Of a stretch of DNA of 64,000 nucleotides, positions 1 through 64,000 are shown piece after piece. The translations under genes and the position numbers were made by a program. Position 1 is the first letter of the stretch. The number at the start of each line of letters is the position of its first letter. The notes below the pieces were generated by a model. That model saw nothing but the letters and a program-made list of their open reading frames with translations, was not told where the DNA came from and ran no database searches. The DNA is from a virus, in the IMG/VR virus record IMGVR_UViG_3300032401_000001, positions 1 to 64,000 of that record. One strand, written 5' to 3'.

Positions 1-1
1 C

Positions 2-256
2 GCGGATGCTCAAAGGCCGAACCTCAAGGGTATTCGCACCGGACTCCACTACCTGAGCAAGGACCCGGACGAACAAGGTAATCGCACCGTCTGGGCACCG
101 GAGTATCCGTTGCCGGTGCTGCGGACACGTATTCGGGAAGAGATCGAAGCCTGCCTTACCCAAGCAGCAGAGACCGCCGCCATCGGTGAACCACGACCGT
201 GTTGGCGGTGCAAGTCGTGTGGCTACCAACCATCGTGCCCGGCCATGACGAAGTGA
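2..256 (+). CDS. C-terminal end of a Cys-cluster nuclease (PD-(D/E)XK/Cas4-like), partial
   Basis: Only the last 84 codons are in the window; the frame is open from base 2 to TGA 254-256. The tail holds four cysteines spaced C-x2-C-x2-C-x5-C within CWRCKSCGYQPSCPAM. RecB/Cas4-type PD-(D/E)XK exonucleases often end in a Cys cluster like this that binds an iron-sulphur centre. The catalytic core lies outside the window, so the family is inferred from the tail and from the primase and polymerase genes that follow. It could be another protein with a metal-binding tail. Confidence 0.5.
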   Translation, partial: ADAQRPNLKGIRTGLHYLSKDPDEQGNRTVWAPEYPLPVLRTRIREEIEACLTQAAETAAIGEPRPCWRCKSCGYQPSCPAMTK

Positions 257-297
257 TACCGCTTCGCTAAGGGGGCACCTCCGCGCCAGGAGGGTGC

Positions 298-3200
298 ATG
301 CCTGGGAAGAAGAACACGGGGCCTACGGATCCGCAGACCCTGAAGAGGATCGGCGTCGCTTCGATCAAGCGCGTCTGGAACGACATCACGCCCGACCAGT
401 GGCTCGGCTACGTGAAGAACGCGGCTGGAGCGTACAACTGGGTGCGCAAGGGGCCGCGCATCATGGGCCTGTGCCCCTTCCACGACGAGAAGTCCCCGTC
501 GTTCACCATCGACTTCGAGAAGCACTACGCCAAGTGCTTCGGGTGCAAGGCGTTCTTCTGGAACCCCATCACCTTCGTGGCGGCGTTGAAGACCAAGGCC
601 GGCAAGGCGACGACCTACGTCGACGCCATGGTCGATCTGAAGGACACCTACGGGCTCAAGGATTTCCCCGCCAAGGTCATCAACGGGCTCAGCGTGCAGT
701 GGCGGCGCCGCACCATGAAGCGGCTGCTGCACCTGGTCAGCAACGCCGAGTTGTGCGCGGTGGCGCAGCTCTACGACCGGGTCGGCTACGACGCCGCGTC
801 GAGTGACCCGCGCTATGGCTACGCTGCGCGCACGGTGCGATACCTCGACTACCGTGGCATCCCGCGCTCGGCGCCGAACTGGTACGCCGAGCTGCCCATC
901 GGCATGCTGCTGCCGTCGATGGAGCTGGAGCAGCTCCTCAAGGACCGGGCCGAGAAGGAGAACCTCGACAAGGACCAGATGTGGGAGCTGGCCAAGGAGT
1001 ACCTCGACTCCTTCTTCACCAACCCCAGCTTGTGGCAGGGCGCGGTGCTGTACTTCACCGGCGACACGCCCGACCTCCCGAGCCACGTCAAGATCCGGGC
1101 GGTGCCGACGCTGCTGCCGAACGGCATCTTCAGCACCGAGGATGCCAAGCTGGTGCAGTGGGTCAAGGATGAGACCGAAGACCGCCGCGGCATGTTTGGG
1201 CTCTACGGCTGCCCGCCCTACGGGCGCCTGATCGATGCCCAGACGCAGAAGAGCTGCGTCGTCGTCGAGGGCGAGTTCGACATGCTCAGCATCGCGGCGC
1301 AGCAGTTCAACACCCTGCCGCTCAACATCGGCTTCGTCTGCTTCAGCGGCGGCGGCGGGGCCATCGACGGGCTCGACTACCTCAAGGAGTTCGGCTTCGA
1401 GATCGCCTACATCGTCGGCGACAACGATCCCGGCGGCAACGAGTTCGTGAAGAGCGTGCTGGAGAAGACCTTCCACCTGGGCCTGCGCATCTTCACCTGG
1501 CCGGCGGCGTTCACCATCCCGGGCCAGGACAAGATCGACCCGGACGACGCGATGAAGGCGTTCGGCCTCAACACCGTGCAGACGGCGCTGCGCGACCCGT
1601 CGAACTACCAGCTGCCCTACAAGTGGGCGGCCGAACGCGCCTTGTCGGAGATGGTCGGCATCGACCCGCTCGACGTCAGCCAGCTGACCAACCGCGCTTC
1701 CAAGTGGGGCGTCTACGTCCGCGATACGGCGGAGCAGCAGGCCTACGTCGAGGACATCCAGCGGGTCCACCGCACCGTCAACGTCGGCATGATCCTCAGC
1801 AAGATGGCCTCGACCGACGAGCACGAGGAGGCGTTCATCGAACGCATCCGCGGTGTGCTGGCAGCACGACTGTCGGTCCTCGACTGGCTACGTGAAGGCA
1901 ACAACTCGATGCTGCGGGTCTACGACCGCATCACCGATACTCTCTACGACCTGCCTCTCAACGAACCGAAGCGGCTGGCAGCACAGATTGCGGCGCTGTC
2001 TCGCGGCAAGGACATCTATCTCTTCATCCGCAACGAAGTCGGCGAACCCGCCTTCATCATGTCGTATGCCGAGAGCGTGGCCAAAGGCGAGGTCTTCTAT
2101 GCGGACCGTGTCCGCATGCTCGAGCCCTACGTGCAGTGGGCAGTTCAACGCCTCGCCAATGCGCTGCCGGGTACATCGCAAGTGAAGACCATCAGCGCGG
2201 GCACGCACGTCATCGATACGACCGACGAAGACGACAAGACGACCACGACCCTTTACGTGGTAAAGGGCATGAGTCTCTTCAAGGGAACCTACGAAGGCGA
2301 CAGCGACATCCCGCTGTGGCGGAAGTGCAACGGCCCGGCGGATGGCAACGTCGTCATCTACGCTGAGCACGGGCGGCGACCACTCGACGCCTATCCGCTG
2401 TACAAGGACGAGGACGACTTCAATCGGGTGCCCCGGTTGTCTTTCCGGGAGCTCTACGATCTGGTCTACCGGATCCTCAGCACCGGTTGGCGTTTCAAGC
2501 ACCACGAGAACACGGCGCACTTCATGGCCGCGTTCATCCTGCAAGGCTTCATTGCCGACGCCTTCGCCCGCCAACCTCTGCTCATGATCACGGCGGAGCA
2601 CAGCAGCGGTAAGACGTTCCTCGTCGGTGGTCTGATCGGACGTACCTCCAAACCCGCCATCAACATCGTTCAGCCGGCATTGTGGATGGACAACTACACC
2701 GTCGCCGGGGTGCGCCAGGCGATGAACAACTCGACAATCACGCTGTGCCTCGACGAGTTCGAGGACAAGGGCTTGGCGCACGACCCGAAGAGCCAGACGG
2801 TGCAGCGTTTGTCACAGCACTTCCGGGGACTGGCTAACGAAGCGGGCCGGACCATCCAAGGTAGCGTGAACGGACAGCCGGTCGAATACAGCGTGCATCA
2901 CCCCGTCTGGTTGGCCGGCATTCGCCAGACGCAGCTGCCGGAGGACCTCTCCCGCACCATCATGATCGAGATGGATCGGCAGGAGAATCGGCCCACTCCG
3001 GAGGTGCTCCTCCTAGAGGCCTTCGGTGCGCTCACCATTCGCAAGCTTCGTGAAGATGCGCCGTTGATCATGTGGCGCGAACTCCGGGCGCTGCGACGTA
3101 TCTACAACGACGTCGCTGAGCAGTACAAGTACGGCGCCGGTGTCGAGTTCAGCGACATCTCACGTAGCCGTGAGCACTACTACGGCGCGTTGGCGATCAT

Positions 3201-3903
3201 GAAGCACGCCGGCGTCGAGTACGACGTGCTCTTCCGCGACCACTTCCGGCTCAACCGGACCTACCTGTCGCGCATTGCACGTAGCTCGCTGAGCGGGGAC
3301 ATCCTCACGACCGTGCTATCAGTCCCTGCGGTGCGCATGCCCGACATGGGTGACACGGTGCAGCGAACGGTGGGATCGATCCTCAACAGTCCCACCCCGG
3401 AGAACCTCAATCGTACCGCTTCGGGCTGCTACTACGACAAGGAACTGGAAGCGATAGTCATCGACTTCGCGCTGGCGCGCTTCACGATCCTGAGCAGCGT
3501 TCAGGAGTACAGCCATCGGCCGGCAGATTGGCTGAAGGCCCATTCGGTGCGTAACCACTACTACATCAGCGACGAGACGCTGCGCCAGAGCGGAGCTCTG
3601 GATCGTCTCTTGCCCTACATGACACGCGGCAGCCGCATGGAAAACGTGGCCGCGTTCAAGGTGACCGAGTACCTCGACGACGCCGCGCAGTCCCGTACTC
3701 CGGGCAAGTTGAAAGGTATGGAGGACATCGACATGTCACAGGAGTACGCCGAGCAGTTGAAGACGGCCGTGTTCTCGAAGCCCGAAGACGTGCTGGGCAA
3801 GAAGGAAGCCGCGGGAGCGGGTACAAGCACGGGCGACGGCGCGTCTGACACCTCGACGCCACCGCCGAAGAAGGGTGTCAAGGATGACGATTTCAACTAC
3901 TAG
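298..3903 (+). CDS. Primase-helicase fusion (CHC2 zinc finger, TOPRIM, P-loop ATPase)
   Basis: Predicted to make RNA primers and unwind DNA at the phage fork. Residues 59-83 form a CHC2-type zinc finger (CPFH then CFGC). The TOPRIM domain carries EGEFD at 324-328 and DND at 375-377, the acidic metal-binding residues. A C-terminal P-loop ATPase has Walker A AEHSSGKT near 766-773 and a Walker B-like LCLDEFED about 50 residues later. At 1201 aa it is longer than T7 gp4-type primase-helicases, with long linkers between domains. The ATG at 298 is chosen because AGGAGGG (288-294) lies just before it. The C-terminal 45 residues are low-complexity. It overlaps the polymerase gene by 20 bp. One copy of the repeated CTTTAC/GTAAAG dyad lies inside the gene at 2251-2265. 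Confidence 0.9.
2251..2265. repeat. Dyad CTTTAC-GTG-GTAAAG inside the primase gene
   Basis: Perfect copy of the dyad within the 298-3903 coding sequence, encoding part of TLYVVKG. It is one of two copies that lie well inside a gene. Confidence 0.7.
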
Positions 3904-6900
3904 GCCCGAAGTCAATGATCCGGCCCGGGCGGCGGGCAAGCCGGCGCACTGCAGCAGTTGTCCCTTCTACGCCTACGCCTACGTTCCCGACGCGAGCGAA
4001 CACGAAGCGCGTGTCTTGTTTGTCGGTGACCATCCGGCCATCGCTTCTCCTCACGGTGGCAACGCATTTCAGGACCGGGCGGGCATCGTGGTACGGATGG
4101 CACTCGGGCGGATTCGCGCGCGGTATTCGCGGCTACCCGATGGACCGGATCGACTCGACAAGCTGCGCATCTACTACACCTACGCGGTCCAGTGCATGAC
4201 GGACGACCGCGTACCGAAGGAAGTGACGGCGCACTGCCGCCACCGTCTCGAAGAGACCATCGTTCGCATCCAACCCGACATCATCGTCGCCTTCGGCGCG
4301 GATGCTGCGCGCAGCGTCTTGGGGCGCAGCAAGATGCGCTTCGATGACCTGCGCGGCACAGCGTCACTGCTTACGTTGCCGCGACATGAGAAATCCTTCA
4401 ACGTCTACGTCACCTACTCGCCCAAGGCGGTCCTGGCGCAGCAGGGGCTCTTCCGTGAACTGGAACGCGACCTGCAGAACGCATTTCTCCTCGCCGAAGG
4501 TCGGTTGGATCAACACCGGCATTCCGAAGAGTTCCTCCGGCAGCACTACCAGTTCCCGCACACGGTGGCTGAAGTGCAGGACCTCTGCGACGAGATCATC
4601 AACTACGCCAACGAAGGTGATCCGCCGGGTAAGCACATGATCTCGGTCGACACCGAGACGACTTCGTTGGAGCCTTACGCTCCGGACTTCCGCATCATCT
4701 GTATCTCGTTCGCCTGGGCAGAACTGAAGGCGACTTCGATCGTCCTCGATCATCCGCAGGCGTGGTGGTCGCCGGAAGAACTGGCGCAGGTGAAACAACA
4801 TGTGCAACGTGTGCTGGCCTGTCCGAAGCCGAAGGTGTTGCACAACGGCCAGTTCGACGTTCAAGGGATCTGTCACCACTACGGTTGGCCCCTCGAGAAC
4901 TTCGTGTGGGACACGATGGGCGCTGAGCACTTGCTCGAAGAGGACAAGCAAGGTGCGTATGGCCTCAAGATGCTCACCCGGGTTCGCCTACCTGCCTACG
5001 CAGGCTACGAGGACAAGGTGGCGGAGCTGCGCGAGACGCACGGCAGCATGACCCGCGCACAGGCCAACAAAGCGTTCCGCCGTGCCGTCGATCAGTACCA
5101 GCATGCGCTGGTGGAGTACACGACGCAGCAGACCGCCTACGAGCAGGAACGCGCCAGCTATGACGCTACGTTGTCGAAGTGGCGCGAGAAGTTCACGACC
5201 GAGAAAGCTCGGGCCGCGGCGGCGCGCAAGACCGGCGAGACCAACCGAGAATTGCGCCGCATACGGCAGTCGGTGTTAGACAAGAAGCCGAAGGCACCGT
5301 TGCGGCCGCATCCGCCGGAAGAACCCGTGCATCAGCTGCCTTTCGACTACACCATGATTCCACTGCCGCAGTTGGAGTTGTACGCGGCCGTTGACGCCGA
5401 TGTGACTCGCCAACACGTCCTTCATCAGCACAAGCGCCTGGACACGGAGTATGCCAACGACGTGACGCTGCGGGCGTCGCTACAAGCTGCGCCGCCGCCG
5501 GCACCAGTACGCCGACTCATGCGGGAGCACGTACTCCCCACGAGCCAGACACTGGCGGCGATGGAGTACACCGGTTTCCCGGTGGACTTGGGCTACCTGG
5601 AGGAACTCGACAAGAAGCTGGAGATCGTCGCTCGGGAAACCGAAGAGAAGATCTACCAGCTCGCGGGACAGCGCTTCGTTCTGGGAAACCCCCAGGAGGT
5701 CATCCGGATCATCTTCAACGACGGGTTCTACGAGGAAGGCGCCAAGGTTCGTGTTGATGCGGGCAGTGCGAAGATTGCCCGTACTCCGAAGGGACAGATC
5801 AAAGCTGACGAGAAGGCTCTGCTGTACGTGGCCAACACGTACAAGTACGACTTCCCTCGCCTCTTGGTACGGCATCGCAAAGCGTGCAAGGCGCGGTCAC
5901 CGTTCCTCACGAATGTGCGTGAGCACGCAGTCATCGATGGCCGTATGCACCCGAGTTTCCATCTCGTCGGGACGTGTACAGGACGGACCAGCTCTTCAGG
6001 TGAGAACATGCAGAACATCCCGAAGAAGCTGGCCGACGTCAACATCAAGAAGATCTTCATCCCGCTCGAAGGCCACGTGCTCTGTAACGTCGATGCGAAG
6101 GGCGCCGAGGTACGGCTCTTCGCCGCCTATTCGAACGACGCCGAGCTCATCAAGTCCATCAACGACGGTCTTGATACTCACTCCTACTTCACTGCGGAGG
6201 TCTACCCCGATCGCTTCACGTATGCCTACATCGAGCAGCAGCGACAGACGCTCGATGACATCGTCGACCGCAAGATCGAGCTCGCCAAGACTGGGTTGAA
6301 GCTGTCTGCGGAGGACGTCGCCGCGCTGGCCGTGGCTGAAGCCGTGGTCAAGCAGCGCACCAACACCAAGCGTGTCGTGTTCGGTACGCTCTACGGGGCG
6401 CAGGCTGCGAAGATTGCTGAGACTGCTGGTATCAGCAAGGACGAAGCCCAGAAGGTCATCGACGGCCTCTTCCGGCGGTATCCTTCGATCCCCGCCTACA
6501 TCCAGGCGACTGAGATTGAGGTCAAGGCGTTCCACAACATCTACACCTATACGGGGCGGAAGCGCCGGTTCCCGTTGGCGGATCGCCAATCCTTCGCTTC
6601 ACGCTGCTTTCGTCAAGCCGTCAACTTCAAGATCCAGTCGACCAGCAGTGACATCGTGCTGTGGGTCCTCAACCAAGTCTTTCCGGTCATCTCTCGTGAT
6701 CTGCGGGGCTTCTTCCACGCGACGGTACACGACAGTCTCGTCTTCAGCGTGCCGCCACAGTACGTCTCTCAGGTGCCCGAGGTGATGCGTGAGTACGGGA
6801 CGCGCCGTGTTGCCGAAGCTTGTCCTTGGCTCCCGGTGTCTTTCCTGTGGGACGTGGAAGTTGGACCGAGCTACGGTGAAACGGTTGACATCAAGAAGTA

Positions 6901-7024
6901 CCTCGAGAAACATCCACTGCCGGCACCCACTACCACCACAGGAGACCTCGATGAGCAAGGGGAAGACGAAGTCGTCACGGACGATGAGTTCCGATCCGAA
7001 ATCCAAGAAGTCGCCACTGAATGA
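3884..7024 (+). CDS. Uracil-DNA-glycosylase-like domain fused to family A DNA polymerase with 3'-5' exonuclease
   Basis: Replicative DNA polymerase of 1046 aa. Residues about 15-190 look like a family 4/5 uracil-DNA glycosylase: CSSCPF near the start, then [15 protein letters not shown] and [11 protein letters not shown]. The 3'-5' exonuclease begins with D256-T-E258. Polymerase motif A has D737 and the following E and R, motif B spans about R825-G838 ([10 protein letters not shown]), and motif C is H949-D950-S. A charged helical insertion sits between exonuclease and polymerase. I chose ATG 3884, with GAAGGG about 9 bp upstream; GTG 3875 would add three residues. The last 74 bp overlap the next gene. 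Fusions of a UDG-like domain to phage family A polymerase have been described, as I recall, in SPO1-related phages. Whether the domain still cuts uracil is unknown. Confidence 0.92.
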
Positions 7025-7835
7025 AGCTGAGACCGTCGAAGCGGAGGTCGGCGGCCACAAGCTGGAGTTGATACGCTTCGTGATCGGTAAGCGTGGCGAG
7101 ACGCGTATCATGTCGAACGACGACTTGGCCAAGGTGCCGGCGGAGGCCATCATCAAGGTGGAAGCCGTGCCGCCGCCGCCGTTCCAGAAGCCAGAGCCAC
7201 TCGTACCGCCGCCGCTCAGCGAAGGCGTCGAACCCACGACGGAGTACACTGCGGCGGTTGAAGCACACGCCCAGTGGGAGACGGACAAGGCGGAGTGGGA
7301 GACGCTCCACCCAGTCGATGACAACTTCAAGCAGGTGTCGGTGTGGATGGGCGTCTATCAGATCGCCAAGGCGATGCTGGACGGCCAGGAGATGAAGGTC
7401 TTCCATACCGTACGAGGTCCGATCCTCGGACTGGTCACGAGCGAAGACCTCCACCGGGCCTACCTGCACAGCCCCTGCTTCATCGATCCGAACATCGAAC
7501 GCGGTCGGGTTCACTACCTCCCGATCGCTTTCGCGGGCTTCGAGTTCATCCTCTACAAGATGAACTGCATCGGCGAGTCGGTGCCGCAGCTGTCCGAGCT
7601 CATGGGTTACCCGGCGTTCATCGACGCCAACCGCCGTGGGTTCTACCAGTTCCGGATGCGCGCCGCCTACCACCACATCGAAGCTGATCTGCCGGAAGAC
7701 GCGCCGGTGCTGTCCGTCTCTACCGACGTGCGCGCACATCAAGAAGGACTTGTGCCTACGTCGGATTCCCGCGAAGAGCAGGTCATCGACAAGACACGCG
7801 CCATCAATGCCGCGCGTGCCACCCCTCAGTCGTAG
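6951..7835 (+). CDS. Hypothetical protein, Pro/Glu-rich N-terminal half
   Basis: A 294-aa protein I do not recognise. The first third is charged, then a proline/glutamate-rich linker (about residues 60-100) leads to a folded-looking domain with aromatic residues (HYLPIAFAGFEFILYKMNC). The frame stays open upstream inside the polymerase gene, but ATG 6951 has GGAGA six bases before it, so I start there. It overlaps the end of the polymerase gene by 74 bp, which suggests co-translation. It is the last gene of the leftmost replication block and is followed by a terminator hairpin at 7892-7913. A replication accessory role is only a guess from position. Confidence 0.75.
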   Translation: MSKGKTKSSRTMSSDPKSKKSPLNEAETVEAEVGGHKLELIRFVIGKRGETRIMSNDDLAKVPAEAIIKVEAVPPPPFQKPEPLVPPPLSEGVEPTTEYTAAVEAHAQWETDKAEWETLHPVDDNFKQVSVWMGVYQIAKAMLDGQEMKVFHTVRGPILGLVTSEDLHRAYLHSPCFIDPNIERGRVHYLPIAFAGFEFILYKMNCIGESVPQLSELMGYPAFIDANRRGFYQFRMRAAYHHIEADLPEDAPVLSVSTDVRAHQEGLVPTSDSREEQVIDKTRAINAARATPQS

Positions 7836-7891
7836 TGTAGTGTCGTAGCCACCGTGCACGGCATGCGATCCAGTACCGTCCTGAAAAGGCT

Positions 7892-7913
7892 GCCGGCGCC
7901 ACGCCGGCTTTTT
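7892..7913 (+). terminator. Rho-independent terminator
   Basis: A GCCGGC stem (7892-7897) pairs with GCCGGC (7903-7908) across a GCCAC loop and is followed by TTTTT (7909-7913). It lies 56 bp after the 6951-7835 stop codon, as expected for the end of the plus-strand replication operon. An A-run before the stem gives some activity on the other strand too, which would suit the convergent terminase gene. Confidence 0.75.
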
Positions 7914-7932
7914 GGCCTGCGGTCTTCGACCG

Positions 7933-7946
7933 GATCGGATCCGATC
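7933..7946. repeat. 14-bp perfect palindrome
   Basis: GATCGGATCCGATC is identical on both strands. It lies in the non-coding region just after the terminator; a related GATCGGATCC recurs near 8318-8327 in the second copy of the segment. It could be a protein-binding site; its function is unknown. Confidence 0.6.
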
Positions 7947-8039
7947 GAACCGCTATCGCGAATTCCGCGCGAAATAGGCCGTCTTCACCGCCGGCGAGCT
8001 CCTCGACGTCATCTCGAGGCGGCCGCCGCGGCCCGCCGC

Positions 8040-8430
8040 AACGAAGTGGATCGCTTTCACCCAGAGCACTCGAAAGTGCTGGCGGCGTTACGTCGCCACT
8101 GCTGCGCTTTACTGCGTAAACCGACGAACTCGGCCTCGAGCTCCTCGGCGAAACGAAGTGGGATGCCATCGCTGACGATCACGTCCTCCGCCGGCGAAAA
8201 AGGCAAACGAAGTGGGCAGTGCACGGTAGATACGCCACACCCGGTCTAGTTAGTCCTGCAAAGGCCGCCGGTGCCACGCCGGCATTCAGGTCTGGTTCTC
8301 TGCGAGAACCCTGATCTGATCGGATCCGCCGCGACGAGCTACTCCACTCCTCGTGCAGTTCCCGCGGTTATCGAGACGCCGAACCACCTGCCGACCTCGA
8401 GGACCTGCCGCGTCGCTTCCAACGAAGTAG
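8040..8430 (+). repeat. Four direct copies of AACGAAGTRG
   Basis: Copies of AACGAAGTGG lie at 8040-8049, 8152-8161 and 8206-8215, and AACGAAGTAG at 8421-8430. The first and last are followed by similar bases (GATCGCTTTC and GACCGGTTTC). Spacing is irregular, so this is not a CRISPR array. Direct repeats of this length in a non-coding stretch resemble the iterons of replication origins, but this is only an inference. Confidence 0.55.
8107..8121. repeat. Dyad cTTTAC-TGC-GTAAAc
   Basis: Inner arms TTTAC/GTAAA are perfect (8108-8120); the outer base pair is C/C. It sits in the structured non-coding region beside two other hairpins. Confidence 0.65.
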
Positions 8431-8667
8431 ACCGGTTTCTCAGTCCCTGGTAAAGAACTGCTGTTGGGAGAGGGTGTGACCCACCAGTGGCCCGACGACG
8501 CTACGTCGTCATCTGTGCAGCCAAGAGTTGCAGCGCGAGTACCGGAAGCACTTCCCTTCGAGAACTCGCTGCGGCGGCTTCGGTTTCCTTTCCGTGGCGC
8601 GAAGCCCCGGAAAGCAAACCTCGCCTTCTTGCAAGCTCTCGAAGGCGCGCACTATCGTAGCAGGGAC

Positions 8668-10218
8668 TCAACCAGTGAAAGTCAGGTCCATCAGCAGCAC
8701 CTTGGCGGCGAGCCAGCCGAAGAGCTGTGCGTGGAAGCAGTCATCCGGCTGGGTCGGCGCATGCCGCCAGACCTTCTTGCCGTTGACCGTGACCTCCTCG
8801 TAGATGTTGAGGATGTCGGTGATCGGTTCAAGCATGCAGCTGAGCCGGGGAAAGATGACGCCCTGGCGCTTCAGCACCATGAAGTAGTTGTCCATCAACG
8901 TGGTGCGGTCTGCGGTGTAGAACAACCCCTTCTCGTTCCAGGAAATCGTCCGGGCCTGAGCGCCGTACATCACCTGAGAGACGCGGTTCGACCCCAGACG
9001 CTGCGCCAAGAGATCGTTCGCCAGGTGGCCTTCACCACGATCACCGATCACCAGCTCGACGTGGTGAGCTTGCAAAGCTTCCGCCACGTCGTCGACGATG
9101 CTCACCGGACTGGTGATGGGATAGACGCGGTAGTAGAGCGTGCGCAACTGGTGGTTCTTGGTGACCGCCCAGATCCAGACGACGGTACGCGACACGCCTT
9201 CTGTACCACCGCCCGACCAGTCCACGCCGCCGACGACATGGCGGTACTCCATGTTGATGCCCGGCGAGGGTTGCCGGTAAATGTCGTAGTCCTCGCACAG
9301 CGCCTCGAGCTCCTGCTTCGAGATGATGCGCGCGCCGAGAGCATCGCTGATGCCCAGGACCTCGTTCTTGAACTTGGTGTCGCTGTAGCGCGCGAGCTTG
9401 GTCAGGATGCGCTGCCAGCGGTTGGGCTGCTCAGCGTTGCGCGGCAGGATGAGCTGGGGGATGTGGAAACCGGTCAGGGTTGCTTCCGGCTTGAAAGAGT
9501 ACCACTGTCCGTTACGCGGGTTCAGGGCGTGGTCGCACTTCACGCACACGGGACCAACCTTGCCCACCGCTTTCGCGTTATCGATGAAGCTGTAACGACC
9601 ACACCCATCGCACTTCATGATCCACTCGTTCTGAGTCGAGATGGACCAGAGGTACTCGATGGTGTTCTCCATGGTCTTGGGCGTGCCGGCGTACGTCTCG
9701 TAGCCGTACTCCGAGTTGCCCATACATTCGTTTATGACCGGGATAACCGGTTCATAGAGGATGTCTTGCACCTCGTCGTAGCAGCAACGGTCCGCGGTGT
9801 TGCCACGCGCGCGGTCAGGATCGTCGAGCGCGTAGGTGAACGAGATCTCGGAGCCATTGCGGAACATACGCAGCATGGTCCGTTGACTCAGCTCGGAAGC
9901 GTCGACCCAGTACTGCTTGATCAGTGGCGAGTAGAGACACACCTTGCCGACGCGGGTATTGGAGAACTTGCGGGTCTGCTCTTGCGACGGTGACACGTAC
10001 AAGCTGCGAAAATGACTGGTGCCGATGCCTTCGCTGATGAGGAAGTTGCACAGCGTCGTCGACTTCGCGACTTGCCGGCCCGACTTCAGCAGCATGCCTT
10101 GGTAGTTACCGTCGTAGATGGCGTGGTAGAAGGGGTAGTCCCCGAGCGAGAACGGTTGTCCATCCAGGTACAGCAGGTGCTGCGCCAAGTCCGAGCGCAG
10201 TTGTGGAGGAATATCCAT
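8668..10218 (-). CDS. terL: Terminase large subunit (ATPase-nuclease)
   Basis: DNA-packaging motor of the prohead. Walker A is SGRQVAKST (residues 46-54), Walker B ends in D148-E149, and the RNase H-like nuclease begins at GVDWSGGG (D333), with VIGDRGEG and PDDCFHA supplying later acidic residues. Between ATPase and nuclease is a CDGC/CVKC zinc ribbon, as in the GpA-type terminases. The length of 516 aa is normal. ATG at 10218 is chosen; the frame is open back to a TTG at 10242, and neither start has a strong ribosome site. This ATG overlaps the start codon of the opposite-strand gene at 10217. No small terminase subunit was recognised nearby. Confidence 0.92.
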   Translation of the reverse strand: MDIPPQLRSDLAQHLLYLDGQPFSLGDYPFYHAIYDGNYQGMLLKSGRQVAKSTTLCNFLISEGIGTSHFRSLYVSPSQEQTRKFSNTRVGKVCLYSPLIKQYWVDASELSQRTMLRMFRNGSEISFTYALDDPDRARGNTADRCCYDEVQDILYEPVIPVINECMGNSEYGYETYAGTPKTMENTIEYLWSISTQNEWIMKCDGCGRYSFIDNAKAVGKVGPVCVKCDHALNPRNGQWYSFKPEATLTGFHIPQLILPRNAEQPNRWQRILTKLARYSDTKFKNEVLGISDALGARIISKQELEALCEDYDIYRQPSPGINMEYRHVVGGVDWSGGGTEGVSRTVVWIWAVTKNHQLRTLYYRVYPITSPVSIVDDVAEALQAHHVELVIGDRGEGHLANDLLAQRLGSNRVSQVMYGAQARTISWNEKGLFYTADRTTLMDNYFMVLKRQGVIFPRLSCMLEPITDILNIYEEVTVNGKKVWRHAPTQPDDCFHAQLFGWLAAKVLLMDLTFTG

Positions 10219-10690
10219 GGGTTCCAAGACCCACGATACCAACTCCGTAAAGAAGCCGCAATGGGCAGGCGAAGTTCATCTCGACAAGCCCGCCGGCGTT
10301 GCCGAAGTTGCACGGCTCCTCGAAGCGCGTACGTATCCGGTGTTGGTCGAATTCTGTGCTCGCGGTACGCGCTTTACGGTGTGCCTCTTCGACGAGACGC
10401 TGGCCTGTGAGGTCGGACACCCCGACTGTCCAGATGGTTACACGTTCGTCGGGCTGTGGACGATGGGCACCAGCTGGGGCGGCTTCTATGCGTTCGATCT
10501 CAGCGGCTACATCACGCCAAGCTACCTCATGGAGAAGCTGCACATGCACAACCCCACGGACGCGGCTAACCTGGCCGCGTTCCTCATGGCTCTCGGACAC
10601 GGTGATGGCGCCGTGGCCTACCTCACCGACCACGTGAAGCTTTACCCAGGGCGCGATTATCTCGATGATCGCACCCCCGAGGAGAAGTGA
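10217..10690 (+). CDS. Hypothetical protein upstream of the MoxR ATPase
   Basis: A 157-aa protein of unknown function with many Gly and aromatic residues in the middle. GGAGGA (10205-10210) six bases before ATG 10217 supports the start. Its start codon shares bases with the divergent terminase start codon in CCATGG. The stop codon (10688-10690) is two bases before the MoxR gene's ATG, so the two are probably translated together. No domain was recognised. Confidence 0.8.
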   Translation: MGSKTHDTNSVKKPQWAGEVHLDKPAGVAEVARLLEARTYPVLVEFCARGTRFTVCLFDETLACEVGHPDCPDGYTFVGLWTMGTSWGGFYAFDLSGYITPSYLMEKLHMHNPTDAANLAAFLMALGHGDGAVAYLTDHVKLYPGRDYLDDRTPEEK

Positions 10691-10692
10691 CG

Positions 10693-12138
10693 ATGGCCAA
10701 GAAGTCCGACGAAAACGCCGAGGAGACGTTCTACCGCAAGCTCGGCATCCCTCTCTTTGGTCTGCAGGCGGCCATGGCCGCCATCGACGCCAACCGCGAC
10801 ACTGGCAACGTCATCTGCCTGGTGGGCGAGAGTGGCATCGGCAAGAGCCACATCGTCCGGCAGGTGTTCGCACGGCGCCGGCCGCGCAAGCCGTTCACCT
10901 GGAAGAACAAGGAGTGGACGACTTCGGTGCCGTTGCTGGCGTTCTACCTCCAGCATCTCCAGCCGGAGGACATCGCCGTGCCGTATCCGTCGCAAGCCAA
11001 GCAGAGCGACCTGCTGCAGCGCGCGACCCAGATGCAGCAGCTCGCGTTGTTCGTGCGTACGCAGGGCGATCACGACGAGTTCAAGGAAATCGCTCGGAGT
11101 CTCGAGTCACAGGTGCTCGAGACGGCGCGGACGATCGCACACCTCGACGAGCGTACGCGGCGCAACGGCACCATGGAGTTCCTCATCAACCGCGAGTTGT
11201 TCGACCTGCCGCCGGAGTGCGGACTCTTCTTCGACGAGTACAACCGCGGCGAGAAGGGCACGGTGAAGACGTTCTTCACGCTGATGGAGGACGGGCAGGT
11301 TCACGGCGTCGAGGTCATCAAGGCGGGCACGCAGATCATCGCGGCGATGAACCCCTCCGACGGCGCCTACTCGGTCAACGAGGCCGAGAAGGACCCCGCC
11401 ATCAAGCGCCGGCTGTGCTTCGTCGCAGTCACCTGCAACGTCGCGGGGTGGCTGTCCTACGCCCGGGGCAAGTTCCACTCGCACGTTGTCGACTACATCC
11501 AGGACAACAACGTCGCGCTCTACGATCCGAAGCTGCGCCTGGCGGGGAAGGTCTATCCGTCGCCCGCCACCTGGGAAAAGGTCAGCAAGCTGCTGAGCGC
11601 TGCGGAGGAGTCCGGCATCCTCGAAAACAGCGGCAGTGGTAGCAGTGGCAGTGGCATCAGCGACGCGCTGCAAGCCTGCATCTGCGGGCACGTCGGCGAG
11701 GTCACGGGTTCGCAGTTCTGCGAGTACATGAAGAACCGTGCCGTAGTCATCGCCACTGCCGACGTGCTCGGCAAGTACAGCGAGAAGAGCACCGTGCGCA
11801 AGAAGGTGCTGAAGCTGGTCGAGGACGCGCGGCACGACGTTCTCGGCGAGCTGTGCTCCAACGTGGCCACGATGCTGCTCGGCACCAAGCCTGGGCCGAA
11901 GGACGTGGCCCCGAAGCTGGCGCTGTTCCTCGGTGACCTGCCGTCGGACCTCGCGGTCTCGTTCATCGCCAGCAAGCTGCGTGCGGCGCAGGAGGGCATC
12001 AGCGACGTCTCGTCCTACCTGTCGGAACTCAGCAAGGAGCTGGCGAAGCAGCAGAGCTACCAGCGCCATATCCGCGGTATCACTGACGCGCTCCAGCAGG
12101 CCCAGAAGGAAGGCGGCGGGCCGGACCCGCTGGCATAG
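10693..12138 (+). CDS. MoxR-type AAA+ ATPase
   Basis: A chaperone-like ATPase of 481 aa. Walker A is GESGIGKS (residues 45-52), Walker B is LFFDE with D181-E182, and a sensor-like IIAAMNPS follows. MoxR-family ATPases work with a VWA-domain partner to assemble or activate protein or metal complexes. The matching VWA protein (14180-15508) lies 2 kb downstream on the same strand, past two minus-strand genes. ATG 10693 is preferred over GTG 10687 because GAGGAG (10679-10684) is correctly spaced from it. A short Ser/Gly linker lies near residue 315. Its target in the phage cycle is unknown. Confidence 0.87.
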   Translation: MAKKSDENAEETFYRKLGIPLFGLQAAMAAIDANRDTGNVICLVGESGIGKSHIVRQVFARRRPRKPFTWKNKEWTTSVPLLAFYLQHLQPEDIAVPYPSQAKQSDLLQRATQMQQLALFVRTQGDHDEFKEIARSLESQVLETARTIAHLDERTRRNGTMEFLINRELFDLPPECGLFFDEYNRGEKGTVKTFFTLMEDGQVHGVEVIKAGTQIIAAMNPSDGAYSVNEAEKDPAIKRRLCFVAVTCNVAGWLSYARGKFHSHVVDYIQDNNVALYDPKLRLAGKVYPSPATWEKVSKLLSAAEESGILENSGSGSSGSGISDALQACICGHVGEVTGSQFCEYMKNRAVVIATADVLGKYSEKSTVRKKVLKLVEDARHDVLGELCSNVATMLLGTKPGPKDVAPKLALFLGDLPSDLAVSFIASKLRAAQEGISDVSSYLSELSKELAKQQSYQRHIRGITDALQQAQKEGGGPDPLA

Positions 12139-12140
12139 CC

Positions 12141-12326
12141 ATGGACATCCGTGTTGAGAACCTTGCCCCGGATACCGACGTGATCTTGCTGCACGTCGGC
12201 GACGAGTGGAAGGTCTACATCGAACGTGACGAGTTTAGCACCGTTCACGTCTGCGTCGAAGACCTGAAAGACGGCAGCGAAACCCGTCTCGTCTTGGGGC
12301 AGGCAGGCGAAACGCAGAAGCTCTAG
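12141..12326 (+). CDS. Small acidic hypothetical protein
   Basis: A 61-aa acidic protein two bases after the MoxR gene's stop, so probably coupled to it. No clear Shine-Dalgarno site. Its stop TAG interleaves with the stop of the opposite-strand gene in CTAG at 12323-12326. Function unknown. Confidence 0.6.
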   Translation: MDIRVENLAPDTDVILLHVGDEWKVYIERDEFSTVHVCVEDLKDGSETRLVLGQAGETQKL

Positions 12327-13096
12327 CGCAGCTTCGCCAGGTCGGCGCGGTAGCGCTTCAACATCTCCTCGACGTGCAGCTCGACGCTTGCGAGACGTCC
12401 TAGCTGCACGTCGAGGGCGGTCTCACCGAGGCTGCGCTCCTCGAGCGCTTGCCTCTTCAGCGTCTTCCAGGCGGCGTCCACCTCGGCGACCGTGAGCCCA
12501 CTGCCATTCTTGTTGAACCGGTCGAGCTCACGCTGGGCGAAGTGGAGCAGGTCCGGCGCCCGCACGTAGCCGGCGCGGTGAAGCACGGTGGCGGCGTACA
12601 ACACCGGCTCGCGATCGAACTCGGGTTCTTCGTCACCGAGGTCGCGGTAGATCATCTCGGCTTCGAAGACGCCCCAGGCCATCTGCGCTGGCGTGGCTTC
12701 CTGCAACGCTTCTGGCAGGCTGACGAGCCCGTTGAAAGCCAGGACGGTGTTCTCGAAGGCGTGGACCTCCCACCAGAAGGCCGGCACGATTCCGAGGGTG
12801 ATCCCCGCCAGGATCTTGTCTCGGTTGACCACTGGCAGATCGACGCCGAGACGGTCCAGCGTCAGCCAGAGCGTCTCGGGTTCCCAGGCCCGGAAGCCTT
12901 CACCGCAGAGCAGCTCGAATGCTTGGAGGCAACCGCTGGCTGATGCGCCGGCATCCGCCAGCAGTTGCGCCGCATCGCGCCGCTGGACGCTCGCCGCCGC
13001 CGCGGTAGGTTTCGCCGCCGCGGTCTTCGCTGAGCGGCGCGGCGTCTGGGCCACCGCCAGCAGCTGGGCTTCAACCTGCGCGAGGCTCAGTGCCAC
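12323..13096 (-). CDS. Hypothetical protein, possibly virion-associated
   Basis: A 257-aa protein starting at GTG 13096 (AGGTG seven bases upstream). The first 50 residues are Ala-rich and basic; the rest is mostly helical in appearance with a Trp-rich stretch (FWWEVHAFENTV). It follows the 13098-14114 gene by one base, so the two form a two-gene minus-strand operon between plus-strand genes. No family recognised; a head or virion role is inferred only from its strand and its partner. Confidence 0.75.
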   Translation of the reverse strand: MALSLAQVEAQLLAVAQTPRRSAKTAAAKPTAAAASVQRRDAAQLLADAGASASGCLQAFELLCGEGFRAWEPETLWLTLDRLGVDLPVVNRDKILAGITLGIVPAFWWEVHAFENTVLAFNGLVSLPEALQEATPAQMAWGVFEAEMIYRDLGDEEPEFDREPVLYAATVLHRAGYVRAPDLLHFAQRELDRFNKNGSGLTVAEVDAAWKTLKRQALEERSLGETALDVQLGRLASVELHVEEMLKRYRADLAKLR

Positions 13097-13097
13097 G

Positions 13098-14114
13098 TCA
13101 CGGCACCTGGTGCTTGAGGATCAGCTTCAGGTCCAGCGGCAGGGTGTGGAGCACCTGGCCGAGCTTGGTGTGATCGATGCGTCCGCTGCCGTCAGTGATG
13201 TCGCGCAGCAGATCCTTGCCGACCACGTCTTCCCAGAACGTCGAGGGCAGCGCCGCCAGCTTGCTGAGCGTGACTTCGCGGCCTGCCAGATCGACCATCG
13301 GCTCGGCGAGCTTCGTGGTGTTGAAGATCGTCTGCACCGCGTCGGGGAGCTTGCGGTCGTAGAGGCGATCGAGGCCGGCTTCTTTGTCGAGGCGGGCGAG
13401 GGCGTCGGCCGCGGCGACCAGCTGGTCACGGTCTTGGATGAACTCACCCTTGCCGCGGAAGGCGCTCGCCAGCTTGACGTAAGCCTGCTGGAACAGCGGT
13501 TCCTTGGTGGCCATGCGCCGCGCTTCGATGAGGTCGGCCGCGACCTTGGTGGTGCAGACCGTCATGCCGGCCATGCGGTGCGTCATCGGTTCGAGCCCGA
13601 CGTTCAGGTCTCGCGCGACCTTCACCAAGTTGGTGAAGCCTTCGGCGCGGTCCTCCATAGACAGCCGGTCGTACTGCTGGATCAGCAGCTTCTCGGCGAC
13701 CTTGACGTCCGCGGCAGTCTTGACGCGCAGCCGGTGGTGTTGTGGCAGCAGGTAGACGGCCGTCGTCTCAGCGGCCGCCGTCTTCACCTGCTCGGCAGCC
13801 TGCGCTTCCTGGCGCGCCTGGACCACGACTCCGCGCACGTTGTAGATGTCCTGGGCGCGCTCGAGTTCCGCATCGACCTCCGCCGGCACCGCCGCCGTCT
13901 TCTCCCGGTACAGCGACGAGAGGACGGTGTTCTCCGCCGAGTCGATGGGGAACAGCCGGCGCGCCGGCCAGGCGAAGGCCGTGTCGGGCAGGTCAGCCGC
14001 GTGGGCTGGGTCCAGCTCCGCGCTCTTGACGAAGGCGGCGGCCGTGGGCCGGGCCTGCAGTAGATGGTACAGCGTACCGTAGGCCGGGTCGTGGTACTGG
14101 TCGCGGATGTCCAT
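13098..14114 (-). CDS. Hypothetical protein, possibly head-associated
   Basis: A 338-aa Ala-rich, largely helical protein. Near residues 50-58 it has FAWPARRLFPID, which resembles a short motif of the type F-A-x-P-x-x-R-x-(F/Y)-P-I seen in several phage head-associated proteins (a weak match from memory). ATG 14114 is preferred to ATG 14120 because AGGAG then lies seven bases upstream. It is the first gene of a two-gene minus operon and diverges from the VWA gene at 14180. Confidence 0.75.
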   Translation of the reverse strand: MDIRDQYHDPAYGTLYHLLQARPTAAAFVKSAELDPAHAADLPDTAFAWPARRLFPIDSAENTVLSSLYREKTAAVPAEVDAELERAQDIYNVRGVVVQARQEAQAAEQVKTAAAETTAVYLLPQHHRLRVKTAADVKVAEKLLIQQYDRLSMEDRAEGFTNLVKVARDLNVGLEPMTHRMAGMTVCTTKVAADLIEARRMATKEPLFQQAYVKLASAFRGKGEFIQDRDQLVAAADALARLDKEAGLDRLYDRKLPDAVQTIFNTTKLAEPMVDLAGREVTLSKLAALPSTFWEDVVGKDLLRDITDGSGRIDHTKLGQVLHTLPLDLKLILKHQVP

Positions 14115-14179
14115 GGCCATCTCCTGCGGCTATTCTCCGGTAAATTCACGATGGGTGCAAGAGGGAACCAAGGCAACCG

Positions 14180-15508
14180 ATGAATACGACACTGGAACAG
14201 GCTTTCACCTACCTCCTGTCGAGCCAGGTGCGCGACTACTGCGCGCGGGTCGTGAGTGCGTTGCATCGCATCGCCGTGCCTGGACTGGGCACACTGGGCG
14301 TCGGCATCAGCCGTGAAGGGCGGCCCTGCCTCTACTACGACCCCGACTACATCAAGAAGATCTCGCTGGCCAAGTTGCGCCTCATTTGCCGGCACGAGCT
14401 CATCCACCTCATCTGTGACCACCTGACGCGCTACCTCAACCTGTTGAGCACCGTCACCAGCGACACGGAGAAGCGGCGCTTCCATGCGGTGATGAACATC
14501 GCCGCGGATTGTGCGGATAACGAGCTCATCCGCAGCGAGAAGGAGTTCGACAAGTCGACGGAAGCGAAGTGCTTCTATGGTACGCCGGGGTCGAAGGAAC
14601 CCGAGGACAGTCCCTTCCTCACCCCGGACCAGTTCAACCTGCCGCGCAACCAACCCTACGAGGTCTACCAGATCGCCCTGCTCAAGCGGGTGAGGGTCGT
14701 GCACGTCACCGGGGGCCTGGGTGTCGAAGGTCTCGAGCAGGCATTCAAGGATGCCGCGGGGGGATCCCACGATCGCTGGACCAGCGAACTCGATGGAGCT
14801 ACCTCAGAGGAGCTGCAGGGCCTCGCCGATCGGATGCAGCAAGAAGCGAAGAACGTGGTCGAGAAGGCGCTCGAGGAGCACAACCGCGACGCCAAGAACC
14901 GGGGCACGATTCCGTCGGGCATCGACGAGCTGCTGAAGAAGTACCTGGCTCGGCCGACCATTCCCTGGCCCTCCTTGCTGCGCACGTTGGTCATGCGCAC
15001 CCGGCAAACCAAGCTGGCGCGGGGCATGGCCCGTCCCAACCGCCGTATGTTCGGCATCCCGCACGTGCTGCCCTTCCCCGGCCGTGCCCGTGATCGCCGC
15101 TTCTCGATCTACTTCGCGCTGGACACCTCGGGTTCGATGGGCACCGCAGAGCTGGAACGGGGCATCGCTGAGCTCGTTAACATCGTTCGGATGGAGAGCG
15201 ACGTGGCGCTCAACGTCATCTACTGCGACGCCGATCTGCAGACGGTCTACGACGTGAAGTCCGAGTCGGACATCGATCTCACCATCAAGGGGCGCGGCGG
15301 TACTGACTTCAATCCTGTCTTTGAACACGTGCAGCGTCACCTGCAGGGCGACAAGGGCTGCGACGTCCTGGTCTACTGCACGGATGGCTACGCCCCGGCG
15401 CCGGAGCCGGAGAACCGGATCCCGATCCCGGTGATCTGGCTGTACACCCCGAACCACTCGGTGCCGTGCCCGGATTACGGCATCCATCTCGTCATGGAGG
15501 ACGTCTGA
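14180..15508 (+). CDS. DUF2201-like protein: HExxH metallopeptidase-like domain plus VWA domain
   Basis: A 442-aa protein with a putative zinc metallopeptidase motif HELIH (H72-E73, H76) in the N-terminal domain and a C-terminal VWA-like domain whose metal site begins DTSGSM at D315. These two parts in this order are typical of the DUF2201 family, which often lies next to a MoxR AAA+ gene. Here the likely partner is the ATPase at 10693-12138. Role inferred: a client-binding adaptor of the MoxR machine. The stop codon TGA shares its last base with the next gene's ATG at 15508. Confidence 0.87.
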   Translation: MNTTLEQAFTYLLSSQVRDYCARVVSALHRIAVPGLGTLGVGISREGRPCLYYDPDYIKKISLAKLRLICRHELIHLICDHLTRYLNLLSTVTSDTEKRRFHAVMNIAADCADNELIRSEKEFDKSTEAKCFYGTPGSKEPEDSPFLTPDQFNLPRNQPYEVYQIALLKRVRVVHVTGGLGVEGLEQAFKDAAGGSHDRWTSELDGATSEELQGLADRMQQEAKNVVEKALEEHNRDAKNRGTIPSGIDELLKKYLARPTIPWPSLLRTLVMRTRQTKLARGMARPNRRMFGIPHVLPFPGRARDRRFSIYFALDTSGSMGTAELERGIAELVNIVRMESDVALNVIYCDADLQTVYDVKSESDIDLTIKGRGGTDFNPVFEHVQRHLQGDKGCDVLVYCTDGYAPAPEPENRIPIPVIWLYTPNHSVPCPDYGIHLVMEDV

Positions 15509-16185
15509 TGGAGACGATCTTCAAGCTCCGCGTCTTGAAGTCTCTGGTCAAGAAGTTCCCCTTCGACATCGTGTACTTCTTCAGTGAAGCCCAGCGCACC
15601 ATCATGCCGAAGATCTTCCCCTGGTCGCTGTGCGTCATCGTCACCGACGAGCTGTGGGAGAAGGTGAAGAACCTGCAGGTCCAGTGTCACGAGCTGCGCC
15701 CTCACGCGAGTCCGCGGCAGCCGACGGTGCAGGGACGCATCATCGAAGCCCTGGTGCCGCGCACCGCGGCGGTCTTCATGCTCATCCCGGTGTTGCCGCT
15801 CACTCGGCGCGGGCTCCACAAGCCGCGCCTGGAGGGTCAGGAACGACAACGGTTGGCGCCTTACCTCATGGCCCCGCAGCACGCCGATCTGCGCCTGCAG
15901 AACACCGGCAACGCGCAAGAAGAGATCAGCGCGCCGAAGCTGCAGTTCGAAGGTTTCCTCGACGACCAGACGGTGCTCTACACGCCGCGGGGACCAGTGC
16001 GTCCGGTCTGTCTGCTGTGCCCGCGGCACATGTTCCACCTGCAGAACCTCTGTCACCTCGGTGGCAAGCACTGCTACGACGAGCTGGCGCTGTGGCAACC
16101 GGCGCCGCCCACGGAGACCAAGGATGTCGAGCTACAAGAGGACCATCCTCACGACGCTGGAGCTACCTCCAGCCCTACGCCCTGA
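15508..16185 (+). CDS. Hypothetical protein between VWA and reverse transcriptase genes
   Basis: A 225-aa protein. GGAGG about eight bases before ATG 15508 and the TGATG overlap with the VWA gene support the start. Residues near 167-195 include CLLCPRHMF and later His/Cys residues, possibly a metal site. The last 30 residues are Pro/Glu/Asp-rich and overlap the start of the reverse transcriptase gene by 62 bp. No family recognised. A retron non-coding RNA, if present, would have to lie inside this coding sequence, which would be unusual. Confidence 0.75.
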   Translation: METIFKLRVLKSLVKKFPFDIVYFFSEAQRTIMPKIFPWSLCVIVTDELWEKVKNLQVQCHELRPHASPRQPTVQGRIIEALVPRTAAVFMLIPVLPLTRRGLHKPRLEGQERQRLAPYLMAPQHADLRLQNTGNAQEEISAPKLQFEGFLDDQTVLYTPRGPVRPVCLLCPRHMFHLQNLCHLGGKHCYDELALWQPAPPTETKDVELQEDHPHDAGATSSPTP

Positions 16186-17257
16186 AGTTCCCTACGTCAT
16201 CGATGACTACGCCCTCGCCCTCTACCTCGGGGTGCGCTGCAAGACGCTGTGGTACTGCGTCGATCAGAAGGCGCACCTCTACAAGCGGTTCACCATTCCC
16301 AAGTCCGACGGGCGCGTCCGCGTCATCTACAATCCGAAGGACCGCCTGAAGCACCTGCAGCGGCGCGTCGACCTGCGCATCTTGCGCACCCTGCCTGTGC
16401 TCGACTGTGTCGGGGCCTACGTCGAAGGCCGCTCGTGCCGCGACAGCGCGGCGCGGCACGCTGGGCACCAGGTCCGCATCGCCATGGACCTGAAGGACTT
16501 CTTCCCGTCGCACACGCGCGCGCAGATCCGCCACTTCTTCAAGCAGACGGTCGGCTACTCGCACTTCGTCAGTGGGTTGCTGGCCGACCTGTGCACGGTC
16601 CAGGAGCGCCGCGCTCCGTTCCGGGGAAAGCCGCCCCGGCACGAAGCCGAAGAGGTGAAGTACCGCCACTTCGTGCCACAGGGCTCACCGGCTTCGCCGA
16701 TGCTGTGCAACTTGGTAGCCCAGGAGCGTCTTGACCGACCCGTATTGGCGGCCCTGGCCGGCACCGGGTGGGTCTACACCCGGTACTCCGACGACCTGTC
16801 GATCTCACATCCGGAACCGCGTAGTCGGCAGCAAGTCGACGAACTCATCGAAACCCTGCGGCGGCTGATTCTCCAGGCCGGCTACCGCACCAACCCGAAG
16901 AAGCTGAAGATCCAGCGATGCTGGCGTCGTCAGCAGATGCTCGGCATGGTCGTGAACGAACACCCCAACATCCCGGCGGACGTCTACCGGCGCTACCGCG
17001 CCATCATCCACAACTGCTTGCTGCGCGGCTTCGAGGAGAACGCCGTGCGGTACGGCTTCGATCCCGTCGAAGCGTTCGCCGACCACCTGCGCGGCAAAGT
17101 CGCCTACTTCATGCAGGTGAACCCGGCGCGCGCGGTGCACCTCAAGACCGAGCTGGAGCAGGCGATGGCGCAGCACGCGGCAGCGGTAGCAGCAGCCGCG
17201 GCTGCGGGCATCGCGGAGGGTGCCCGGGAGGACATCGATGACGGCGCCGCTTTCTGA
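16124..17257 (+). CDS. Retron-like reverse transcriptase
   Basis: A 377-aa RNA-directed DNA polymerase. Motifs in order: finger region FTIPKSDGRVRVIYNP (56-71), an SAARH stretch (108-112) at the place of the retron NAxxH, motif A MDLKDFF with D122, motif B PQGSPASP (185-192), the catalytic YSDD (221-224), then LGMVVNEHPNIP (273-284), close to the retron VTGLVVN region. Motif B rules out a diversity-generating-retroelement RT, and there is no maturase or integrase domain. The C-terminus ends in an Ala-run. ATG 16124 has GGAG seven bases upstream. It is embedded in a four-gene operon, overlapping genes on both sides. Product and template are unknown; no msr-msd RNA was identified. Confidence 0.88.
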   Translation: MSSYKRTILTTLELPPALRPEVPYVIDDYALALYLGVRCKTLWYCVDQKAHLYKRFTIPKSDGRVRVIYNPKDRLKHLQRRVDLRILRTLPVLDCVGAYVEGRSCRDSAARHAGHQVRIAMDLKDFFPSHTRAQIRHFFKQTVGYSHFVSGLLADLCTVQERRAPFRGKPPRHEAEEVKYRHFVPQGSPASPMLCNLVAQERLDRPVLAALAGTGWVYTRYSDDLSISHPEPRSRQQVDELIETLRRLILQAGYRTNPKKLKIQRCWRRQQMLGMVVNEHPNIPADVYRRYRAIIHNCLLRGFEENAVRYGFDPVEAFADHLRGKVAYFMQVNPARAVHLKTELEQAMAQHAAAVAAAAAAGIAEGAREDIDDGAAF

Positions 17258-18794
17258 GGAGAAGGCGGAGCTGATTCACTACCCCCGCGTCTTTACCACC
17301 TGCCAGCACGGCTTGCTCTTCGTGGACCGGGTCACTGGTCTTACCGGAGAAGACGTCGTGACCCTGATGCTGTCCGACGAGCTGCGGCAGCGGATGGGAC
17401 CGGCGTTCCTGGCGGTGCGACTGCGACATAGCCAGCCGCGCTACGCCGACGCGTCAGGGCCAGTAAAAGCCCCGACGCAGTACGCGGTGCTCTTCACGAC
17501 GAATGCCGCGCACCACCGGAGGGCTGAGTCGCCCGCCGGGAAGGGTGACTTCGTTTACTTCCGCATCGGCGACGCCGTGGTGAGTGCTCCGGTCGGTATC
17601 TTGCAGGACACCTGTTGGATGCTCAACAAAGCTCTGGGCTGTGACGGGTGTTCGTTACGGGGCGCCGAGTGTCTGTGGACGAACCTACCGGAGCAAGTGC
17701 AGGTGATCCGTCGGGCACCTCTGTCGAATGAATTGCTGCCAGTTCTGCGTAACGACAACATGGTCTGGACCGGGGCGTTGCGAGATTCGCAATCGACATA
17801 CCGCCAGCAACTCGCGCTGCACACTAACCCCGACGTCGACGATCTGAAATCTTGGAAATCGACCGTCGGGGGCTTCCTCTACATCCCCGAAGGCCTGACG
17901 CACGAAGACCCGCTCTACCCAGGGAATGGTCGACGACGCCATGCCTTTGATCAACCGGGCAGCCACTACTTCAATGATCTCGAGGACGCGCGGGCGAAGC
18001 TCAGCGAACGCAGCCGCGCGTCAGCCAAGACCCGCAACTTCATTCGTCTGCAATGCAAGCTGTGCTACTTCGGGAGCAAATGGGGACCGTGTGGTAAGTA
18101 CCGTGCGCGGAACTGCAATCACGGTAGCTGGACGGAGACGGGACTGGTCAACTACACCCTCGAGTGTGCCCGGCGTCATCTGCACGAGAGCAAAACCTCA
18201 CTGACGCTGAATCAGATTTGGGCCATCGCGCACGTCTGTGGCATCTCCTTCGCGCACAAAGACGATCGCACCGGACGAATTGCTGAGTTCGTGGTGCAGC
18301 GTGTTGGTGGCGCCTACAGCGGAGGTACGGGACCACGCGAAGAGCATCCGGCTATCTTCGTCTCGCGTACTGCGCGCGATGCACGCCGTGAGTTGCCAGC
18401 CCTGCAGTTCCTATCCCTCAACCAGCTGAAGAAGTTCCTCCCGGACGTCATCCGCCAGAAGCTTGAAGCCATACCCCCGATGGCGACGGCGGAAGACCGC
18501 CGCCGACTAGCGTTGTGGTTGCACCTCTCAGTGACTTCCCACGGCAAGAGCTACTCGTTCTACTTCGAATCGAAGCATAGCGGTGGTTTCAGCTGGGCAC
18601 AGCCCAAGGTGGGGACGGTGCAGCTACACCTAGGACACGTGACGGTGCGCCTCTGGTTGGCGAAGTTCGAACGAGACCACGACTTCAGTACCTTCCAGAA
18701 GATCCTTGATCACCACGAACGGCTGCCGTACTTCGACATCGGTGCCGCGGAGGATGCACCGCAGGGGTTGCCGTTCCACGGGAACGTACGCTAG
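17238..18794 (+). CDS. Cys-rich hypothetical protein downstream of the reverse transcriptase
   Basis: A 518-aa protein overlapping the end of the RT gene by 20 bp, with GGGAGGAC before ATG 17238. It has two Cys groups: CDGCSLRGAEC near residue 138 and CKLCYFGSKWGPC near 275, with a further Cys-Asn-His just after. These could bind zinc or an iron-sulphur cluster. Tight coupling to the RT makes it a candidate RT partner, but I recognise no enzyme motif. Its stop interleaves with the opposite-strand stop in CTAG (18791-18794). Confidence 0.78.
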   Translation: MTAPLSEEKAELIHYPRVFTTCQHGLLFVDRVTGLTGEDVVTLMLSDELRQRMGPAFLAVRLRHSQPRYADASGPVKAPTQYAVLFTTNAAHHRRAESPAGKGDFVYFRIGDAVVSAPVGILQDTCWMLNKALGCDGCSLRGAECLWTNLPEQVQVIRRAPLSNELLPVLRNDNMVWTGALRDSQSTYRQQLALHTNPDVDDLKSWKSTVGGFLYIPEGLTHEDPLYPGNGRRRHAFDQPGSHYFNDLEDARAKLSERSRASAKTRNFIRLQCKLCYFGSKWGPCGKYRARNCNHGSWTETGLVNYTLECARRHLHESKTSLTLNQIWAIAHVCGISFAHKDDRTGRIAEFVVQRVGGAYSGGTGPREEHPAIFVSRTARDARRELPALQFLSLNQLKKFLPDVIRQKLEAIPPMATAEDRRRLALWLHLSVTSHGKSYSFYFESKHSGGFSWAQPKVGTVQLHLGHVTVRLWLAKFERDHDFSTFQKILDHHERLPYFDIGAAEDAPQGLPFHGNVR

Positions 18795-19801
18795 GAGACG
18801 CCGGCGGGGATGTCGGTGAGTGGGTCGAAGGAAGGCTTGAGGCTGCGTACGGCGGCCAGGTTGGCTTCGGTGGCCGCTTGCGCCGCCGCATAGGCCGCCT
18901 TGGCATCTTCGTAAGTCGTACGTGCCGAAGCGACGTTGGTGTCGGCAGTGGCTCTGGTAGTCTTGGCCGTATTGAGCTCAGCTTCACGTGCGTTGCAGAA
19001 GGGTGCGCAGTCCGGCGCGTTCGACAAAGCGGTGTTGGCTACGGCCTCCGCGTTGTCGTAGATCTCTTCGAGCGTCGTCGGACTGCCACCCTTGAGTGGT
19101 GTCCCGATACGATAGGCGTGAGCCGCGGTGTAGAACGTATTCATCGCGGTGACGAAAGCATCGACTTCTGCCTGTGCTACAAGACAGTCGTCGTAGATTC
19201 CCTGAGCTTGCGTGACGGCGGTCTGTGCCAACGCCGCTGCCGCTACGGCCGCGTCGTAGGCGGCTTTGGCCGTGTCGACGGTCAGCTTCGCGGTAACTTC
19301 CGTCTGCACCGCAGTGACGTACGACTGCACCAACGCTGTGTAGGCGTCCTGGGTGTAGCGTGGGTGATCGATTACGTCGATCGGTTTGACCGAACCATCG
19401 GCGAGGAACTGGTTGAGGTACGTCTGCCAGTCAGTCACCAGTTCGTCGAGACGCGTCTTGAGCACGTCTTGCGCGGCGACGGCAGTGGCCAGGTCGGTGT
19501 AGATGAACGTGGCCAGATTGATGCGGTAGTACGCGGTGTCGGGTTCAGGGATGAGCAGCAGTGCAGTGGGACGATCAACAGACAACCCGTCACCGATGGG
19601 CGGAACCGGACCCAGATCGGCTACCGTAGCGACTCGTGCGAACGTGTCGGTCTTGGGATCTTCGCGGTCCACCACCATCATCACGAACAGACTTTTGTCA
19701 GGCAGGTCGCCGGCGTCCGTGACTTCCGCCCGGATCTCGTACTGCAGCGTACCGCTGCTGGTGCGTGCCTGGCGGGTCTGCTGGGAGACGGTGAAGGACA
19801 T
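18791..19801 (-). CDS. Virion-type protein with coiled-coil, paralogue 3 of 3
   Basis: A 336-aa protein. Its first 70 residues share a pattern with the two upstream genes (start, then YEIRAEV, a loop, LFVMMVVD, a short gap, then VATVADLG). The rest is Ala/Thr/Asp-rich with long heptad-like stretches, suggesting a trimeric or dimeric coiled coil such as in tail or fibre parts. The ATG follows a CTTTAC/GTAAAG dyad (19812-19826) and GGGAG. Function is inferred from composition and from the virion-gene-like neighbours. Confidence 0.75.
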   Translation of the reverse strand: MSFTVSQQTRQARTSSGTLQYEIRAEVTDAGDLPDKSLFVMMVVDREDPKTDTFARVATVADLGPVPPIGDGLSVDRPTALLLIPEPDTAYYRINLATFIYTDLATAVAAQDVLKTRLDELVTDWQTYLNQFLADGSVKPIDVIDHPRYTQDAYTALVQSYVTAVQTEVTAKLTVDTAKAAYDAAVAAAALAQTAVTQAQGIYDDCLVAQAEVDAFVTAMNTFYTAAHAYRIGTPLKGGSPTTLEEIYDNAEAVANTALSNAPDCAPFCNAREAELNTAKTTRATADTNVASARTTYEDAKAAYAAAQAATEANLAAVRSLKPSFDPLTDIPAGVS

Positions 19802-19811
19802 GCTGTGCTCC

Positions 19812-19826
19812 CTTTACGACGTAAAG
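19812..19826. repeat. Dyad CTTTAC-GAC-GTAAAG before the 336-aa gene
   Basis: Perfect copy. On the minus strand it contains the stop codon of the 19814-20191 gene and is followed at once by GGGAG and ATG 19801. Confidence 0.7.
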
Positions 19827-20191
19827 ACGTAGGTAGTCGTCGACGGGAACGCATCGGCAACTTCAGCTGTTGCGGGCGCCAAGTATGCCAGTTGCTGACG
19901 GACCACGGCAGCGAAGTGCAGAGCTTCGTCGAGAGCGGTGAAGTCACGCGTCGCATCTGATCGACGGTAGAAGTCGAGTCCAGCATCGATGGCTGCGTTG
20001 CGGTCCTCGGGGAAGTTGGCGAGGTCGAGTGGCGAAGCGATGTGACTGTACTCGTCGGGGTCCACATCGTTGACGAAGAGTGCCAGCGTGAGATTCTCAG
20101 TGGCACTGATCTGATTGGCGACCCGGTATTTCGGTGTGCCCTGGTCGTCGATGATCGACTGTACCTGCGACAGCGTGATGCTGACGTTCAT
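19814..20191 (-). CDS. Virion-type protein, paralogue 2 of 3
   Basis: A 125-aa protein consisting of little more than the shared N-terminal domain: a short beta-like start, YRVANQIS, LALFVNDVDPDE, IASPLDLANFP. The last codons and the stop lie inside the dyad at 19812-19826. It overlaps the upstream gene by 4 bp. Function unknown, probably a virion component. Confidence 0.75.
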   Translation of the reverse strand: MNVSITLSQVQSIIDDQGTPKYRVANQISATENLTLALFVNDVDPDEYSHIASPLDLANFPEDRNAAIDAGLDFYRRSDATRDFTALDEALHFAAVVRQQLAYLAPATAEVADAFPSTTTYVFTS

Positions 20192-20892
20192 GGGTACGTG
20201 TACTCCGAGAAGCCCCCGAAGGGTGGTGGGGTGGTCGCCGCTGCCGTAGCTACTGAGTGGACCCCGGTATCGACAGCCTGAGCGTGTGCTTCAGCTTGCG
20301 CCGCGATGTCGAACAAAGACGTTAGATGCCGTCGGAGGAACTTGCCGGTGACGTCGTTGCGGGCGCGCGTGTAGCCCGTCGTACCACTGCCCTTGGTGAC
20401 GGTCTCGAGACTGTTCTTCAGCGTCCAGGCCAGACCGGCGCGAGCGTCGGGGAAGGCCTTCCATAGCGGCGTGGCGAAGTCGATGACGACGTAGGGCACG
20501 CTGCCGATGCCCGTCATGTTGAGGCTGAAACGGAAACCCGAGGGTGGTCCCGCCGTGCGCGCCAGGAAGAGGCTCTCCCACTCCGGTAAGGCACTGGTGA
20601 CGATGAGAATGTCCCCCGTCACCGGAGCTGGACTGAGACCCGAGAAGTCAACTGCGGGATCGGCGAAACGCGTCAGCGGGTTTTCGCCGTAGGGCGCCAC
20701 TTCACCGCCGTAGCGTGCCAGGTCGTCGAGCGTGGCGATGTTGTTGTAGAGCTCTTCCCAGGGGTCAAGCCCTTGTTCCATGACGAAGAGCGGGTACAGA
20801 GGATCCGGAGTGGCTGATGTGATCCGCGACACGACGCGGAACTTGTCGGTCAGGACTGTCTTCTCTTGCTTCAGCGTAACCGCGACCGACAT
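20188..20892 (-). CDS. Virion-type protein, paralogue 1 of 3
   Basis: A 234-aa protein starting at ATG 20892 with AGGAG upstream. The N-terminal 70 residues match the two following genes in pattern (FRVVSRITSAT, LFVMEQGLDPWE, IATLDDLARYG). The remainder is unique. The frame stays open upstream to 21051, but that part has no ribosome site and runs over the divergent RuvC-like gene. A degenerate dyad half-site (GCGTAAAG) lies at 20912-20919, before the start. Confidence 0.75.
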   Translation of the reverse strand: MSVAVTLKQEKTVLTDKFRVVSRITSATPDPLYPLFVMEQGLDPWEELYNNIATLDDLARYGGEVAPYGENPLTRFADPAVDFSGLSPAPVTGDILIVTSALPEWESLFLARTAGPPSGFRFSLNMTGIGSVPYVVIDFATPLWKAFPDARAGLAWTLKNSLETVTKGSGTTGYTRARNDVTGKFLRRHLTSLFDIAAQAEAHAQAVDTGVHSVATAAATTPPPFGGFSEYTYP

Positions 20893-20928
20893 CTTCAGCT
20901 CCTGTTGGATCGCGTAAAGAGAATGGCG

Positions 20929-20958
20929 TTGACGTCGACGTCTCTGTGACTCGATACT
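20929..20958 (+). promoter_or_regulatory. Possible sigma70-type promoter for the RuvC-RNR genes
   Basis: TTGACG (20929-20934) and GATACT (20953-20958) are 18 bp apart and precede the RuvC-like gene, in the gap between divergent genes. A GACGTCGACGTC palindrome (20931-20942) overlaps the -35 box and could be an operator. Found by eye; transcription start not known. Confidence 0.4.
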
Positions 20959-20964
20959 ACCCTG

Positions 20965-21558
20965 GTGTCTTGCGCAAGGGAAGCCTGGACCTACGTGGGG
21001 GTGGATCAGTCCTTGCGCAAGATCGGGGTCTGCGTGTTGCGCGGCAACCAACCGGTTCTGTTGAAGCGTCTCGCGCCACCAGCTGACCTACGTGGGCCGG
21101 AACGCCTCGCGGCGCTGCGTGACTTGCTGCAACACACGCTGGCGCCCTGGGGTGGTGAAGTTGAAACCGCCGCCATGGAAGCGCAGTCGCTGGGTTCGAT
21201 CGGCGACATCGATCAGCTGGGGCAGGTCAACGGCGTTGTTCAGGTGGTCCTCAAGGACCTCTTCCCGACGGCCACCGTTCACTGTGTACCACCGGCGGTG
21301 CTCAAGAAGTTCGTGAGCGGCCGCTCCGGTGCTGACAAAGGTGAGATGATGCGCGCCAGCGCGGAGCGCTGGGGCTTTGACTTCACCCAGTACGGTGATG
21401 ACGTGTGCGACGCACATGGGCTCGCCCGGCTGGCCCAGGAATGCACCGAACACGCCTCGACCAAGCGCCACGAAGTCGAGGCCGCCGCGACCGTTCTGCG
21501 CCGTCAAGAAGGTCGACCGCGACGGACCCGACTCCGCCTGTTCCCCCGCACCATCTGA
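20965..21558 (+). CDS. RuvC-like Holliday-junction resolvase
   Basis: RNase H-fold nuclease that would cut branched DNA before packaging. The acidic residues fit RuvC: D14 in VGVDQS, E72 in AAMEAQSLGS, and D146/D149 in DDVCDAHGLA, three residues apart as in RuvC. The length of 197 aa is normal for the family. The first start codon is GTG 20965 with a poor ribosome site; GTG 20995, just before the first beta strand, is a possible alternative. It precedes the reductase gene by 23 bp. Confidence 0.82.
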   Translation: MSCAREAWTYVGVDQSLRKIGVCVLRGNQPVLLKRLAPPADLRGPERLAALRDLLQHTLAPWGGEVETAAMEAQSLGSIGDIDQLGQVNGVVQVVLKDLFPTATVHCVPPAVLKKFVSGRSGADKGEMMRASAERWGFDFTQYGDDVCDAHGLARLAQECTEHASTKRHEVEAAATVLRRQEGRPRRTRLRLFPRTI

Positions 21559-21581
21559 CCGCCTGGAAGGAGAAGGACTTC

Positions 21582-24311
21582 ATGGAGAACACCGTTCCCT
21601 ACGGCTTGTCCGTCGTCGAGAAGCGTCTGCCACTACCGAGCGAACAAGAGCCAGAGGGGGTCAGTATCCAGCGCGGGTTGACTTACAGCGCGTCCTTCTG
21701 CCCCGAGCAACAAGATCCGTTCGACATGGTGGAGTGGCGCACGGTGGACGTGGTCCTGACCGGGAAAGATGGCGCAGTGGTCTTCGAGCAGCTCGGCGTC
21801 GAAGCACCGATGGGCTGGTCAGACCGCGCAGTACTCATCGCAGCGCAGAAGTACTTTCGTGGCCGGCTGGGAACACCAGAACGTGAAGTCAGCGTACGTC
21901 AGCTGATCCGCCGCGTGGTCGATACCATCCGGGACTGGGCGGTCCAGCAGGCGTACTTCACCACCAGCGAAGATGTACAACGGTTCCGCAACGACCTGAC
22001 CTACCTGCTGCTGACACAGCGCGGGGCTTTCAATTCGCCGGTGTGGTTCAATCTCGGTGTCGAAGATCGTGAACCTCAGATCGCGGCCTGTTTCATCCAG
22101 GGCGTGACAGACGATCTGAGCTCCATCGCCCAGCTGCAAGCCAACGAGACGGGCATCTTCAAGCTGGGTTCGGGAGCTGGCGTCAATCTCTCGAGCCTGC
22201 GCTCTTCAAAGGAACCTCTCAGTGGTGGTGGTCGCGCCTCGGGACCCGTCTCCTTCATGCGGGGACTCGACGCCTGGGGTGGCGTCATCAAGAGCGGCGG
22301 GACTACCCGGCGCGCCGCGGCCATGCGCATCCTCGACGCGGATCACCCCGACATCCTCGAATTCATCGACAGCAAGCTGCTCGAGGAGCGGAAAGCCCAG
22401 GTGTTGATGGCGGCGGGATACCCCGTCGATCTCAACGATCCCAACGGGGCCTACGCTTCGGTCGCTTTCCAGAATGCGAATCACACGGTGCGCGTCGACG
22501 ACGAGTTCATGTCGCTCGTCGAAGAGGCGCTGAATGATCCTGACGGGGAGTACCTGTGGGATCTCATCTCGCGTACCACTGGTGAAGTGGTTGAACGGGT
22601 ACCGGTGCTGAAGATCTTCAGGCGCCTGAGCGAAGCCGCGCATGCCTGCGGTGACCCCGGCATACAGTTCGACACCACGATCAACGCGTGGCACACCTGT
22701 CCCAGCGACGCCCGCATCGGCGCTTCGAATCCGTGCGGCGAGTTCATGTTCATCGATGACTCCGCGTGCAACCTCGCTTCGCTGAACCTGATGAAGTTCC
22801 GCAAAGAAGATGACACCTTCGATCACGTCGCCTTCGGTCACGCGGTTCAAGCCTTCATCATCGCGCAGGACATCATGGTGGAGCCGGCGTTCTACCCGAC
22901 GGCCAAGATCACCGAGAACAGTCACCGTTATCGGCCGCTCGGGTTGGGCTATGCCAACCTCGGCGCTTACCTCATGTCGATCGGGGTACCTTACGATAGC
23001 GACACTGGACGGCGCGTCGCCGCAGAGGTCACCTCGTTGATGACGGCGACGGCGTACGTCACCTCCGCGCAGCTGGCGGCGGTCCACGGATCCTACGAAG
23101 CGTTCGCACGCAATCGAGCGTCACACCTCGAAGTCATCGATCGTCACCTACGGGCCGCACAGGAACACGGCTTCGAATCCACCATGCACTGGTCGCAAGC
23201 CGCGAGCTGGGGCGACGAGTACGGCTTCCGCAACGCCCAGGTGACGCTGTTGGCGCCCACCGGTACCATCGGTTTCCTCATGGATTGCCAAACCACCGGC
23301 GTCGAACCGGAGGCCTGCCTCTACAAGGAGAAGAAGCTCGTCGGTGGTGGCATCATCGTCCTGGAGAACGATGACGTCGGCCAGGCCCTCACGGCCCTGC
23401 ACTACTCCGCGGCGGTTCAAGCCAAGGTTTTGACCTGGCTGAACGAGCACAAGAACCTGGATCACTGCTCGCACCTAGCCTCCAAGCACCTGCCGGTGTT
23501 CGACTGTGCCATGGCTGCGACCCCAAGTGGCCGGACACTGAACCTCGACGCCCACCTGCGCATGACCGCCGCGGTACAGCCTTTCCTCTCCGGATCGATC
23601 TCGAAGACCATGAACATCCCCGCCGCGACCACGGTGGAACAAGTCGGTCAGGCGTTCCTCGAGGCCTGGAAGCTGGGACTCAAGGCCGTAACCGTCTACC
23701 GAGACGGGTCCAAGCTGGAGCAGCCGTTGACCACGGGCGCCGCCAATTCCGCGACGGTGCTGCAGTCGACGACCCGGATGCGCAAGCTCAAGGAGCATCA
23801 GAAGAACGCCCACCGCATCCGCTTCGAGTTCGGTGGCATCAAGGGCTACGTGATGGTGACGCCGTTCGAAGACACCGGCATGCCGGGTGAGATCTTCATC
23901 GAACTGGCCAAAGAAGGTTCAACCGTCAGCGGTCTGGTTAAGGGCTGGGCCATCGCCTTCTCCCAATGTCTCCAGGCCGATGTGCCGCTCGAGAAGCTGA
24001 TCGATAGCTTCGCCTACACCAAGTTCGCGCCGTCGGGCTTCTGCAGTGACCCGGAGATCGGCTACGCGCACAGCATCTACGATGCAGTGGTGCGCAAGCT
24101 CGCGGCGATCTTCCTGAAACATCCGGTGACCAACGGTCACGGCACGCCGAAGGAAGAATTATCCGATGCGCCGAACCATGAACTGCGTCCCGCCACGAAG
24201 GGCGGCATCGGCGCCAATCCGCCCTGCCCGGTCTGTGGTGCCATCACGGTGCACAGCGGCGCCAACTGCCACAAGTGCCCCACCTGCGGCTACGCCGCGG
24301 GCTGCGGCTGA
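21582..24311 (+). CDS. nrdJ: Adenosylcobalamin-dependent (class II) ribonucleotide reductase
   Basis: Makes deoxynucleotides for phage DNA using a B12 cofactor, so no small subunit or oxygen is needed; none is seen next to it. The active site shows C170 in ACFIQG, N383-P-C385-G-E387, and the SGS/GAGVNLSSLR region. The C-terminus carries CPVCG and CHKCPTCG, a zinc ribbon with redox-active cysteines typical of long class II enzymes. Total 909 aa. AAGGAG about ten bases before ATG 21582 fixes the start; the longer open frame reaches back into the RuvC-like gene and is rejected. Confidence 0.95.
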   Translation: MENTVPYGLSVVEKRLPLPSEQEPEGVSIQRGLTYSASFCPEQQDPFDMVEWRTVDVVLTGKDGAVVFEQLGVEAPMGWSDRAVLIAAQKYFRGRLGTPEREVSVRQLIRRVVDTIRDWAVQQAYFTTSEDVQRFRNDLTYLLLTQRGAFNSPVWFNLGVEDREPQIAACFIQGVTDDLSSIAQLQANETGIFKLGSGAGVNLSSLRSSKEPLSGGGRASGPVSFMRGLDAWGGVIKSGGTTRRAAAMRILDADHPDILEFIDSKLLEERKAQVLMAAGYPVDLNDPNGAYASVAFQNANHTVRVDDEFMSLVEEALNDPDGEYLWDLISRTTGEVVERVPVLKIFRRLSEAAHACGDPGIQFDTTINAWHTCPSDARIGASNPCGEFMFIDDSACNLASLNLMKFRKEDDTFDHVAFGHAVQAFIIAQDIMVEPAFYPTAKITENSHRYRPLGLGYANLGAYLMSIGVPYDSDTGRRVAAEVTSLMTATAYVTSAQLAAVHGSYEAFARNRASHLEVIDRHLRAAQEHGFESTMHWSQAASWGDEYGFRNAQVTLLAPTGTIGFLMDCQTTGVEPEACLYKEKKLVGGGIIVLENDDVGQALTALHYSAAVQAKVLTWLNEHKNLDHCSHLASKHLPVFDCAMAATPSGRTLNLDAHLRMTAAVQPFLSGSISKTMNIPAATTVEQVGQAFLEAWKLGLKAVTVYRDGSKLEQPLTTGAANSATVLQSTTRMRKLKEHQKNAHRIRFEFGGIKGYVMVTPFEDTGMPGEIFIELAKEGSTVSGLVKGWAIAFSQCLQADVPLEKLIDSFAYTKFAPSGFCSDPEIGYAHSIYDAVVRKLAAIFLKHPVTNGHGTPKEELSDAPNHELRPATKGGIGANPPCPVCGAITVHSGANCHKCPTCGYAAGCG

Positions 24312-24318
24312 GGAAACC

Positions 24319-24546
24319 ATGGCCAAGGACTACAACTACGCCGATTGCAGCAACTGTCGCAAATCCATCCCGATGGGCCAAGCATCACAGACGCTCATCA
24401 CGCGTCGCGGTGAAGATATCGTCGCGGCCATCTGCGTCGAGTGCCAGCAATCCGCCAAGAAGATTCAGATCACCTTTCGCCGCATCGGGGAATACGCCAA
24501 CGGTCCTCATTGGGAGTACTACCAGATGTTCCCGGTTGAGACCTAG
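24319..24546 (+). CDS. Small zinc-ribbon protein
   Basis: A 75-aa protein with CSNC and CVEC pairs about 30 residues apart, a zinc-ribbon pattern. AGGAAACC precedes ATG 24319, seven bases after the reductase stop, so it is probably translated with the reductase. The role is unknown. It is the last gene before the terminator at 24579-24615. Confidence 0.8.
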   Translation: MAKDYNYADCSNCRKSIPMGQASQTLITRRGEDIVAAICVECQQSAKKIQITFRRIGEYANGPHWEYYQMFPVET

Positions 24547-24578
24547 GTGACGATGAGATAAGCTCGTCAACTAGGATA

Positions 24579-24615
24579 GGGGCGTTGGCGAGACTGATCG
24601 TCGCGCCCCTTTTTT
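24579..24615 (+). terminator. Rho-independent terminator after the RNR operon
   Basis: GGGGCG (24579-24584) pairs with CGCCCC (24604-24609), with a further short CGA/TCG pairing inside the loop, followed by a run of six T. It closes the RuvC-RNR operon and separates it from the lysis-like genes. The CTTTAC/GTAAAG dyad follows directly at 24616. Confidence 0.8.
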
Positions 24616-24630
24616 CTTTACCTCGTAAAG
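24616..24630. repeat. Dyad CTTTAC-CTC-GTAAAG before the lipoprotein gene
   Basis: Perfect copy directly after the terminator's T-run and directly before GGAGG and ATG 24642. As it follows the terminator it could mark the start of the next transcript. Confidence 0.72.
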
Positions 24631-24641
24631 GGAGGTTGACC

Positions 24642-25088
24642 ATGCGTCCGATTCGCAAGCTCGCCCTGCTGCTCATCGTTCCGATCTTCTGCCTCACCAT
24701 CTCCTCCTGCTGCGTCTTCCGTGGCGACTGCAAGAGCAAGCCGGGCCAGATCGCCACCCTGGTGGTGGACTGCGCCATCGAGGCTGTCAAGACCCAAGCC
24801 GTCGAGCTGCTGCCGGCCGTCATCGCCATCATCACCAGCGGCGGCACCAACTGGATGGTGCTGCTCGACACGCTCAAGGGAATGGGCATCGATGCCCTGG
24901 CGTGCGCTCTGCAGCAGACCGGCCAAGAAGTCCAGAATCTGAGCGCCAAGCCCGGCGCCGTCGACACCCACTACCTCATCAAGATGAAGACTACGCCGAC
25001 TGATGCCCAAGCCCGCATCAACAAGTACCTCAGCGAGGTCAAGAGCGTCGACGGCAAGAAGCTCTACCGCATCGAGTTCAAGAAGTAG
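24642..25088 (+). CDS. Lipoprotein
   Basis: A 148-aa protein with a signal peptide: MRPIRK, a hydrophobic stretch, and the lipobox I20-S-S-C23, so the mature protein would be lipid-anchored at Cys23. Further Cys residues (24, 30) follow. GGAGG precedes ATG 24642, directly after the dyad. It is the first gene of a group with a protease and an amidase, which suggests an envelope or lysis role; an outer spanin is possible but it is long for that and has no recognisable partner. Confidence 0.75.
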   Translation: MRPIRKLALLLIVPIFCLTISSCCVFRGDCKSKPGQIATLVVDCAIEAVKTQAVELLPAVIAIITSGGTNWMVLLDTLKGMGIDALACALQQTGQEVQNLSAKPGAVDTHYLIKMKTTPTDAQARINKYLSEVKSVDGKKLYRIEFKK

Positions 25089-25097
25089 AGGACGGCC

Positions 25098-25856
25098 ATG
25101 ACGCACAACCTCACGGGCTGGAAGAAGGACCGGAGAGACCTCCGCGACCAGGAGTTCAAGCCGGGCTTCATGGCTCGGTTCGGCATGCCACGAGAGGCTG
25201 ACCTCTCGAAGAGCAAGCTGCCCCGCATCGAGGACCAGGGCAACCTGGGCTCATGCACCTGTAACGCCGGCACCTCGGCGGTGGAGTACGTGGCCATCAA
25301 GCTGGGCAAGCCCGTCACCGAACTCAGCCGCCTCTTCCTCTACTACGCCGTCCGCCACTGGACCGAGAAGGTGAGTGGAGATGTCGGCGCCCAGAACCGC
25401 GACGTGGTGAAGACCCTGGCCAAGTTCGGGGTCTGCCACGAGGCGACCTGGCCGTACAAGGTCGAGGACTTCGAGAAGCCGCCACAGCCCAAGCAGATCA
25501 CAGAAGCCAAGCAACACGTCATCACGCAGTACTGGCGCTGCCCCAGCCTGTACTCGATCAAGGTCTGCCTGGCGCAGGGCTTCCCGCTGCTCGGGGGCTT
25601 CACCTGCCCCGAGAGCCTCGAGAGCGAGGAGACGAGCCGGACCGGCATCGTCAAGTACCCTGCGCCCGGTGAGGGCTACGTCGGTGGTCACGCCGTCCTC
25701 TTCGTCGGCTACAGCGACACCACCAAGCTCCTCAAGTTCGAGAACAGCTGGGGCCAGGCGTGGGGCGACAAGGGCTTCGGCTACCTCCCGTACAAGTACG
25801 TCGAGACCTGGCTGGCCGACGACTTCTGGACGGTTCGTATGGCGACAGGCGTGTGA
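25098..25856 (+). CDS. Papain-like (C1 family) cysteine protease
   Basis: A 252-aa peptidase. Q47 and C53 sit in DQGNLGSCTC, six residues apart as the oxyanion Gln and catalytic Cys are in papain; H198 is in GGHAVLFVGY and N216 in FENSWGQAWGDKGFG. All four active-site residues are present. There is no signal peptide or long inhibitory propeptide; the N-terminal GWKKDRRDLRD resembles the start of bacterial C1 proteases. It lies between a lipoprotein and an amidase. It may cut host or virion proteins; its target is unknown. Confidence 0.88.
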   Translation: MTHNLTGWKKDRRDLRDQEFKPGFMARFGMPREADLSKSKLPRIEDQGNLGSCTCNAGTSAVEYVAIKLGKPVTELSRLFLYYAVRHWTEKVSGDVGAQNRDVVKTLAKFGVCHEATWPYKVEDFEKPPQPKQITEAKQHVITQYWRCPSLYSIKVCLAQGFPLLGGFTCPESLESEETSRTGIVKYPAPGEGYVGGHAVLFVGYSDTTKLLKFENSWGQAWGDKGFGYLPYKYVETWLADDFWTVRMATGV

Positions 25857-25857
25857 C

Positions 25858-26868
25858 ATGAGCTGGCTCGATACGTCATACCTCACCGACTCCCACAAGC
25901 GGGCTGAGCTGCTGAACGACGCCGATCTTTCGCAGGAGCAGCTCAACACCGCCACCACCCAGAATCTCTACTGGTGGCAGAGCCTCGCAGATGACTGGGT
26001 CGGCGACCAAGTCTCGAAGTTCTCAGTCGAGTCGGCGCAGTTCGCCGAGGACATCCGGCAGTGGCAGCTCTCCAACACCGGGTTCGAGCCAGACGGCATC
26101 TGCGGTCCAAAGACCAACCAAGCCATCAAGGCTGACGTTTTCGAGGCGCCGCCCGGCAAGGACTACTTCCTCATCAATGGCATCAAGGTCGACAGCGAAG
26201 GGCTCCGAGTGGTGACCCCGGATGAGCCCGGCGCCCTCGTCTTCGACCAGGGCTTCTACGACGCCCCCCTGCTCGATCCCGACCTGTTCGTGGTGCACTG
26301 GGACGGCTGCATGGATTCGCACCAGTGCTTCGACGTCCTGCGCTCACGGAAGCTCTCGGTCCTCTTCATGGAGGACTGCGACGCCACCATCTGGCAGGGG
26401 GTCGACCCTGGCCACGCCACCTGCTGGCACGCCGGTCGCGTCAACCGGCGCGCTTGGGGGGTCGAGATCGCCAACCCAGTCCTACCCGAGCGCAACAAGC
26501 GCTGCCAGCCGCCGCGGCCGCTCACTAAGATGTTCGTGCGCGGTGACACGCACGAGGTCCTAGACTTCTATCCGGTTCAGCTCCAGGGTCTGGTTAAACT
26601 GCTGGACTGGGTCTGCGACTACACCAAGTTGCCGAGGCGGCTCCCCGCCTACAAGGGCAAGCTCGGGGACTTCGGCCCACCCGAGATCTGGAAGAGCGTG
26701 GCCAACAGCTACTTCCCCCCGACCGGCGACAAGTGGAACGTGGGCGGCTTCAAGGGCATCTGCGGTCACTACCACCAGGACAACAATAAGTGCGACCCGG
26801 GGATGTACCAGGTCTGGCAGTACGTCCTCGAGAACCTGCCTGGCTGCCAGGTTGTCGAGGTGGCATGA
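25858..26868 (+). CDS. Endolysin: peptidoglycan-binding domain plus N-acetylmuramoyl-L-alanine amidase
   Basis: A cell-wall hydrolase of 336 aa. Residues about 60-92 form a PG_binding_1-like repeat (QWQLSNTGFEPDGICGPKT). The Amidase_2 domain has H147 (VVHWDG), a WGVEIANP strand, and H304/H306 with C312-D313 near the end, giving likely zinc ligands. It starts one base after the protease stop. No signal peptide, so release would need a holin, which I did not identify in this group. Confidence 0.87.
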   Translation: MSWLDTSYLTDSHKRAELLNDADLSQEQLNTATTQNLYWWQSLADDWVGDQVSKFSVESAQFAEDIRQWQLSNTGFEPDGICGPKTNQAIKADVFEAPPGKDYFLINGIKVDSEGLRVVTPDEPGALVFDQGFYDAPLLDPDLFVVHWDGCMDSHQCFDVLRSRKLSVLFMEDCDATIWQGVDPGHATCWHAGRVNRRAWGVEIANPVLPERNKRCQPPRPLTKMFVRGDTHEVLDFYPVQLQGLVKLLDWVCDYTKLPRRLPAYKGKLGDFGPPEIWKSVANSYFPPTGDKWNVGGFKGICGHYHQDNNKCDPGMYQVWQYVLENLPGCQVVEVA

Positions 26869-27152
26869 AAGTCACCGCTGCACGGCGTCTCGGATTGACT
26901 CCCGCCTTCCTGCGCATCGCGCACTACTACCTCTGCCTGGGTTACGGCACCTACCGCCCGCTGAACCATCCCCACTACGATCGGGTCGTTGTACGTCCGC
27001 TCTACGAATTCATGGAGAACCCGGCGATCCCCGGCGAGTATGCCGGGGGTACAATCGTTGAGTTCTTCTTCGGCGTACGCCGAGTGAAGTTCGTGGAGTT
27101 CCGCTGTCAGGTAGTGGGCGGCGGGGGCGAGAGCGTGGCGCAGCCTGTCTAA
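26865..27152 (+). CDS. Hypothetical protein after the endolysin
   Basis: A 95-aa protein whose ATG overlaps the endolysin stop (ATGA). Basic and aromatic, without a convincing membrane segment, so I do not call it a holin. The stop codon interleaves with the opposite-strand stop at 27149-27152. Confidence 0.7.
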   Translation: MKVTAARRLGLTPAFLRIAHYYLCLGYGTYRPLNHPHYDRVVVRPLYEFMENPAIPGEYAGGTIVEFFFGVRRVKFVEFRCQVVGGGGESVAQPV

Positions 27153-27460
27153 GACTCAGGGTAGATCTGACCTCGTCGTGGGCAATAGACCCACAACGTC
27201 TCTCCCGTCGTAGGATCGATCAACGTCAAGCGACAGGTATACGGCATCACCGTGGTGAAGGTGATGACGCCGTTGGCGACGGTGTAGTCGACGTCTCGTG
27301 CCCAGATACGTCCACAGCCCGGACCACCGCTGCCCACCAGCACGAGAAAGTTGTTGGGCAGGCCACCAAGCAACGTGATAGCTTTGGCGCCGTCGGCTTC
27401 AGGTGTACAGACGGCGGCGTCGGTCTGTTGAACCCATCCACCAGGTAGTGTGACCTGCAT
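27149..27460 (-). CDS. Hypothetical virion-type protein
   Basis: A 103-aa protein, Gly- and beta-rich (WARDVDYTVANGVITFTTV), like the small domains of phage tail proteins. It follows the fibre gene by 9 bp and ends the long tail operon. Function inferred from context. Confidence 0.7.
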   Translation of the reverse strand: MQVTLPGGWVQQTDAAVCTPEADGAKAITLLGGLPNNFLVLVGSGGPGCGRIWARDVDYTVANGVITFTTVMPYTCRLTLIDPTTGETLWVYCPRRGQIYPES

Positions 27461-27469
27461 GTCTCACCT

Positions 27470-29869
27470 CTAGGTTGCGCTGCGGAATGCGTGGAAGTTG
27501 CCGGGTGCGCTGACCTTGCCCTTGGCGGTCAACGAGAAGAGTACGTGGTCACCACGACCGTACGAAGAGATGATCACAAGTAGCGTGTCACCGTACGACA
27601 CATCGTAGGTGAAGACAGTCGGCAAATTGGCGCCAGCGCCCAGGAACGTGGTGAGATCAGTGTCGTATGGACCCCCCGAAGGGTAGTCCGTAGTCGCGCC
27701 GATTTGTACGATTGTGCGCGAACCACCGTGGTTGTGCGTGATCTTGTAGGCGCGGAAGTTGAAGGGGAAGCTCGGGATGTGGTAGCTGTCGGTACAGCGC
27801 CAACGCATCGCTAGCTCGGTCAGCTTGAATCCCTTGGGCAGCACAGCTTCGACATTCCAGACGACCAGTCCGTCGATGTTGCCCCAGGGATTCAACACTC
27901 CGTAGGTCGGACCCGTCGCCCAGTACGCGCGCCAGCCGTAATCACCGCTGGCCAGATAGTCATCGCTGTAACCCGCCAGCAGCGGGATTGGAATGACGAC
28001 TTCTTCGTCGGCATCGAGCGTGAAATTCTTGCCCGTGACACCAGGACCAGTAGCTGAGATTCCTCGCACTCCGGCACCAGTGCCGACACCTTGGCCTTCG
28101 ACGCCGACGCCGTCACTCGAGCCACCCGTCCCCTTGACGCCGATGGCACCTGCGGTTGCACCACCAGTACCGTTGACGCCCTTGCCGCTGCCTGCACCTT
28201 GACCGACGAGGCCGTTGCCGTTGCCTTGACCGCCACCGTAGACGCCACCACCGTTGGTGGGTCCACCCAGCCCATAGACTCCGAAGTCACTGCCCGCGCC
28301 GCTGCCTTCTACGCCGCGGCCACTGGTGGCGCCGCCTTGGCCGACGACCCCGCGACCGGTATCGCCGCCTTGGCCGAAGACACCGACGCCGACTCCGTCA
28401 CCCACGCCAGAGACACCACCGCCGCCCCCACCCGAAGCCGCGGTGCCTTGAACACCGACACCAGCCCCGGCGCCCTCGCCGGAAACACCCATGCCGTTGG
28501 GACCACCACCGACACCGCGTACGCCAGCGCCGCCCCCTGTGCCCGTACCGAGAACGCCGAGGCCAGAGGTAGCACCACCCGTACCGTGAACACCGTCGCC
28601 CGTGAGGCCACCCGTACCCTTGACGCCTTCGTTCGCCCCTTCACCCGTCGCGGTGACGCCCCGGTGCCCTGTCGAGGCGACGAACGCTTGCCCGCCGTTG
28701 AGGATGGCCTCGAAGATGTCGTCGATGTTGTCGAGCGCCTGTTGCACCGTTGCCGGTGGTACATGGGCGCCGGGCGCCGCGTTCAGGCGCGTCCAACCCG
28801 CGACGCTGATGAGTGAGCTGCTGCCCCCGACGAGGTGGGCGCTGTCCCACCACAGCGTGGCAGCAGTTGTCCGGGTGATGCGCGAACCATCGACGAAGAT
28901 GATGGTGTTGTCGTCGACGCACTTGCAGATCGGCACGCAGTTCGGGATCTTCTCCGGCTCACGTCGCGTGTTGAACAACGATGTGGCGGGGATCTGATAG
29001 TTGCTGTTCTCGGGGGTGCTCTGCAGCCGACCACCCTGCGTAGCCAGGTCGATGAGATCGTCGTACCAGATCGCGAGGGTGTCGCCCTTTCGCAACGGAT
29101 TGTCCACATGCGCAGCGAAGAACGTGGCGAACACCGCGGCAGTGATGACGTGGAGGAGCCCTGGGGCGCCACCGCGGAGGAAACGCACCGACCAATCGGA
29201 GCCCCACTCGGCGGTGCTGAACTTCGACGCCGGGTTCGTGTTGGTGCCACTGGCCAGTGACGCGACGACCAGCTTGTTGGCGCTGGTGTGCCCGTTGACC
29301 GCGTCGATGACTTCCTGACAGGTCGTGGTGCCGTAGTTGATGGTGACGTAGATATTGTTCGGCTGTCCGGCGGCACCTTGCACGGCGACAGAGAGCGCGC
29401 CGGTGTGCACGATCTCCACCGAGATCATGTCGGCTTCTGCAGCGATGTCGGGATCCGCACCCGGGTCCTGCCACTGCTTGTACTTCGACTCGAACTTGAT
29501 GATGTCGACCGAACCGATCAGCACCGAGGCTTTCGTCGACACGGTGTAGGGCGACGCATCGGCACCGGGCGTGGCGAACGGCCGGACCTCGAGATCCGCC
29601 GTGGTTGTGAAGACGCCGGTGTAGGTCGGCTTGGCCCCGCCGAACGTGAACGTTCCGCCGCCCACCAGCAAGACCTGCTGCAAGTCGCGCAGGACGAGGT
29701 GCTCGCGCAAGGTCTGCCGCAACAGGTCACTGCGGCTGCGGGTGTTCTCTACCGGCCGCCGAAGAACGCCTTGTCCCGCGGGTTCGCCGTCGAGGTAGGG
29801 CTGAATGGCGGTGGCTTCCGGTTCACCGGTGTCGCTGCTGTTGCGGAAGTCGATGTCGTTGTAGAGCAT
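27470..29869 (-). CDS. Tail fibre-like protein with glycine-rich repeats
   Basis: A 799-aa protein. Residues about 395-615 contain some 16 copies of a 12-14 residue motif of the form GVxGxGGxxxG, a repeat seen in trimeric phage and bacterial fibres. The N-terminal third looks like a virion-attachment part and the C-terminal 180 residues form a separate beta-rich domain, probably the tip. ATG 29869 follows a dyad (29883-29897) and an AAAGGG site. A receptor-binding role is likely but not shown. Confidence 0.8.
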   Translation of the reverse strand: MLYNDIDFRNSSDTGEPEATAIQPYLDGEPAGQGVLRRPVENTRSRSDLLRQTLREHLVLRDLQQVLLVGGGTFTFGGAKPTYTGVFTTTADLEVRPFATPGADASPYTVSTKASVLIGSVDIIKFESKYKQWQDPGADPDIAAEADMISVEIVHTGALSVAVQGAAGQPNNIYVTINYGTTTCQEVIDAVNGHTSANKLVVASLASGTNTNPASKFSTAEWGSDWSVRFLRGGAPGLLHVITAAVFATFFAAHVDNPLRKGDTLAIWYDDLIDLATQGGRLQSTPENSNYQIPATSLFNTRREPEKIPNCVPICKCVDDNTIIFVDGSRITRTTAATLWWDSAHLVGGSSSLISVAGWTRLNAAPGAHVPPATVQQALDNIDDIFEAILNGGQAFVASTGHRGVTATGEGANEGVKGTGGLTGDGVHGTGGATSGLGVLGTGTGGGAGVRGVGGGPNGMGVSGEGAGAGVGVQGTAASGGGGGGVSGVGDGVGVGVFGQGGDTGRGVVGQGGATSGRGVEGSGAGSDFGVYGLGGPTNGGGVYGGGQGNGNGLVGQGAGSGKGVNGTGGATAGAIGVKGTGGSSDGVGVEGQGVGTGAGVRGISATGPGVTGKNFTLDADEEVVIPIPLLAGYSDDYLASGDYGWRAYWATGPTYGVLNPWGNIDGLVVWNVEAVLPKGFKLTELAMRWRCTDSYHIPSFPFNFRAYKITHNHGGSRTIVQIGATTDYPSGGPYDTDLTTFLGAGANLPTVFTYDVSYGDTLLVIISSYGRGDHVLFSLTAKGKVSAPGNFHAFRSAT

Positions 29870-29882
29870 TGTTCGCCCTTTT

Positions 29883-29897
29883 CTTTACGCGGTAAAC
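29883..29897. repeat. Dyad gTTTAC-CGC-GTAAAG (minus strand) before the fibre gene
   Basis: On the minus strand the arms are TTTAC/GTAAA with one outer mismatch; the stop codon of the upstream gene lies in it and AAAGGG plus ATG 29869 follow. Confidence 0.7.
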
Positions 29898-30421
29898 TGC
29901 ATCGTCCAGCCGTACTCCAGCTGGAGCGCAGAGGTCTTCTCGTACGCCGGATGCACCTGGCGAGAGAACATCTTGAGGGTGCCACCCACGTCGGCACTCC
30001 ACAGGGTGCTCTGCGTGAAGACACCGGCCTCACGCAGGGTGTAGCCGTTGGCATCACCGCTACCGAGGGTTGCTTGTAGTGTGATCTCACCGGTGATGCC
30101 GTTGACCTTCTTGTCGTCGGTCAACTGTTTGCGTGCCGTCGAAACCTCAGCCAGCAGATCGGTGTCGTAGCGCGTTGGGACCGTGCCGCTGGTACCGAAC
30201 CGCATCGAACCCCAGGAGTACTCCGCGGGCGCCGGGTCTGCGGCCGGCGTGCGCTGCGCCAAGAGCGAGCGCACGATGTTGCTGGCGTCGTAGACGATGG
30301 TGTTCCGCTTGTGGAACGTCCAGACGACGTTGCCGGTGCGGACGTCGATGGCGTGGATGGTCAGCGTACCGATGATCTTCAAGCTTGACCGGAAGTTCAG
30401 CGAACGCGCACGAGTCCGCAT
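29885..30421 (-). CDS. Hypothetical tail protein
   Basis: A 178-aa protein starting at ATG 30421 with CCAGGAG upstream. Beta-rich with phrases common in small tail proteins of large phages (IVYDASNIVRSLL, YTLREAGVF). Its stop codon lies in the dyad at 29883-29897. It lies between the fibre gene and the 1247-aa gene, so a fibre-attachment or collar role is plausible. Confidence 0.72.
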   Translation of the reverse strand: MRTRARSLNFRSSLKIIGTLTIHAIDVRTGNVVWTFHKRNTIVYDASNIVRSLLAQRTPAADPAPAEYSWGSMRFGTSGTVPTRYDTDLLAEVSTARKQLTDDKKVNGITGEITLQATLGSGDANGYTLREAGVFTQSTLWSADVGGTLKMFSRQVHPAYEKTSALQLEYGWTMQFTA

Positions 30422-30457
30422 GTCAGCGCTCCTGGATGAGGATGCTACCACAGAAGA

Positions 30458-33400
30458 TCATGGGGCTGGAACTACTGCGATCTGTAGGGGTTGCTCGGTC
30501 AACACTGGCGTCTTCACGTCACCGTAGAGCTCAGCTCCAAGGTTACCGAACCAGAGCTCTTGACCCCCGATCATGTAGGGGGTGTCACCGTTGGCCGGAT
30601 CGGCACTGGCCGCCGGTGTGATGGTCCAGTAGCTGTAGTCGATGGTGTAGACGCCAATGGGCCAGACCGTGATCGGAGTGACCACTCCGGTGAGATAGTT
30701 CACAGTGTAATCGGTGTCTTCCAGGATCGGCGCCCCGGGGCAGACGACGCGTTGCAGCGTCAGGTGGTCATGCACGAGCGCTACGGGCGCTGGAACAGTG
30801 GCGCCGTCTGCGGTCAACAGGGCCTGGCTCAGCAGTGCCGTTTCGTGGCGGAAACTGTCACCGATGTTCCACTGGCCTCCGATGAGCAGCGGGCGCTCTG
30901 GACCTACGGGCGCTGGTTCTAGCAATGCGAGGTCACCAGCAAGGACTAATGCCTGTTCGCTCATCTGCATGACATCGACAAAGTGGCTAGCCGGTTCGAC
31001 GTAGACCAGCGTGTAGCCGGGCTTGGCGATCAACACCAGGTCACGCAAGTCGTTGATGAAGTCCGCCGGGAAGAGCACCGAGAGCGCAGCGTCGAAGTAC
31101 ACGTAGAAGAGGTTTCGCTTGATGTACTTGTCGACGACCACGTTGACCATCTTGCGCCGCAGCGCCGGTGCCGCGACGTACACACCGACGCCACCAAGCG
31201 AAGGCGCGAATGGGAACGCCAGTGCCGTGCCCGAAGACCACCCTCCCGCTACGGCCCAGGGCGGTACTACACCATCATCATCGGCACCGATGAAGAACCC
31301 GGGATCACCGATGTGTGGGTCGTCGATCTGTCCGATGGTGTTCTCGTAGAGCACTGGCACGGTGGTGCGGCGCGCTGTGGATTCGCCCGGCATCAGTGCC
31401 TGTGGGACGATGATGCTGTCCCACCACAAGGCGTCCTCCGTCCAATCGACAACCTGGAACAGCTCGGTGAAAGCCTCGAAGGACAAGAAGGAGATCGCGG
31501 AGCTGGTGCCGGGCACGTAGGCACTGATGTCGCTACGGATGGGCGTTCCCGCAGGGAACAGGTAGTGCGCCAGGTTGCCGTCGGGACGGTGCGTGGTGAT
31601 GCGTGCATGCGCGGGATCATCGAGAATCGTTCCCGCGGCCTCGTAGGACACCAGCGTTTCGTCGTCGTCACGCGCTACCGGCAACGCGCAGATGACGTTG
31701 AGCGCCGATTCGACGCGCTCGAGCGTCGGTCCCAGCAAGTAGAGCTGGAAAACGCCGCGGATGAACTGCCGGTAAGCTTCGCTCGAAGCTTGGAATCGGC
31801 CGATGAGATAGCCGAAATTGTCGTAGAGACGGAACAGATCTATCTGCGCGTCGGGGACCCAGAAAGCGATCTCAGCGACGTCAGCTTCGGTTTCGTCGGG
31901 GTACAACGCCGCCGTGGCTGATGTAGTTTCAGCGACGACTTCCTGCAGCCAACCGTAGCTCGCCAGGTTGAGCGCACGACCGTTGGCGCGCCGCACATGC
32001 AGAGTGCCACTGCCGGCGTCAAGCAGATCGATGGCAGTACCACCGACGGTTTCAGCAACGCGGAACATGTTGAGCGCCGCATCGCGCACGTATTTCGTTC
32101 CTGCGGTGAGCCCCTGCGGCAGGACACGCGGCGTCCAGAAGACGACATCGTTGGTGTCACTGAAGCCGTGCCCCGCGGCCGTCAGGAGATCAGTGGTGGG
32201 GTCCGCTGTGCAGATCTTGTCTGTGGCATCGAGACCCCAGAGACCCGCGAGACGCCCCAGCTGCAGCAAGACTCCTGCTTCGTAGTCGACGGTGTAGTCT
32301 TCACCAAGACGCGGTTCGTGAACTCCGCCCGTGTCGGCATCGCCGACGCTGCCGGCCAACCGTACACTGCTACGCACCACCCGGGTGTGCACCAGTGCGG
32401 TCTGATAGCCGTCGTGAACCCGCCAGGAGAGCGTGCCGTTGTTGGCGTCGGGGTACCCGAACAGTTGATCCAGTACCAAGTGCCTATTCGAACCACCCAC
32501 CTTGCGGATGCGATACGTGCCGCTGTTCGTGACAACGTTGACTTGCACGGTTACGCCCGTTTCGGGCGTGAAGGGACTGTCATCGAGTACGACGCTGTTG
32601 CCGTCGGCGGCGATGGATTGAATGAAGTAGGTGCCCATCTGGGTCCCGGTGGTGATGGTCACTTGACCACCAGCTGATGCGCGTGCAAACGGTTGCTGCA
32701 TCCCGGCCGTGCGCGTCAGCGTATTGCCATACCCCAGATCCGCAGTACAGGTGATCGTGGCCCCGCCGGAGATCGTCACGAAGCGTTGTCGGTCACTGCT
32801 GGGATCGAACGCGGCGCCGGCATCGAAGAGACATGGACCCAACAGTACGTCGTTGATCAGCTGACCGGTGGCTCCGATCTTGGGCGTACCGGTTTCGGTG
32901 AAGAGGACCGGTTCTTCAACGACGTCGGCTTCGGCCGGCTGCCGCAAGATGACGTAGTCCCGCACCAACCGGGGCGTGATGCCGTCCTGGGTACCGTATA
33001 CGGTGAGCGTGCCGGTGCCGGCGCTGGTGATGTCGAGTGCGACGCCACCTGCATTGGCCGCCAACTTGAAATCGCTGCCGGTCAGTTCGCGCACGTAGTA
33101 GTAGCGACCGGCGATCAACCCACCCGGCATCGTTCCCGTCGTGGTCAACAACACGCGTGTGTCGACAGAGAAACCGTGCGTGGCGAGTGTAACGCGATCG
33201 GTGAGAGGGTCTGCGGTGGCTGTTCGGCCGGCGTCGCTCAGCTGCGGCCCGGTGCCACTGGAAAGCGGGGTCTGCGCAGACAGGTAGCAGCGTTCGTGTC
33301 GTACCAGGGCGATGTTGTAGTCGACAGGCGTCGTGGGCACCGCACTCTGGTCGAGCACCCGCAGAATGTCGCCTTTGCGTATACCCAGGCCGATGGGCCA

Positions 33401-34201
33401 ATCTGCGATCCAAGAACCCTGCTCTGAATCGCGCAATCGGCGGGCGGCATCATCGAAGCTGCCACCCATCGCGACCGTCAGAACGCGCTTGGCGAAGCCC
33501 GGCACAGTGGTGAATTCCGAGTCGAGCAGCGTCGCCTGCAGAAACCCGGTGTTGGGGTCTGGCAACGTGATGTTGCCGGCCAACAGCACGGCTTGCGCGT
33601 CGATGACTTCAGCAACCCGGTACGTCTGGTTGTTGCCAACGGCACTGTTGAGGAGGCGTACCCAGTGACCGGGCTTGGCGTCGGTGAACGGGGTACCTTC
33701 GGTCACGTAGCAGCGTGTCAGCGCACCCGTGCCGTAGGTCAACAACGAAGCTGCGGTGCTAGTCCCAAGTACGCGGCTGACGCTGCCAGTGGGATCCACG
33801 GCTAGCTGCAGCTCGTAGTTCCCAGCGTCAAGATCGTAGTCAGTACTGGGCACCAACGCGGCCGTGGGCTCAAAGACCTTGTTCTGCAGCACCGCAATTG
33901 CCGTGATGGCTTCTGGCAGTACGTAGACGTAGCGAGAAGCACCGGGATTGGTGGCTTCTCGAAACGTCACACGGTCTTCGCGAATGGTCAGGAGCTTGAA
34001 CAGCTCCTTGCGAAAGAGGGGTACGTCTTGTACCGAGATGCCGAGGAACGATTGCAGGATGTCGAAGTACGCCTGTGCCAGCTGAATCTCAGAGGCGTTG
34101 AACAACCCTTCCAGCGTCGGCGTATCAGCGAAGAAACGGGTCCAGAAGTCGCTGAGTCCGCGCAGCAGCGAGGTCGAACGATCGTCGAGCGACGTGGGCA
34201 T
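30458..34201 (-). CDS. Large baseplate or tail protein with internal 70-residue repeats
   Basis: A 1247-aa protein. The N-terminal 100 residues look helical, like a tail-attachment part. Two copies of a roughly 70-residue beta unit (HGFS, PxGLxAGxxYxV, then AGxGTLxV) lie near residues 325-400 and 660-735; similar units occur in other phage tail proteins. The ATG at 34201 overlaps the stop of the baseplate J-like gene (TGATG). Placement directly after that gene suggests a baseplate arm or fibre connector. Confidence 0.78.
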   Translation of the reverse strand: MPTSLDDRSTSLLRGLSDFWTRFFADTPTLEGLFNASEIQLAQAYFDILQSFLGISVQDVPLFRKELFKLLTIREDRVTFREATNPGASRYVYVLPEAITAIAVLQNKVFEPTAALVPSTDYDLDAGNYELQLAVDPTGSVSRVLGTSTAASLLTYGTGALTRCYVTEGTPFTDAKPGHWVRLLNSAVGNNQTYRVAEVIDAQAVLLAGNITLPDPNTGFLQATLLDSEFTTVPGFAKRVLTVAMGGSFDDAARRLRDSEQGSWIADWPIGLGIRKGDILRVLDQSAVPTTPVDYNIALVRHERCYLSAQTPLSSGTGPQLSDAGRTATADPLTDRVTLATHGFSVDTRVLLTTTGTMPGGLIAGRYYYVRELTGSDFKLAANAGGVALDITSAGTGTLTVYGTQDGITPRLVRDYVILRQPAEADVVEEPVLFTETGTPKIGATGQLINDVLLGPCLFDAGAAFDPSSDRQRFVTISGGATITCTADLGYGNTLTRTAGMQQPFARASAGGQVTITTGTQMGTYFIQSIAADGNSVVLDDSPFTPETGVTVQVNVVTNSGTYRIRKVGGSNRHLVLDQLFGYPDANNGTLSWRVHDGYQTALVHTRVVRSSVRLAGSVGDADTGGVHEPRLGEDYTVDYEAGVLLQLGRLAGLWGLDATDKICTADPTTDLLTAAGHGFSDTNDVVFWTPRVLPQGLTAGTKYVRDAALNMFRVAETVGGTAIDLLDAGSGTLHVRRANGRALNLASYGWLQEVVAETTSATAALYPDETEADVAEIAFWVPDAQIDLFRLYDNFGYLIGRFQASSEAYRQFIRGVFQLYLLGPTLERVESALNVICALPVARDDDETLVSYEAAGTILDDPAHARITTHRPDGNLAHYLFPAGTPIRSDISAYVPGTSSAISFLSFEAFTELFQVVDWTEDALWWDSIIVPQALMPGESTARRTTVPVLYENTIGQIDDPHIGDPGFFIGADDDGVVPPWAVAGGWSSGTALAFPFAPSLGGVGVYVAAPALRRKMVNVVVDKYIKRNLFYVYFDAALSVLFPADFINDLRDLVLIAKPGYTLVYVEPASHFVDVMQMSEQALVLAGDLALLEPAPVGPERPLLIGGQWNIGDSFRHETALLSQALLTADGATVPAPVALVHDHLTLQRVVCPGAPILEDTDYTVNYLTGVVTPITVWPIGVYTIDYSYWTITPAASADPANGDTPYMIGGQELWFGNLGAELYGDVKTPVLTEQPLQIAVVPAP

Positions 34202-36234
34202 CAGGTGCGCTCCTGCACAACGATGTCATCCTCGACAGCGCAGTAGCAGGCCACGGTGTCACTGAGTCCATACTCGAGTGGATTCAACAACCCCTCGATC
34301 AGGTCGTCCGGGGCAGCTTGCAGTGCCCGCAGCTTGGTGACGTCGCTGGGAAGCTCGACCTTCTCTGCCGTCGTGAACACGATCACGCGACCGTCGGGAA
34401 CGTAGACTTCGTAGTCGATGGTGAAGGGGTAGACCTGTCCGATGACGGTGGGATACAGCGCGCGCAGTTGCGTCGAGATGACCGAGACGTCGATGACTTC
34501 GGTGGGCGGGAATCGATTGATGAACTCCGTCAGTGCGCGACTGGCCTCGACGACATCGACGGTGACGTTCGGATCTGCGTTCCGGAGACGGGAGAACTCG
34601 ACGATGAACTTCAAGTACAGCGGGTGGTAGCCCTTCACCAACGGCGACGCCGCGGCGATCTTCTCCCGTCGATTCACCACGCGGTAGTCGAGCGTGTCGA
34701 AGATGGCGAGCGTGTCGTAGGTGACCTTGATGCTCTTGCCATCGTACTTGCCGAGGTCTTCGACTGGCCCCGCCAGGATTTCCATGAAGCTCCGGGCCGA
34801 CTGGTGATTGGCGGGCTCGTGAACGATCAGCTTGTACTGATTGTCCGGCGCCACTTGTTCCGTCGGGGTATCGTTGAGACGCACGTTCAGGTGCACTAGA
34901 CCATCGGTGGGGTCTGCATCGGGGTCAGTCGAATCCAGGACGGCGACATCCTTGATGCGGTAGACTGGCCCGCCCGGCAGCGTGACCCGCCCCGAGGCCT
35001 GCCAACGCCGGGACGTCTCGCCAGTCAATTGTTGGCCGACGACATCCTGGTAGTCGGGCATCATCTGTCCCACTGACCAGGTCACGTAGTTCAGTTGCTC
35101 ATCGGTGGGCACCGGGAACGGGGTCCGTTCACTGATGAGCATCTGTGCGTTTTGCACTTCGCGGATGATGAAGTCGCGAGCACTGATGGGCAGCCCAGCC
35201 CAGACCCGCAGCACCATGCCCGCGGTCATGGTTTTGCCAGTCACCGGGTCAGGGTCGGTGAACTTGTGCCCCGTCGGGTCGTTGACGGGGTCGTAGGGCG
35301 CGTAGGTGAGGTCGCGGAAGATGTTGGCGACGTTGTCGGGACGCTGAAACTTGCCACCGACGGTGCCGGTGAAGGACGTCTCCATCAAGCTGGTGGCAAC
35401 GAAGATGTCCTGGCAACCACCGGTGTGGACATCGATGCCGTTCGTGGCCTCGCGTTCACGGTCACGGATCATCTCGACGTCGCCCATGCCGATGAGCGAC
35501 AACGCGGTGATCTCGACGTACTCGTCCTTGAGGACGACGTCACAGGACCGCGCGTTGATCAGGTTGCGCGTTGCGATGACCGTGCCACTACGGTCGATGA
35601 GATCCGCCGTAGTCTCGATGTCCTTGCCCCCGGTGGCGCGGGTGAGCGTCTCGATTTGCGTGACGTAGGGGCTGAAGTTGTCGAAAGACGAGAAGCGGCC
35701 CGGTTCGATGTTGAACCCGGTGCCGGTGGTCTGTGCGACGAGTGGCACTTTGAACTGGTAACCGATGACGATGCCGCTGGAATCGAAGAGTGCCGTCAGC
35801 TGCTCGGCGGGGATGTTCAAGTCCCCGCCCCCATTGTCGAGGAGAAACGGCAGGTCTGAGCTCTTGTAGAACCGGGTGGTCCGCTTGATGGTGAGATCAG
35901 CGCGCTGGGTGGCAAGGCCGTAGCTCATGATGCGCGCATAGCCACCGCCCCGGCGCCCGATGAACCAGTTCGCGGCCCACGCATCGACGGCGTCGTCGGT
36001 AGCCGTCGGGTCGTCGCTAGTGTCGACCTCGAGGATCGTCTTGATGCTCTGGCGAATGTCGATCTGCCGCCCCGTCTCGCGCATCAACGCTACGGTGCCG
36101 GCCACCGCCTTCACCGCCAGATCGCGCAATGCCGCGCCATCGGAGTAGTCGCCTTCGGGAACGGCGTCGTCCAAGTACTCCTTGATGAACGTTTCCGCGT
36201 CCCGTACATCCTGTGCATTCACCGTCGTCGACAT
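34201..36234 (-). CDS. Baseplate J-like wedge protein
   Basis: A 677-aa protein with the N-terminal helical part and central region typical of baseplate J/gp6-like proteins, including a TRATGGKDIETTADL segment followed by long beta/alpha domains. It forms the ring of contractile-tail baseplates. It lies next to the gp25-like gene, the usual arrangement in myoviruses. Called from pattern and context. Confidence 0.75.
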   Translation of the reverse strand: MSTTVNAQDVRDAETFIKEYLDDAVPEGDYSDGAALRDLAVKAVAGTVALMRETGRQIDIRQSIKTILEVDTSDDPTATDDAVDAWAANWFIGRRGGGYARIMSYGLATQRADLTIKRTTRFYKSSDLPFLLDNGGGDLNIPAEQLTALFDSSGIVIGYQFKVPLVAQTTGTGFNIEPGRFSSFDNFSPYVTQIETLTRATGGKDIETTADLIDRSGTVIATRNLINARSCDVVLKDEYVEITALSLIGMGDVEMIRDREREATNGIDVHTGGCQDIFVATSLMETSFTGTVGGKFQRPDNVANIFRDLTYAPYDPVNDPTGHKFTDPDPVTGKTMTAGMVLRVWAGLPISARDFIIREVQNAQMLISERTPFPVPTDEQLNYVTWSVGQMMPDYQDVVGQQLTGETSRRWQASGRVTLPGGPVYRIKDVAVLDSTDPDADPTDGLVHLNVRLNDTPTEQVAPDNQYKLIVHEPANHQSARSFMEILAGPVEDLGKYDGKSIKVTYDTLAIFDTLDYRVVNRREKIAAASPLVKGYHPLYLKFIVEFSRLRNADPNVTVDVVEASRALTEFINRFPPTEVIDVSVISTQLRALYPTVIGQVYPFTIDYEVYVPDGRVIVFTTAEKVELPSDVTKLRALQAAPDDLIEGLLNPLEYGLSDTVACYCAVEDDIVVQERT

Positions 36235-36243
36235 GGAAGTCCT

Positions 36244-36690
36244 CTAGGCGGCGTCGGCCAGGTCCGGCAACCGGATCACCATCTCTTGGCCGGCGGCGTT
36301 GCTGATGCGCACCCACGCATCAAAGCCGTCAGCACCATTCGCTTCGAACCGCTCCAGCGTTGCCGTGAGCAGTTGCTCATCGAGATCTGGCGGCGCCAGT
36401 TGTTGAACGGCGAAGATCTGTTCGTTGCAGTCCTGAATCGAGAGCATGACGATGTCGCGTACGTCGGTCATCGAAGTGACGTTGGCCCCGATGAGGCTAG
36501 GAAAATTGGTGCCGTCATCGAGACGCAGTGGGTCGCTGCCCTTCGTCGTGAGGAAGCGCTTCAGCCACTGGATCACCAGCTTGTAGGGACCGCGCACCGC
36601 GATCGTGCGGCTGAAGCCGAAGACCAATGACGAGAAGCCCGTCATGTGTTCTTCGACCTTCCCCTGTAGATAGATGTCGTAGGTCGCCAT
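36244..36690 (-). CDS. gp25-like baseplate wedge protein
   Basis: A 148-aa protein whose size and position upstream of the J-like gene fit the gp25/lysozyme-like baseplate wedge. The FLTTKGSDPLRLDDGTNFPS stretch resembles the gp25 region around TKxGxR/P. ATG 36690 with GGGAG eight bases upstream is preferred to GTG 36696. Confidence 0.65.
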   Translation of the reverse strand: MATYDIYLQGKVEEHMTGFSSLVFGFSRTIAVRGPYKLVIQWLKRFLTTKGSDPLRLDDGTNFPSLIGANVTSMTDVRDIVMLSIQDCNEQIFAVQQLAPPDLDEQLLTATLERFEANGADGFDAWVRISNAAGQEMVIRLPDLADAA

Positions 36691-36692
36691 TG

Positions 36693-37832
36693 TCACGGCT
36701 CCCAGAGACCAGTCTTCTCGTTGAAGACCATGATAGTCCCCCCGGGGGCGAGGAGACCAGTGAGTTCCGCGGCGTTGGCTAACCGAATGGTGTTGGCGTT
36801 CTGTTGCATCTGCTGATTCTTGACGTCGACACCGGCTTGTGCGGCGCCCTTGAACTTGTCCTGCCGCGTCTCTTGAACTGCGTTACCGGCCCGTGACCAA
36901 CCCGCACCGTGAGCCTTGAAAGCTTCGAGGATCGCGCCTTGGCCACTGTTGTTCACCTGTGCGATGGCCTGCGCGATCATCGCTTGGGTTTCAGAGACGA
37001 GTACTTTGCCCGCCAACACGGCGTCACGACGACGTTCCCAGACACAAGCATCGAGGCCACGTACTGCTAATGACCAGACACCTTGCTCATTGGTTCGGAT
37101 CTGCTTCTTGGTGGTAGTCTTGCCTTCGGCGTTTACGTACGGGGCCACTGTTACGTAGGCCGCCATGCGTGCGACGCCTGGCGCCATGAGGTTGGGCAAG
37201 GTCATCTTGCCCTGGAATTTCTTCAAGCAGCGAATGATCGTCCCTGCGAGACCGTTCTTCTGAGATTCGCCGCGATCATCTCCAGTCTCAATGAACCGTT
37301 GTACGTTCTTCATCGTGCCCGGCCCCATCGCATGGGCGCCGTATTGCAGCCACGTGTAGAGGACCAAGTCCTTCAACACGTTCTTGTCGGCCATCACCAG
37401 GTACTTATGGACGTCGCGGAACTCCGACATGACGACCGGAGTCGCTTGTACCGGGTCAAGGGCTTGGCTCTTGTTCAACCCGTGCCACTTGCCACCCTTG
37501 TCCCACTTGGCCTTCATCTGCCACATGCCGATGTCGTACTCATCTCCCGCAGGTCCGGTGCGGCGGGTGGCTTGGCGGTCCGCTTGGAAACCTGACTCAC
37601 GACGACAAATCGCCATGCAACAGCCGAACGGAACATAGTCGCGGTACTGATCGATGAGCTTGGCCGCGTACTGTGCACGCTTCCACAACGACGAATCGCT
37701 AGTCGTCAGCGCGATGTTGCGGTAAACGACTTGGTTCTGCAGAAAGGAATTCTGGTATTCCTTCGCATATTGCTGCACGGCCGTCGTCGCTGACGGTGGG
37801 GAGTTCGTGATGGGTACCGGCGGTGCCGACAT
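36693..37832 (-). CDS. Virion transglycosylase-like protein
   Basis: A 379-aa protein with an SLT-like lysozyme fold: the catalytic Glu is probably E79 in CRRESGFQA, and YDIGMWQMK follows as in goose-type lysozyme/SLT enzymes. In tail operons such proteins help the tail through the cell wall. C-terminal residues are Ala/Gln-rich. It starts one base after the sigma-like gene's stop. Confidence 0.75.
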   Translation of the reverse strand: MSAPPVPITNSPPSATTAVQQYAKEYQNSFLQNQVVYRNIALTTSDSSLWKRAQYAAKLIDQYRDYVPFGCCMAICRRESGFQADRQATRRTGPAGDEYDIGMWQMKAKWDKGGKWHGLNKSQALDPVQATPVVMSEFRDVHKYLVMADKNVLKDLVLYTWLQYGAHAMGPGTMKNVQRFIETGDDRGESQKNGLAGTIIRCLKKFQGKMTLPNLMAPGVARMAAYVTVAPYVNAEGKTTTKKQIRTNEQGVWSLAVRGLDACVWERRRDAVLAGKVLVSETQAMIAQAIAQVNNSGQGAILEAFKAHGAGWSRAGNAVQETRQDKFKGAAQAGVDVKNQQMQQNANTIRLANAAELTGLLAPGGTIMVFNEKTGLWEP

Positions 37833-37833
37833 C

Positions 37834-38547
37834 TCAGTGTTGTGCCTGCTGGAAGAGCGTCAGCAACTTGCGCTTCTGGTACGACAGCTGCCCCTGCGTG
37901 AGATCGAACTTCTGCATGATCTCCTGGTTCGAGAGGACGTCCTTGCCGCCGTAGCCGGTGATGTGTTCGAAGAGCCGCTGCTGATGCGGTGACATGTCGT
38001 GGTACACGAAGCCGACCAGCGGGTTCTGTGTGTCAGCGACCGGGAAGGTAGCGGGATTGAATTCGCCGGAGGCCAGCAGCTCACGGCGACCGTAGGCCCG
38101 CTGGAACTCCGTGATGCGCTGCTCAGGCCAGCCCAGGTGATCGGAGAGCTCCGACGCGGTCGGGTCGCGCCCGAGCTCGTCCTTCAAGCGCCCCTGCGCG
38201 GCGTGGAAACTCACCATGCCGATGGCCTTGTGCTCGGGTAGGCGTGCTGCCTGGGCATGGCTGTAGGTCAAGCGGGACAGCTTCTGCAAACGGTTGGTGA
38301 CGTGGGTCGCTAGCGCCGTGCCCATGCGCGGGTTGTAGTCCTGGAGCGCCTCGACGGCGAGTACTTTGGCGTGGGTCTCCAGTAGATCACGGGAAAGCAT
38401 CCCCGACCAGCGCCCTACCTGCTGACCGATGAGTGGCTGCAGCTGGTTCAACACCGCTTGCAGGTCGGCGCCAGACCGGCTCTTCTGCCACTGCTGCCAC
38501 AGGCGCAGGTCTTCGGCCTTGCGGCCGCTCACTTCGCCAAGGTCCAT
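37834..38547 (-). CDS. Sigma factor-like protein
   Basis: A 237-aa protein with the layout of a small sigma70-family factor: a region 2-like helix group (LETHAKVLAVEALQDYNP then TALATHVTNRL), a region 3-like stretch (GRDPTASELSDHLG), and a region 4-like helix-turn-helix (LSNQEIMQKFDLTQGQLSYQ). It would direct host RNA polymerase to phage promoters. It is encoded inside the tail operon. CGGAG precedes ATG 38547, and a half dyad (GTAAA) lies at 38556-38560. Sequence match is by eye; a structural protein with a sigma-like fold is the alternative. Confidence 0.7.
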   Translation of the reverse strand: MDLGEVSGRKAEDLRLWQQWQKSRSGADLQAVLNQLQPLIGQQVGRWSGMLSRDLLETHAKVLAVEALQDYNPRMGTALATHVTNRLQKLSRLTYSHAQAARLPEHKAIGMVSFHAAQGRLKDELGRDPTASELSDHLGWPEQRITEFQRAYGRRELLASGEFNPATFPVADTQNPLVGFVYHDMSPHQQRLFEHITGYGGKDVLSNQEIMQKFDLTQGQLSYQKRKLLTLFQQAQH

Positions 38548-38573
38548 GCTCCGAGTTTACTGCAACTGAAGGG

Positions 38574-41516
38574 TCAGCGGGAGAGCTTGTACGTGGAGTA
38601 GATCTTCGCCCGGTGCGCCAGGAGGATGCCGTCCCATTGGGCGCGGAGCACCGGGAACGTGAGGGGTACGCCTTCGCCGGCAGTCTCGTTCTTGACCACA
38701 GCCCCCGCCGGCGGGACCTTCTCACCGGTCTGTGAGGACGTTCCGGCGCCACCCATGGGCGTGGTCGGGCTATCCGGAGGCAGGTTCTGCTGAGCGGCAG
38801 TGGCTACGTCGGCCGGCGTTGCTCCTTTGAGGTAGCGGATGCGAGTGTAGTAGCGCGCGGAGGGGATTCCACCGCCGTTCTGATACGCGAACTCGTCATT
38901 GGCACCTTCACGCACGCCGCCGATGAAAGAGACGTACTCGTCTAGCGTACAAATGGGACGCGAACCGTAGTTCATCCCCGCGTCGAAGCTGTCGAAGAGC
39001 GGTTCGAGGCCGGGTGTAGGGGTGAGCTCACGTTGCGCGGCCCCTGCCAGATTGTGGAACGTCAGCGGTGGCGCTACGATGGCCGCATCGACTTCGGCCA
39101 TCAGTGTCTTCACAGCTTCTTTGAGAGTCAAGAAGCCTTGCGACGACGCTTCGTAGAAGTCCGTGACCGCTTGACCCAGTGCGGGACGGTACAGCGACGC
39201 CGCTATCTTCTCGATCTGATCCAGGGCGTTCAGTGGACCGCGCAGCTCGGAGAACGCCTTCTTGATGCTCTCTGGGTCGAGCTGCAGACTGCCGGTGCGC
39301 GCCTTGGCCATCACCTCGAGCGTCACATCATTGTTCAACGGCGCCAGCGCCGCTTTCTGCGTGGTCAGTGCTGCGCGCTGTTCACGCAACGTCTCTTCAT
39401 TCGTGCCTTCGATCTTGATGGGCTCGATGGTGCCGTCCGGCTTGACGAATGCCAGCAGGTCACGAATACGGCACACCGAAGGGTAGGCGCGTGGCGCCGG
39501 CTGGGCGCGTGAACCTTCGGCGCTGCTCTCGGTACGTCGCCACAGCAAGCGCTGGTAGAACTGATCGGCGCGCCACTCGTGCTGCAGGATGTCGCGGATT
39601 TCGGGAATAGGCTCGGGTGGCGCAGCCGCCGTGGCGAGATTTTTGCGGTCCGGGTTCTGCGGTTGGTCCATCTCGTTGGCAACGTCCGTCAGGAACTCGT
39701 AGATCGTGCGTCCGTAGCTGAAGCTCAGCGAGGTCGCTGCGGACCCGGCCGAAATGGCGTGGGTGACCGCCATGAGATAGCCCACGAGATGCAGCCGCGA
39801 TTGGAAATCGTCGAACGCCACCAACGGGAATCCGGGAACGGGGTAGGGATCAAAGCCGCTGATCTCGATGACGCCGTTCCGCTTCTCGTAGCGCTGCCGG
39901 AAGTACTCGTGCTGAGCGTACAACCGGTAGAGGTCCTTCTCGGTGAGTGACGTCTCGCCTTTAGGCGGCGTGACAGTCTTGGAATCAGGGGTGCCTAGAC
40001 CCTCGGGGCCAAGCGGCTCATTCTGGATCTGCGCTTGGAAATAGAAGAGCCACGGGGGCGCCGCGGCCACTGCAGTGACTGGTCCTTTGAAGAACTCCTC
40101 GGGGTAGAGCAGGATGTTCTTCCCCGTCAGGAACGGATCCTTGACGATGCGCGCCTGCAACCGCTTGTCGATCGCTGGCGGGTAACCGACGGTCACCGCA
40201 TTGACCAACAGACTCTCCGGCTTATCGGTTCCGCCAGCGACCCCCGCCAGCTCGTGGTCTTCGACGTAGAGGCGCGTCGGCTGAGTCGCGTAGCTCTCCT
40301 GGTAGGAGAGCTGATGCACCATCGACGGAAAGATGACGTTGCACACCGGAGCCAGCGAGAAGAGACACTGCGGCTTGACGAAGTAGTTGGTCAAGCGCCC
40401 GGGCTCCATGGGGGTCATGAAGTACGGTGCGGAGAATGCGTTGGGCAGTCCCTGTGCCTTCGAGTTGGCGGCTTGTGCAGCGGCGGCGCCAGTGAGTGGT
40501 TGTCCCAAGAAGTTCTTCGGGGTCGGTCCAGGACCTAGAATCTCTCCGTTCAGGCCAGTCTTGACGTACGCCGGCGTCGGCAGCATGGCCAACTCCAGCT
40601 GCATGATGTCGAGGATCTGCTTGATCATCCCAAAGATGGCCACCTTGGACGCCTCGGCCGCCATCTGATCGCGGAGTGCCTTGACCGCGAAGTTCGAACG
40701 CACTGCGCGCAGGATGGGTGCCAAGCCCACCGGTTGGACTGACTTGGGGGTCGGCGTCTGATTGCCGACGGTGTCACAGACTTCTTCGAGGAAGGGCAGC
40801 GCCACGAACTTGTTGTGGAACTGGTTGCGGCGAATCCAGCGCACGAAGAAGTTGATCGCCGGCAGTGACCGCAGCTTGTCAGGGATCTTCGGTGACGTCA
40901 GTGCCCGGATGAAGTTGTAGATCAGGTCGTAGGGTCGCGTGATGATCTGTTCCTGCGCGGTCTTGTCGTTGCCGACTTCCGGGAGCAGCCCGCGGCAGAA
41001 GAGTGCGTAGGGGAAGGTCGCCACGGCTTGGGTGATCAGCGAACCGTCTTTGCCGGTCTCCTGCACCCCTTCAACGATGCCGGCCACCGTACTCATGTAG
41101 TAGAGGAAGAGCTGCGTGTAGAGTGCGATGTCAGCCACACAATCAATGACGATGCTCCGGCCGAGCGCGGTGTTACTGTAGCCCCAGCCGACGATCTCCC
41201 CTTCGAAGAGCATGCGCCAGGTGGGCTTCTCCGGTTCGAGGTACTCGTCCAGGTAGAAGAGCACCACCGGAACGCGGTCTTCGGCGCCTAGGCGCTGCAG
41301 GAGAGGATCCGGGAAGAGAGTGACGCGGCACTCGGGGATCTTCCAGACGCCGTAGCTCACCGTGGCTGAGGTGATGGGGATCTCGATGCCCGCGATGTAG
41401 AAGAGCAACGGTGCACGGTGCGGCATGTTGCTGGAGAAGACCGCGCGGATGCCCGCCGACTTACCGCTGCGATAGGTGAGCGGGTCGTACTTCTCTTGAC
41501 CGGGGAAGGCCGCCAT
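38574..41516 (-). CDS. Large virion structural protein
   Basis: A 980-aa protein in the tail block. The N-terminal 130 residues are beta-rich (LLFYIAGIEIPITSATVSYG), like the start of tail hub proteins, and a C-terminal part is helical and Pro-rich. No enzyme motif. Probably a hub or baseplate component given the neighbours. Confidence 0.78.
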   Translation of the reverse strand: MAAFPGQEKYDPLTYRSGKSAGIRAVFSSNMPHRAPLLFYIAGIEIPITSATVSYGVWKIPECRVTLFPDPLLQRLGAEDRVPVVLFYLDEYLEPEKPTWRMLFEGEIVGWGYSNTALGRSIVIDCVADIALYTQLFLYYMSTVAGIVEGVQETGKDGSLITQAVATFPYALFCRGLLPEVGNDKTAQEQIITRPYDLIYNFIRALTSPKIPDKLRSLPAINFFVRWIRRNQFHNKFVALPFLEEVCDTVGNQTPTPKSVQPVGLAPILRAVRSNFAVKALRDQMAAEASKVAIFGMIKQILDIMQLELAMLPTPAYVKTGLNGEILGPGPTPKNFLGQPLTGAAAAQAANSKAQGLPNAFSAPYFMTPMEPGRLTNYFVKPQCLFSLAPVCNVIFPSMVHQLSYQESYATQPTRLYVEDHELAGVAGGTDKPESLLVNAVTVGYPPAIDKRLQARIVKDPFLTGKNILLYPEEFFKGPVTAVAAAPPWLFYFQAQIQNEPLGPEGLGTPDSKTVTPPKGETSLTEKDLYRLYAQHEYFRQRYEKRNGVIEISGFDPYPVPGFPLVAFDDFQSRLHLVGYLMAVTHAISAGSAATSLSFSYGRTIYEFLTDVANEMDQPQNPDRKNLATAAAPPEPIPEIRDILQHEWRADQFYQRLLWRRTESSAEGSRAQPAPRAYPSVCRIRDLLAFVKPDGTIEPIKIEGTNEETLREQRAALTTQKAALAPLNNDVTLEVMAKARTGSLQLDPESIKKAFSELRGPLNALDQIEKIAASLYRPALGQAVTDFYEASSQGFLTLKEAVKTLMAEVDAAIVAPPLTFHNLAGAAQRELTPTPGLEPLFDSFDAGMNYGSRPICTLDEYVSFIGGVREGANDEFAYQNGGGIPSARYYTRIRYLKGATPADVATAAQQNLPPDSPTTPMGGAGTSSQTGEKVPPAGAVVKNETAGEGVPLTFPVLRAQWDGILLAHRAKIYSTYKLSR

Positions 41517-41525
41517 GGTCCTAGC

Positions 41526-42293
41526 CTACCCCGCAAGCACGCCGGTCTCGAGCACTTTCGCAAGACAGACGGCCAGGCAGCTCATCGGTACTCGCAGGTT
41601 GGGGTCATCGATGTCGTAGCGGCGGAGCAAATCGGCGTGCATCGCGGGCAGCCCCAGCGTTTGCAGCTCTCCGATGACCGCCGTCAACAAACCGGGTTTA
41701 CCGCGTAAAGCAGTGTCGATGACGAGGTTCGAACGCTGCCGGCACAGGTGGACAGCTGCCTCGATGGACGTGGGTGTTGGCACCAACGTGCGCAGTACTG
41801 GTGCCAAGTCGTTGCTGTGTGCGCGCAGGAACAACCAGCGTACGGCGCGGTTCACCTGGGGTCGATCGATGGCTAGATCGAGCAGCAGGGTACGGAGCTG
41901 ATCGGTGCTGCGCAGCGTTGAATCCCAGTGATCGTAGGGCAGCAGCAGCGACTGTTCGAAGCTGTTGGGAGGACCGACGAAACAAGTCGGGTCTTCGTCA
42001 ACCCACAAGGTCCAGCGCGCGGCGCTGTCACTGAAGACGCCGAAGGTCAACTGCGCCGCATAAGGCCACGCTATCGGCGGCGAAACCTCGTACCGGTAGC
42101 TGCTACCGCCCAAGCTCGTCCGCATGACCGTATAGCCACCGCGAGCTGTTTCGTCGAAGTAGATGACGACGTCATTGATGCTGATGAGCACAGCCGACAG
42201 GAGCGGTGCGCCGGTCAGTGTGAACTTGACGGCCTGCGTCGGTGCTGTCAGGTGGTCAGGTACCGGATCGTAATCGGAAACCACGGCAGGCAC
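41526..42293 (-). CDS. Hypothetical tail protein
   Basis: A 255-aa protein starting at GTG 42293 with AGGGGA six bases before it. The first half is beta-rich, the second helical. One dyad copy lies inside it (41696-41710). Function unknown; it lies between the 980-aa protein and the 321-aa protein in the tail operon. Confidence 0.75.
   Translation of the reverse strand: MPAVVSDYDPVPDHLTAPTQAVKFTLTGAPLLSAVLISINDVVIYFDETARGGYTVMRTSLGGSSYRYEVSPPIAWPYAAQLTFGVFSDSAARWTLWVDEDPTCFVGPPNSFEQSLLLPYDHWDSTLRSTDQLRTLLLDLAIDRPQVNRAVRWLFLRAHSNDLAPVLRTLVPTPTSIEAAVHLCRQRSNLVIDTALRGKPGLLTAVIGELQTLGLPAMHADLLRRYDIDDPNLRVPMSCLAVCLAKVLETGVLAG
41696..41710. repeat. Dyad gTTTAC-CGC-GTAAAG inside a tail gene
   Basis: Inner arms perfect, outer pair mismatched. 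Lies within the 41526-42293 coding sequence. Confidence 0.65.
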
Positions 42294-42296
42294 GTA

Positions 42297-43262
42297 TCAT
42301 CCCCTGTCCATTGGTCTAGTTCCACCACGTACCGACGGTGGTGCCATCGTCGTGCTGGGATTCAAAGGTGGCTGAGTGCGCTCCTGCAGCGTTTTCTGCG
42401 GCGTTGTGGGTGGTGGCGCGGCTGATGTCGTCGGCGTCGGTGCCGTTGATGTTGCTGCGGGTTGAGCGGCGGGCTTCTCGGGCGCCGGCGCCGCCACCTG
42501 CAACTTCTTGGTGTCCGGCGTCGCAGCTGATGCCAACCCGTAGGGGCCACCGTCAGTGAACGGCGTCTTCAGCTTGCAGGGCGTACCCGCCGCCGGCGTG
42601 TAGATGACGTACTGCATCGGAATGAACTGGAACTGGAACGTCGCCATCATCTGCGTCTGGGCACTCAGTCCCTGGTTGTGCATGATGAACACACCCGAGA
42701 CGATGACGCTGTCGTAGCGCAGTCGTGCCAGCTTGCGCCGGCGCGCCAACTGCGTGCTGCGCAGGATGTCACGGTACATCCGCAGCATCCAGACGCGCTG
42801 GTCATCTTGGTAGGTGTTGAGGAGGACGCCACTGTAGGAGAACGTCGGAGCCCTTTGCCCGAAGGTGTAGACGACGAAGTTGTCACTGAGGGACTCGACG
42901 ACTTGGACCTTCTCTTGAAAGGATTCCTGAACGTCCGTCAGCAGAAAGTCGATGAAACCGGTGCCACCGGCGGCGCCTTTGGCCGCGCCACACAGCACCT
43001 GCGCCAGCTGCCGCGATTCTGGTGGGCAAGACTTGACGAAGTTGAGGCGTTCTTGAGCTGTACCGATGTCGATGTAGAGCCGCGCCATCGTCTCGCGGTA
43101 CTCAGCGTCGCGCGGCCCCTTGTTGATGGCGTACTTCGGGGTAGCTCCCGGATAGTCGGAGAAGACTCCGAGGACGGTCTGTGGGCCGTTCTCATCGATG
43201 TAAGGCGGTGACCCGAAGGTTTCGAAATCCCAACCACCCGGGATGATGCCAGGAAGACCCAT
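42297..43262 (-). CDS. Tail protein with Pro/Thr-rich tail
   Basis: A 321-aa protein. Residues 1-220 look folded, with a FSYSGVLLNTYQDDQRVWMLRMY-type stretch broken here as FSYSGVLLN and WMLRMYRDIL, common in tail proteins of large myoviruses. The last 80 residues are Pro/Ala/Thr low-complexity. It starts just after the small 43264 gene. Confidence 0.75.
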   Translation of the reverse strand: MGLPGIIPGGWDFETFGSPPYIDENGPQTVLGVFSDYPGATPKYAINKGPRDAEYRETMARLYIDIGTAQERLNFVKSCPPESRQLAQVLCGAAKGAAGGTGFIDFLLTDVQESFQEKVQVVESLSDNFVVYTFGQRAPTFSYSGVLLNTYQDDQRVWMLRMYRDILRSTQLARRRKLARLRYDSVIVSGVFIMHNQGLSAQTQMMATFQFQFIPMQYVIYTPAAGTPCKLKTPFTDGGPYGLASAATPDTKKLQVAAPAPEKPAAQPAATSTAPTPTTSAAPPPTTPQKTLQERTQPPLNPSTTMAPPSVRGGTRPMDRG

Positions 43263-43263
43263 C

Positions 43264-43470
43264 CTACTGCTCCTGCGGCGTGTCGCCGAGCTCGATCACT
43301 ATCTCGCCGGTGTTGTAGACCACGGCGAACGCTAGCTTGTAGAGCGACGGCAAAGCGAGATCAGCGTCTTGCCGTCGCCGCAGGTTGTTCATGATGTTGT
43401 CGTTGGCCAGGCGCAGCAAGCTCCGCGGCGTCGGCATCGTGAGCTGGCGAGTCGGTTGGTTGGCCATCAT
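43264..43470 (-). CDS. Small hypothetical protein
   Basis: A 68-aa protein between the tape measure and the 321-aa tail protein. ATG 43470 overlaps the tape measure stop (TGATG); ATG 43467 is also possible. Ends in an acidic tail. Function unknown. Confidence 0.68.
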   Translation of the reverse strand: MMANQPTRQLTMPTPRSLLRLANDNIMNNLRRRQDADLALPSLYKLAFAVVYNTGEIVIELGDTPQEQ

Positions 43471-46400
43471 CAATCCTTCGTCGCTCGACCCACCGTGTGC
43501 GCTACGGCTGAAGAGCGCAAGTACTCCGAAGTCTTGCGGAGGTCTTCCGTCGCCGCGCGGAATTCCTTTACGTCACGGCCACTGAGACCAGCTGCGCGTC
43601 CCGCCTCATCGCCGAACTTCTCCAGCTTGTCGGCTTGTTTGCGCGCCGCACGTTCACCGGCTCCACCAACGCCCTTACCACCGACACCTTCGCCACCGGC
43701 CTCGAATCCGCGTCGAACCAACTCAGCGCGTTTTTTCGGATCCTTCTCCGCTTCTTCTACGATAGCGGCTCGATCGTTGCCGGTCTCTGCCGCGATGACA
43801 TCCGCACCCTTCTGCAACGCCATGGCAGTGCGCACGCCCTCACTATCGCCTCTCACCTTCTGGGTCGCAGCAACTTGCGCTTCGCTACTCAGTCCCGCCA
43901 TCGTCTGGCCGAACTGGCGCAGTGCTTGTTGGATCTCAGGATCACCGGGTCTATTCTCCGGTTTACGCGCGTCTTTCCGCAGTCGGTCGTACTCACCCGG
44001 TTTGCCGGCGAGACGCGCTTTCACGGCGTCGCGAAGCTTCGTCGCGTTTTCGCTGTCACCTTTAGCGTCGAGCGCCTCTGCGGACGCCAGTAGCATGAGG
44101 TTGTCATCCTCGGTGCGGATGGCGAATTCTTCGAAGCCCTTCACACCCTTCTCTGAGATCCGTGTCGCCCGTCCTATCACAGCACCGATGACGGCGCCTA
44201 CAGGTCCCGCAGCTAAGAGACCGGCAACGGCACCGGTACCGGTAGCCGTACCAGTTTCACCAAGGAATGTGCGCGTCTTTTCAGCCTGCTCTTCTGCTTG
44301 TTTCTGAGCTTCCTCGAGATTGCGGGCTCGCTTGCCGGTATACGCTTCTTGCGTCGTAGTCAGAGCCCCCTTGGCGGCAGCCCCGCCTTCGTGTCCCAGG
44401 CGCCCCATGACGACCTCACGAGCACCCTGATCCCATTGCTTCGCCGCGGCGTCAGCATCGACACCTTCGCGACTCGCTGCAGCGATGAAATGCTTCTTGG
44501 CTTCTTCGTCACTCAGGGTCTTCGCGCGGCCCGCGAATGGAATGACGGCGCCCAAGCCTTGAACTTGCGCCAACTCCTGTCGTTTCGCCAGCGTACCGCT
44601 CATGCGGTCCACGATGGATTGCATCGTATCGGCGTTCACTTCACCGCCACCACCACCACCACCCCGTTGTGCCGCGTTGAGAGCTTCGATCTGGGCTTGT
44701 TGCGCGCGGGCCATTTCACCTTCGCCCATGCCCATGCCCTTGGAGATGCCAGCACCGAGCTTGGTCACATCCTCAGCTTCACGCCGCAGCTGTTGGGCAA
44801 AGGTTTCACCGCCCTTGATCTTTTCAATAGCCCTGCCCGCTGTGCTGATGCCACCGCCCATCATGAAGCGATCGGCACCACCGGCACCAAACATGTTGGC
44901 GGCCCAGGGCGCGTATTCGGCAACTTGGCCCCACGTGCCACCACGGGCACGCGCCCACTGAGCAACGTTGGATTCGCGCGCTGCGGATGCTTCTGGAAGA
45001 ATGGCCGTACCGACGCCTACCATCGCAGCTTTACCTAAACCACCACCAAAGGCCATCGGCAGAATGTCTTTCGCGCCACCGTACATCGAAGACAGTTCTT
45101 CCCAAGCCGTAAGCGGCGTGTCACCGCGGGTCGGACGCAGCCCTCCCGCAGCACCGCGGGCACGTTCCCAACCCTTGTCGGTGAGCATGTTCCGTTCAAG
45201 GACGCGTTGAGTTTCGCGATTCTCGACAGACAAGCGCTCTGAGGGACGTACAATCTGCGCACCTGTGGTAGTGCGATCACTTCCCGTCCACCACGACGCG
45301 ACGTCGGTACGCAGACCGCGGTACATCTCCCCGAGGCCACCACCGACACGCCCGAGTTTCTCCCCAGCTTCATAGACGGGCCGGAACATCTCGCGCCGGG
45401 TCGCGGCGGCACCGGCGTCGATGACGTTCTGCCGCCGTTCCATCTCCTCTTGGCGCATGCGGGGGATGTCGGCACGAACTTGCTGGGCCGCCGCCCGCCA
45501 GACATCGCGGTTCCCCGCCATGAGCTCGAGGTCGCGCGCCTGCTGCGCTCCCATCCCCAGCTGTTGCAGTGCACTGCCGAGACCGATGTTGCCGCCAAAC
45601 TCGCGCTGTACGTTCATGCCTTGCCGGATGAGCATCATCTGCATGCCCATCGGCCCCAGGCGGCGTCCCATCTCGTCGGCCAGTTCCCGCTGCCGCGAGG
45701 TGAACTCTGAGATCACGCGCTCTTGTGAAACTCCGCCCATCTGGGCCAGCCGCGAGATGTTCGTCGCGGCTCCGGACGCTTGTTGCGACAGCGAAGCGCG
45801 GCCGGACTGCACGTCTTCCAGGCGTTCCTGATCGATCGTCAACTCACCCTTAGCCCCGCGGGTCAGCATCGACATGAGCGGGTAGCGCATGTTGAGCATC
45901 GCCGCCTGGCCTTCCATCATCGTCTGGGCCAGACCCTGGCGACCACCGGCGAGCGCGAGTTGCTGCGGGGTGTAGGTGCCGACGGCTTCAGCTTGCCGGG
46001 CCATGCCGTAGGCGCCCATGCCGGCCTGTGCTCCCAGCCCAGCGGTGAGCCCCGCTTGCTGGAACATCATGCCGCCGTGCCGGCCCGCCGTTTCCATCAG
46101 CGCCTGGGGGGTGGTGCCCGCCATGCGCGAGAAGAGCTGCGCGTTGCGCGCCGCGACCATGGTCTCAGGAACCGAAAGACCCATCGCCCGCATGCTGGCC
46201 ATCGATTGCATGGCCTGCTGTACGTCGGGACTCTCGACGATCATCATGAACTGGCGTACCGCCCGGGCGATGTTGCGCACCTGGCCGGAGATCTGCTCAC
46301 CCGACTGCGCCATGTCCATCATGCCGCGTTGACCAGCGATGTTCGTGATGCGCATCACGTCGCGCATGTTGAACTCGCTCATCTCGCCGCCTTCGACCAT

Positions 46401-47384
46401 CTTCTGCATCTGCCCCGCCGTTTGCACGGCGGCGCGCTGGGTCAGGCCCCGTCCCAGCGGGTGCAACTGTGGACCCGTGACCACGAACTGCCGGGTCATC
46501 TCTTCGAGTTGCTGGCCGTAGGCGCGTTGCCGAACCATCGGGTCAATCGCCGCTTCACCGATGCGCGTCAAACCCAGCGGCTCAGCCCCGAGTGCCCCGG
46601 CTACGCCACCGCCAAAGAATCCCAGTGCGGCCCCGCGCGCACCTCCCATACGAGCGCCCAGAGCTGCACCACCCAGCGCGCCGGGAACCGACCCCGCCAA
46701 CGTCGGGGTCACCGCCATCGCCTGGGCGAAGGCGCGGTTCCCCATGGTCTCCTGCTGCATCTGCTCACGGAACCATGGTTCACCGAAGCGACCACCTGGT
46801 GCCGGACCACCGAAGACCTGTGGCAGCATGCCACCCAGCTGGGGTCCGCCGGGGAAGAGCGGCATGTACGGCTGCGGGATGAACGGCGCCGGCATGGGCG
46901 CGTTGAAGCCCACGGGTGGCACCTGGGGCTGCATCAGCGCGCCCGGAGCAAAGAGCTGGTTCGCCGGTAAGCCGGGGCGGTACATCGCCATCGCCGCCGG
47001 GGTCTGGTAGATGGGGCTGGGAATACCACCGGGACCCGGTAGGCCCATGGTAGGTGTGCCTCCCGCTTGGGTCTGCGCCATGTACTGCGCGATCTGTGCG
47101 GGCAGGTAGTTCTGCTGGATCTGCTGTAGACGCTGGGAGAAGTCGACGGCGAACTGGTTCTGGACCTGGCTATGCTGGTGGGCGGCCTGTACCTGGGTCT
47201 GCATCTGCGCCGCCATCTCTGCGGCGACCTGCCCCGGGTGCTTGGTCTGCGGTTGCTGGAAAGCTTGTGCTACCGGTCCGCCGAATCCTTGAGCACCGCC
47301 GGACGTAGGCAGCAGCCCGACCTGGGCGGCCATGCTGTTGAACCCGGTGATGATCTCGCGCAGGTTCTGGGTCGCGTCGGCCAC
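43470..47384 (-). CDS. Tape measure protein (probable)
   Basis: The longest ORF of the tail block, 1304 aa. It is Ala/Gly/Gln/Met-rich, with long helical parts, a Pro/Gly-rich N-terminus, hydrophobic Gly-rich membrane-like segments (GAALGFFGGGVAGALGA; GAVAGLLAAGPVGAVIGAV) and coiled-coil C-terminus. Length would set tail length. It lies directly after the two chaperone-like ORFs, as in most tailed phages. Identification rests on size, composition and position. Confidence 0.75.
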   Translation of the reverse strand: MADATQNLREIITGFNSMAAQVGLLPTSGGAQGFGGPVAQAFQQPQTKHPGQVAAEMAAQMQTQVQAAHQHSQVQNQFAVDFSQRLQQIQQNYLPAQIAQYMAQTQAGGTPTMGLPGPGGIPSPIYQTPAAMAMYRPGLPANQLFAPGALMQPQVPPVGFNAPMPAPFIPQPYMPLFPGGPQLGGMLPQVFGGPAPGGRFGEPWFREQMQQETMGNRAFAQAMAVTPTLAGSVPGALGGAALGARMGGARGAALGFFGGGVAGALGAEPLGLTRIGEAAIDPMVRQRAYGQQLEEMTRQFVVTGPQLHPLGRGLTQRAAVQTAGQMQKMVEGGEMSEFNMRDVMRITNIAGQRGMMDMAQSGEQISGQVRNIARAVRQFMMIVESPDVQQAMQSMASMRAMGLSVPETMVAARNAQLFSRMAGTTPQALMETAGRHGGMMFQQAGLTAGLGAQAGMGAYGMARQAEAVGTYTPQQLALAGGRQGLAQTMMEGQAAMLNMRYPLMSMLTRGAKGELTIDQERLEDVQSGRASLSQQASGAATNISRLAQMGGVSQERVISEFTSRQRELADEMGRRLGPMGMQMMLIRQGMNVQREFGGNIGLGSALQQLGMGAQQARDLELMAGNRDVWRAAAQQVRADIPRMRQEEMERRQNVIDAGAAATRREMFRPVYEAGEKLGRVGGGLGEMYRGLRTDVASWWTGSDRTTTGAQIVRPSERLSVENRETQRVLERNMLTDKGWERARGAAGGLRPTRGDTPLTAWEELSSMYGGAKDILPMAFGGGLGKAAMVGVGTAILPEASAARESNVAQWARARGGTWGQVAEYAPWAANMFGAGGADRFMMGGGISTAGRAIEKIKGGETFAQQLRREAEDVTKLGAGISKGMGMGEGEMARAQQAQIEALNAAQRGGGGGGGEVNADTMQSIVDRMSGTLAKRQELAQVQGLGAVIPFAGRAKTLSDEEAKKHFIAAASREGVDADAAAKQWDQGAREVVMGRLGHEGGAAAKGALTTTQEAYTGKRARNLEEAQKQAEEQAEKTRTFLGETGTATGTGAVAGLLAAGPVGAVIGAVIGRATRISEKGVKGFEEFAIRTEDDNLMLLASAEALDAKGDSENATKLRDAVKARLAGKPGEYDRLRKDARKPENRPGDPEIQQALRQFGQTMAGLSSEAQVAATQKVRGDSEGVRTAMALQKGADVIAAETGNDRAAIVEEAEKDPKKRAELVRRGFEAGGEGVGGKGVGGAGERAARKQADKLEKFGDEAGRAAGLSGRDVKEFRAATEDLRKTSEYLRSSAVAHTVGRATKD

Positions 47385-47387
47385 TGT

Positions 47388-47768
47388 CTATTCATCCTTG
47401 TGCCAGGGCTTGTCGATCCCCTTGCGGGCGGCGGTACGGCGTGCGGCAAGACGTTGTTCGAAGACTGCTGCACGTCGCTGCTGTTCCGTATTGTCCTCCT
47501 CCTCACTGAAGGAAGCAACCCGCTCGAGCAGGCGCGCATCCCGCATCGCTACTTCTCGTCGCAGCTTCGACTCGCGCTGTAGGTCTTGCAAGCGGCGTTC
47601 GATCTCCTCCGGGTTGAAGATGGTCCCGAAGATGGCCAGTGCGAGCTCCTCCTCCAACCGGCTAACAAAGGCGGCCCCGGCACCGCGCAGCAGCCCAGTG
47701 AGCATACGTCCGGTGTGCACCGTCGTGTAGTACGACGCGATGCGTTCACGCTCGAGCGTCTCCTGCAA
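47388..47768 (-). CDS. Tail assembly chaperone, downstream (T-like) part, probably made by -1 frameshift
   Basis: 126 aa are counted from TTG 47768, the first possible start, but that codon has no ribosome site. The frame is open further upstream and runs, in the -1 frame, into the end of the 47852-48541 gene; read through a -1 shift at the TTTC before the TAG stop, it adds 155 residues (from CTA at 47855). The sequence is charged and helical. The pair lies just upstream of the tape measure, the place where gpG/gpGT-type frameshifted chaperones occur. Independent translation from TTG is the alternative. Confidence 0.65.
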   Translation of the reverse strand: MQETLERERIASYYTTVHTGRMLTGLLRGAGAAFVSRLEEELALAIFGTIFNPEEIERRLQDLQRESKLRREVAMRDARLLERVASFSEEEDNTEQQRRAAVFEQRLAARRTAARKGIDKPWHKDE

Positions 47769-47835
47769 GATGCGATCTTGGACCGAGCCACGAGGCGGCA
47801 GCGAGAGACCCCGAGCGCGGAGGGACGCCCGTGCA

Positions 47836-47858
47836 TAGCCCCGCGGCTGGGCTAGAAA
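47836..47858 (-). other. Candidate -1 programmed frameshift site with hairpin
   Basis: On the minus strand the upstream chaperone frame ends CAT TTC TAG. If tRNA-Phe on TTC slips back one base it re-pairs with TTT and the next codon is CTA, giving entry into the downstream frame. A perfect 6-bp hairpin TAGCCC/GGGCTA with a 7-base loop starts at the stop codon itself (47854-47836). The site is not a canonical X XXY YYZ heptamer, and the hairpin is closer than usual. Confidence 0.45.
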
Positions 47859-48541
47859 TGCTCGGCGACTCCTTCACGCATGATCGCCAAGACGAGCCGA
47901 TCGAACTCGGCCAGCTTGACACTGATCTTGGCGAAGAGCGCGCTGGGCATGCGTTCGACGTAGTGCAGCCGTTCGTCGAACAGCTTGTGCGAGGCCTTCT
48001 CTTCCGTGTCAGCGGTGCTGAACGAGAAGCGCCGACCGTTGGGACCGTTGATGGCGGCGAGCGAAGCCGCGACGTTGTAGCGGATGATGATCTCCTGCTG
48101 CACGTCCTGGTAGATCGGTTGCTGAGCCTGCAGAGCGGCGTGGAGGCGCAACGTATCGAGATGCGCGCGGGTGCGGAAGATCACGCTGGTCCGCTTCGTC
48201 AGCGGGTACTCCTCCTCGTGGTAACCCTTCATCAGCAGATCGTCGATGATCTCCGCCGCTTTCGACTGCTCAATCTTCTGCTCCTCGAGGAACTTGGCGT
48301 AGTCCCGCACCGGCAACAGCGCCTGGCTCATGTCCTCGTACAGCGACAGGCGGCCCTTCGCTTCTTGTTCCTGCTTCGCCGCCTCGGGCGGCAGCTGCGT
48401 CGTGTCGTCGGTGGTCTTCTCGGTGGTTGCAGTGGTGGTGGCGGCAGGTGGCGTTGGTGGCGTTGCCGCGGTGGTCTTGTCACCGGGACGCACGAAGTCG
48501 CCGAGCTTGGGACGTGCTGATGTGGGTTCTGACGTGGTCAT
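47852..48541 (-). CDS. Tail assembly chaperone, upstream (G-like) part
   Basis: A 229-aa protein. The first 60 residues are low-complexity Pro/Thr; the rest is helical with a pattern (RYNVAASLAAING, then MPSALFAKI, KLAEFDRLV) seen in chaperone-like proteins before phage tape measure genes. GGAGG lies some 12 bases before ATG 48541. It is the first gene of the 21-kb minus operon; the gap before it carries a perfect dyad at 48598-48612. Could also be another small tail-assembly protein. Confidence 0.68.
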   Translation of the reverse strand: MTTSEPTSARPKLGDFVRPGDKTTAATPPTPPAATTTATTEKTTDDTTQLPPEAAKQEQEAKGRLSLYEDMSQALLPVRDYAKFLEEQKIEQSKAAEIIDDLLMKGYHEEEYPLTKRTSVIFRTRAHLDTLRLHAALQAQQPIYQDVQQEIIIRYNVAASLAAINGPNGRRFSFSTADTEEKASHKLFDERLHYVERMPSALFAKISVKLAEFDRLVLAIMREGVAEHF

Positions 48542-48597
48542 GTTTGTATGCGTCCTCCGTTTTGTGGTATGAGCTTAGGTGTCGCGGTCCTTCGTAT

Positions 48598-48612
48598 CTT
48601 TACGGCGTAAAG
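48598..48612. repeat. Dyad CTTTAC-N3-GTAAAG in the divergent gap
   Basis: A perfect copy (spacer GGC) lies in the 137-bp gap between the minus tail operon (start 48541) and the plus transglycosylase gene (48679). Placement between divergent operons suits an operator or promoter element. Confidence 0.7.
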
Positions 48613-48678
48613 TAGCCGTCTTCGATAGCAACAACAGACGACACTTACACCCCACAAGGTAAGGGGGACCGAGGACGA

Positions 48679-49257
48679 ATGCAACAGCTCATCGAACTGC
48701 TGTTTATCCTGCTGCGCCTATGGGCACCGTTGCCGACGGCAACTATCCCGGCTGAACCGCTCGAACAACGGGCCTTCCGCCTCACCCAGAACGATCGCTA
48801 CGACCCGCTCATCCTAGTCGCCGCGCAAGAATGGAAGATCGATCCCTTCCTCTTTAAGGGGTTGCTCTTCGCTGAGTCCGGCTTCAAGCCACAGAAGATC
48901 AACCGACTCGGTGCTGCGGGGATCGCTCAGCTGACGGGGGGTGGACGTACCGGTGTCCGCAATGTGCGCTGCATGCGTGGCTTGTGCCGATCTTTCACGT
49001 TGCAAGACGCGCTCAATCCAGAGACTGCGATCCCGGCGGCCGCAGAGTTGCTCGCGTATCTGCGTCGCACCTGTGGTGAAGACCGCATGCTCTCCGCCTA
49101 CAATACAGGCAACTGCAAAGCTCGAGTTCGCGTCTTCGTCAGGGTGGTGACGCAACACACGAACCGATTTCGTACCCTCGGTGGTTTGCCGCCGCTATCG
49201 CTACCACCGACGCGTCCTTCTCGTCTACTTGCCCAGCAGAACCCCCCGAACAGCTGA
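48679..49257 (+). CDS. Lytic transglycosylase (SLT-like)
   Basis: A 192-aa protein with an N-terminal hydrophobic segment (LIELLFILLRLWAPL) that may be a signal or anchor. The SLT fold shows E66 in LLFAESGFKP, GAAGIAQLT and AYNTG. It would cleave peptidoglycan, perhaps late in infection. First gene of the right plus-strand block; GGGGG and GAGGA lie upstream of ATG 48679, and the dyad 48598-48612 precedes it by 66 bp. Confidence 0.82.
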   Translation: MQQLIELLFILLRLWAPLPTATIPAEPLEQRAFRLTQNDRYDPLILVAAQEWKIDPFLFKGLLFAESGFKPQKINRLGAAGIAQLTGGGRTGVRNVRCMRGLCRSFTLQDALNPETAIPAAAELLAYLRRTCGEDRMLSAYNTGNCKARVRVFVRVVTQHTNRFRTLGGLPPLSLPPTRPSRLLAQQNPPNS

Positions 49258-49268
49258 AGGAGCTCCTC

Positions 49269-49529
49269 ATGGCCAATGGTTCTCGCCCAGGTCCGCGCCT
49301 GGTAGCGCACGTCTCTGACGACTCTCTGTTGGTAGTCCAGCGCGGCGTCACCACCATCTGTGACAAGCGGCACACCGACGTGCCACGTTCCATCACGTTT
49401 CTGCCGGCCAACCAGAAAGGCCGACTCCGGCACGTCTGCGCTGGCTGCGCCTACAAGCAGGGCTACGCTGATGCGCTCGCCGCGGCCCGCGACAATCCCG
49501 ACCTGCTCAAAGAGGAGGACGGCGAATGA
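49269..49529 (+). CDS. Small hypothetical protein with Cys pair
   Basis: An 86-aa protein with one CAGC pair near residue 58 and a single Cys near residue 31. AAGGAG precedes ATG 49269. Its end overlaps the next gene by 4 bp (ATGA). Function unknown. Confidence 0.75.
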   Translation: MANGSRPGPRLVAHVSDDSLLVVQRGVTTICDKRHTDVPRSITFLPANQKGRLRHVCAGCAYKQGYADALAAARDNPDLLKEEDGE

Positions 49530-49780
49530 AGCTCGAGGAGATCATCGACATCGCCGACGCGGCCTATCCCGATGACTTCGTGCGGCAGTACTTCAACGAA
49601 CCCGAGAAGAACCACGGCGACAGCCTGGCACGTTTCATCGCCTTTGAGATCATCGAGACCTTCGATGAAGATGGCACCGACGAAAACCAGCTCGCGCAGG
49701 CCATCCACGCCATCGCCAACGGCCGCGATGAGCTGGATCGCGTTCTCGACGCCCTCGGTGCGAAGGCGCGCGATCTGTGA
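49526..49780 (+). CDS. Small acidic hypothetical protein
   Basis: An 84-aa acidic, helical protein coupled by 4-bp overlaps to both neighbours. No family recognised. Confidence 0.75.
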   Translation: MKLEEIIDIADAAYPDDFVRQYFNEPEKNHGDSLARFIAFEIIETFDEDGTDENQLAQAIHAIANGRDELDRVLDALGAKARDL

Positions 49781-50352
49781 ACGAGCTGCGTTACTGCACC
49801 CTCTGCGCCTTGCACGAGCAGCGCAAACACGTCGCCCTCGGTCGGGGCAACGTCCAGAGCCAATTCATGGTCGTCGGCGAGACGCCCGGCAAAGATGAAG
49901 ATGAACAGGGCTTGGCACTTGTCGGGCGCCCGGGGCGCTTGCTGGATGCGCTGCTCATCGCGGCCCAGATTCCGCCGCCGGCGACATTCATCATGAACAC
50001 GGTGCAGTGCGTTCGTCGCGACCCGGACAACTCGCAGAAGATTCTCCCACCAGATGAGCTCGCGACGAAGACCTGTCCCTGGTTGGATCGGCGTCTTCGT
50101 GAACATCCCCCGCTCGTGGTCGTAGCTCTAGGTCGGTACAGCATCGGCTGGTTCAAGGGCTACACCTGGGACACCACCAAGAAACTGCGGGTGAAGAACG
50201 AAGTGAACCGCGTCTTTGTGCATACCCAGGGTTTCACCGTCGTTTCGGCCTACCATCCGACCTACGCCACGCAGCACGGCGCCTGGGCGGCGCGCAGCCT
50301 GCTGCATGGGCTCGAAGTGGCGCGGAAGTGCTATCTCACTCTTCGTAGTTGA
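49777..50352 (+). CDS. Uracil-DNA glycosylase, family 4/5-like
   Basis: A 191-aa base-excision enzyme. GETPGKDEDEQG (34-45) followed by LVGRPGRLLD matches motif 1 of family 4 enzymes; NTVQCVRR and CPWLDRRL hold the later Cys, with C7 and C10 giving four possible iron-sulphur ligands; AYHPTYA is the C-terminal His motif. GTG 49777 overlaps the previous stop. A second UDG-like domain is fused to the phage polymerase. Confidence 0.85.
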   Translation: MNELRYCTLCALHEQRKHVALGRGNVQSQFMVVGETPGKDEDEQGLALVGRPGRLLDALLIAAQIPPPATFIMNTVQCVRRDPDNSQKILPPDELATKTCPWLDRRLREHPPLVVVALGRYSIGWFKGYTWDTTKKLRVKNEVNRVFVHTQGFTVVSAYHPTYATQHGAWAARSLLHGLEVARKCYLTLRS

Positions 50353-50396
50353 TTTCCTCCCGTTGCTCATGGCATAAACAACACCAGGAGCTTCTC

Positions 50397-52469
50397 GTGA
50401 AGTGTACTTGCGGCTATGAAACCCCCGCTGAGCTGGCAGCCCAGAACGAAGGGCGCTGCGCCAGTTGTGGTGGCCCTGTCGAACCTGATCCCATCGAACT
50501 TCTTAGCTGTCCAGCTCTCGGTCTCGTCGAAGAGATTCGTGCCGGGCAGGTCGAGTACGCCCGGGCGTTCGTCGAGATGTTGGATACCCCGGGCAACGCC
50601 TGCGGCGTGTTCCAGGCGGGCTGTGGCATCGGCAAGACGTTCGCCTACGGCGTGCCCGCCGTGCTGCGCCCCACGCGTGTCGTCATCGCTACGGGCAAGA
50701 AGAGCCTGCAGGACCAGCTGGCCAAGAAGGACCTGCCGTTCATGCAGCAGGTCTTCGGACGTCCCAAGCACTTCGTGACCATGAAGGGGAAGAGCAACTA
50801 CGTTTGTCGCTGGATGCTCGAGAAGAACGAAGGACTCTTCCGCGCACAGGGGCAGATGAAGTTGCACGCTGCCTTGACGACGTGGGCCGCGGATACGACA
50901 CACGCCGGTGACCTGGACACCTTTCCAGGCCAGCTGGAGTTCCCCGCGTCGACCTGCACCGCAGACGAGTGCGTGAAGTGCAGCTACGGGGACAAGGGGC
51001 TATGCGGCTATCGGCGCCGGCGCGCTGAACTGCCGGGTGCCGACGTGGTCATCATCAACCACGCCCTGCTCGGCTACGTGCTGCGCTACGGCGCCACCGT
51101 CATCGGTCCGTTCACCATCCTCATTGTCGATGAAGCGCACGTCGCGCCCGGCTTCATCCGCAACGCCTTCTCGCAGGATCTCAGCGAGACCTGGCTGCGC
51201 CACTACATCAACCGGCTGCAGCGCGACGCCATCCTGCACTTCACCGATGCAGCCCGTGACGCCATCGAAGACCGCTGGGCTGCGCTGTTCGCCCAGCTAC
51301 CGACGACGAAGATGCTGCCGGTCGGAGTCCTGGGCGCGGCTGGACACGCCGCCGTGACCGACCTGGAGACGGTGAAGGCCAAGGTTCATGACTACCTAGC
51401 TTCGCGCTGGGGTCACGAAACCGAGGATGGTGAAGTCGACCTCGAAACCATCCAACTCGAACTGCTCAACGAGCGTGACCGGGGCAATGCAGCGCCGCTG
51501 CGGGACTTCTACGCCGTTACCAAGCAGCTCGACAAGCTGCTCGAGAAGCGGCAGACCATCCTCGATACCTACGAAACTGACGACAACTACATCCTCTCGC
51601 AAGAAGACACGAACACCGGGCGCAAGCGCGTCCTGCGGCAACCGGTGAACCTGGCACCGATCACGGGTCCCAAGTTCGCCGGCATCAACAAGGTCCTGTT
51701 CACCAGTGCCACGCTCAGTGCCGAGACTCTAGCGGCGGAGCTGGGACTGCAACCCCGGCACGTGCTGAGCGTACCGTCACCGTTCCCCTACCAGCGCTCG
51801 CTGGTGTACCTGCCGAAGCATCTGCCTCGGCCCGATGACCCCAAGTGGCACAACGCCATCGCTGACGAAGTCGTACAGCTGGTACGCGCCTCGGGGGGCA
51901 ACGCCTTGGTGCTCTTCTCGTCCATGAACGATCTGCGGGAGATTCGCCGCATCGTCGACACCGAGTACGAGCTCGAGTACCCGCTGCTCGCGCAAGGTGA
52001 TGGGCGCCGTGCCCCGGAAGTCTTCGACGAATTCATGCACACTGAACGTGCGGTGCTCTTCGGTTCGAAGTCGTTCTTTGAGGGCATCGATGTCCAGGGC
52101 GAGAAGCTGTCCCTGGTCATCATCCCCAAGTTGCCGTTCCCCTCGCCGGATGACCCGCTGACCAAGGCCAAGAGTGAGCGACTGGGGAGCGGCTGGTTCG
52201 CCGGGTGGAGCTACCCGCAGATGCAGCAAGACGTCCAGCAAGCCGCGGGGCGGCTGATACGTACCCGGGATGACCGGGGCGTAGTGGCCATCCTCGACGT
52301 ACGCATCTGGGTCGGGGGCAACCGTGAGATCGATCCACAGGACATCGGCACGAAGAAGCTGTGGCGCGGCTACGGCTATCAGCTAGTGAAGTCGCTGCCC
52401 TTTCCCAACTGGTCGCCGCGACGCGAGTTGGTGTTCGAGTACTTCAAGATGCTGCGAGCAGCGGCATAG
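50397..52469 (+). CDS. DinG-like superfamily 2 helicase
   Basis: A 690-aa ATP-dependent 5'-3' DNA helicase of the XPD/DinG type. N-terminal zinc ribbon CTCG/CASC (residues 3-24); Walker A AGCGIGKT (74-81); iron-sulphur-type cysteines C137, C187, C192, C195, C203; DEAH 245-248; C-terminal FFEGIDVQG and QAAGRLIRT motifs. GTG 50397 with AGGAG six bases upstream is chosen over the longer open frame. It would unwind DNA or R-loops in replication or repair. Confidence 0.9.
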   Translation: MKCTCGYETPAELAAQNEGRCASCGGPVEPDPIELLSCPALGLVEEIRAGQVEYARAFVEMLDTPGNACGVFQAGCGIGKTFAYGVPAVLRPTRVVIATGKKSLQDQLAKKDLPFMQQVFGRPKHFVTMKGKSNYVCRWMLEKNEGLFRAQGQMKLHAALTTWAADTTHAGDLDTFPGQLEFPASTCTADECVKCSYGDKGLCGYRRRRAELPGADVVIINHALLGYVLRYGATVIGPFTILIVDEAHVAPGFIRNAFSQDLSETWLRHYINRLQRDAILHFTDAARDAIEDRWAALFAQLPTTKMLPVGVLGAAGHAAVTDLETVKAKVHDYLASRWGHETEDGEVDLETIQLELLNERDRGNAAPLRDFYAVTKQLDKLLEKRQTILDTYETDDNYILSQEDTNTGRKRVLRQPVNLAPITGPKFAGINKVLFTSATLSAETLAAELGLQPRHVLSVPSPFPYQRSLVYLPKHLPRPDDPKWHNAIADEVVQLVRASGGNALVLFSSMNDLREIRRIVDTEYELEYPLLAQGDGRRAPEVFDEFMHTERAVLFGSKSFFEGIDVQGEKLSLVIIPKLPFPSPDDPLTKAKSERLGSGWFAGWSYPQMQQDVQQAAGRLIRTRDDRGVVAILDVRIWVGGNREIDPQDIGTKKLWRGYGYQLVKSLPFPNWSPRRELVFEYFKMLRAAA

Positions 52470-52475
52470 GTACGC

Positions 52476-52946
52476 ATGGACTACAAGAAGCGCGCTTGGA
52501 ATGCCGCTTGGGCAGCCTATCGCCTCTGGGCGAAAGGTCTGCGCAAGCTCCGCCTGCAACGGGGCTGGAGTCAACGACAGGTGGCCGTACAGATGATCTG
52601 CTCACGGTCGCAGTACGCGGCGATCGAGTATGGCCACAGCCTGGCGACCTACGCTCAGCTCTACCAGTTGGCGCTGGCGTTCAAGCTGACGCTTCCTAAA
52701 CTACTTTCTATCGCACCTGTGCGCTTCCCGCCGGTGCTAGTCCGTCTGGCCAAGGAGAGAGCAATGCCACGTCCGAAGGGTTCCCGCGTCATCGTCTGCA
52801 ACTCCTGCCACGCACGCCTCGTGGGCATGCCTGGTGACCGCCGCAGCTGTTGTGGGCGGAGCTACAAGATCCCCGCGAAGCCGGCGGCGGCGGCGAAGAA
52901 GCCGCTGAAGAAGCCGGTGTCGAAGAAGCGGGGGAAGAGCGCGTAG
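52476..52946 (+). CDS. Helix-turn-helix regulator fused to a zinc ribbon
   Basis: A 156-aa protein. Residues about 20-70 form an XRE-type helix-turn-helix (LRLQRGWSQRQVA, then YAAIEYGHS). Residues 97-156 form a basic part with CNSC and CCG and a Lys/Ala tail. An internal ATG at 52764 has AAGGAGA upstream, so the zinc-ribbon part may also be made alone. Six bases after the helicase. Likely a phage transcription regulator. Confidence 0.78.
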   Translation: MDYKKRAWNAAWAAYRLWAKGLRKLRLQRGWSQRQVAVQMICSRSQYAAIEYGHSLATYAQLYQLALAFKLTLPKLLSIAPVRFPPVLVRLAKERAMPRPKGSRVIVCNSCHARLVGMPGDRRSCCGRSYKIPAKPAAAAKKPLKKPVSKKRGKSA

Positions 52947-53617
52947 TGGATCTGCCGCGCTTCATCATCGGCGTCGACGAAGCGGGCTATGGTTGCATCG
53001 CTGGCCCGCTCGTCGCCGCCGCCGTAGCTTTCAGCGACGGTCAGGAACGACCGACGGTTACTACGCCCAAAGGGCGCCTGATACCCGTGAAAGATTCGAA
53101 GAAGCTGTCGGACGAGCTCCTCGCGCCCATGGCACAGGTGGTGGCCGGTGTCTGCTGCGGCTACGAAATCCAGCGCGTCGCAGCCCCGACCATCGATGAG
53201 CAGGGACCAGAACAGGCGAAGTTCCAGGCGTTGCAGATGGTGACCAAACGTTTACTGGAGCGCCTACGGTTCTTGTACAGCGCTACGGTCACCTACCGGG
53301 TCATCGTCGATGGCCACGTTCGGTTCGGCGGGTGCGGCTTCGAGTATGACGCAATCCCACGCGCTGACATCACCGTCTGGCAAGTCAGCGCCGCGTCGGT
53401 GTTGGCCAAGAGTGCTCAGCTCGAAGCTATTCGACAGGTGCATCAAGAGTTTCCCAACTACGGCTTCGATAAGCATCACGGCTACCCCACGGAGACGCAC
53501 CTGACGGCCTTGCGTCGCTTCGGCGTGACGCCATATCATCGGCGCAGCTACGGGCCGGTCTCCGCCATCTTGTCCTGTCGCCGCAAGACGGTGGGAGGAG
53601 GTTGGGAATGGGACTGA
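52946..53617 (+). CDS. rnhB: Ribonuclease HII
   Basis: A 223-aa endonuclease that removes RNA from RNA-DNA hybrids. D11-E12 in GVDEAGYG, D122 in VDGHVRF and the later ADITVWQVSAASVLAK and HHGYPT motifs are those of RNase HII. GTG 52946 overlaps the previous stop by one base; the longer frame upstream is a shadow. It would remove primers made by the phage primase. Confidence 0.9.
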   Translation: MDLPRFIIGVDEAGYGCIAGPLVAAAVAFSDGQERPTVTTPKGRLIPVKDSKKLSDELLAPMAQVVAGVCCGYEIQRVAAPTIDEQGPEQAKFQALQMVTKRLLERLRFLYSATVTYRVIVDGHVRFGGCGFEYDAIPRADITVWQVSAASVLAKSAQLEAIRQVHQEFPNYGFDKHHGYPTETHLTALRRFGVTPYHRRSYGPVSAILSCRRKTVGGGWEWD

Positions 53618-53865
53618 CGCCCGCCGAAGAGCAGCTAGTCCAGAAGCGCGTTCCGGATGACATCTGTGCCCGCTGTCGCCGCAAGTTCCGTATCGGTGAC
53701 CGGGTCATGGGAGCGTACATTCTGATCGACCCCCACGCTCACAATCCGCATCGCATCACCGAACGCGGAATCATGTTGGGAACGGACCTGGAGTTCGTTC
53801 ACGTCGATTGCGAAGACCCTCAGCTCACAGGTCGCCGAGCAGCGAAGCTCATCATCCCGGGGTAA
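53608..53865 (+). CDS. Small Cys-pair hypothetical protein
   Basis: An 85-aa protein with a CARC pair near residue 23. GGAGGAGG seven bases before ATG 53608. It overlaps the end of the RNase HII gene by 10 bp. Possible single zinc-binding half-site; function unknown. Confidence 0.75.
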   Translation: MGLTPAEEQLVQKRVPDDICARCRRKFRIGDRVMGAYILIDPHAHNPHRITERGIMLGTDLEFVHVDCEDPQLTGRRAAKLIIPG

Positions 53866-53867
53866 GC

Positions 53868-54356
53868 ATGGCGCGGAAAGCGAAATTGAAAATTCCGCCG
53901 GGACAACAGGACCCGTGGAAGCGACGTCCCGTTCAGGAAGAATCCGTCGATACTGACGAAAGCGTCATCGGCACGCCTTCCAGTGATCATCCCCTCGACC
54001 AAGACCTGAAGCAGGCGATGCCGTTTGTCCTGCGCGCGCCGGGGCAGGACTACACCTTGTTGGTGCTTGACGCCATCGACACTGAAGCCGCCGTGCACGT
54101 GTTGCTACGCGTGGCCCAGAATCCAGCGGTTGACCAGGTGCTCCGCGAAGCCGGCTTCACCCAGGCGACGCGGGCTGAAGCCAGGCCACTTGGCTTCGTG
54201 CTGTTGGATACGGAACGCGTCCTGTGGTGCGCTACGGCGCAGAGTTCAGCCGATGGTTTTCGCCGCTTGGTGCAAGCCCTACTCCAGGAATGTCGACGAG
54301 ACCGCCTCTTCAAAGACCGGCTCGCCGAACTAGGACTGCGACCGTTGCTTCCGTGA
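53868..54356 (+). CDS. Hypothetical protein
   Basis: A 162-aa protein with a basic, Pro-rich N-terminus and a folded C-terminal domain. ATG 53868 two bases after the previous stop. No family recognised. Confidence 0.72.
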   Translation: MARKAKLKIPPGQQDPWKRRPVQEESVDTDESVIGTPSSDHPLDQDLKQAMPFVLRAPGQDYTLLVLDAIDTEAAVHVLLRVAQNPAVDQVLREAGFTQATRAEARPLGFVLLDTERVLWCATAQSSADGFRRLVQALLQECRRDRLFKDRLAELGLRPLLP

Positions 54357-54396
54357 CCTGAGCCGTCCATCATGCAACTGAACCAAGGAGTCTTCG

Positions 54397-54684
54397 ATGA
54401 ACAACACGCCGTGTGGCCGTTGTACCTTCTACGATCCGCTGCTGGGCTCCAATGGAAAGGACACCGAGATGGGCTGGTGTGCAAAACGCTCGGTCTATCC
54501 GTTCCAGGAGGGACCGGGGCAGGTCTTTCCGCTGGGAGTCGAACGCGTAGCGCCGAAGGCACTGGCGAAGCCGTTCATCGTCAAGAAGGGACAGGTTGTG
54601 AACGCATGCTCGTTCGTTCGCCCGACCAACGAAGACCTGGTGGCGCGGAAGCGCACCCAGCAGAAGCTGCCTACACCTGGGTAG
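54397..54684 (+). CDS. Small Cys-rich hypothetical protein
   Basis: A 95-aa protein with CGRC near the start and Cys at about 28 and 71, a possible zinc or iron-sulphur site. AAGGAG precedes ATG 54397. Function unknown. Confidence 0.78.
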   Translation: MNNTPCGRCTFYDPLLGSNGKDTEMGWCAKRSVYPFQEGPGQVFPLGVERVAPKALAKPFIVKKGQVVNACSFVRPTNEDLVARKRTQQKLPTPG

Positions 54685-54707
54685 GGCTACGTTTCCCCGC
54701 GCGTCCC

Positions 54708-55130
54708 TTGACGGACTTCGAACTCGAAGTCCTGAGTCCGCACTGTGAGACTTGCGGGTTGCCGGCGGCAATGGTCGAGTATCAACGTCCGTTCAATGAC
54801 GCTAGCGAAGCGGCCGCGACGGACCAGCGTCTACATGAAGTTGAAACGGGACTGCTGAAGTTCTACTGCGCCTACCACGCACCGTTCGCAGTGTCCGTTG
54901 AAGTTCGACAACGCGCTGAAGATGCTCTGCTGCGCGCCTTGAGTACGTCCGTGAGCTGCGCTAAGCGTGGTGATCACCGCTACGCTTCCGTGTGTGTCCA
55001 TTACATGCGGCGGTGTGTGAAGCGCTGCCAACCCATCGTCAATCTCCTGCGCGGCATCAACTGGGATACTGCTCAACAGAGCGTACAAGACGCGTGGAAA
55101 CGGCGTGAAGCCGCAAAGAGGACTCCATGA
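54708..55130 (+). CDS. Hypothetical protein with Cys/His residues
   Basis: About 140 aa from TTG 54708; ATG 54606 in the same frame is an alternative that would overlap the previous gene. CETC near the start and Cys-Ala-Tyr-His further on suggest a metal site. The stop overlaps the next ATG by 4 bp. The start is uncertain. Confidence 0.65.
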   Translation: MTDFELEVLSPHCETCGLPAAMVEYQRPFNDASEAAATDQRLHEVETGLLKFYCAYHAPFAVSVEVRQRAEDALLRALSTSVSCAKRGDHRYASVCVHYMRRCVKRCQPIVNLLRGINWDTAQQSVQDAWKRREAAKRTP

Positions 55131-55726
55131 CCACGAAGCTGCCCACGATGGACGATCTGACCAAGAACTTCTTGGGGGTCAACAAGAACTCAGAAGCGAA
55201 GGTCATAGCGGGCCAGACGGCCAATCCAGAACGTCAGCAGGCGCTCTACGAACAAGAGCTGGCGCACGAGGCCTGCGAGTTCGGCGACATTCTCGTCAAC
55301 TACGTCGGCGCGCACGTCGACGTGCCGCTGGCGCATCGGGCCTTCGGCGTCGCTCTCGGCGTTCTCAACCTGCGCAGCGAGTACCCCAACGGCGGAGAGC
55401 AGTTCGACGAACTGGCGGACCTGGGTGGCGAAGACCTGCAGATCGAGACCAAGAAGAAGGTGCCGGTCGTGGCACCCGTGGTGGCAGCTACCGCCACCGT
55501 TCGGCTCGACGACGCCAGTATCCGCGCCGCCGCGCCCTTCGCTGAAGTCTTCGTGCGCTACGTGACCATGAAGAAGCACCAGCTCGGGCTCAGCAATCCG
55601 CAGACGTCCTACGCACTGGGACGGACCTTCCACAACCTGCGGGTCTGCTTCCCACCGGAGGATGGTGGTCCCGCCGCCTTCGATCAGTACGCGAAGCAGG
55701 CGGGGGAGTACTTCAACCGTGGCTGA
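55127..55726 (+). CDS. Hypothetical protein
   Basis: A 199-aa helical protein with a Val/Ala/Pro-rich linker in the middle. Overlaps both neighbours by a few bases. No motif recognised. Confidence 0.75.
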   Translation: MTTKLPTMDDLTKNFLGVNKNSEAKVIAGQTANPERQQALYEQELAHEACEFGDILVNYVGAHVDVPLAHRAFGVALGVLNLRSEYPNGGEQFDELADLGGEDLQIETKKKVPVVAPVVAATATVRLDDASIRAAAPFAEVFVRYVTMKKHQLGLSNPQTSYALGRTFHNLRVCFPPEDGGPAAFDQYAKQAGEYFNRG

Positions 55727-55952
55727 AGATCTCACGGGGAAGGTGCTACAAGCCCTGGCGAGTGGCGGTTCCGCCAGTACGGCCGGGGTCTACGCTCGCG
55801 TCTTTCCGCCACCGATCTACGCCACGTTCCAGCGAGAGACTCAGCGACTCGCTGAGGTTCATCGCACGCTCATGACGCTCAAGAGCCAGCACCGGGTCTG
55901 GAGCGACGACGGTCATCAATGGCGAATCACCGAACGCGGGAGGCGCGTATGA
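55719..55952 (+). CDS. Small winged-helix-like protein
   Basis: A 77-aa protein from GTG 55719 (GGGGAG 11 bases upstream). The layout VLQALASGG, helix, then HQWRITERGRR resembles a winged helix DNA-binding domain, judged by eye. It could be a small phage regulator. Confidence 0.62.
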   Translation: MAEDLTGKVLQALASGGSASTAGVYARVFPPPIYATFQRETQRLAEVHRTLMTLKSQHRVWSDDGHQWRITERGRRV

Positions 55953-56206
55953 CGAAGATCGTGAAGGTCGTGAAGGTCGTGAAGCATCGCATCGAGATCT
56001 ACGAAGTCGAGAGCAACAACGACGACTTCTCGAACGCTGGCGCACTGGCCATCGTCCAGGCGCGCATGAAGGCCGGTATGCCCCTCGGGCTCACCAAGGA
56101 TGAGGAGGTGATCGTCAACTTCGACGTCGAAGGCCAGCTCTACGACAAGGACGGTCAGCCCGTCGCCGAGAACCTCTCGACGAAGACGAAGACGGGGAAG
56201 AAGTAG
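55949..56206 (+). CDS. Small hypothetical protein
   Basis: An 85-aa protein starting ATG 55949 (ATGA overlap). Lys/Val-rich start and Lys-rich end. Function unknown. Confidence 0.72.
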   Translation: MTKIVKVVKVVKHRIEIYEVESNNDDFSNAGALAIVQARMKAGMPLGLTKDEEVIVNFDVEGQLYDKDGQPVAENLSTKTKTGKK

Positions 56207-56208
56207 CC

Positions 56209-56985
56209 GTGCTGCTCGGCATCCTCGGCGAAGCGGGTACCGGTAAGGATGAGGTCGCCCGGATTCTGGTACAAGAGGGGCGTAGCTACATCGTCGCCTT
56301 CGCCGACCCGATGAAGATCTACGCTCGCTGGATGTTCGGCTGGGATCCTGAAGTCCTGTGGGGCGCCAGTGCCCGGCGCGCCGAGCTCGACGAGCGCTTC
56401 AAGTTCCCGAAGTGCCCTACGTGTGGTCGTACTGAAGGCATTCGTGATCCAGATGGCGTCGACGTCGGTGCCGCGACTTGGCGAGTCTGCGCTTTCTGCA
56501 AGACCGCGACGCCATTCGAGCAGGTCATGGTTCCAGTCTCGCCGCGCTACGTGCTGCAACACCTGGGCGACTGGGCGCGCCGCTTCCGCGCCGACGCCTA
56601 CGTGGCGTTTGCGCTGCAGCGCGCCGCAGCTGTGCAGGAGTACCGCACCACACTGGCCGACCCGCTGGCAGTCGTGTTGCCGCCGGTGATCATGGATCAA
56701 CGCTGGCGACGGCGATCACTTGACAACGCGCCCCTCCACGTCGTCATCAACGACGTGCGCATGAAGAACGAGATCGCCGGTATCCACGACGCGGGTGGGC
56801 GCGTCTACCGCGTGAAGCGAAAGCACGCCATGGCCGTGCTGGCCCCCGGCATCCCCAATCACCAGTCCGAGCTGGAGCAGCGCACCGTCCCGGATGACGC
56901 CGTCGACGGCATCATCGACAACAACGGCACCCTCGAAGACTTGCGCGGTGTCATTCACGACCTGCTGGATGGCCTCGAGCACTGA
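56209..56985 (+). CDS. Deoxynucleoside monophosphate kinase with zinc-ribbon insertion
   Basis: A 258-aa kinase. P-loop GEAGTGKD (7-14), FADPMK substrate-side motif, and an INDVRMKNE stretch fit T4 gp1-type dNMP kinases. Between about residues 67 and 106 a CPTC/CAFC zinc ribbon is inserted, which is not usual. GTG 56209 start. It would supply nucleotides together with the ribonucleotide reductase. Confidence 0.82.
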   Translation: MLLGILGEAGTGKDEVARILVQEGRSYIVAFADPMKIYARWMFGWDPEVLWGASARRAELDERFKFPKCPTCGRTEGIRDPDGVDVGAATWRVCAFCKTATPFEQVMVPVSPRYVLQHLGDWARRFRADAYVAFALQRAAAVQEYRTTLADPLAVVLPPVIMDQRWRRRSLDNAPLHVVINDVRMKNEIAGIHDAGGRVYRVKRKHAMAVLAPGIPNHQSELEQRTVPDDAVDGIIDNNGTLEDLRGVIHDLLDGLEH

Positions 56986-57003
56986 CACAGAAAGGACTCC
57001 TTC

Positions 57004-57675
57004 ATGACCCAGCGCTACTTGCTCGTCGACACGGAGACCACCGGGCTTGACCCCAACCGGCACGCCTGTCTCGAAATCGGAGCCGCAGTCCTCGACGACA
57101 AGTTCGAGCTGGTGCCCGAGGCCGTCTTTCACAGCTACATCCGCCCCGGGCCGAGCGCCATCATCGACGGCACCGCCATCCAGATCAACGGTCACGGCTG
57201 GGCCGTGGACGCAACTTCGGCGACCTACCTGGCCGCGCCGCAACCCCATGAAGCCTGGAAGCACTTCTTCGACTGGCTCGCCCAGCACTTCGCTGAAGAC
57301 GGGATTCCGAAGCAGATCATCCCGGTGGGCTGGAACGTCGGCTTCGACGTAGGCTTTCTTCGACGGCTGTGGTGCGAGTATCTGATGACGTTGTCGCTGA
57401 AGCTCAACGTCCAGAAATGGACGCAGTTGCGCGACCATCCGCTGAAGGGCCACGGCTGGCCCATGCACTACCACATCATCGATCTCATCGGCGTGTGCCG
57501 CTACCTCGACGTTCGCGCCGGGCGCAGCCGCAAAGGCTACAAGCTCAGCGCCATCGCCGACGAAGTCTTGACGTCGGCTACCCGCGATGAGCTGCACCTG
57601 AAGTTCGGTGCGGCGCACACGGCCCTCGCCGACGCCTACATGGCACTGCACGTCGTCCGCGCTCTCGAAGCCTAG
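57004..57675 (+). CDS. DnaQ-like 3'-5' exonuclease
   Basis: A 223-aa DEDDh exonuclease. D9-T-E11 (LLVDTETTGLD), a NVGFDVGFL middle Asp, and AAHTALADAYMA with the late His/Asp. AAGGA before ATG 57004. May proofread or process DNA ends; the polymerase has its own exonuclease domain, so this is a second one. Confidence 0.88.
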   Translation: MTQRYLLVDTETTGLDPNRHACLEIGAAVLDDKFELVPEAVFHSYIRPGPSAIIDGTAIQINGHGWAVDATSATYLAAPQPHEAWKHFFDWLAQHFAEDGIPKQIIPVGWNVGFDVGFLRRLWCEYLMTLSLKLNVQKWTQLRDHPLKGHGWPMHYHIIDLIGVCRYLDVRAGRSRKGYKLSAIADEVLTSATRDELHLKFGAAHTALADAYMALHVVRALEA

Positions 57676-57702
57676 TTCACCTCCCCTACAACAGGAGTCA
57701 CC

Positions 57703-58260
57703 ATGGTCACCAGCTACGGCTACGTGCCGGCAGCGGGGTACCGGGTACGTCGTGACGCGCCACGTACCCGTGACCTGCGCCAAGCCCTGCGTAGTCGCAA
57801 GGGCGAATGCAAGAACGGCAACCACCGTACGGAAATCGACGATCCCATCGTACCCGTGCCGGGCTATCCCGACCTGCAGAAGTGCGAGGGCTGTGAGCTG
57901 CTGTTGAAGTGCAACTCCAGCGGCGTGGCGGGACCCCCCTGGCAATCGAGCCGTGATCGTGAAGCACCCGACAACCAGCCACTCGAGTACTACCGCTGCT
58001 TGCGCGAGACCAAGCGCATCCGTTTCTATTTTCACGGCACCTGTTGTGTCGAGCTGGACATCAAGGCGCAGCTAGTGACCGACCACTCGACCTACGGCTG
58101 GTCCGTGTCGACAGGCCGCGCTATCCGGTGGTACCTCGAAGCTCTCGACGACGAGAACTACATCGGTTCGCGCGATCGCGTCTACGAGCTCATCAAGCTC
58201 TTCCGTAAGCACGGCCGCGGCAGCTACTTCGACGACGCGCCGTGGTACCCCACCTCCTGA
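57703..58260 (+). CDS. Hypothetical protein with Cys pairs
   Basis: A 185-aa protein with CEGC near residue 61 and further Cys residues, and a basic N-terminus. AGGAG precedes ATG 57703. Unrecognised. Confidence 0.75.
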   Translation: MVTSYGYVPAAGYRVRRDAPRTRDLRQALRSRKGECKNGNHRTEIDDPIVPVPGYPDLQKCEGCELLLKCNSSGVAGPPWQSSRDREAPDNQPLEYYRCLRETKRIRFYFHGTCCVELDIKAQLVTDHSTYGWSVSTGRAIRWYLEALDDENYIGSRDRVYELIKLFRKHGRGSYFDDAPWYPTS

Positions 58261-58270
58261 AGGAGTTGCT

Positions 58271-58675
58271 GTGCCCCTCACCAAAGAGAAGATCAACGAC
58301 ATCTGGCACGCCGGCTATTGCCGCCAGACCGTGGCGGTTGCGCAGAAGACCGATGATAACCCTGCCGGCGCCCGCCAGCGGCTTCACTACCTGCAGCTGC
58401 ACATCATCAACGAGCGTTGCGAAGATTGTGACTTCGCCAACCGGCTCAAGGCGCTCGAGGCAGTCGTGGCACAGCGCATGGGCGCCAAGGCATACGCTCT
58501 GTTCTTGCACGGCGGCGACATCACCAAGATGAACGAAGATGACCCGCACGCCAAGCGTCTCTACGAGAAGACGTTGGTGCAGGTTCTCGACGGGGCCATC
58601 ACCGCCGGCGTCATTCCGGAGCGCATGCGCGACTGGATGACCACCGTCGCAGAGCGGAAGGATTTCGAACCATGA
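58271..58675 (+). CDS. Hypothetical protein with Cys pair
   Basis: A 134-aa helical protein with a CEDC pair near residue 50. GTG 58271 after AAGGAG. The stop overlaps the next ATG by 4 bp. Confidence 0.75.
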   Translation: MPLTKEKINDIWHAGYCRQTVAVAQKTDDNPAGARQRLHYLQLHIINERCEDCDFANRLKALEAVVAQRMGAKAYALFLHGGDITKMNEDDPHAKRLYEKTLVQVLDGAITAGVIPERMRDWMTTVAERKDFEP

Positions 58676-59619
58676 GCGAAGATCACCTCGGCAAGTTCGT
58701 CGGGTCCAAGGCTGGGCAAGCGCTGTTGCAGGACATCCACAAGATTGCTGACGCGGCGGCGCGCTGGGCCATCACTCAACCCCGTGTCGTCTCCAGCGAA
58801 GAGTTCGCCGCCTGGGCGGCCAAGCAAGCAACCACTGCGCCCGTGGCGCCTGAGTTGCCGTCCTACCTCGATGACGTCGCCAAGCAGCATGCGGCGCTCC
58901 TGCAGAAGGAAGGCGAGCCCCTGGTACAAGAGGGCGAGAAGCCCACCTGGTGGTTCCCTCGGGTCTACCGCCCCTACATCGAAGCCTATGCGTTCCGCCG
59001 GGCCGACGATGGGTTCTATCGCTTCGAGGCCATCCTCCTGGGTGAGAGTCCGGAGGCCCTCCGTTCCGTCACCATCGTCGGTGATTGCGACAACGACACC
59101 TACTACTTCGGGGGCAAGAATTCACGCCTGGCGATGGCTCACCTGCTCGGTCACAGCGATACCAACTACCTGCTGTCGAAGGGCAGTGTGAAGCAGGTCT
59201 TCACGGCAGCGCGTGCGTCTGACGACTTCACGGCTTTCTGCGAGTCCAACGCGTGCGATCTCGAGAAGTCCGTCGCTCAACTCAAGCAGGACCACGCAGC
59301 TCATGAGGGCGAGGATCGTGCCGCTGAGCTCGCCGATGAACTGAAGCCCCTCGAGCAGGATGTTGAATCCTGGCGCGCCCTCGGTGACGAAGTCGGTTCT
59401 GCCATTCGGAACTGCGCCGAAGGTCTCAGTACGATGTACGACATCCTCGACAGCGCTCTCGAAGCAGAAGAGTGCTACGCACGTCTCCGCGAGTTCATCC
59501 CTGATCGGTGCGACTGCACCTGGGGCGACGACTACGACGACATGACCTACAGCCGCGTGAAGCAGTTGCGCTGGTTCGGGCTGTGGTTGGAGAAGCACCT
59601 CACCGAAGGAGGCGCGTGA
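58672..59619 (+). CDS. Hypothetical protein
   Basis: A 315-aa acidic protein, mostly helical in the second half with a coiled-coil-like EELADELKPLEQ type stretch. Overlaps both neighbours by a few bases. Not recognised. Confidence 0.75.
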   Translation: MSEDHLGKFVGSKAGQALLQDIHKIADAAARWAITQPRVVSSEEFAAWAAKQATTAPVAPELPSYLDDVAKQHAALLQKEGEPLVQEGEKPTWWFPRVYRPYIEAYAFRRADDGFYRFEAILLGESPEALRSVTIVGDCDNDTYYFGGKNSRLAMAHLLGHSDTNYLLSKGSVKQVFTAARASDDFTAFCESNACDLEKSVAQLKQDHAAHEGEDRAAELADELKPLEQDVESWRALGDEVGSAIRNCAEGLSTMYDILDSALEAEECYARLREFIPDRCDCTWGDDYDDMTYSRVKQLRWFGLWLEKHLTEGGA

Positions 59620-59924
59620 TGGCTCTGCTCATCACCAGCACTGGCGAAGAACGCGAAGTGAAAGGCTCCAGCAAAGGTGGCAAGTTCGAGCTGCCTCAGC
59701 TCTACCAGCTCATCGAAACCGACATGGTGCAGATGGTGCCCGTGAAGGTCACGCACAACGGCGTCAACTACAACGAGGTCTGGTGCGACGAAGAGGGCAA
59801 GCTGAAGGCCAAGCCCATCAACGCCAAGGCCACACGGCTGGCAAAGACCAGCCTCTTCGAAGGCGACATGCTCGTCGGCACCGTACTGTTCATGCGCACC
59901 CGCAAAGAGGGGGGTTCCCGGTGA
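59619..59924 (+). CDS. DUF3846-like protein
   Basis: A 101-aa protein. The pattern EGKLKAKPINAKATRLA followed by GDMLVGTVLF fits DUF3846, a family of small proteins common in phages and plasmids with no known function. TGATG overlap with the previous gene. Confidence 0.75.
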   Translation: MALLITSTGEEREVKGSSKGGKFELPQLYQLIETDMVQMVPVKVTHNGVNYNEVWCDEEGKLKAKPINAKATRLAKTSLFEGDMLVGTVLFMRTRKEGGSR

Positions 59925-60151
59925 AGACCAGGATCATCATCAGAGGCATGTCCATCAACGGGGTTCAGTTGCTGCTGCTGGACGACAAGGGTCAGGAGTT
60001 GAAGCGGCTCTGTCCGCATTGCGGCGCCAAGAAGGCCATCTCAGAGTTCGGTCTGCGCAGCATGACTGCCCGGCCGGGCAATGCTCCGGTCGTGCGCCTG
60101 CAGCCGTGGTGCACCCCTTGCCGCAGCGACGAACGTCGCACGGCACGATGA
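59921..60151 (+). CDS. Small zinc-ribbon protein
   Basis: A 76-aa protein from GTG 59921 with CPHC and CTPC pairs about 30 residues apart, a zinc-ribbon pattern. Overlaps both neighbours. Confidence 0.75.
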   Translation: MKTRIIIRGMSINGVQLLLLDDKGQELKRLCPHCGAKKAISEFGLRSMTARPGNAPVVRLQPWCTPCRSDERRTAR

Positions 60152-60429
60152 GCATGTCTGCCCGGGACGTGCTGCGCGTACTGCAGCTGCGCTTCGGTGA
60201 GTACGATGCCAAGCTGCGTGCCCGCGCCATCTTCGAACAGCTCTCGGGTGCCCTGCTGCACATCGCTACGCTCGAGAGCGTCGCGGTGCTGTTGGCACTC
60301 CACGAGCTCATCCGCGAAGCTATCCATCGCAACCCGATGCTGCGGCCCTACGCGCTGTATCTCGAGAAGCTGGTCACGTACGTCGAGAAGCGACTCGAGG
60401 AACGCCTGGCTGCAACGAGGACACCGTGA
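60148..60429 (+). CDS. Small helical hypothetical protein
   Basis: A 93-aa helical, Leu-rich protein starting ATG 60148 (overlap with previous stop). No membrane segment evident. Unknown. Confidence 0.72.
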   Translation: MSMSARDVLRVLQLRFGEYDAKLRARAIFEQLSGALLHIATLESVAVLLALHELIREAIHRNPMLRPYALYLEKLVTYVEKRLEERLAATRTP

Positions 60430-61055
60430 CCCAGGTCATGACCAGCAACGACGGTGAGTCGCAGATCCGGGGCGACCCCGGTCACTCGTCGTACTTCCAG
60501 GGCGGCTATCGGTCCTATGGTCGCTACCAGTGGAACTGCAAGTACCACGATTGGGGTTTCGCGGGCGAAGAGGGCAGCTTCGAGGATGAGGTCGAAGGCG
60601 CCCGCCGGTTCTTCTTCGGGGAGTACATCCGCGACAAGCATGGCCGCAAGGGCGGCTACGAGGCGCTGCCCGCCATCATCGGTCGCAAGCCCTTCGACGA
60701 AGGCGGTGCGCTGATCGACTCCGGCTTCTCCGGTCGGTCCGGAGGTTGGTTCGTCGTCGACGAAGACCTCACCGATGAAGAGCTTGAGAAGCTCGACACG
60801 TACATCAAAGAGATGATGGACGACGGACTCAAGCTGTACCTCAAAGATGAGCGCGCCTTCCGGCAGCAAGAAAAGGCCGACGCTGAAGCTGAAGCACGTG
60901 AACGTCGGTGGAAAGTCCTCAGTGACAAGCGCCTACAGCGCATCGCGGCACAGCTGCGCAAGATCGCCGGCGCGGACTTCTCGCTCATCGTCCATGGCGT
61001 CGATGTCGTCAAGACACTCGAAGAGACGCTGACGGAACCAGAGAAGAGCTTATGA
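60426..61055 (+). CDS. Hypothetical protein
   Basis: A 209-aa protein from GTG 60426 with a Gly/Tyr/aromatic N-terminal part and a charged helical end. Stop TGA lies in the GCTTATGATAAGC palindrome at 61048-61060. Unknown. Confidence 0.75.
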   Translation: MTQVMTSNDGESQIRGDPGHSSYFQGGYRSYGRYQWNCKYHDWGFAGEEGSFEDEVEGARRFFFGEYIRDKHGRKGGYEALPAIIGRKPFDEGGALIDSGFSGRSGGWFVVDEDLTDEELEKLDTYIKEMMDDGLKLYLKDERAFRQQEKADAEAEARERRWKVLSDKRLQRIAAQLRKIAGADFSLIVHGVDVVKTLEETLTEPEKSL

Positions 61056-61062
61056 TAAGCCC

Positions 61063-61344
61063 ATGGGTTGCCTGCACGACGGAAGCGAATCTCACGTGAG
61101 GTTACACCTCATCCGGGAAGAGTCGTCACTGCTGGAAGCCTCTGAAACGCTCTCACCACCGGAGCCGCGGCGGGTTCGCTGCGTCTTGTGGATTCTCATC
61201 GGCGTCGCTGTGCTGCTACTCGGCGGCAGCGTTCTCTCAACGCTGTGCACCGCTCGGCAGCACGTGCTGGGCGTCGTGGCTACGGTAGTGATCTGGCTGC
61301 AGGCGTTCTCCTGCTTCGTACGTGCCTACCGCAATACGCACTGA
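61063..61344 (+). CDS. Small membrane protein
   Basis: A 93-aa protein with two hydrophobic segments, about 41-62 (CVLWILIGVAVLLLGG) and 67-87 (VLGVVATVVIWLQAF), separated by a short turn. Such two-segment proteins include holins, but it is far from the endolysin gene, so I leave the role open. Weak ribosome site. Confidence 0.68.
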   Translation: MGCLHDGSESHVRLHLIREESSLLEASETLSPPEPRRVRCVLWILIGVAVLLLGGSVLSTLCTARQHVLGVVATVVIWLQAFSCFVRAYRNTH

Positions 61345-61367
61345 TTCCCCGTTGCACGAGGAGTCCC

Positions 61368-61859
61368 ATGCCCAAGTCGAAGGAAGTCCTTCGCCTGGCG
61401 ATCCCGAAGACTGTCCAGCTCCCGATGAAGGGCCGGAAGTTGACGGAGGAGGACCAGGCGATCATCGCCAATCGCTACCAGCTCAACGATACCTACATGA
61501 CCATCAAGAAGGAGCTGGGCTGCAACGTGGCGCGCATCGCTGAAGTCGCGCAGCTCTACAAGCTGCCCCCGCGTAACCCGGGCAAGATGGGCAAGCGGCG
61601 CCGCAAAAACGACTGTGCCCAGCCGCCGAATGCCAAGGCTACCGCGGCACGGGCCAACGCCGCGCTGCAAGCGACGGCCGCCGCGCCACCGATGCTGCAC
61701 CCCTACACCTCCATCCAGCGGCTCACCGCCGAGTACCTCGGGCAGATGCAGGGGCTTCTGCACAACGAGCTCGTACGCGTCACCATCACCAAAGATGCGG
61801 CGGGCCAGGTCGAGCTGACCTACGACCTGGTGGAGCGGCATCGCCAGAAGTGGCCCTAG
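61368..61859 (+). CDS. Hypothetical basic protein
   Basis: A 163-aa protein. The N-terminal part (ADQAIIANRYQ-like, LNDTYMTIKKELG) resembles a helix-turn-helix; the middle is Ala-rich. GAGGAG precedes ATG 61368. DNA binding is possible. Confidence 0.72.
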   Translation: MPKSKEVLRLAIPKTVQLPMKGRKLTEEDQAIIANRYQLNDTYMTIKKELGCNVARIAEVAQLYKLPPRNPGKMGKRRRKNDCAQPPNAKATAARANAALQATAAAPPMLHPYTSIQRLTAEYLGQMQGLLHNELVRVTITKDAAGQVELTYDLVERHRQKWP

Positions 61860-61868
61860 GAGGGCACC

Positions 61869-62303
61869 ATGATCGACGTTCGGCTGAAGCAAGTCGTCTC
61901 CGCGTCGTTCAACAAGAGCTGTCACACGCAGCTCGAAGAGTTCCGTCGCGCCAACAAGGGCAACAACGATCTCGTCGATGGCTTCAAGCAAGGCGAAGCT
62001 GTCATGTTCCTCTCGCTCGGCGAGAACCAGCTGCGCTTCTGCTACAAGCCCATCGAGGCCGAGCGCGGCGAGCTGCTCGGCTCAGCCGAGTGCTGGATGC
62101 CGGATCACGTCCACACCAGCTACTTCTGGCTGCAGATCCGCCTGAGCGGCCGCTGGAACCCGCTCATGCTGGCCAACATCGCCAAGCGCGCCGGCATCCA
62201 CCTCGTCGGTCTCAAGCACTTCGAGGAGTACTACGAACACCTCCTCACCGAAGACCGCATCACCAAGCGGGAGGTGAAGGAGAAACGGCGCAAGTCCGGC
62301 TAG
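61869..62303 (+). CDS. Hypothetical protein
   Basis: A 144-aa protein with AGGAGGG before ATG 61869. Mixed alpha/beta, basic C-terminus. Unrecognised. Followed by the dyad at 62305-62319. Confidence 0.75.
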   Translation: MIDVRLKQVVSASFNKSCHTQLEEFRRANKGNNDLVDGFKQGEAVMFLSLGENQLRFCYKPIEAERGELLGSAECWMPDHVHTSYFWLQIRLSGRWNPLMLANIAKRAGIHLVGLKHFEEYYEHLLTEDRITKREVKEKRRKSG

Positions 62304-62304
62304 G

Positions 62305-62319
62305 CTTTACCGCGTAAAG
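62305..62319. repeat. Dyad CTTTAC-CGC-GTAAAG before the 272-aa gene
   Basis: Perfect copy two bases after the stop of the 61869-62303 gene and followed by AAAGGAAG and ATG 62334, the same layout as at the fibre gene. Confidence 0.72.
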
Positions 62320-62333
62320 AAAGGAAGACGACG

Positions 62334-63152
62334 ATGCCGATGAGCCGCGCCGAGGCCATCTGTGCCTGCCGCAACACCATCGAGGTCATCGAGGCGCTCG
62401 ACGAGATTCTGCCCGCGGAATACGGCACTTCGGTGCACGACCGCACCAAGTCGACCCTCGAGTACATCATGAAGACGCCGCAGTACCCCACCGTCACCGA
62501 GAAGATGGACACCGCCATCCGCAATATCTGGACGGGGCTGCAGAAGTGGAACCGCAAGGGGCAGGCCAACGCGGATCTCTTCTACGGACTGGCGGATGTC
62601 ATCGGTGAACTGTCGCACCCGGCTCCGACTGCGGAACCCGACGAAGAGGCGGCCGGCATGGCCGCCGAGGCGAACCCCGAGTCCACGGCGGACTTCGAAG
62701 CGACAGCACGAGAGATGCTCGGTGAGCTGAGCGAGGCTGACAAACAGCGCCTGGCGGCCATGCGCGCAGGAGTGCAGCGACATACCACTGCTGCGCCAGT
62801 GCCGCCGCCAACTGCATCGAAGTTCATGGATCCGCCGGCGGGTTACATGGACGCGCAGGCGCGTCGCTCCGCCCCGCCGAGCGACTTCGGACTGATTGCG
62901 AAGTTCCTCCAGCTTGCCGCCAAGGCGCGCGAGAACGTCATCGCGATCATCCGCAGTCGTTACCGCGAGCGGGGCGTCAACGTGCTGGACCTCGACAAGA
63001 TCAAGCACGGGGACCTCACGCCCGTGCTGCGCTTGACCACGTCCGAGCGCACCCGCCAGTGCTTGGAGGCCGCCTACACTGCGGGCTACATCGCCGGCGC
63101 CAAGTCCACCATCGAAGAGCTCGAAGAACAGGTACGGAAGAACGGGTCATGA
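62334..63152 (+). CDS. Hypothetical protein
   Basis: A 272-aa protein preceded by the dyad and AAAGGAAG. Helical ends flank a Pro/Ala/Glu-rich middle. ATGA overlap with the next gene. Unrecognised. Confidence 0.75.
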   Translation: MPMSRAEAICACRNTIEVIEALDEILPAEYGTSVHDRTKSTLEYIMKTPQYPTVTEKMDTAIRNIWTGLQKWNRKGQANADLFYGLADVIGELSHPAPTAEPDEEAAGMAAEANPESTADFEATAREMLGELSEADKQRLAAMRAGVQRHTTAAPVPPPTASKFMDPPAGYMDAQARRSAPPSDFGLIAKFLQLAAKARENVIAIIRSRYRERGVNVLDLDKIKHGDLTPVLRLTTSERTRQCLEAAYTAGYIAGAKSTIEELEEQVRKNGS

Positions 63153-64000
63153 ACCGAATCACGCCGAACGTGATGGGCGTCACTTGGCTCACAGCTACGA
63201 CCAAAGATCGTGGTGACATCCCACTTGAACCGCTGCTCTACGTCGGCCTCGAGCATAAGGAGCCCACCCTGGCCGAGGCAATCGCGTATCTGCCGCGCTA
63301 CCTGCGCCTCATCTGGCCGGGCGGGGTCTATCAGGTACTCGATGCGCATACGCAGCAGCAGGTCTTCGTGCGCGACTCTCCGGTCGACCCGGCGTCGCAT
63401 GAGACCTTTCGGCGCCTGACTCACCACTGGGGCTGGTGGTTCATGCGGCTGGTCTGGTCCGATCGCCAGAAGCAGATGTTCTTCTCGGACTTCCAGATCA
63501 TGCAGGTCGGCGGCAAGGTGTTTCCGCTCCAATCATCCATCGAAACTGCGCTCAACGACCTGAACCTGTCGCGGCAAGCGTTGCACCAGCACCTGACAGC
63601 GGCGTTGCAGTATCCACCTGACGAGGCGCGCGACGAAGTTGCGACGGAACAGATCGAGAAGTACGAAGCTCTCGTCGGACCGCTTCCGGCGCATCTCTCA
63701 ACGTTGTCAGCGCCACCAGGTACGCAGGTAGTAGTCGATCGCCGGAAGTTTCTCGATGGTGAGCTGCGTCAAGCCGACATCACTGACGCGATGTGGGCTA
63801 CGCAGGGCAAGCCGCGGTTCGACCGGGTCATTGCCAAGCCCGACAAGGTCATCAAGGAAAAGCGCGACAAACAGCCCTGCGAGCGCTGTGGCAAAGATGG
63901 GCCGCGCTACCACTACTCGGTGAAGATCGGTGGTAACACGCGCAACGTGTGCATGGACTGCGCCGATGAGCTTGGAGCATCGGAGGTGTTCAAGGAGAAG
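63149..64000 (+). CDS. Hypothetical zinc-ribbon protein, 3' end cut by the window
   Basis: Open from ATG 63149 (overlapping the previous stop) to the last base, 284 codons. The visible part is a mixed domain with a Trp-rich stretch (HHWGWWFMRLVW), then a basic linker and a CERC/CMDC zinc ribbon near residues 247-271. Function unknown. Confidence 0.72.
   Translation, partial: MNRITPNVMGVTWLTATTKDRGDIPLEPLLYVGLEHKEPTLAEAIAYLPRYLRLIWPGGVYQVLDAHTQQQVFVRDSPVDPASHETFRRLTHHWGWWFMRLVWSDRQKQMFFSDFQIMQVGGKVFPLQSSIETALNDLNLSRQALHQHLTAALQYPPDEARDEVATEQIEKYEALVGPLPAHLSTLSAPPGTQVVVDRRKFLDGELRQADITDAMWATQGKPRFDRVIAKPDKVIKEKRDKQPCERCGKDGPRYHYSVKIGGNTRNVCMDCADELGASEVFKEK

Follow-up and report, generated by a model that had tools for sequence, protein, structure and literature searches.

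Predicted -1 frameshift between two putative tail assembly chaperone genes upstream of a presumed tape measure gene in a group of large phages

RESULTS

Gene layout of the locus

The window analysed here is the whole stretch of 64,000 nucleotides at positions 1 to 64,000 of IMG/VR virus record IMGVR_UViG_3300032401_000001. The 197.8-kb record encodes a DNA polymerase, a primase, a helicase, a ribonucleotide reductase, and a baseplate-wedge/Baseplate_J-like protein, a gene content that indicates a large phage, probably contractile-tailed. No tRNA gene was found within the 64-kb window. Two ORFs on the minus strand lie directly upstream of a presumed tape measure gene, and the coordinates given for them in an earlier note on this DNA were right. 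The features of the locus are listed below.

47852..48541, minus strand: ORF1, putative G-like tail assembly chaperone, 229 aa, ATG at 48541, C terminus ...EGVAEHF followed by TAG; homologues in all loci
47388..47873, minus strand: ORF2 open frame, putative T-like extension, in the -1 frame relative to ORF1
47855..47858, minus strand: candidate slip tetramer T_TTC, abutting the ORF1 stop TAG (47854-47852); TTC can re-pair as TTT
47855..47861, minus strand: position of the heptamer of relatives, G_CAT_TTC in the window versus A_AAT_TTY, G_GAT_TTT, or G_GGT_TTT
47869..47874, minus strand: internal Shine-Dalgarno (SD)-like AAGGAG, 10 nt before the tetramer
47786..47848, minus strand: predicted downstream hairpin with a 63-nt span, outer 11-bp stem formed by 47848-47838 with 47796-47786, starting 6 nt after TTTC
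47836..47854, minus strand: 6-bp hairpin TAGCCC/GGGCTA, competing with the larger hairpin
43470..47384, minus strand: presumed tape measure protein, 1304 aa, GTG start at 47384, assigned by position, length, and conserved neighbourhood
42297..43262, minus strand: conserved tail-module gene 3' of the tape measure gene, the bait by which relatives were found

ORF1 ends with GAG CAT TTC TAG, and a slip from TTC to TTT would let reading continue with CTA GCC CAG. The first ORF2 codon after such a shift would be CTA at 47855, and 155 aa (LAQPR...KDE) would be added, resulting in a predicted ORF1-ORF2 fusion of 384 aa; the reading frames thus bear out the size and the HF-LAQPR junction that had been put forward earlier. 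The proposed site just before the tape measure gene was likewise upheld, the tape measure of the window being recognised by its length, position, and neighbourhood, without a naming family match. Next to the chaperone genes of the window, no gene for a tail tube or sheath protein could be recognised. ORF1 is the first gene of a minus-strand tail operon and is divergently oriented to its neighbour, a plus-strand gene starting at 48679 (window 48541-48679), which matches transglycosylase and endolysin families.

Related loci

When ORF1, ORF2, and the tape measure protein were themselves used as queries against phages, viral contigs, and bacterial genomes, a single near relative (L027) was found, and among 22 matches to the junction DNA pattern in viral contigs this same relative was the only one of use. 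The tail gene downstream of the tape measure gene, used as bait, gave 10 loci, then 32, and then 8. Upon removal of duplicates there were 34 distinct loci with ORF1 and ORF2, counting the window, Salmonella phage Arash, and Vibrio phage D69 (33 besides the window); 31 loci entered the main slip-site table, with L072 to L074 outside it, and 27 loci entered the alignment. The relatives of most use for comparison were the following.

L027, contig IMGVR_UViG_3300032799_000664: near relative, same three genes as the window at 77-88% identity
L037, Salmonella phage Arash, OQ632216.1, 1622-2538: gp2/gp3, A_AAT_TTC then TAA, -1 arrangement
L038, Vibrio phage D69, OZ195729.1, 1536-2395: gp2/gp3, A_AAT_TTC then TAA, -1 arrangement

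In the records of Arash and D69, two separate hypothetical proteins are annotated and the fusion is missing. The window and L027 formed a pair in a tape-measure tree, with L028 (A_AAT_TTC) as sister; the tree was a quick one with long branches, and this grouping alone was taken from it.

Conserved coding potential of ORF2 from the predicted slip point in the -1 frame

In all 34 distinct loci ORF2 was in the -1 frame and ran back into ORF1 (with an overlap of 22 nt in the window). The earlier note had described this frame relation, had found ORF2 to be without a good start codon, and had proposed a comparison of the overlap in related phages; that comparison sustained both observations, the relatives having a conserved frame relation and no clear start for ORF2. 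In the window, the first ATG, GTG, or TTG past the ORF1 stop is the TTG at 47768, 83 nt downstream. Across loci the first such codon was found anywhere from beside the stop to more than 110 nt downstream (50 nt in L027 and >110 nt in L034, L064, and L066), with no conserved place.

Over the 26 codons past the slip site in the 27 aligned loci, the -1 frame was free of stops in every locus, whereas the other frames contained stops in 8 and 12 loci. Mean pairwise identity over these codons was 0.43 in the -1 frame and 0.23 in the other frames, and the coding signal across the 27 loci was confined to the -1 frame. Readthrough of TAG in frame 0 was rejected on the stops and the lack of conservation in that frame. 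The conserved ORF2 protein started at the slip codon (FL..P....R), ahead of any start codon in most loci. Between the window and L027, ORF2 was 88% identical, with differences located on third positions of the -1 frame and a ratio of 42 synonymous to 18 nonsynonymous codon changes; in the other two frames the ratios were 10 to 52 and 4 to 58. In one locus (L055:2646-6011) the ORF2 frame was open for 1121 codons, through ORF1 and farther upstream, which is probably an effect of high G+C content.

Slip site

At the end of ORF1, 29 of the 31 tabulated loci carried one of three heptamers, A_AAT_TTY (15 loci), G_GAT_TTT (11 loci), or G_GGT_TTT (3 loci), with a stop codon directly after the heptamer in all loci but L036. 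In that locus (L036:5404-5461), the sole one of its kind in the main set, the ORF1 stop lies a few codons past the heptamer. The remote loci L072, L073, and L074 carried A_AAA_AAG (at positions 2739, 3000, and 3029, respectively) with the stop next to the heptamer or one codon beyond it; this is a heptamer of the dnaX type, in which the slip codon is Lys instead of Phe, and the -1 relation was retained.

G_CAT_TTC was found in the window and L027 only. The U_UUC tetramer before UAG is kept in these two phages and P-site re-pairing is gone (CAT to GCA). The window therefore holds no X_XXY_YYZ heptamer, only the tetramer, whereas the heptamer was canonical or near-canonical in all relatives but L027. 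A Z_ZZN tetramer with cognate A-site re-pairing (U_UU.C) is present in phase, as T_TTC at 47858-47855 in the ORF1 frame. The slip codon TTT was invariant in the 27 aligned loci. That TTTC-TAG permits a one-base slip of tRNA-Phe from TTC to TTT had been noted earlier, and this site proved to occupy the same place as the heptamers of the relatives. The earlier description of the site as nonclassical also stood for the window, where there is a tetramer; the comparison adds that the site is a degenerate A_AAU_UUC and not one of unknown type. Since the tree pairs the window with L027 and places L028, with its A_AAT_TTC, as their sister, loss of the P-site half appears to be derived. On comparison of these sequences, the ancestral heptamer was A_AAU_UUC, and G_CAU_UUC is its degenerate descendant.

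The window and L027 both carry ATGCGTGAAGGAGTCGCCGAGCATTTCTAGCCCAGCC, with no difference. The last 10 codons of ORF1 were identical in DNA between the two, the longest such run among the 190 codons compared; upon shuffling of codon states, a run of this length had a chance of about 0.002, for which dual coding in the overlap accounts in part. The arrangement is not due to chance, since all 34 loci have ORF2 in the -1 frame, TTT is invariant in the 27 aligned loci, and the 10 codons are identical in DNA to those of L027.

Candidate stimulatory signals

The mean folding z-score of 60-nt windows across the 31 loci was -1.63 just after the stop and near 0 elsewhere, and the 63-nt hairpin of our window had a folding z of about -2.5 to -2.8. 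Changes between the window and L027 in the outer stem preserved pairs (C-G to U-G and G-U to G-C), as did one change in the inner hairpin (G-U to G-C). The start of the hairpin was 4 to 8 nt past the motif in most loci and 6 nt past it in the window. In the clade with GGATTTT, a 9-bp stem was present in 92.9% of cells. None of 500 shuffles reached the covariation score of this stem, and sliding of the partner destroyed the signal. A single consensus stem for the whole 27-locus alignment was not found, because the stem register differs between clades.

The earlier note had proposed a 6-bp hairpin at the stop. TAGCCC/GGGCTA is indeed present, but the stronger 63-nt hairpin uses the same GGGGC. 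As the main stimulator the 6-bp hairpin was rejected, as it would lie partly within the ribosome during decoding of TTC and is weaker than the conserved hairpin. Upstream, complementarity to the anti-SD sequence across the 31 loci was strongest about 15 nt before the heptamer, which suggests selection for an SD-like RNA signal, the complementarity arising partly from conserved Glu-Gly codons. Stimulators are placed, by published rules, with an SD-like element 6 to 17 nt upstream and/or a hairpin start 4 to 10 nt downstream (PMC4066793), and in the window AAGGAG lies 10 nt upstream and the hairpin 6 nt downstream. The stimulators are most likely the 63-nt hairpin together with the upstream AAGGAG.

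Protein identity

Searches of Pfam and PHROGs gave no usable match for ORF1, ORF2, or the tape measure protein, weak family matches such as MRP-S33 and NUDE_C being taken as chance, and PDB sequence profiles gave matches at chance level only. The AF2 model of ORF1 had a mean pLDDT of 81 and was confident over residues ~81 to 222 (ten-residue blocks from 81 to 220 at 90 or more). Its top PDB match was the HK97 tail assembly chaperone 2ob9 (E 0.024, with a high match probability), with a modest TM-score by target of 0.48. Rhodococcus phage Finch supplied one of the best matches among viral models, its tail assembly chaperone (E 8.5e-4, with a match probability at the top of the scale). In the Finch record a tail assembly chaperone is annotated as a CDS joined from two pieces, immediately ahead of the tape measure gene, with the short form beside it and a -1 relation between the pieces; at 291 aa, the matched model has a length in keeping with the joined form. 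Both matches have modest scores, and the HK97 and Finch matches, as two independent lines, agree and point the same way. The model of ORF2 was all helical and gave no meaningful structure match. A chaperone function is probable for the products of ORF1 and ORF2.

DISCUSSION

A -1 frameshift at TTTC/TAG very probably yields, besides the 229-aa G-like chaperone, a minority 384-aa GT-like fusion. Most ribosomes would translate ORF1 and stop at UAG, releasing the 229-aa protein. A minority would move one base back on U_UUC, with tRNA-Phe passing from UUC to UUU, most probably aided by pairing of the anti-SD sequence with AAGGAG, by the downstream hairpin, and by slow termination at the adjacent UAG, and would read on through ORF2 to make the fusion. 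The slip may take place with UUC in the A site or with UUC in the P site while UAG waits; the product would be the same, and sequence gives no choice between the two. On the lambda model, the G part would be expected to attach to the tape measure protein, with the T part bringing in the subunit of the tail tube. The arrangement of the ORFs, the -1 frame, the slip codon and stop, the stimulators, and the coding of ORF2 from the slip point are conserved among the loci compared. That slippage occurs, its rate, and a single-tRNA slip at the window's own site are what we infer from this sequence record. The earlier proposal of a -1 frameshift joining two tail-chaperone ORFs thus finds support in the frame relation of all 34 loci, in the heptamers of the relatives, and in the modest resemblance of the ORF1 model to known chaperones.

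Independent translation of ORF2, in which ribosomes that terminate on ORF1 re-initiate at the internal TTG (47768) or at a CTG and no fusion is made, would be consistent with the presence of that TTG in the window and of a TTG 50 nt downstream in L027, and GenBank starts ORF2 of Arash at an internal ATG. We consider it very unlikely, as the start has no conserved position and lies beyond 110 nt in three loci, conservation of the protein sets in exactly at the slip point, and slip heptamers and the -1 relation recur among relatives. Other routes into the frame (a +2 shift, a hop over the stop, or transcriptional slippage) gain from the fact that -1 and +2 are indistinguishable by frame arithmetic; they are the least credible of the alternatives given the textbook -1 heptamers at the same place in relatives. 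For transcriptional slippage, moreover, a run of three T is too short.

Decay of an ancestral frameshift in the clade of the window, with G_CAU_UUC nonworking and ORF2 being lost, fits the tree, on which the P-site half was lost as a derived change, and in the window and L027 alone. This reading is even less likely than re-initiation: ORF2 is 88% identical in the two phages with mostly synonymous changes, and both have kept TTTC with the TAG next to it, as well as the SD-like element and the hairpin. In pea enation mosaic virus (PEMV; G_GAU_UUU), moreover, mutants in which P-site re-pairing was blocked kept 36 to 40% of wild-type frameshifting, whereas an altered U run reduced frameshifting to near background (PMC4737148). 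The Z_ZZN tetramers prone to shifting in Escherichia coli include U_UUC, which ranks below A_AAG and above U_UUU among single-tRNA tetramers; these sites need a stimulator (PMC4066793). To judge from its letters, the window retains the parts that those experiments call essential and is without the part called helpful. With P-site re-pairing gone, frameshift efficiency at the window's site may be low. The preferred reading, a working -1 frameshift, probably extends to the lineage of the window in this form: a two-tRNA A_AAU_UUC site became a one-tRNA G_CAU_UUC site, at which the fusion is still made by a slip of a single tRNA-Phe, perhaps in the P site, with support from the SD-like element and the hairpin.

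The kind of system is ordinary, a -1 frameshift of the lambda G/GT type. Tail assembly chaperones G and GT of lambda, with their conserved -1 frameshift upstream of the tape measure gene, have been reviewed (PMC5009743). As in lambda, two overlapping ORFs stand directly before the tape measure gene, the second in the -1 frame and startless, with a short and an extended product predicted; unlike lambda, the slip site of the window abuts the stop and is a tetramer, not a heptamer, and searches of Pfam, PHROGs, and PDB sequences detected no similarity for the proteins of the window. Finch, a phage with a tail sheath, similarly has its chaperone (gp46/gp47) annotated as a -1 CDS in joined form just ahead of the tape measure gene, but its slip site is away from the stop and its likeness to ORF1 is by fold only. 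The gp2/gp3 pairs of Arash and D69 share arrangement and homologous proteins with the window and differ in having the canonical A_AAT_TTC in place of G_CAT_TTC.

The site of the window resembles Z_ZZN tetramer sites of the IS3 type (Sharma et al. 2014, PMC4066793) in its U_UU.C phase and in the spacings of SD and hairpin; those sites come from insertion sequences and reporters, whereas that of the window is in a phage tail gene, directly before a stop. Umbra-, diantho-, and luteoviruses (PEMV, GRV, and BYDV) use AAAUUUU, GGAUUUU, and GGGUUUU, as do the phage relatives, and share with the phage loci an adjacent or nearby stop, a spacer of ~6 nt, and a bulged hairpin (PMC4737148), the PEMV signal including a nearby stop, a 6-nt spacer, and a bulged hairpin. 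These are unrelated plant RNA viruses using eukaryotic ribosomes, and the likeness is apparently a convergence of layout only.

What is new is the phage group covered, with the fusion unannotated in Arash and D69, and what is unusual is the one-tRNA slip site of the window. The set of phages with frameshifted tail chaperones would thereby gain a further group of large phages that had gone unannotated, among them cultured phages of Salmonella and Vibrio, and two families of hypothetical proteins can be given likely roles as the G and GT parts. The natural sites number more than 30; in 31 of them the A site has the same Phe codon, with four codons found in the P site, and the collection forms a natural experiment on the weight of re-pairing by each tRNA in bacterial -1 frameshifting. 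If the reading of the window's lineage is true, nature would here provide an example of a two-tRNA site that became a one-tRNA site under selection.
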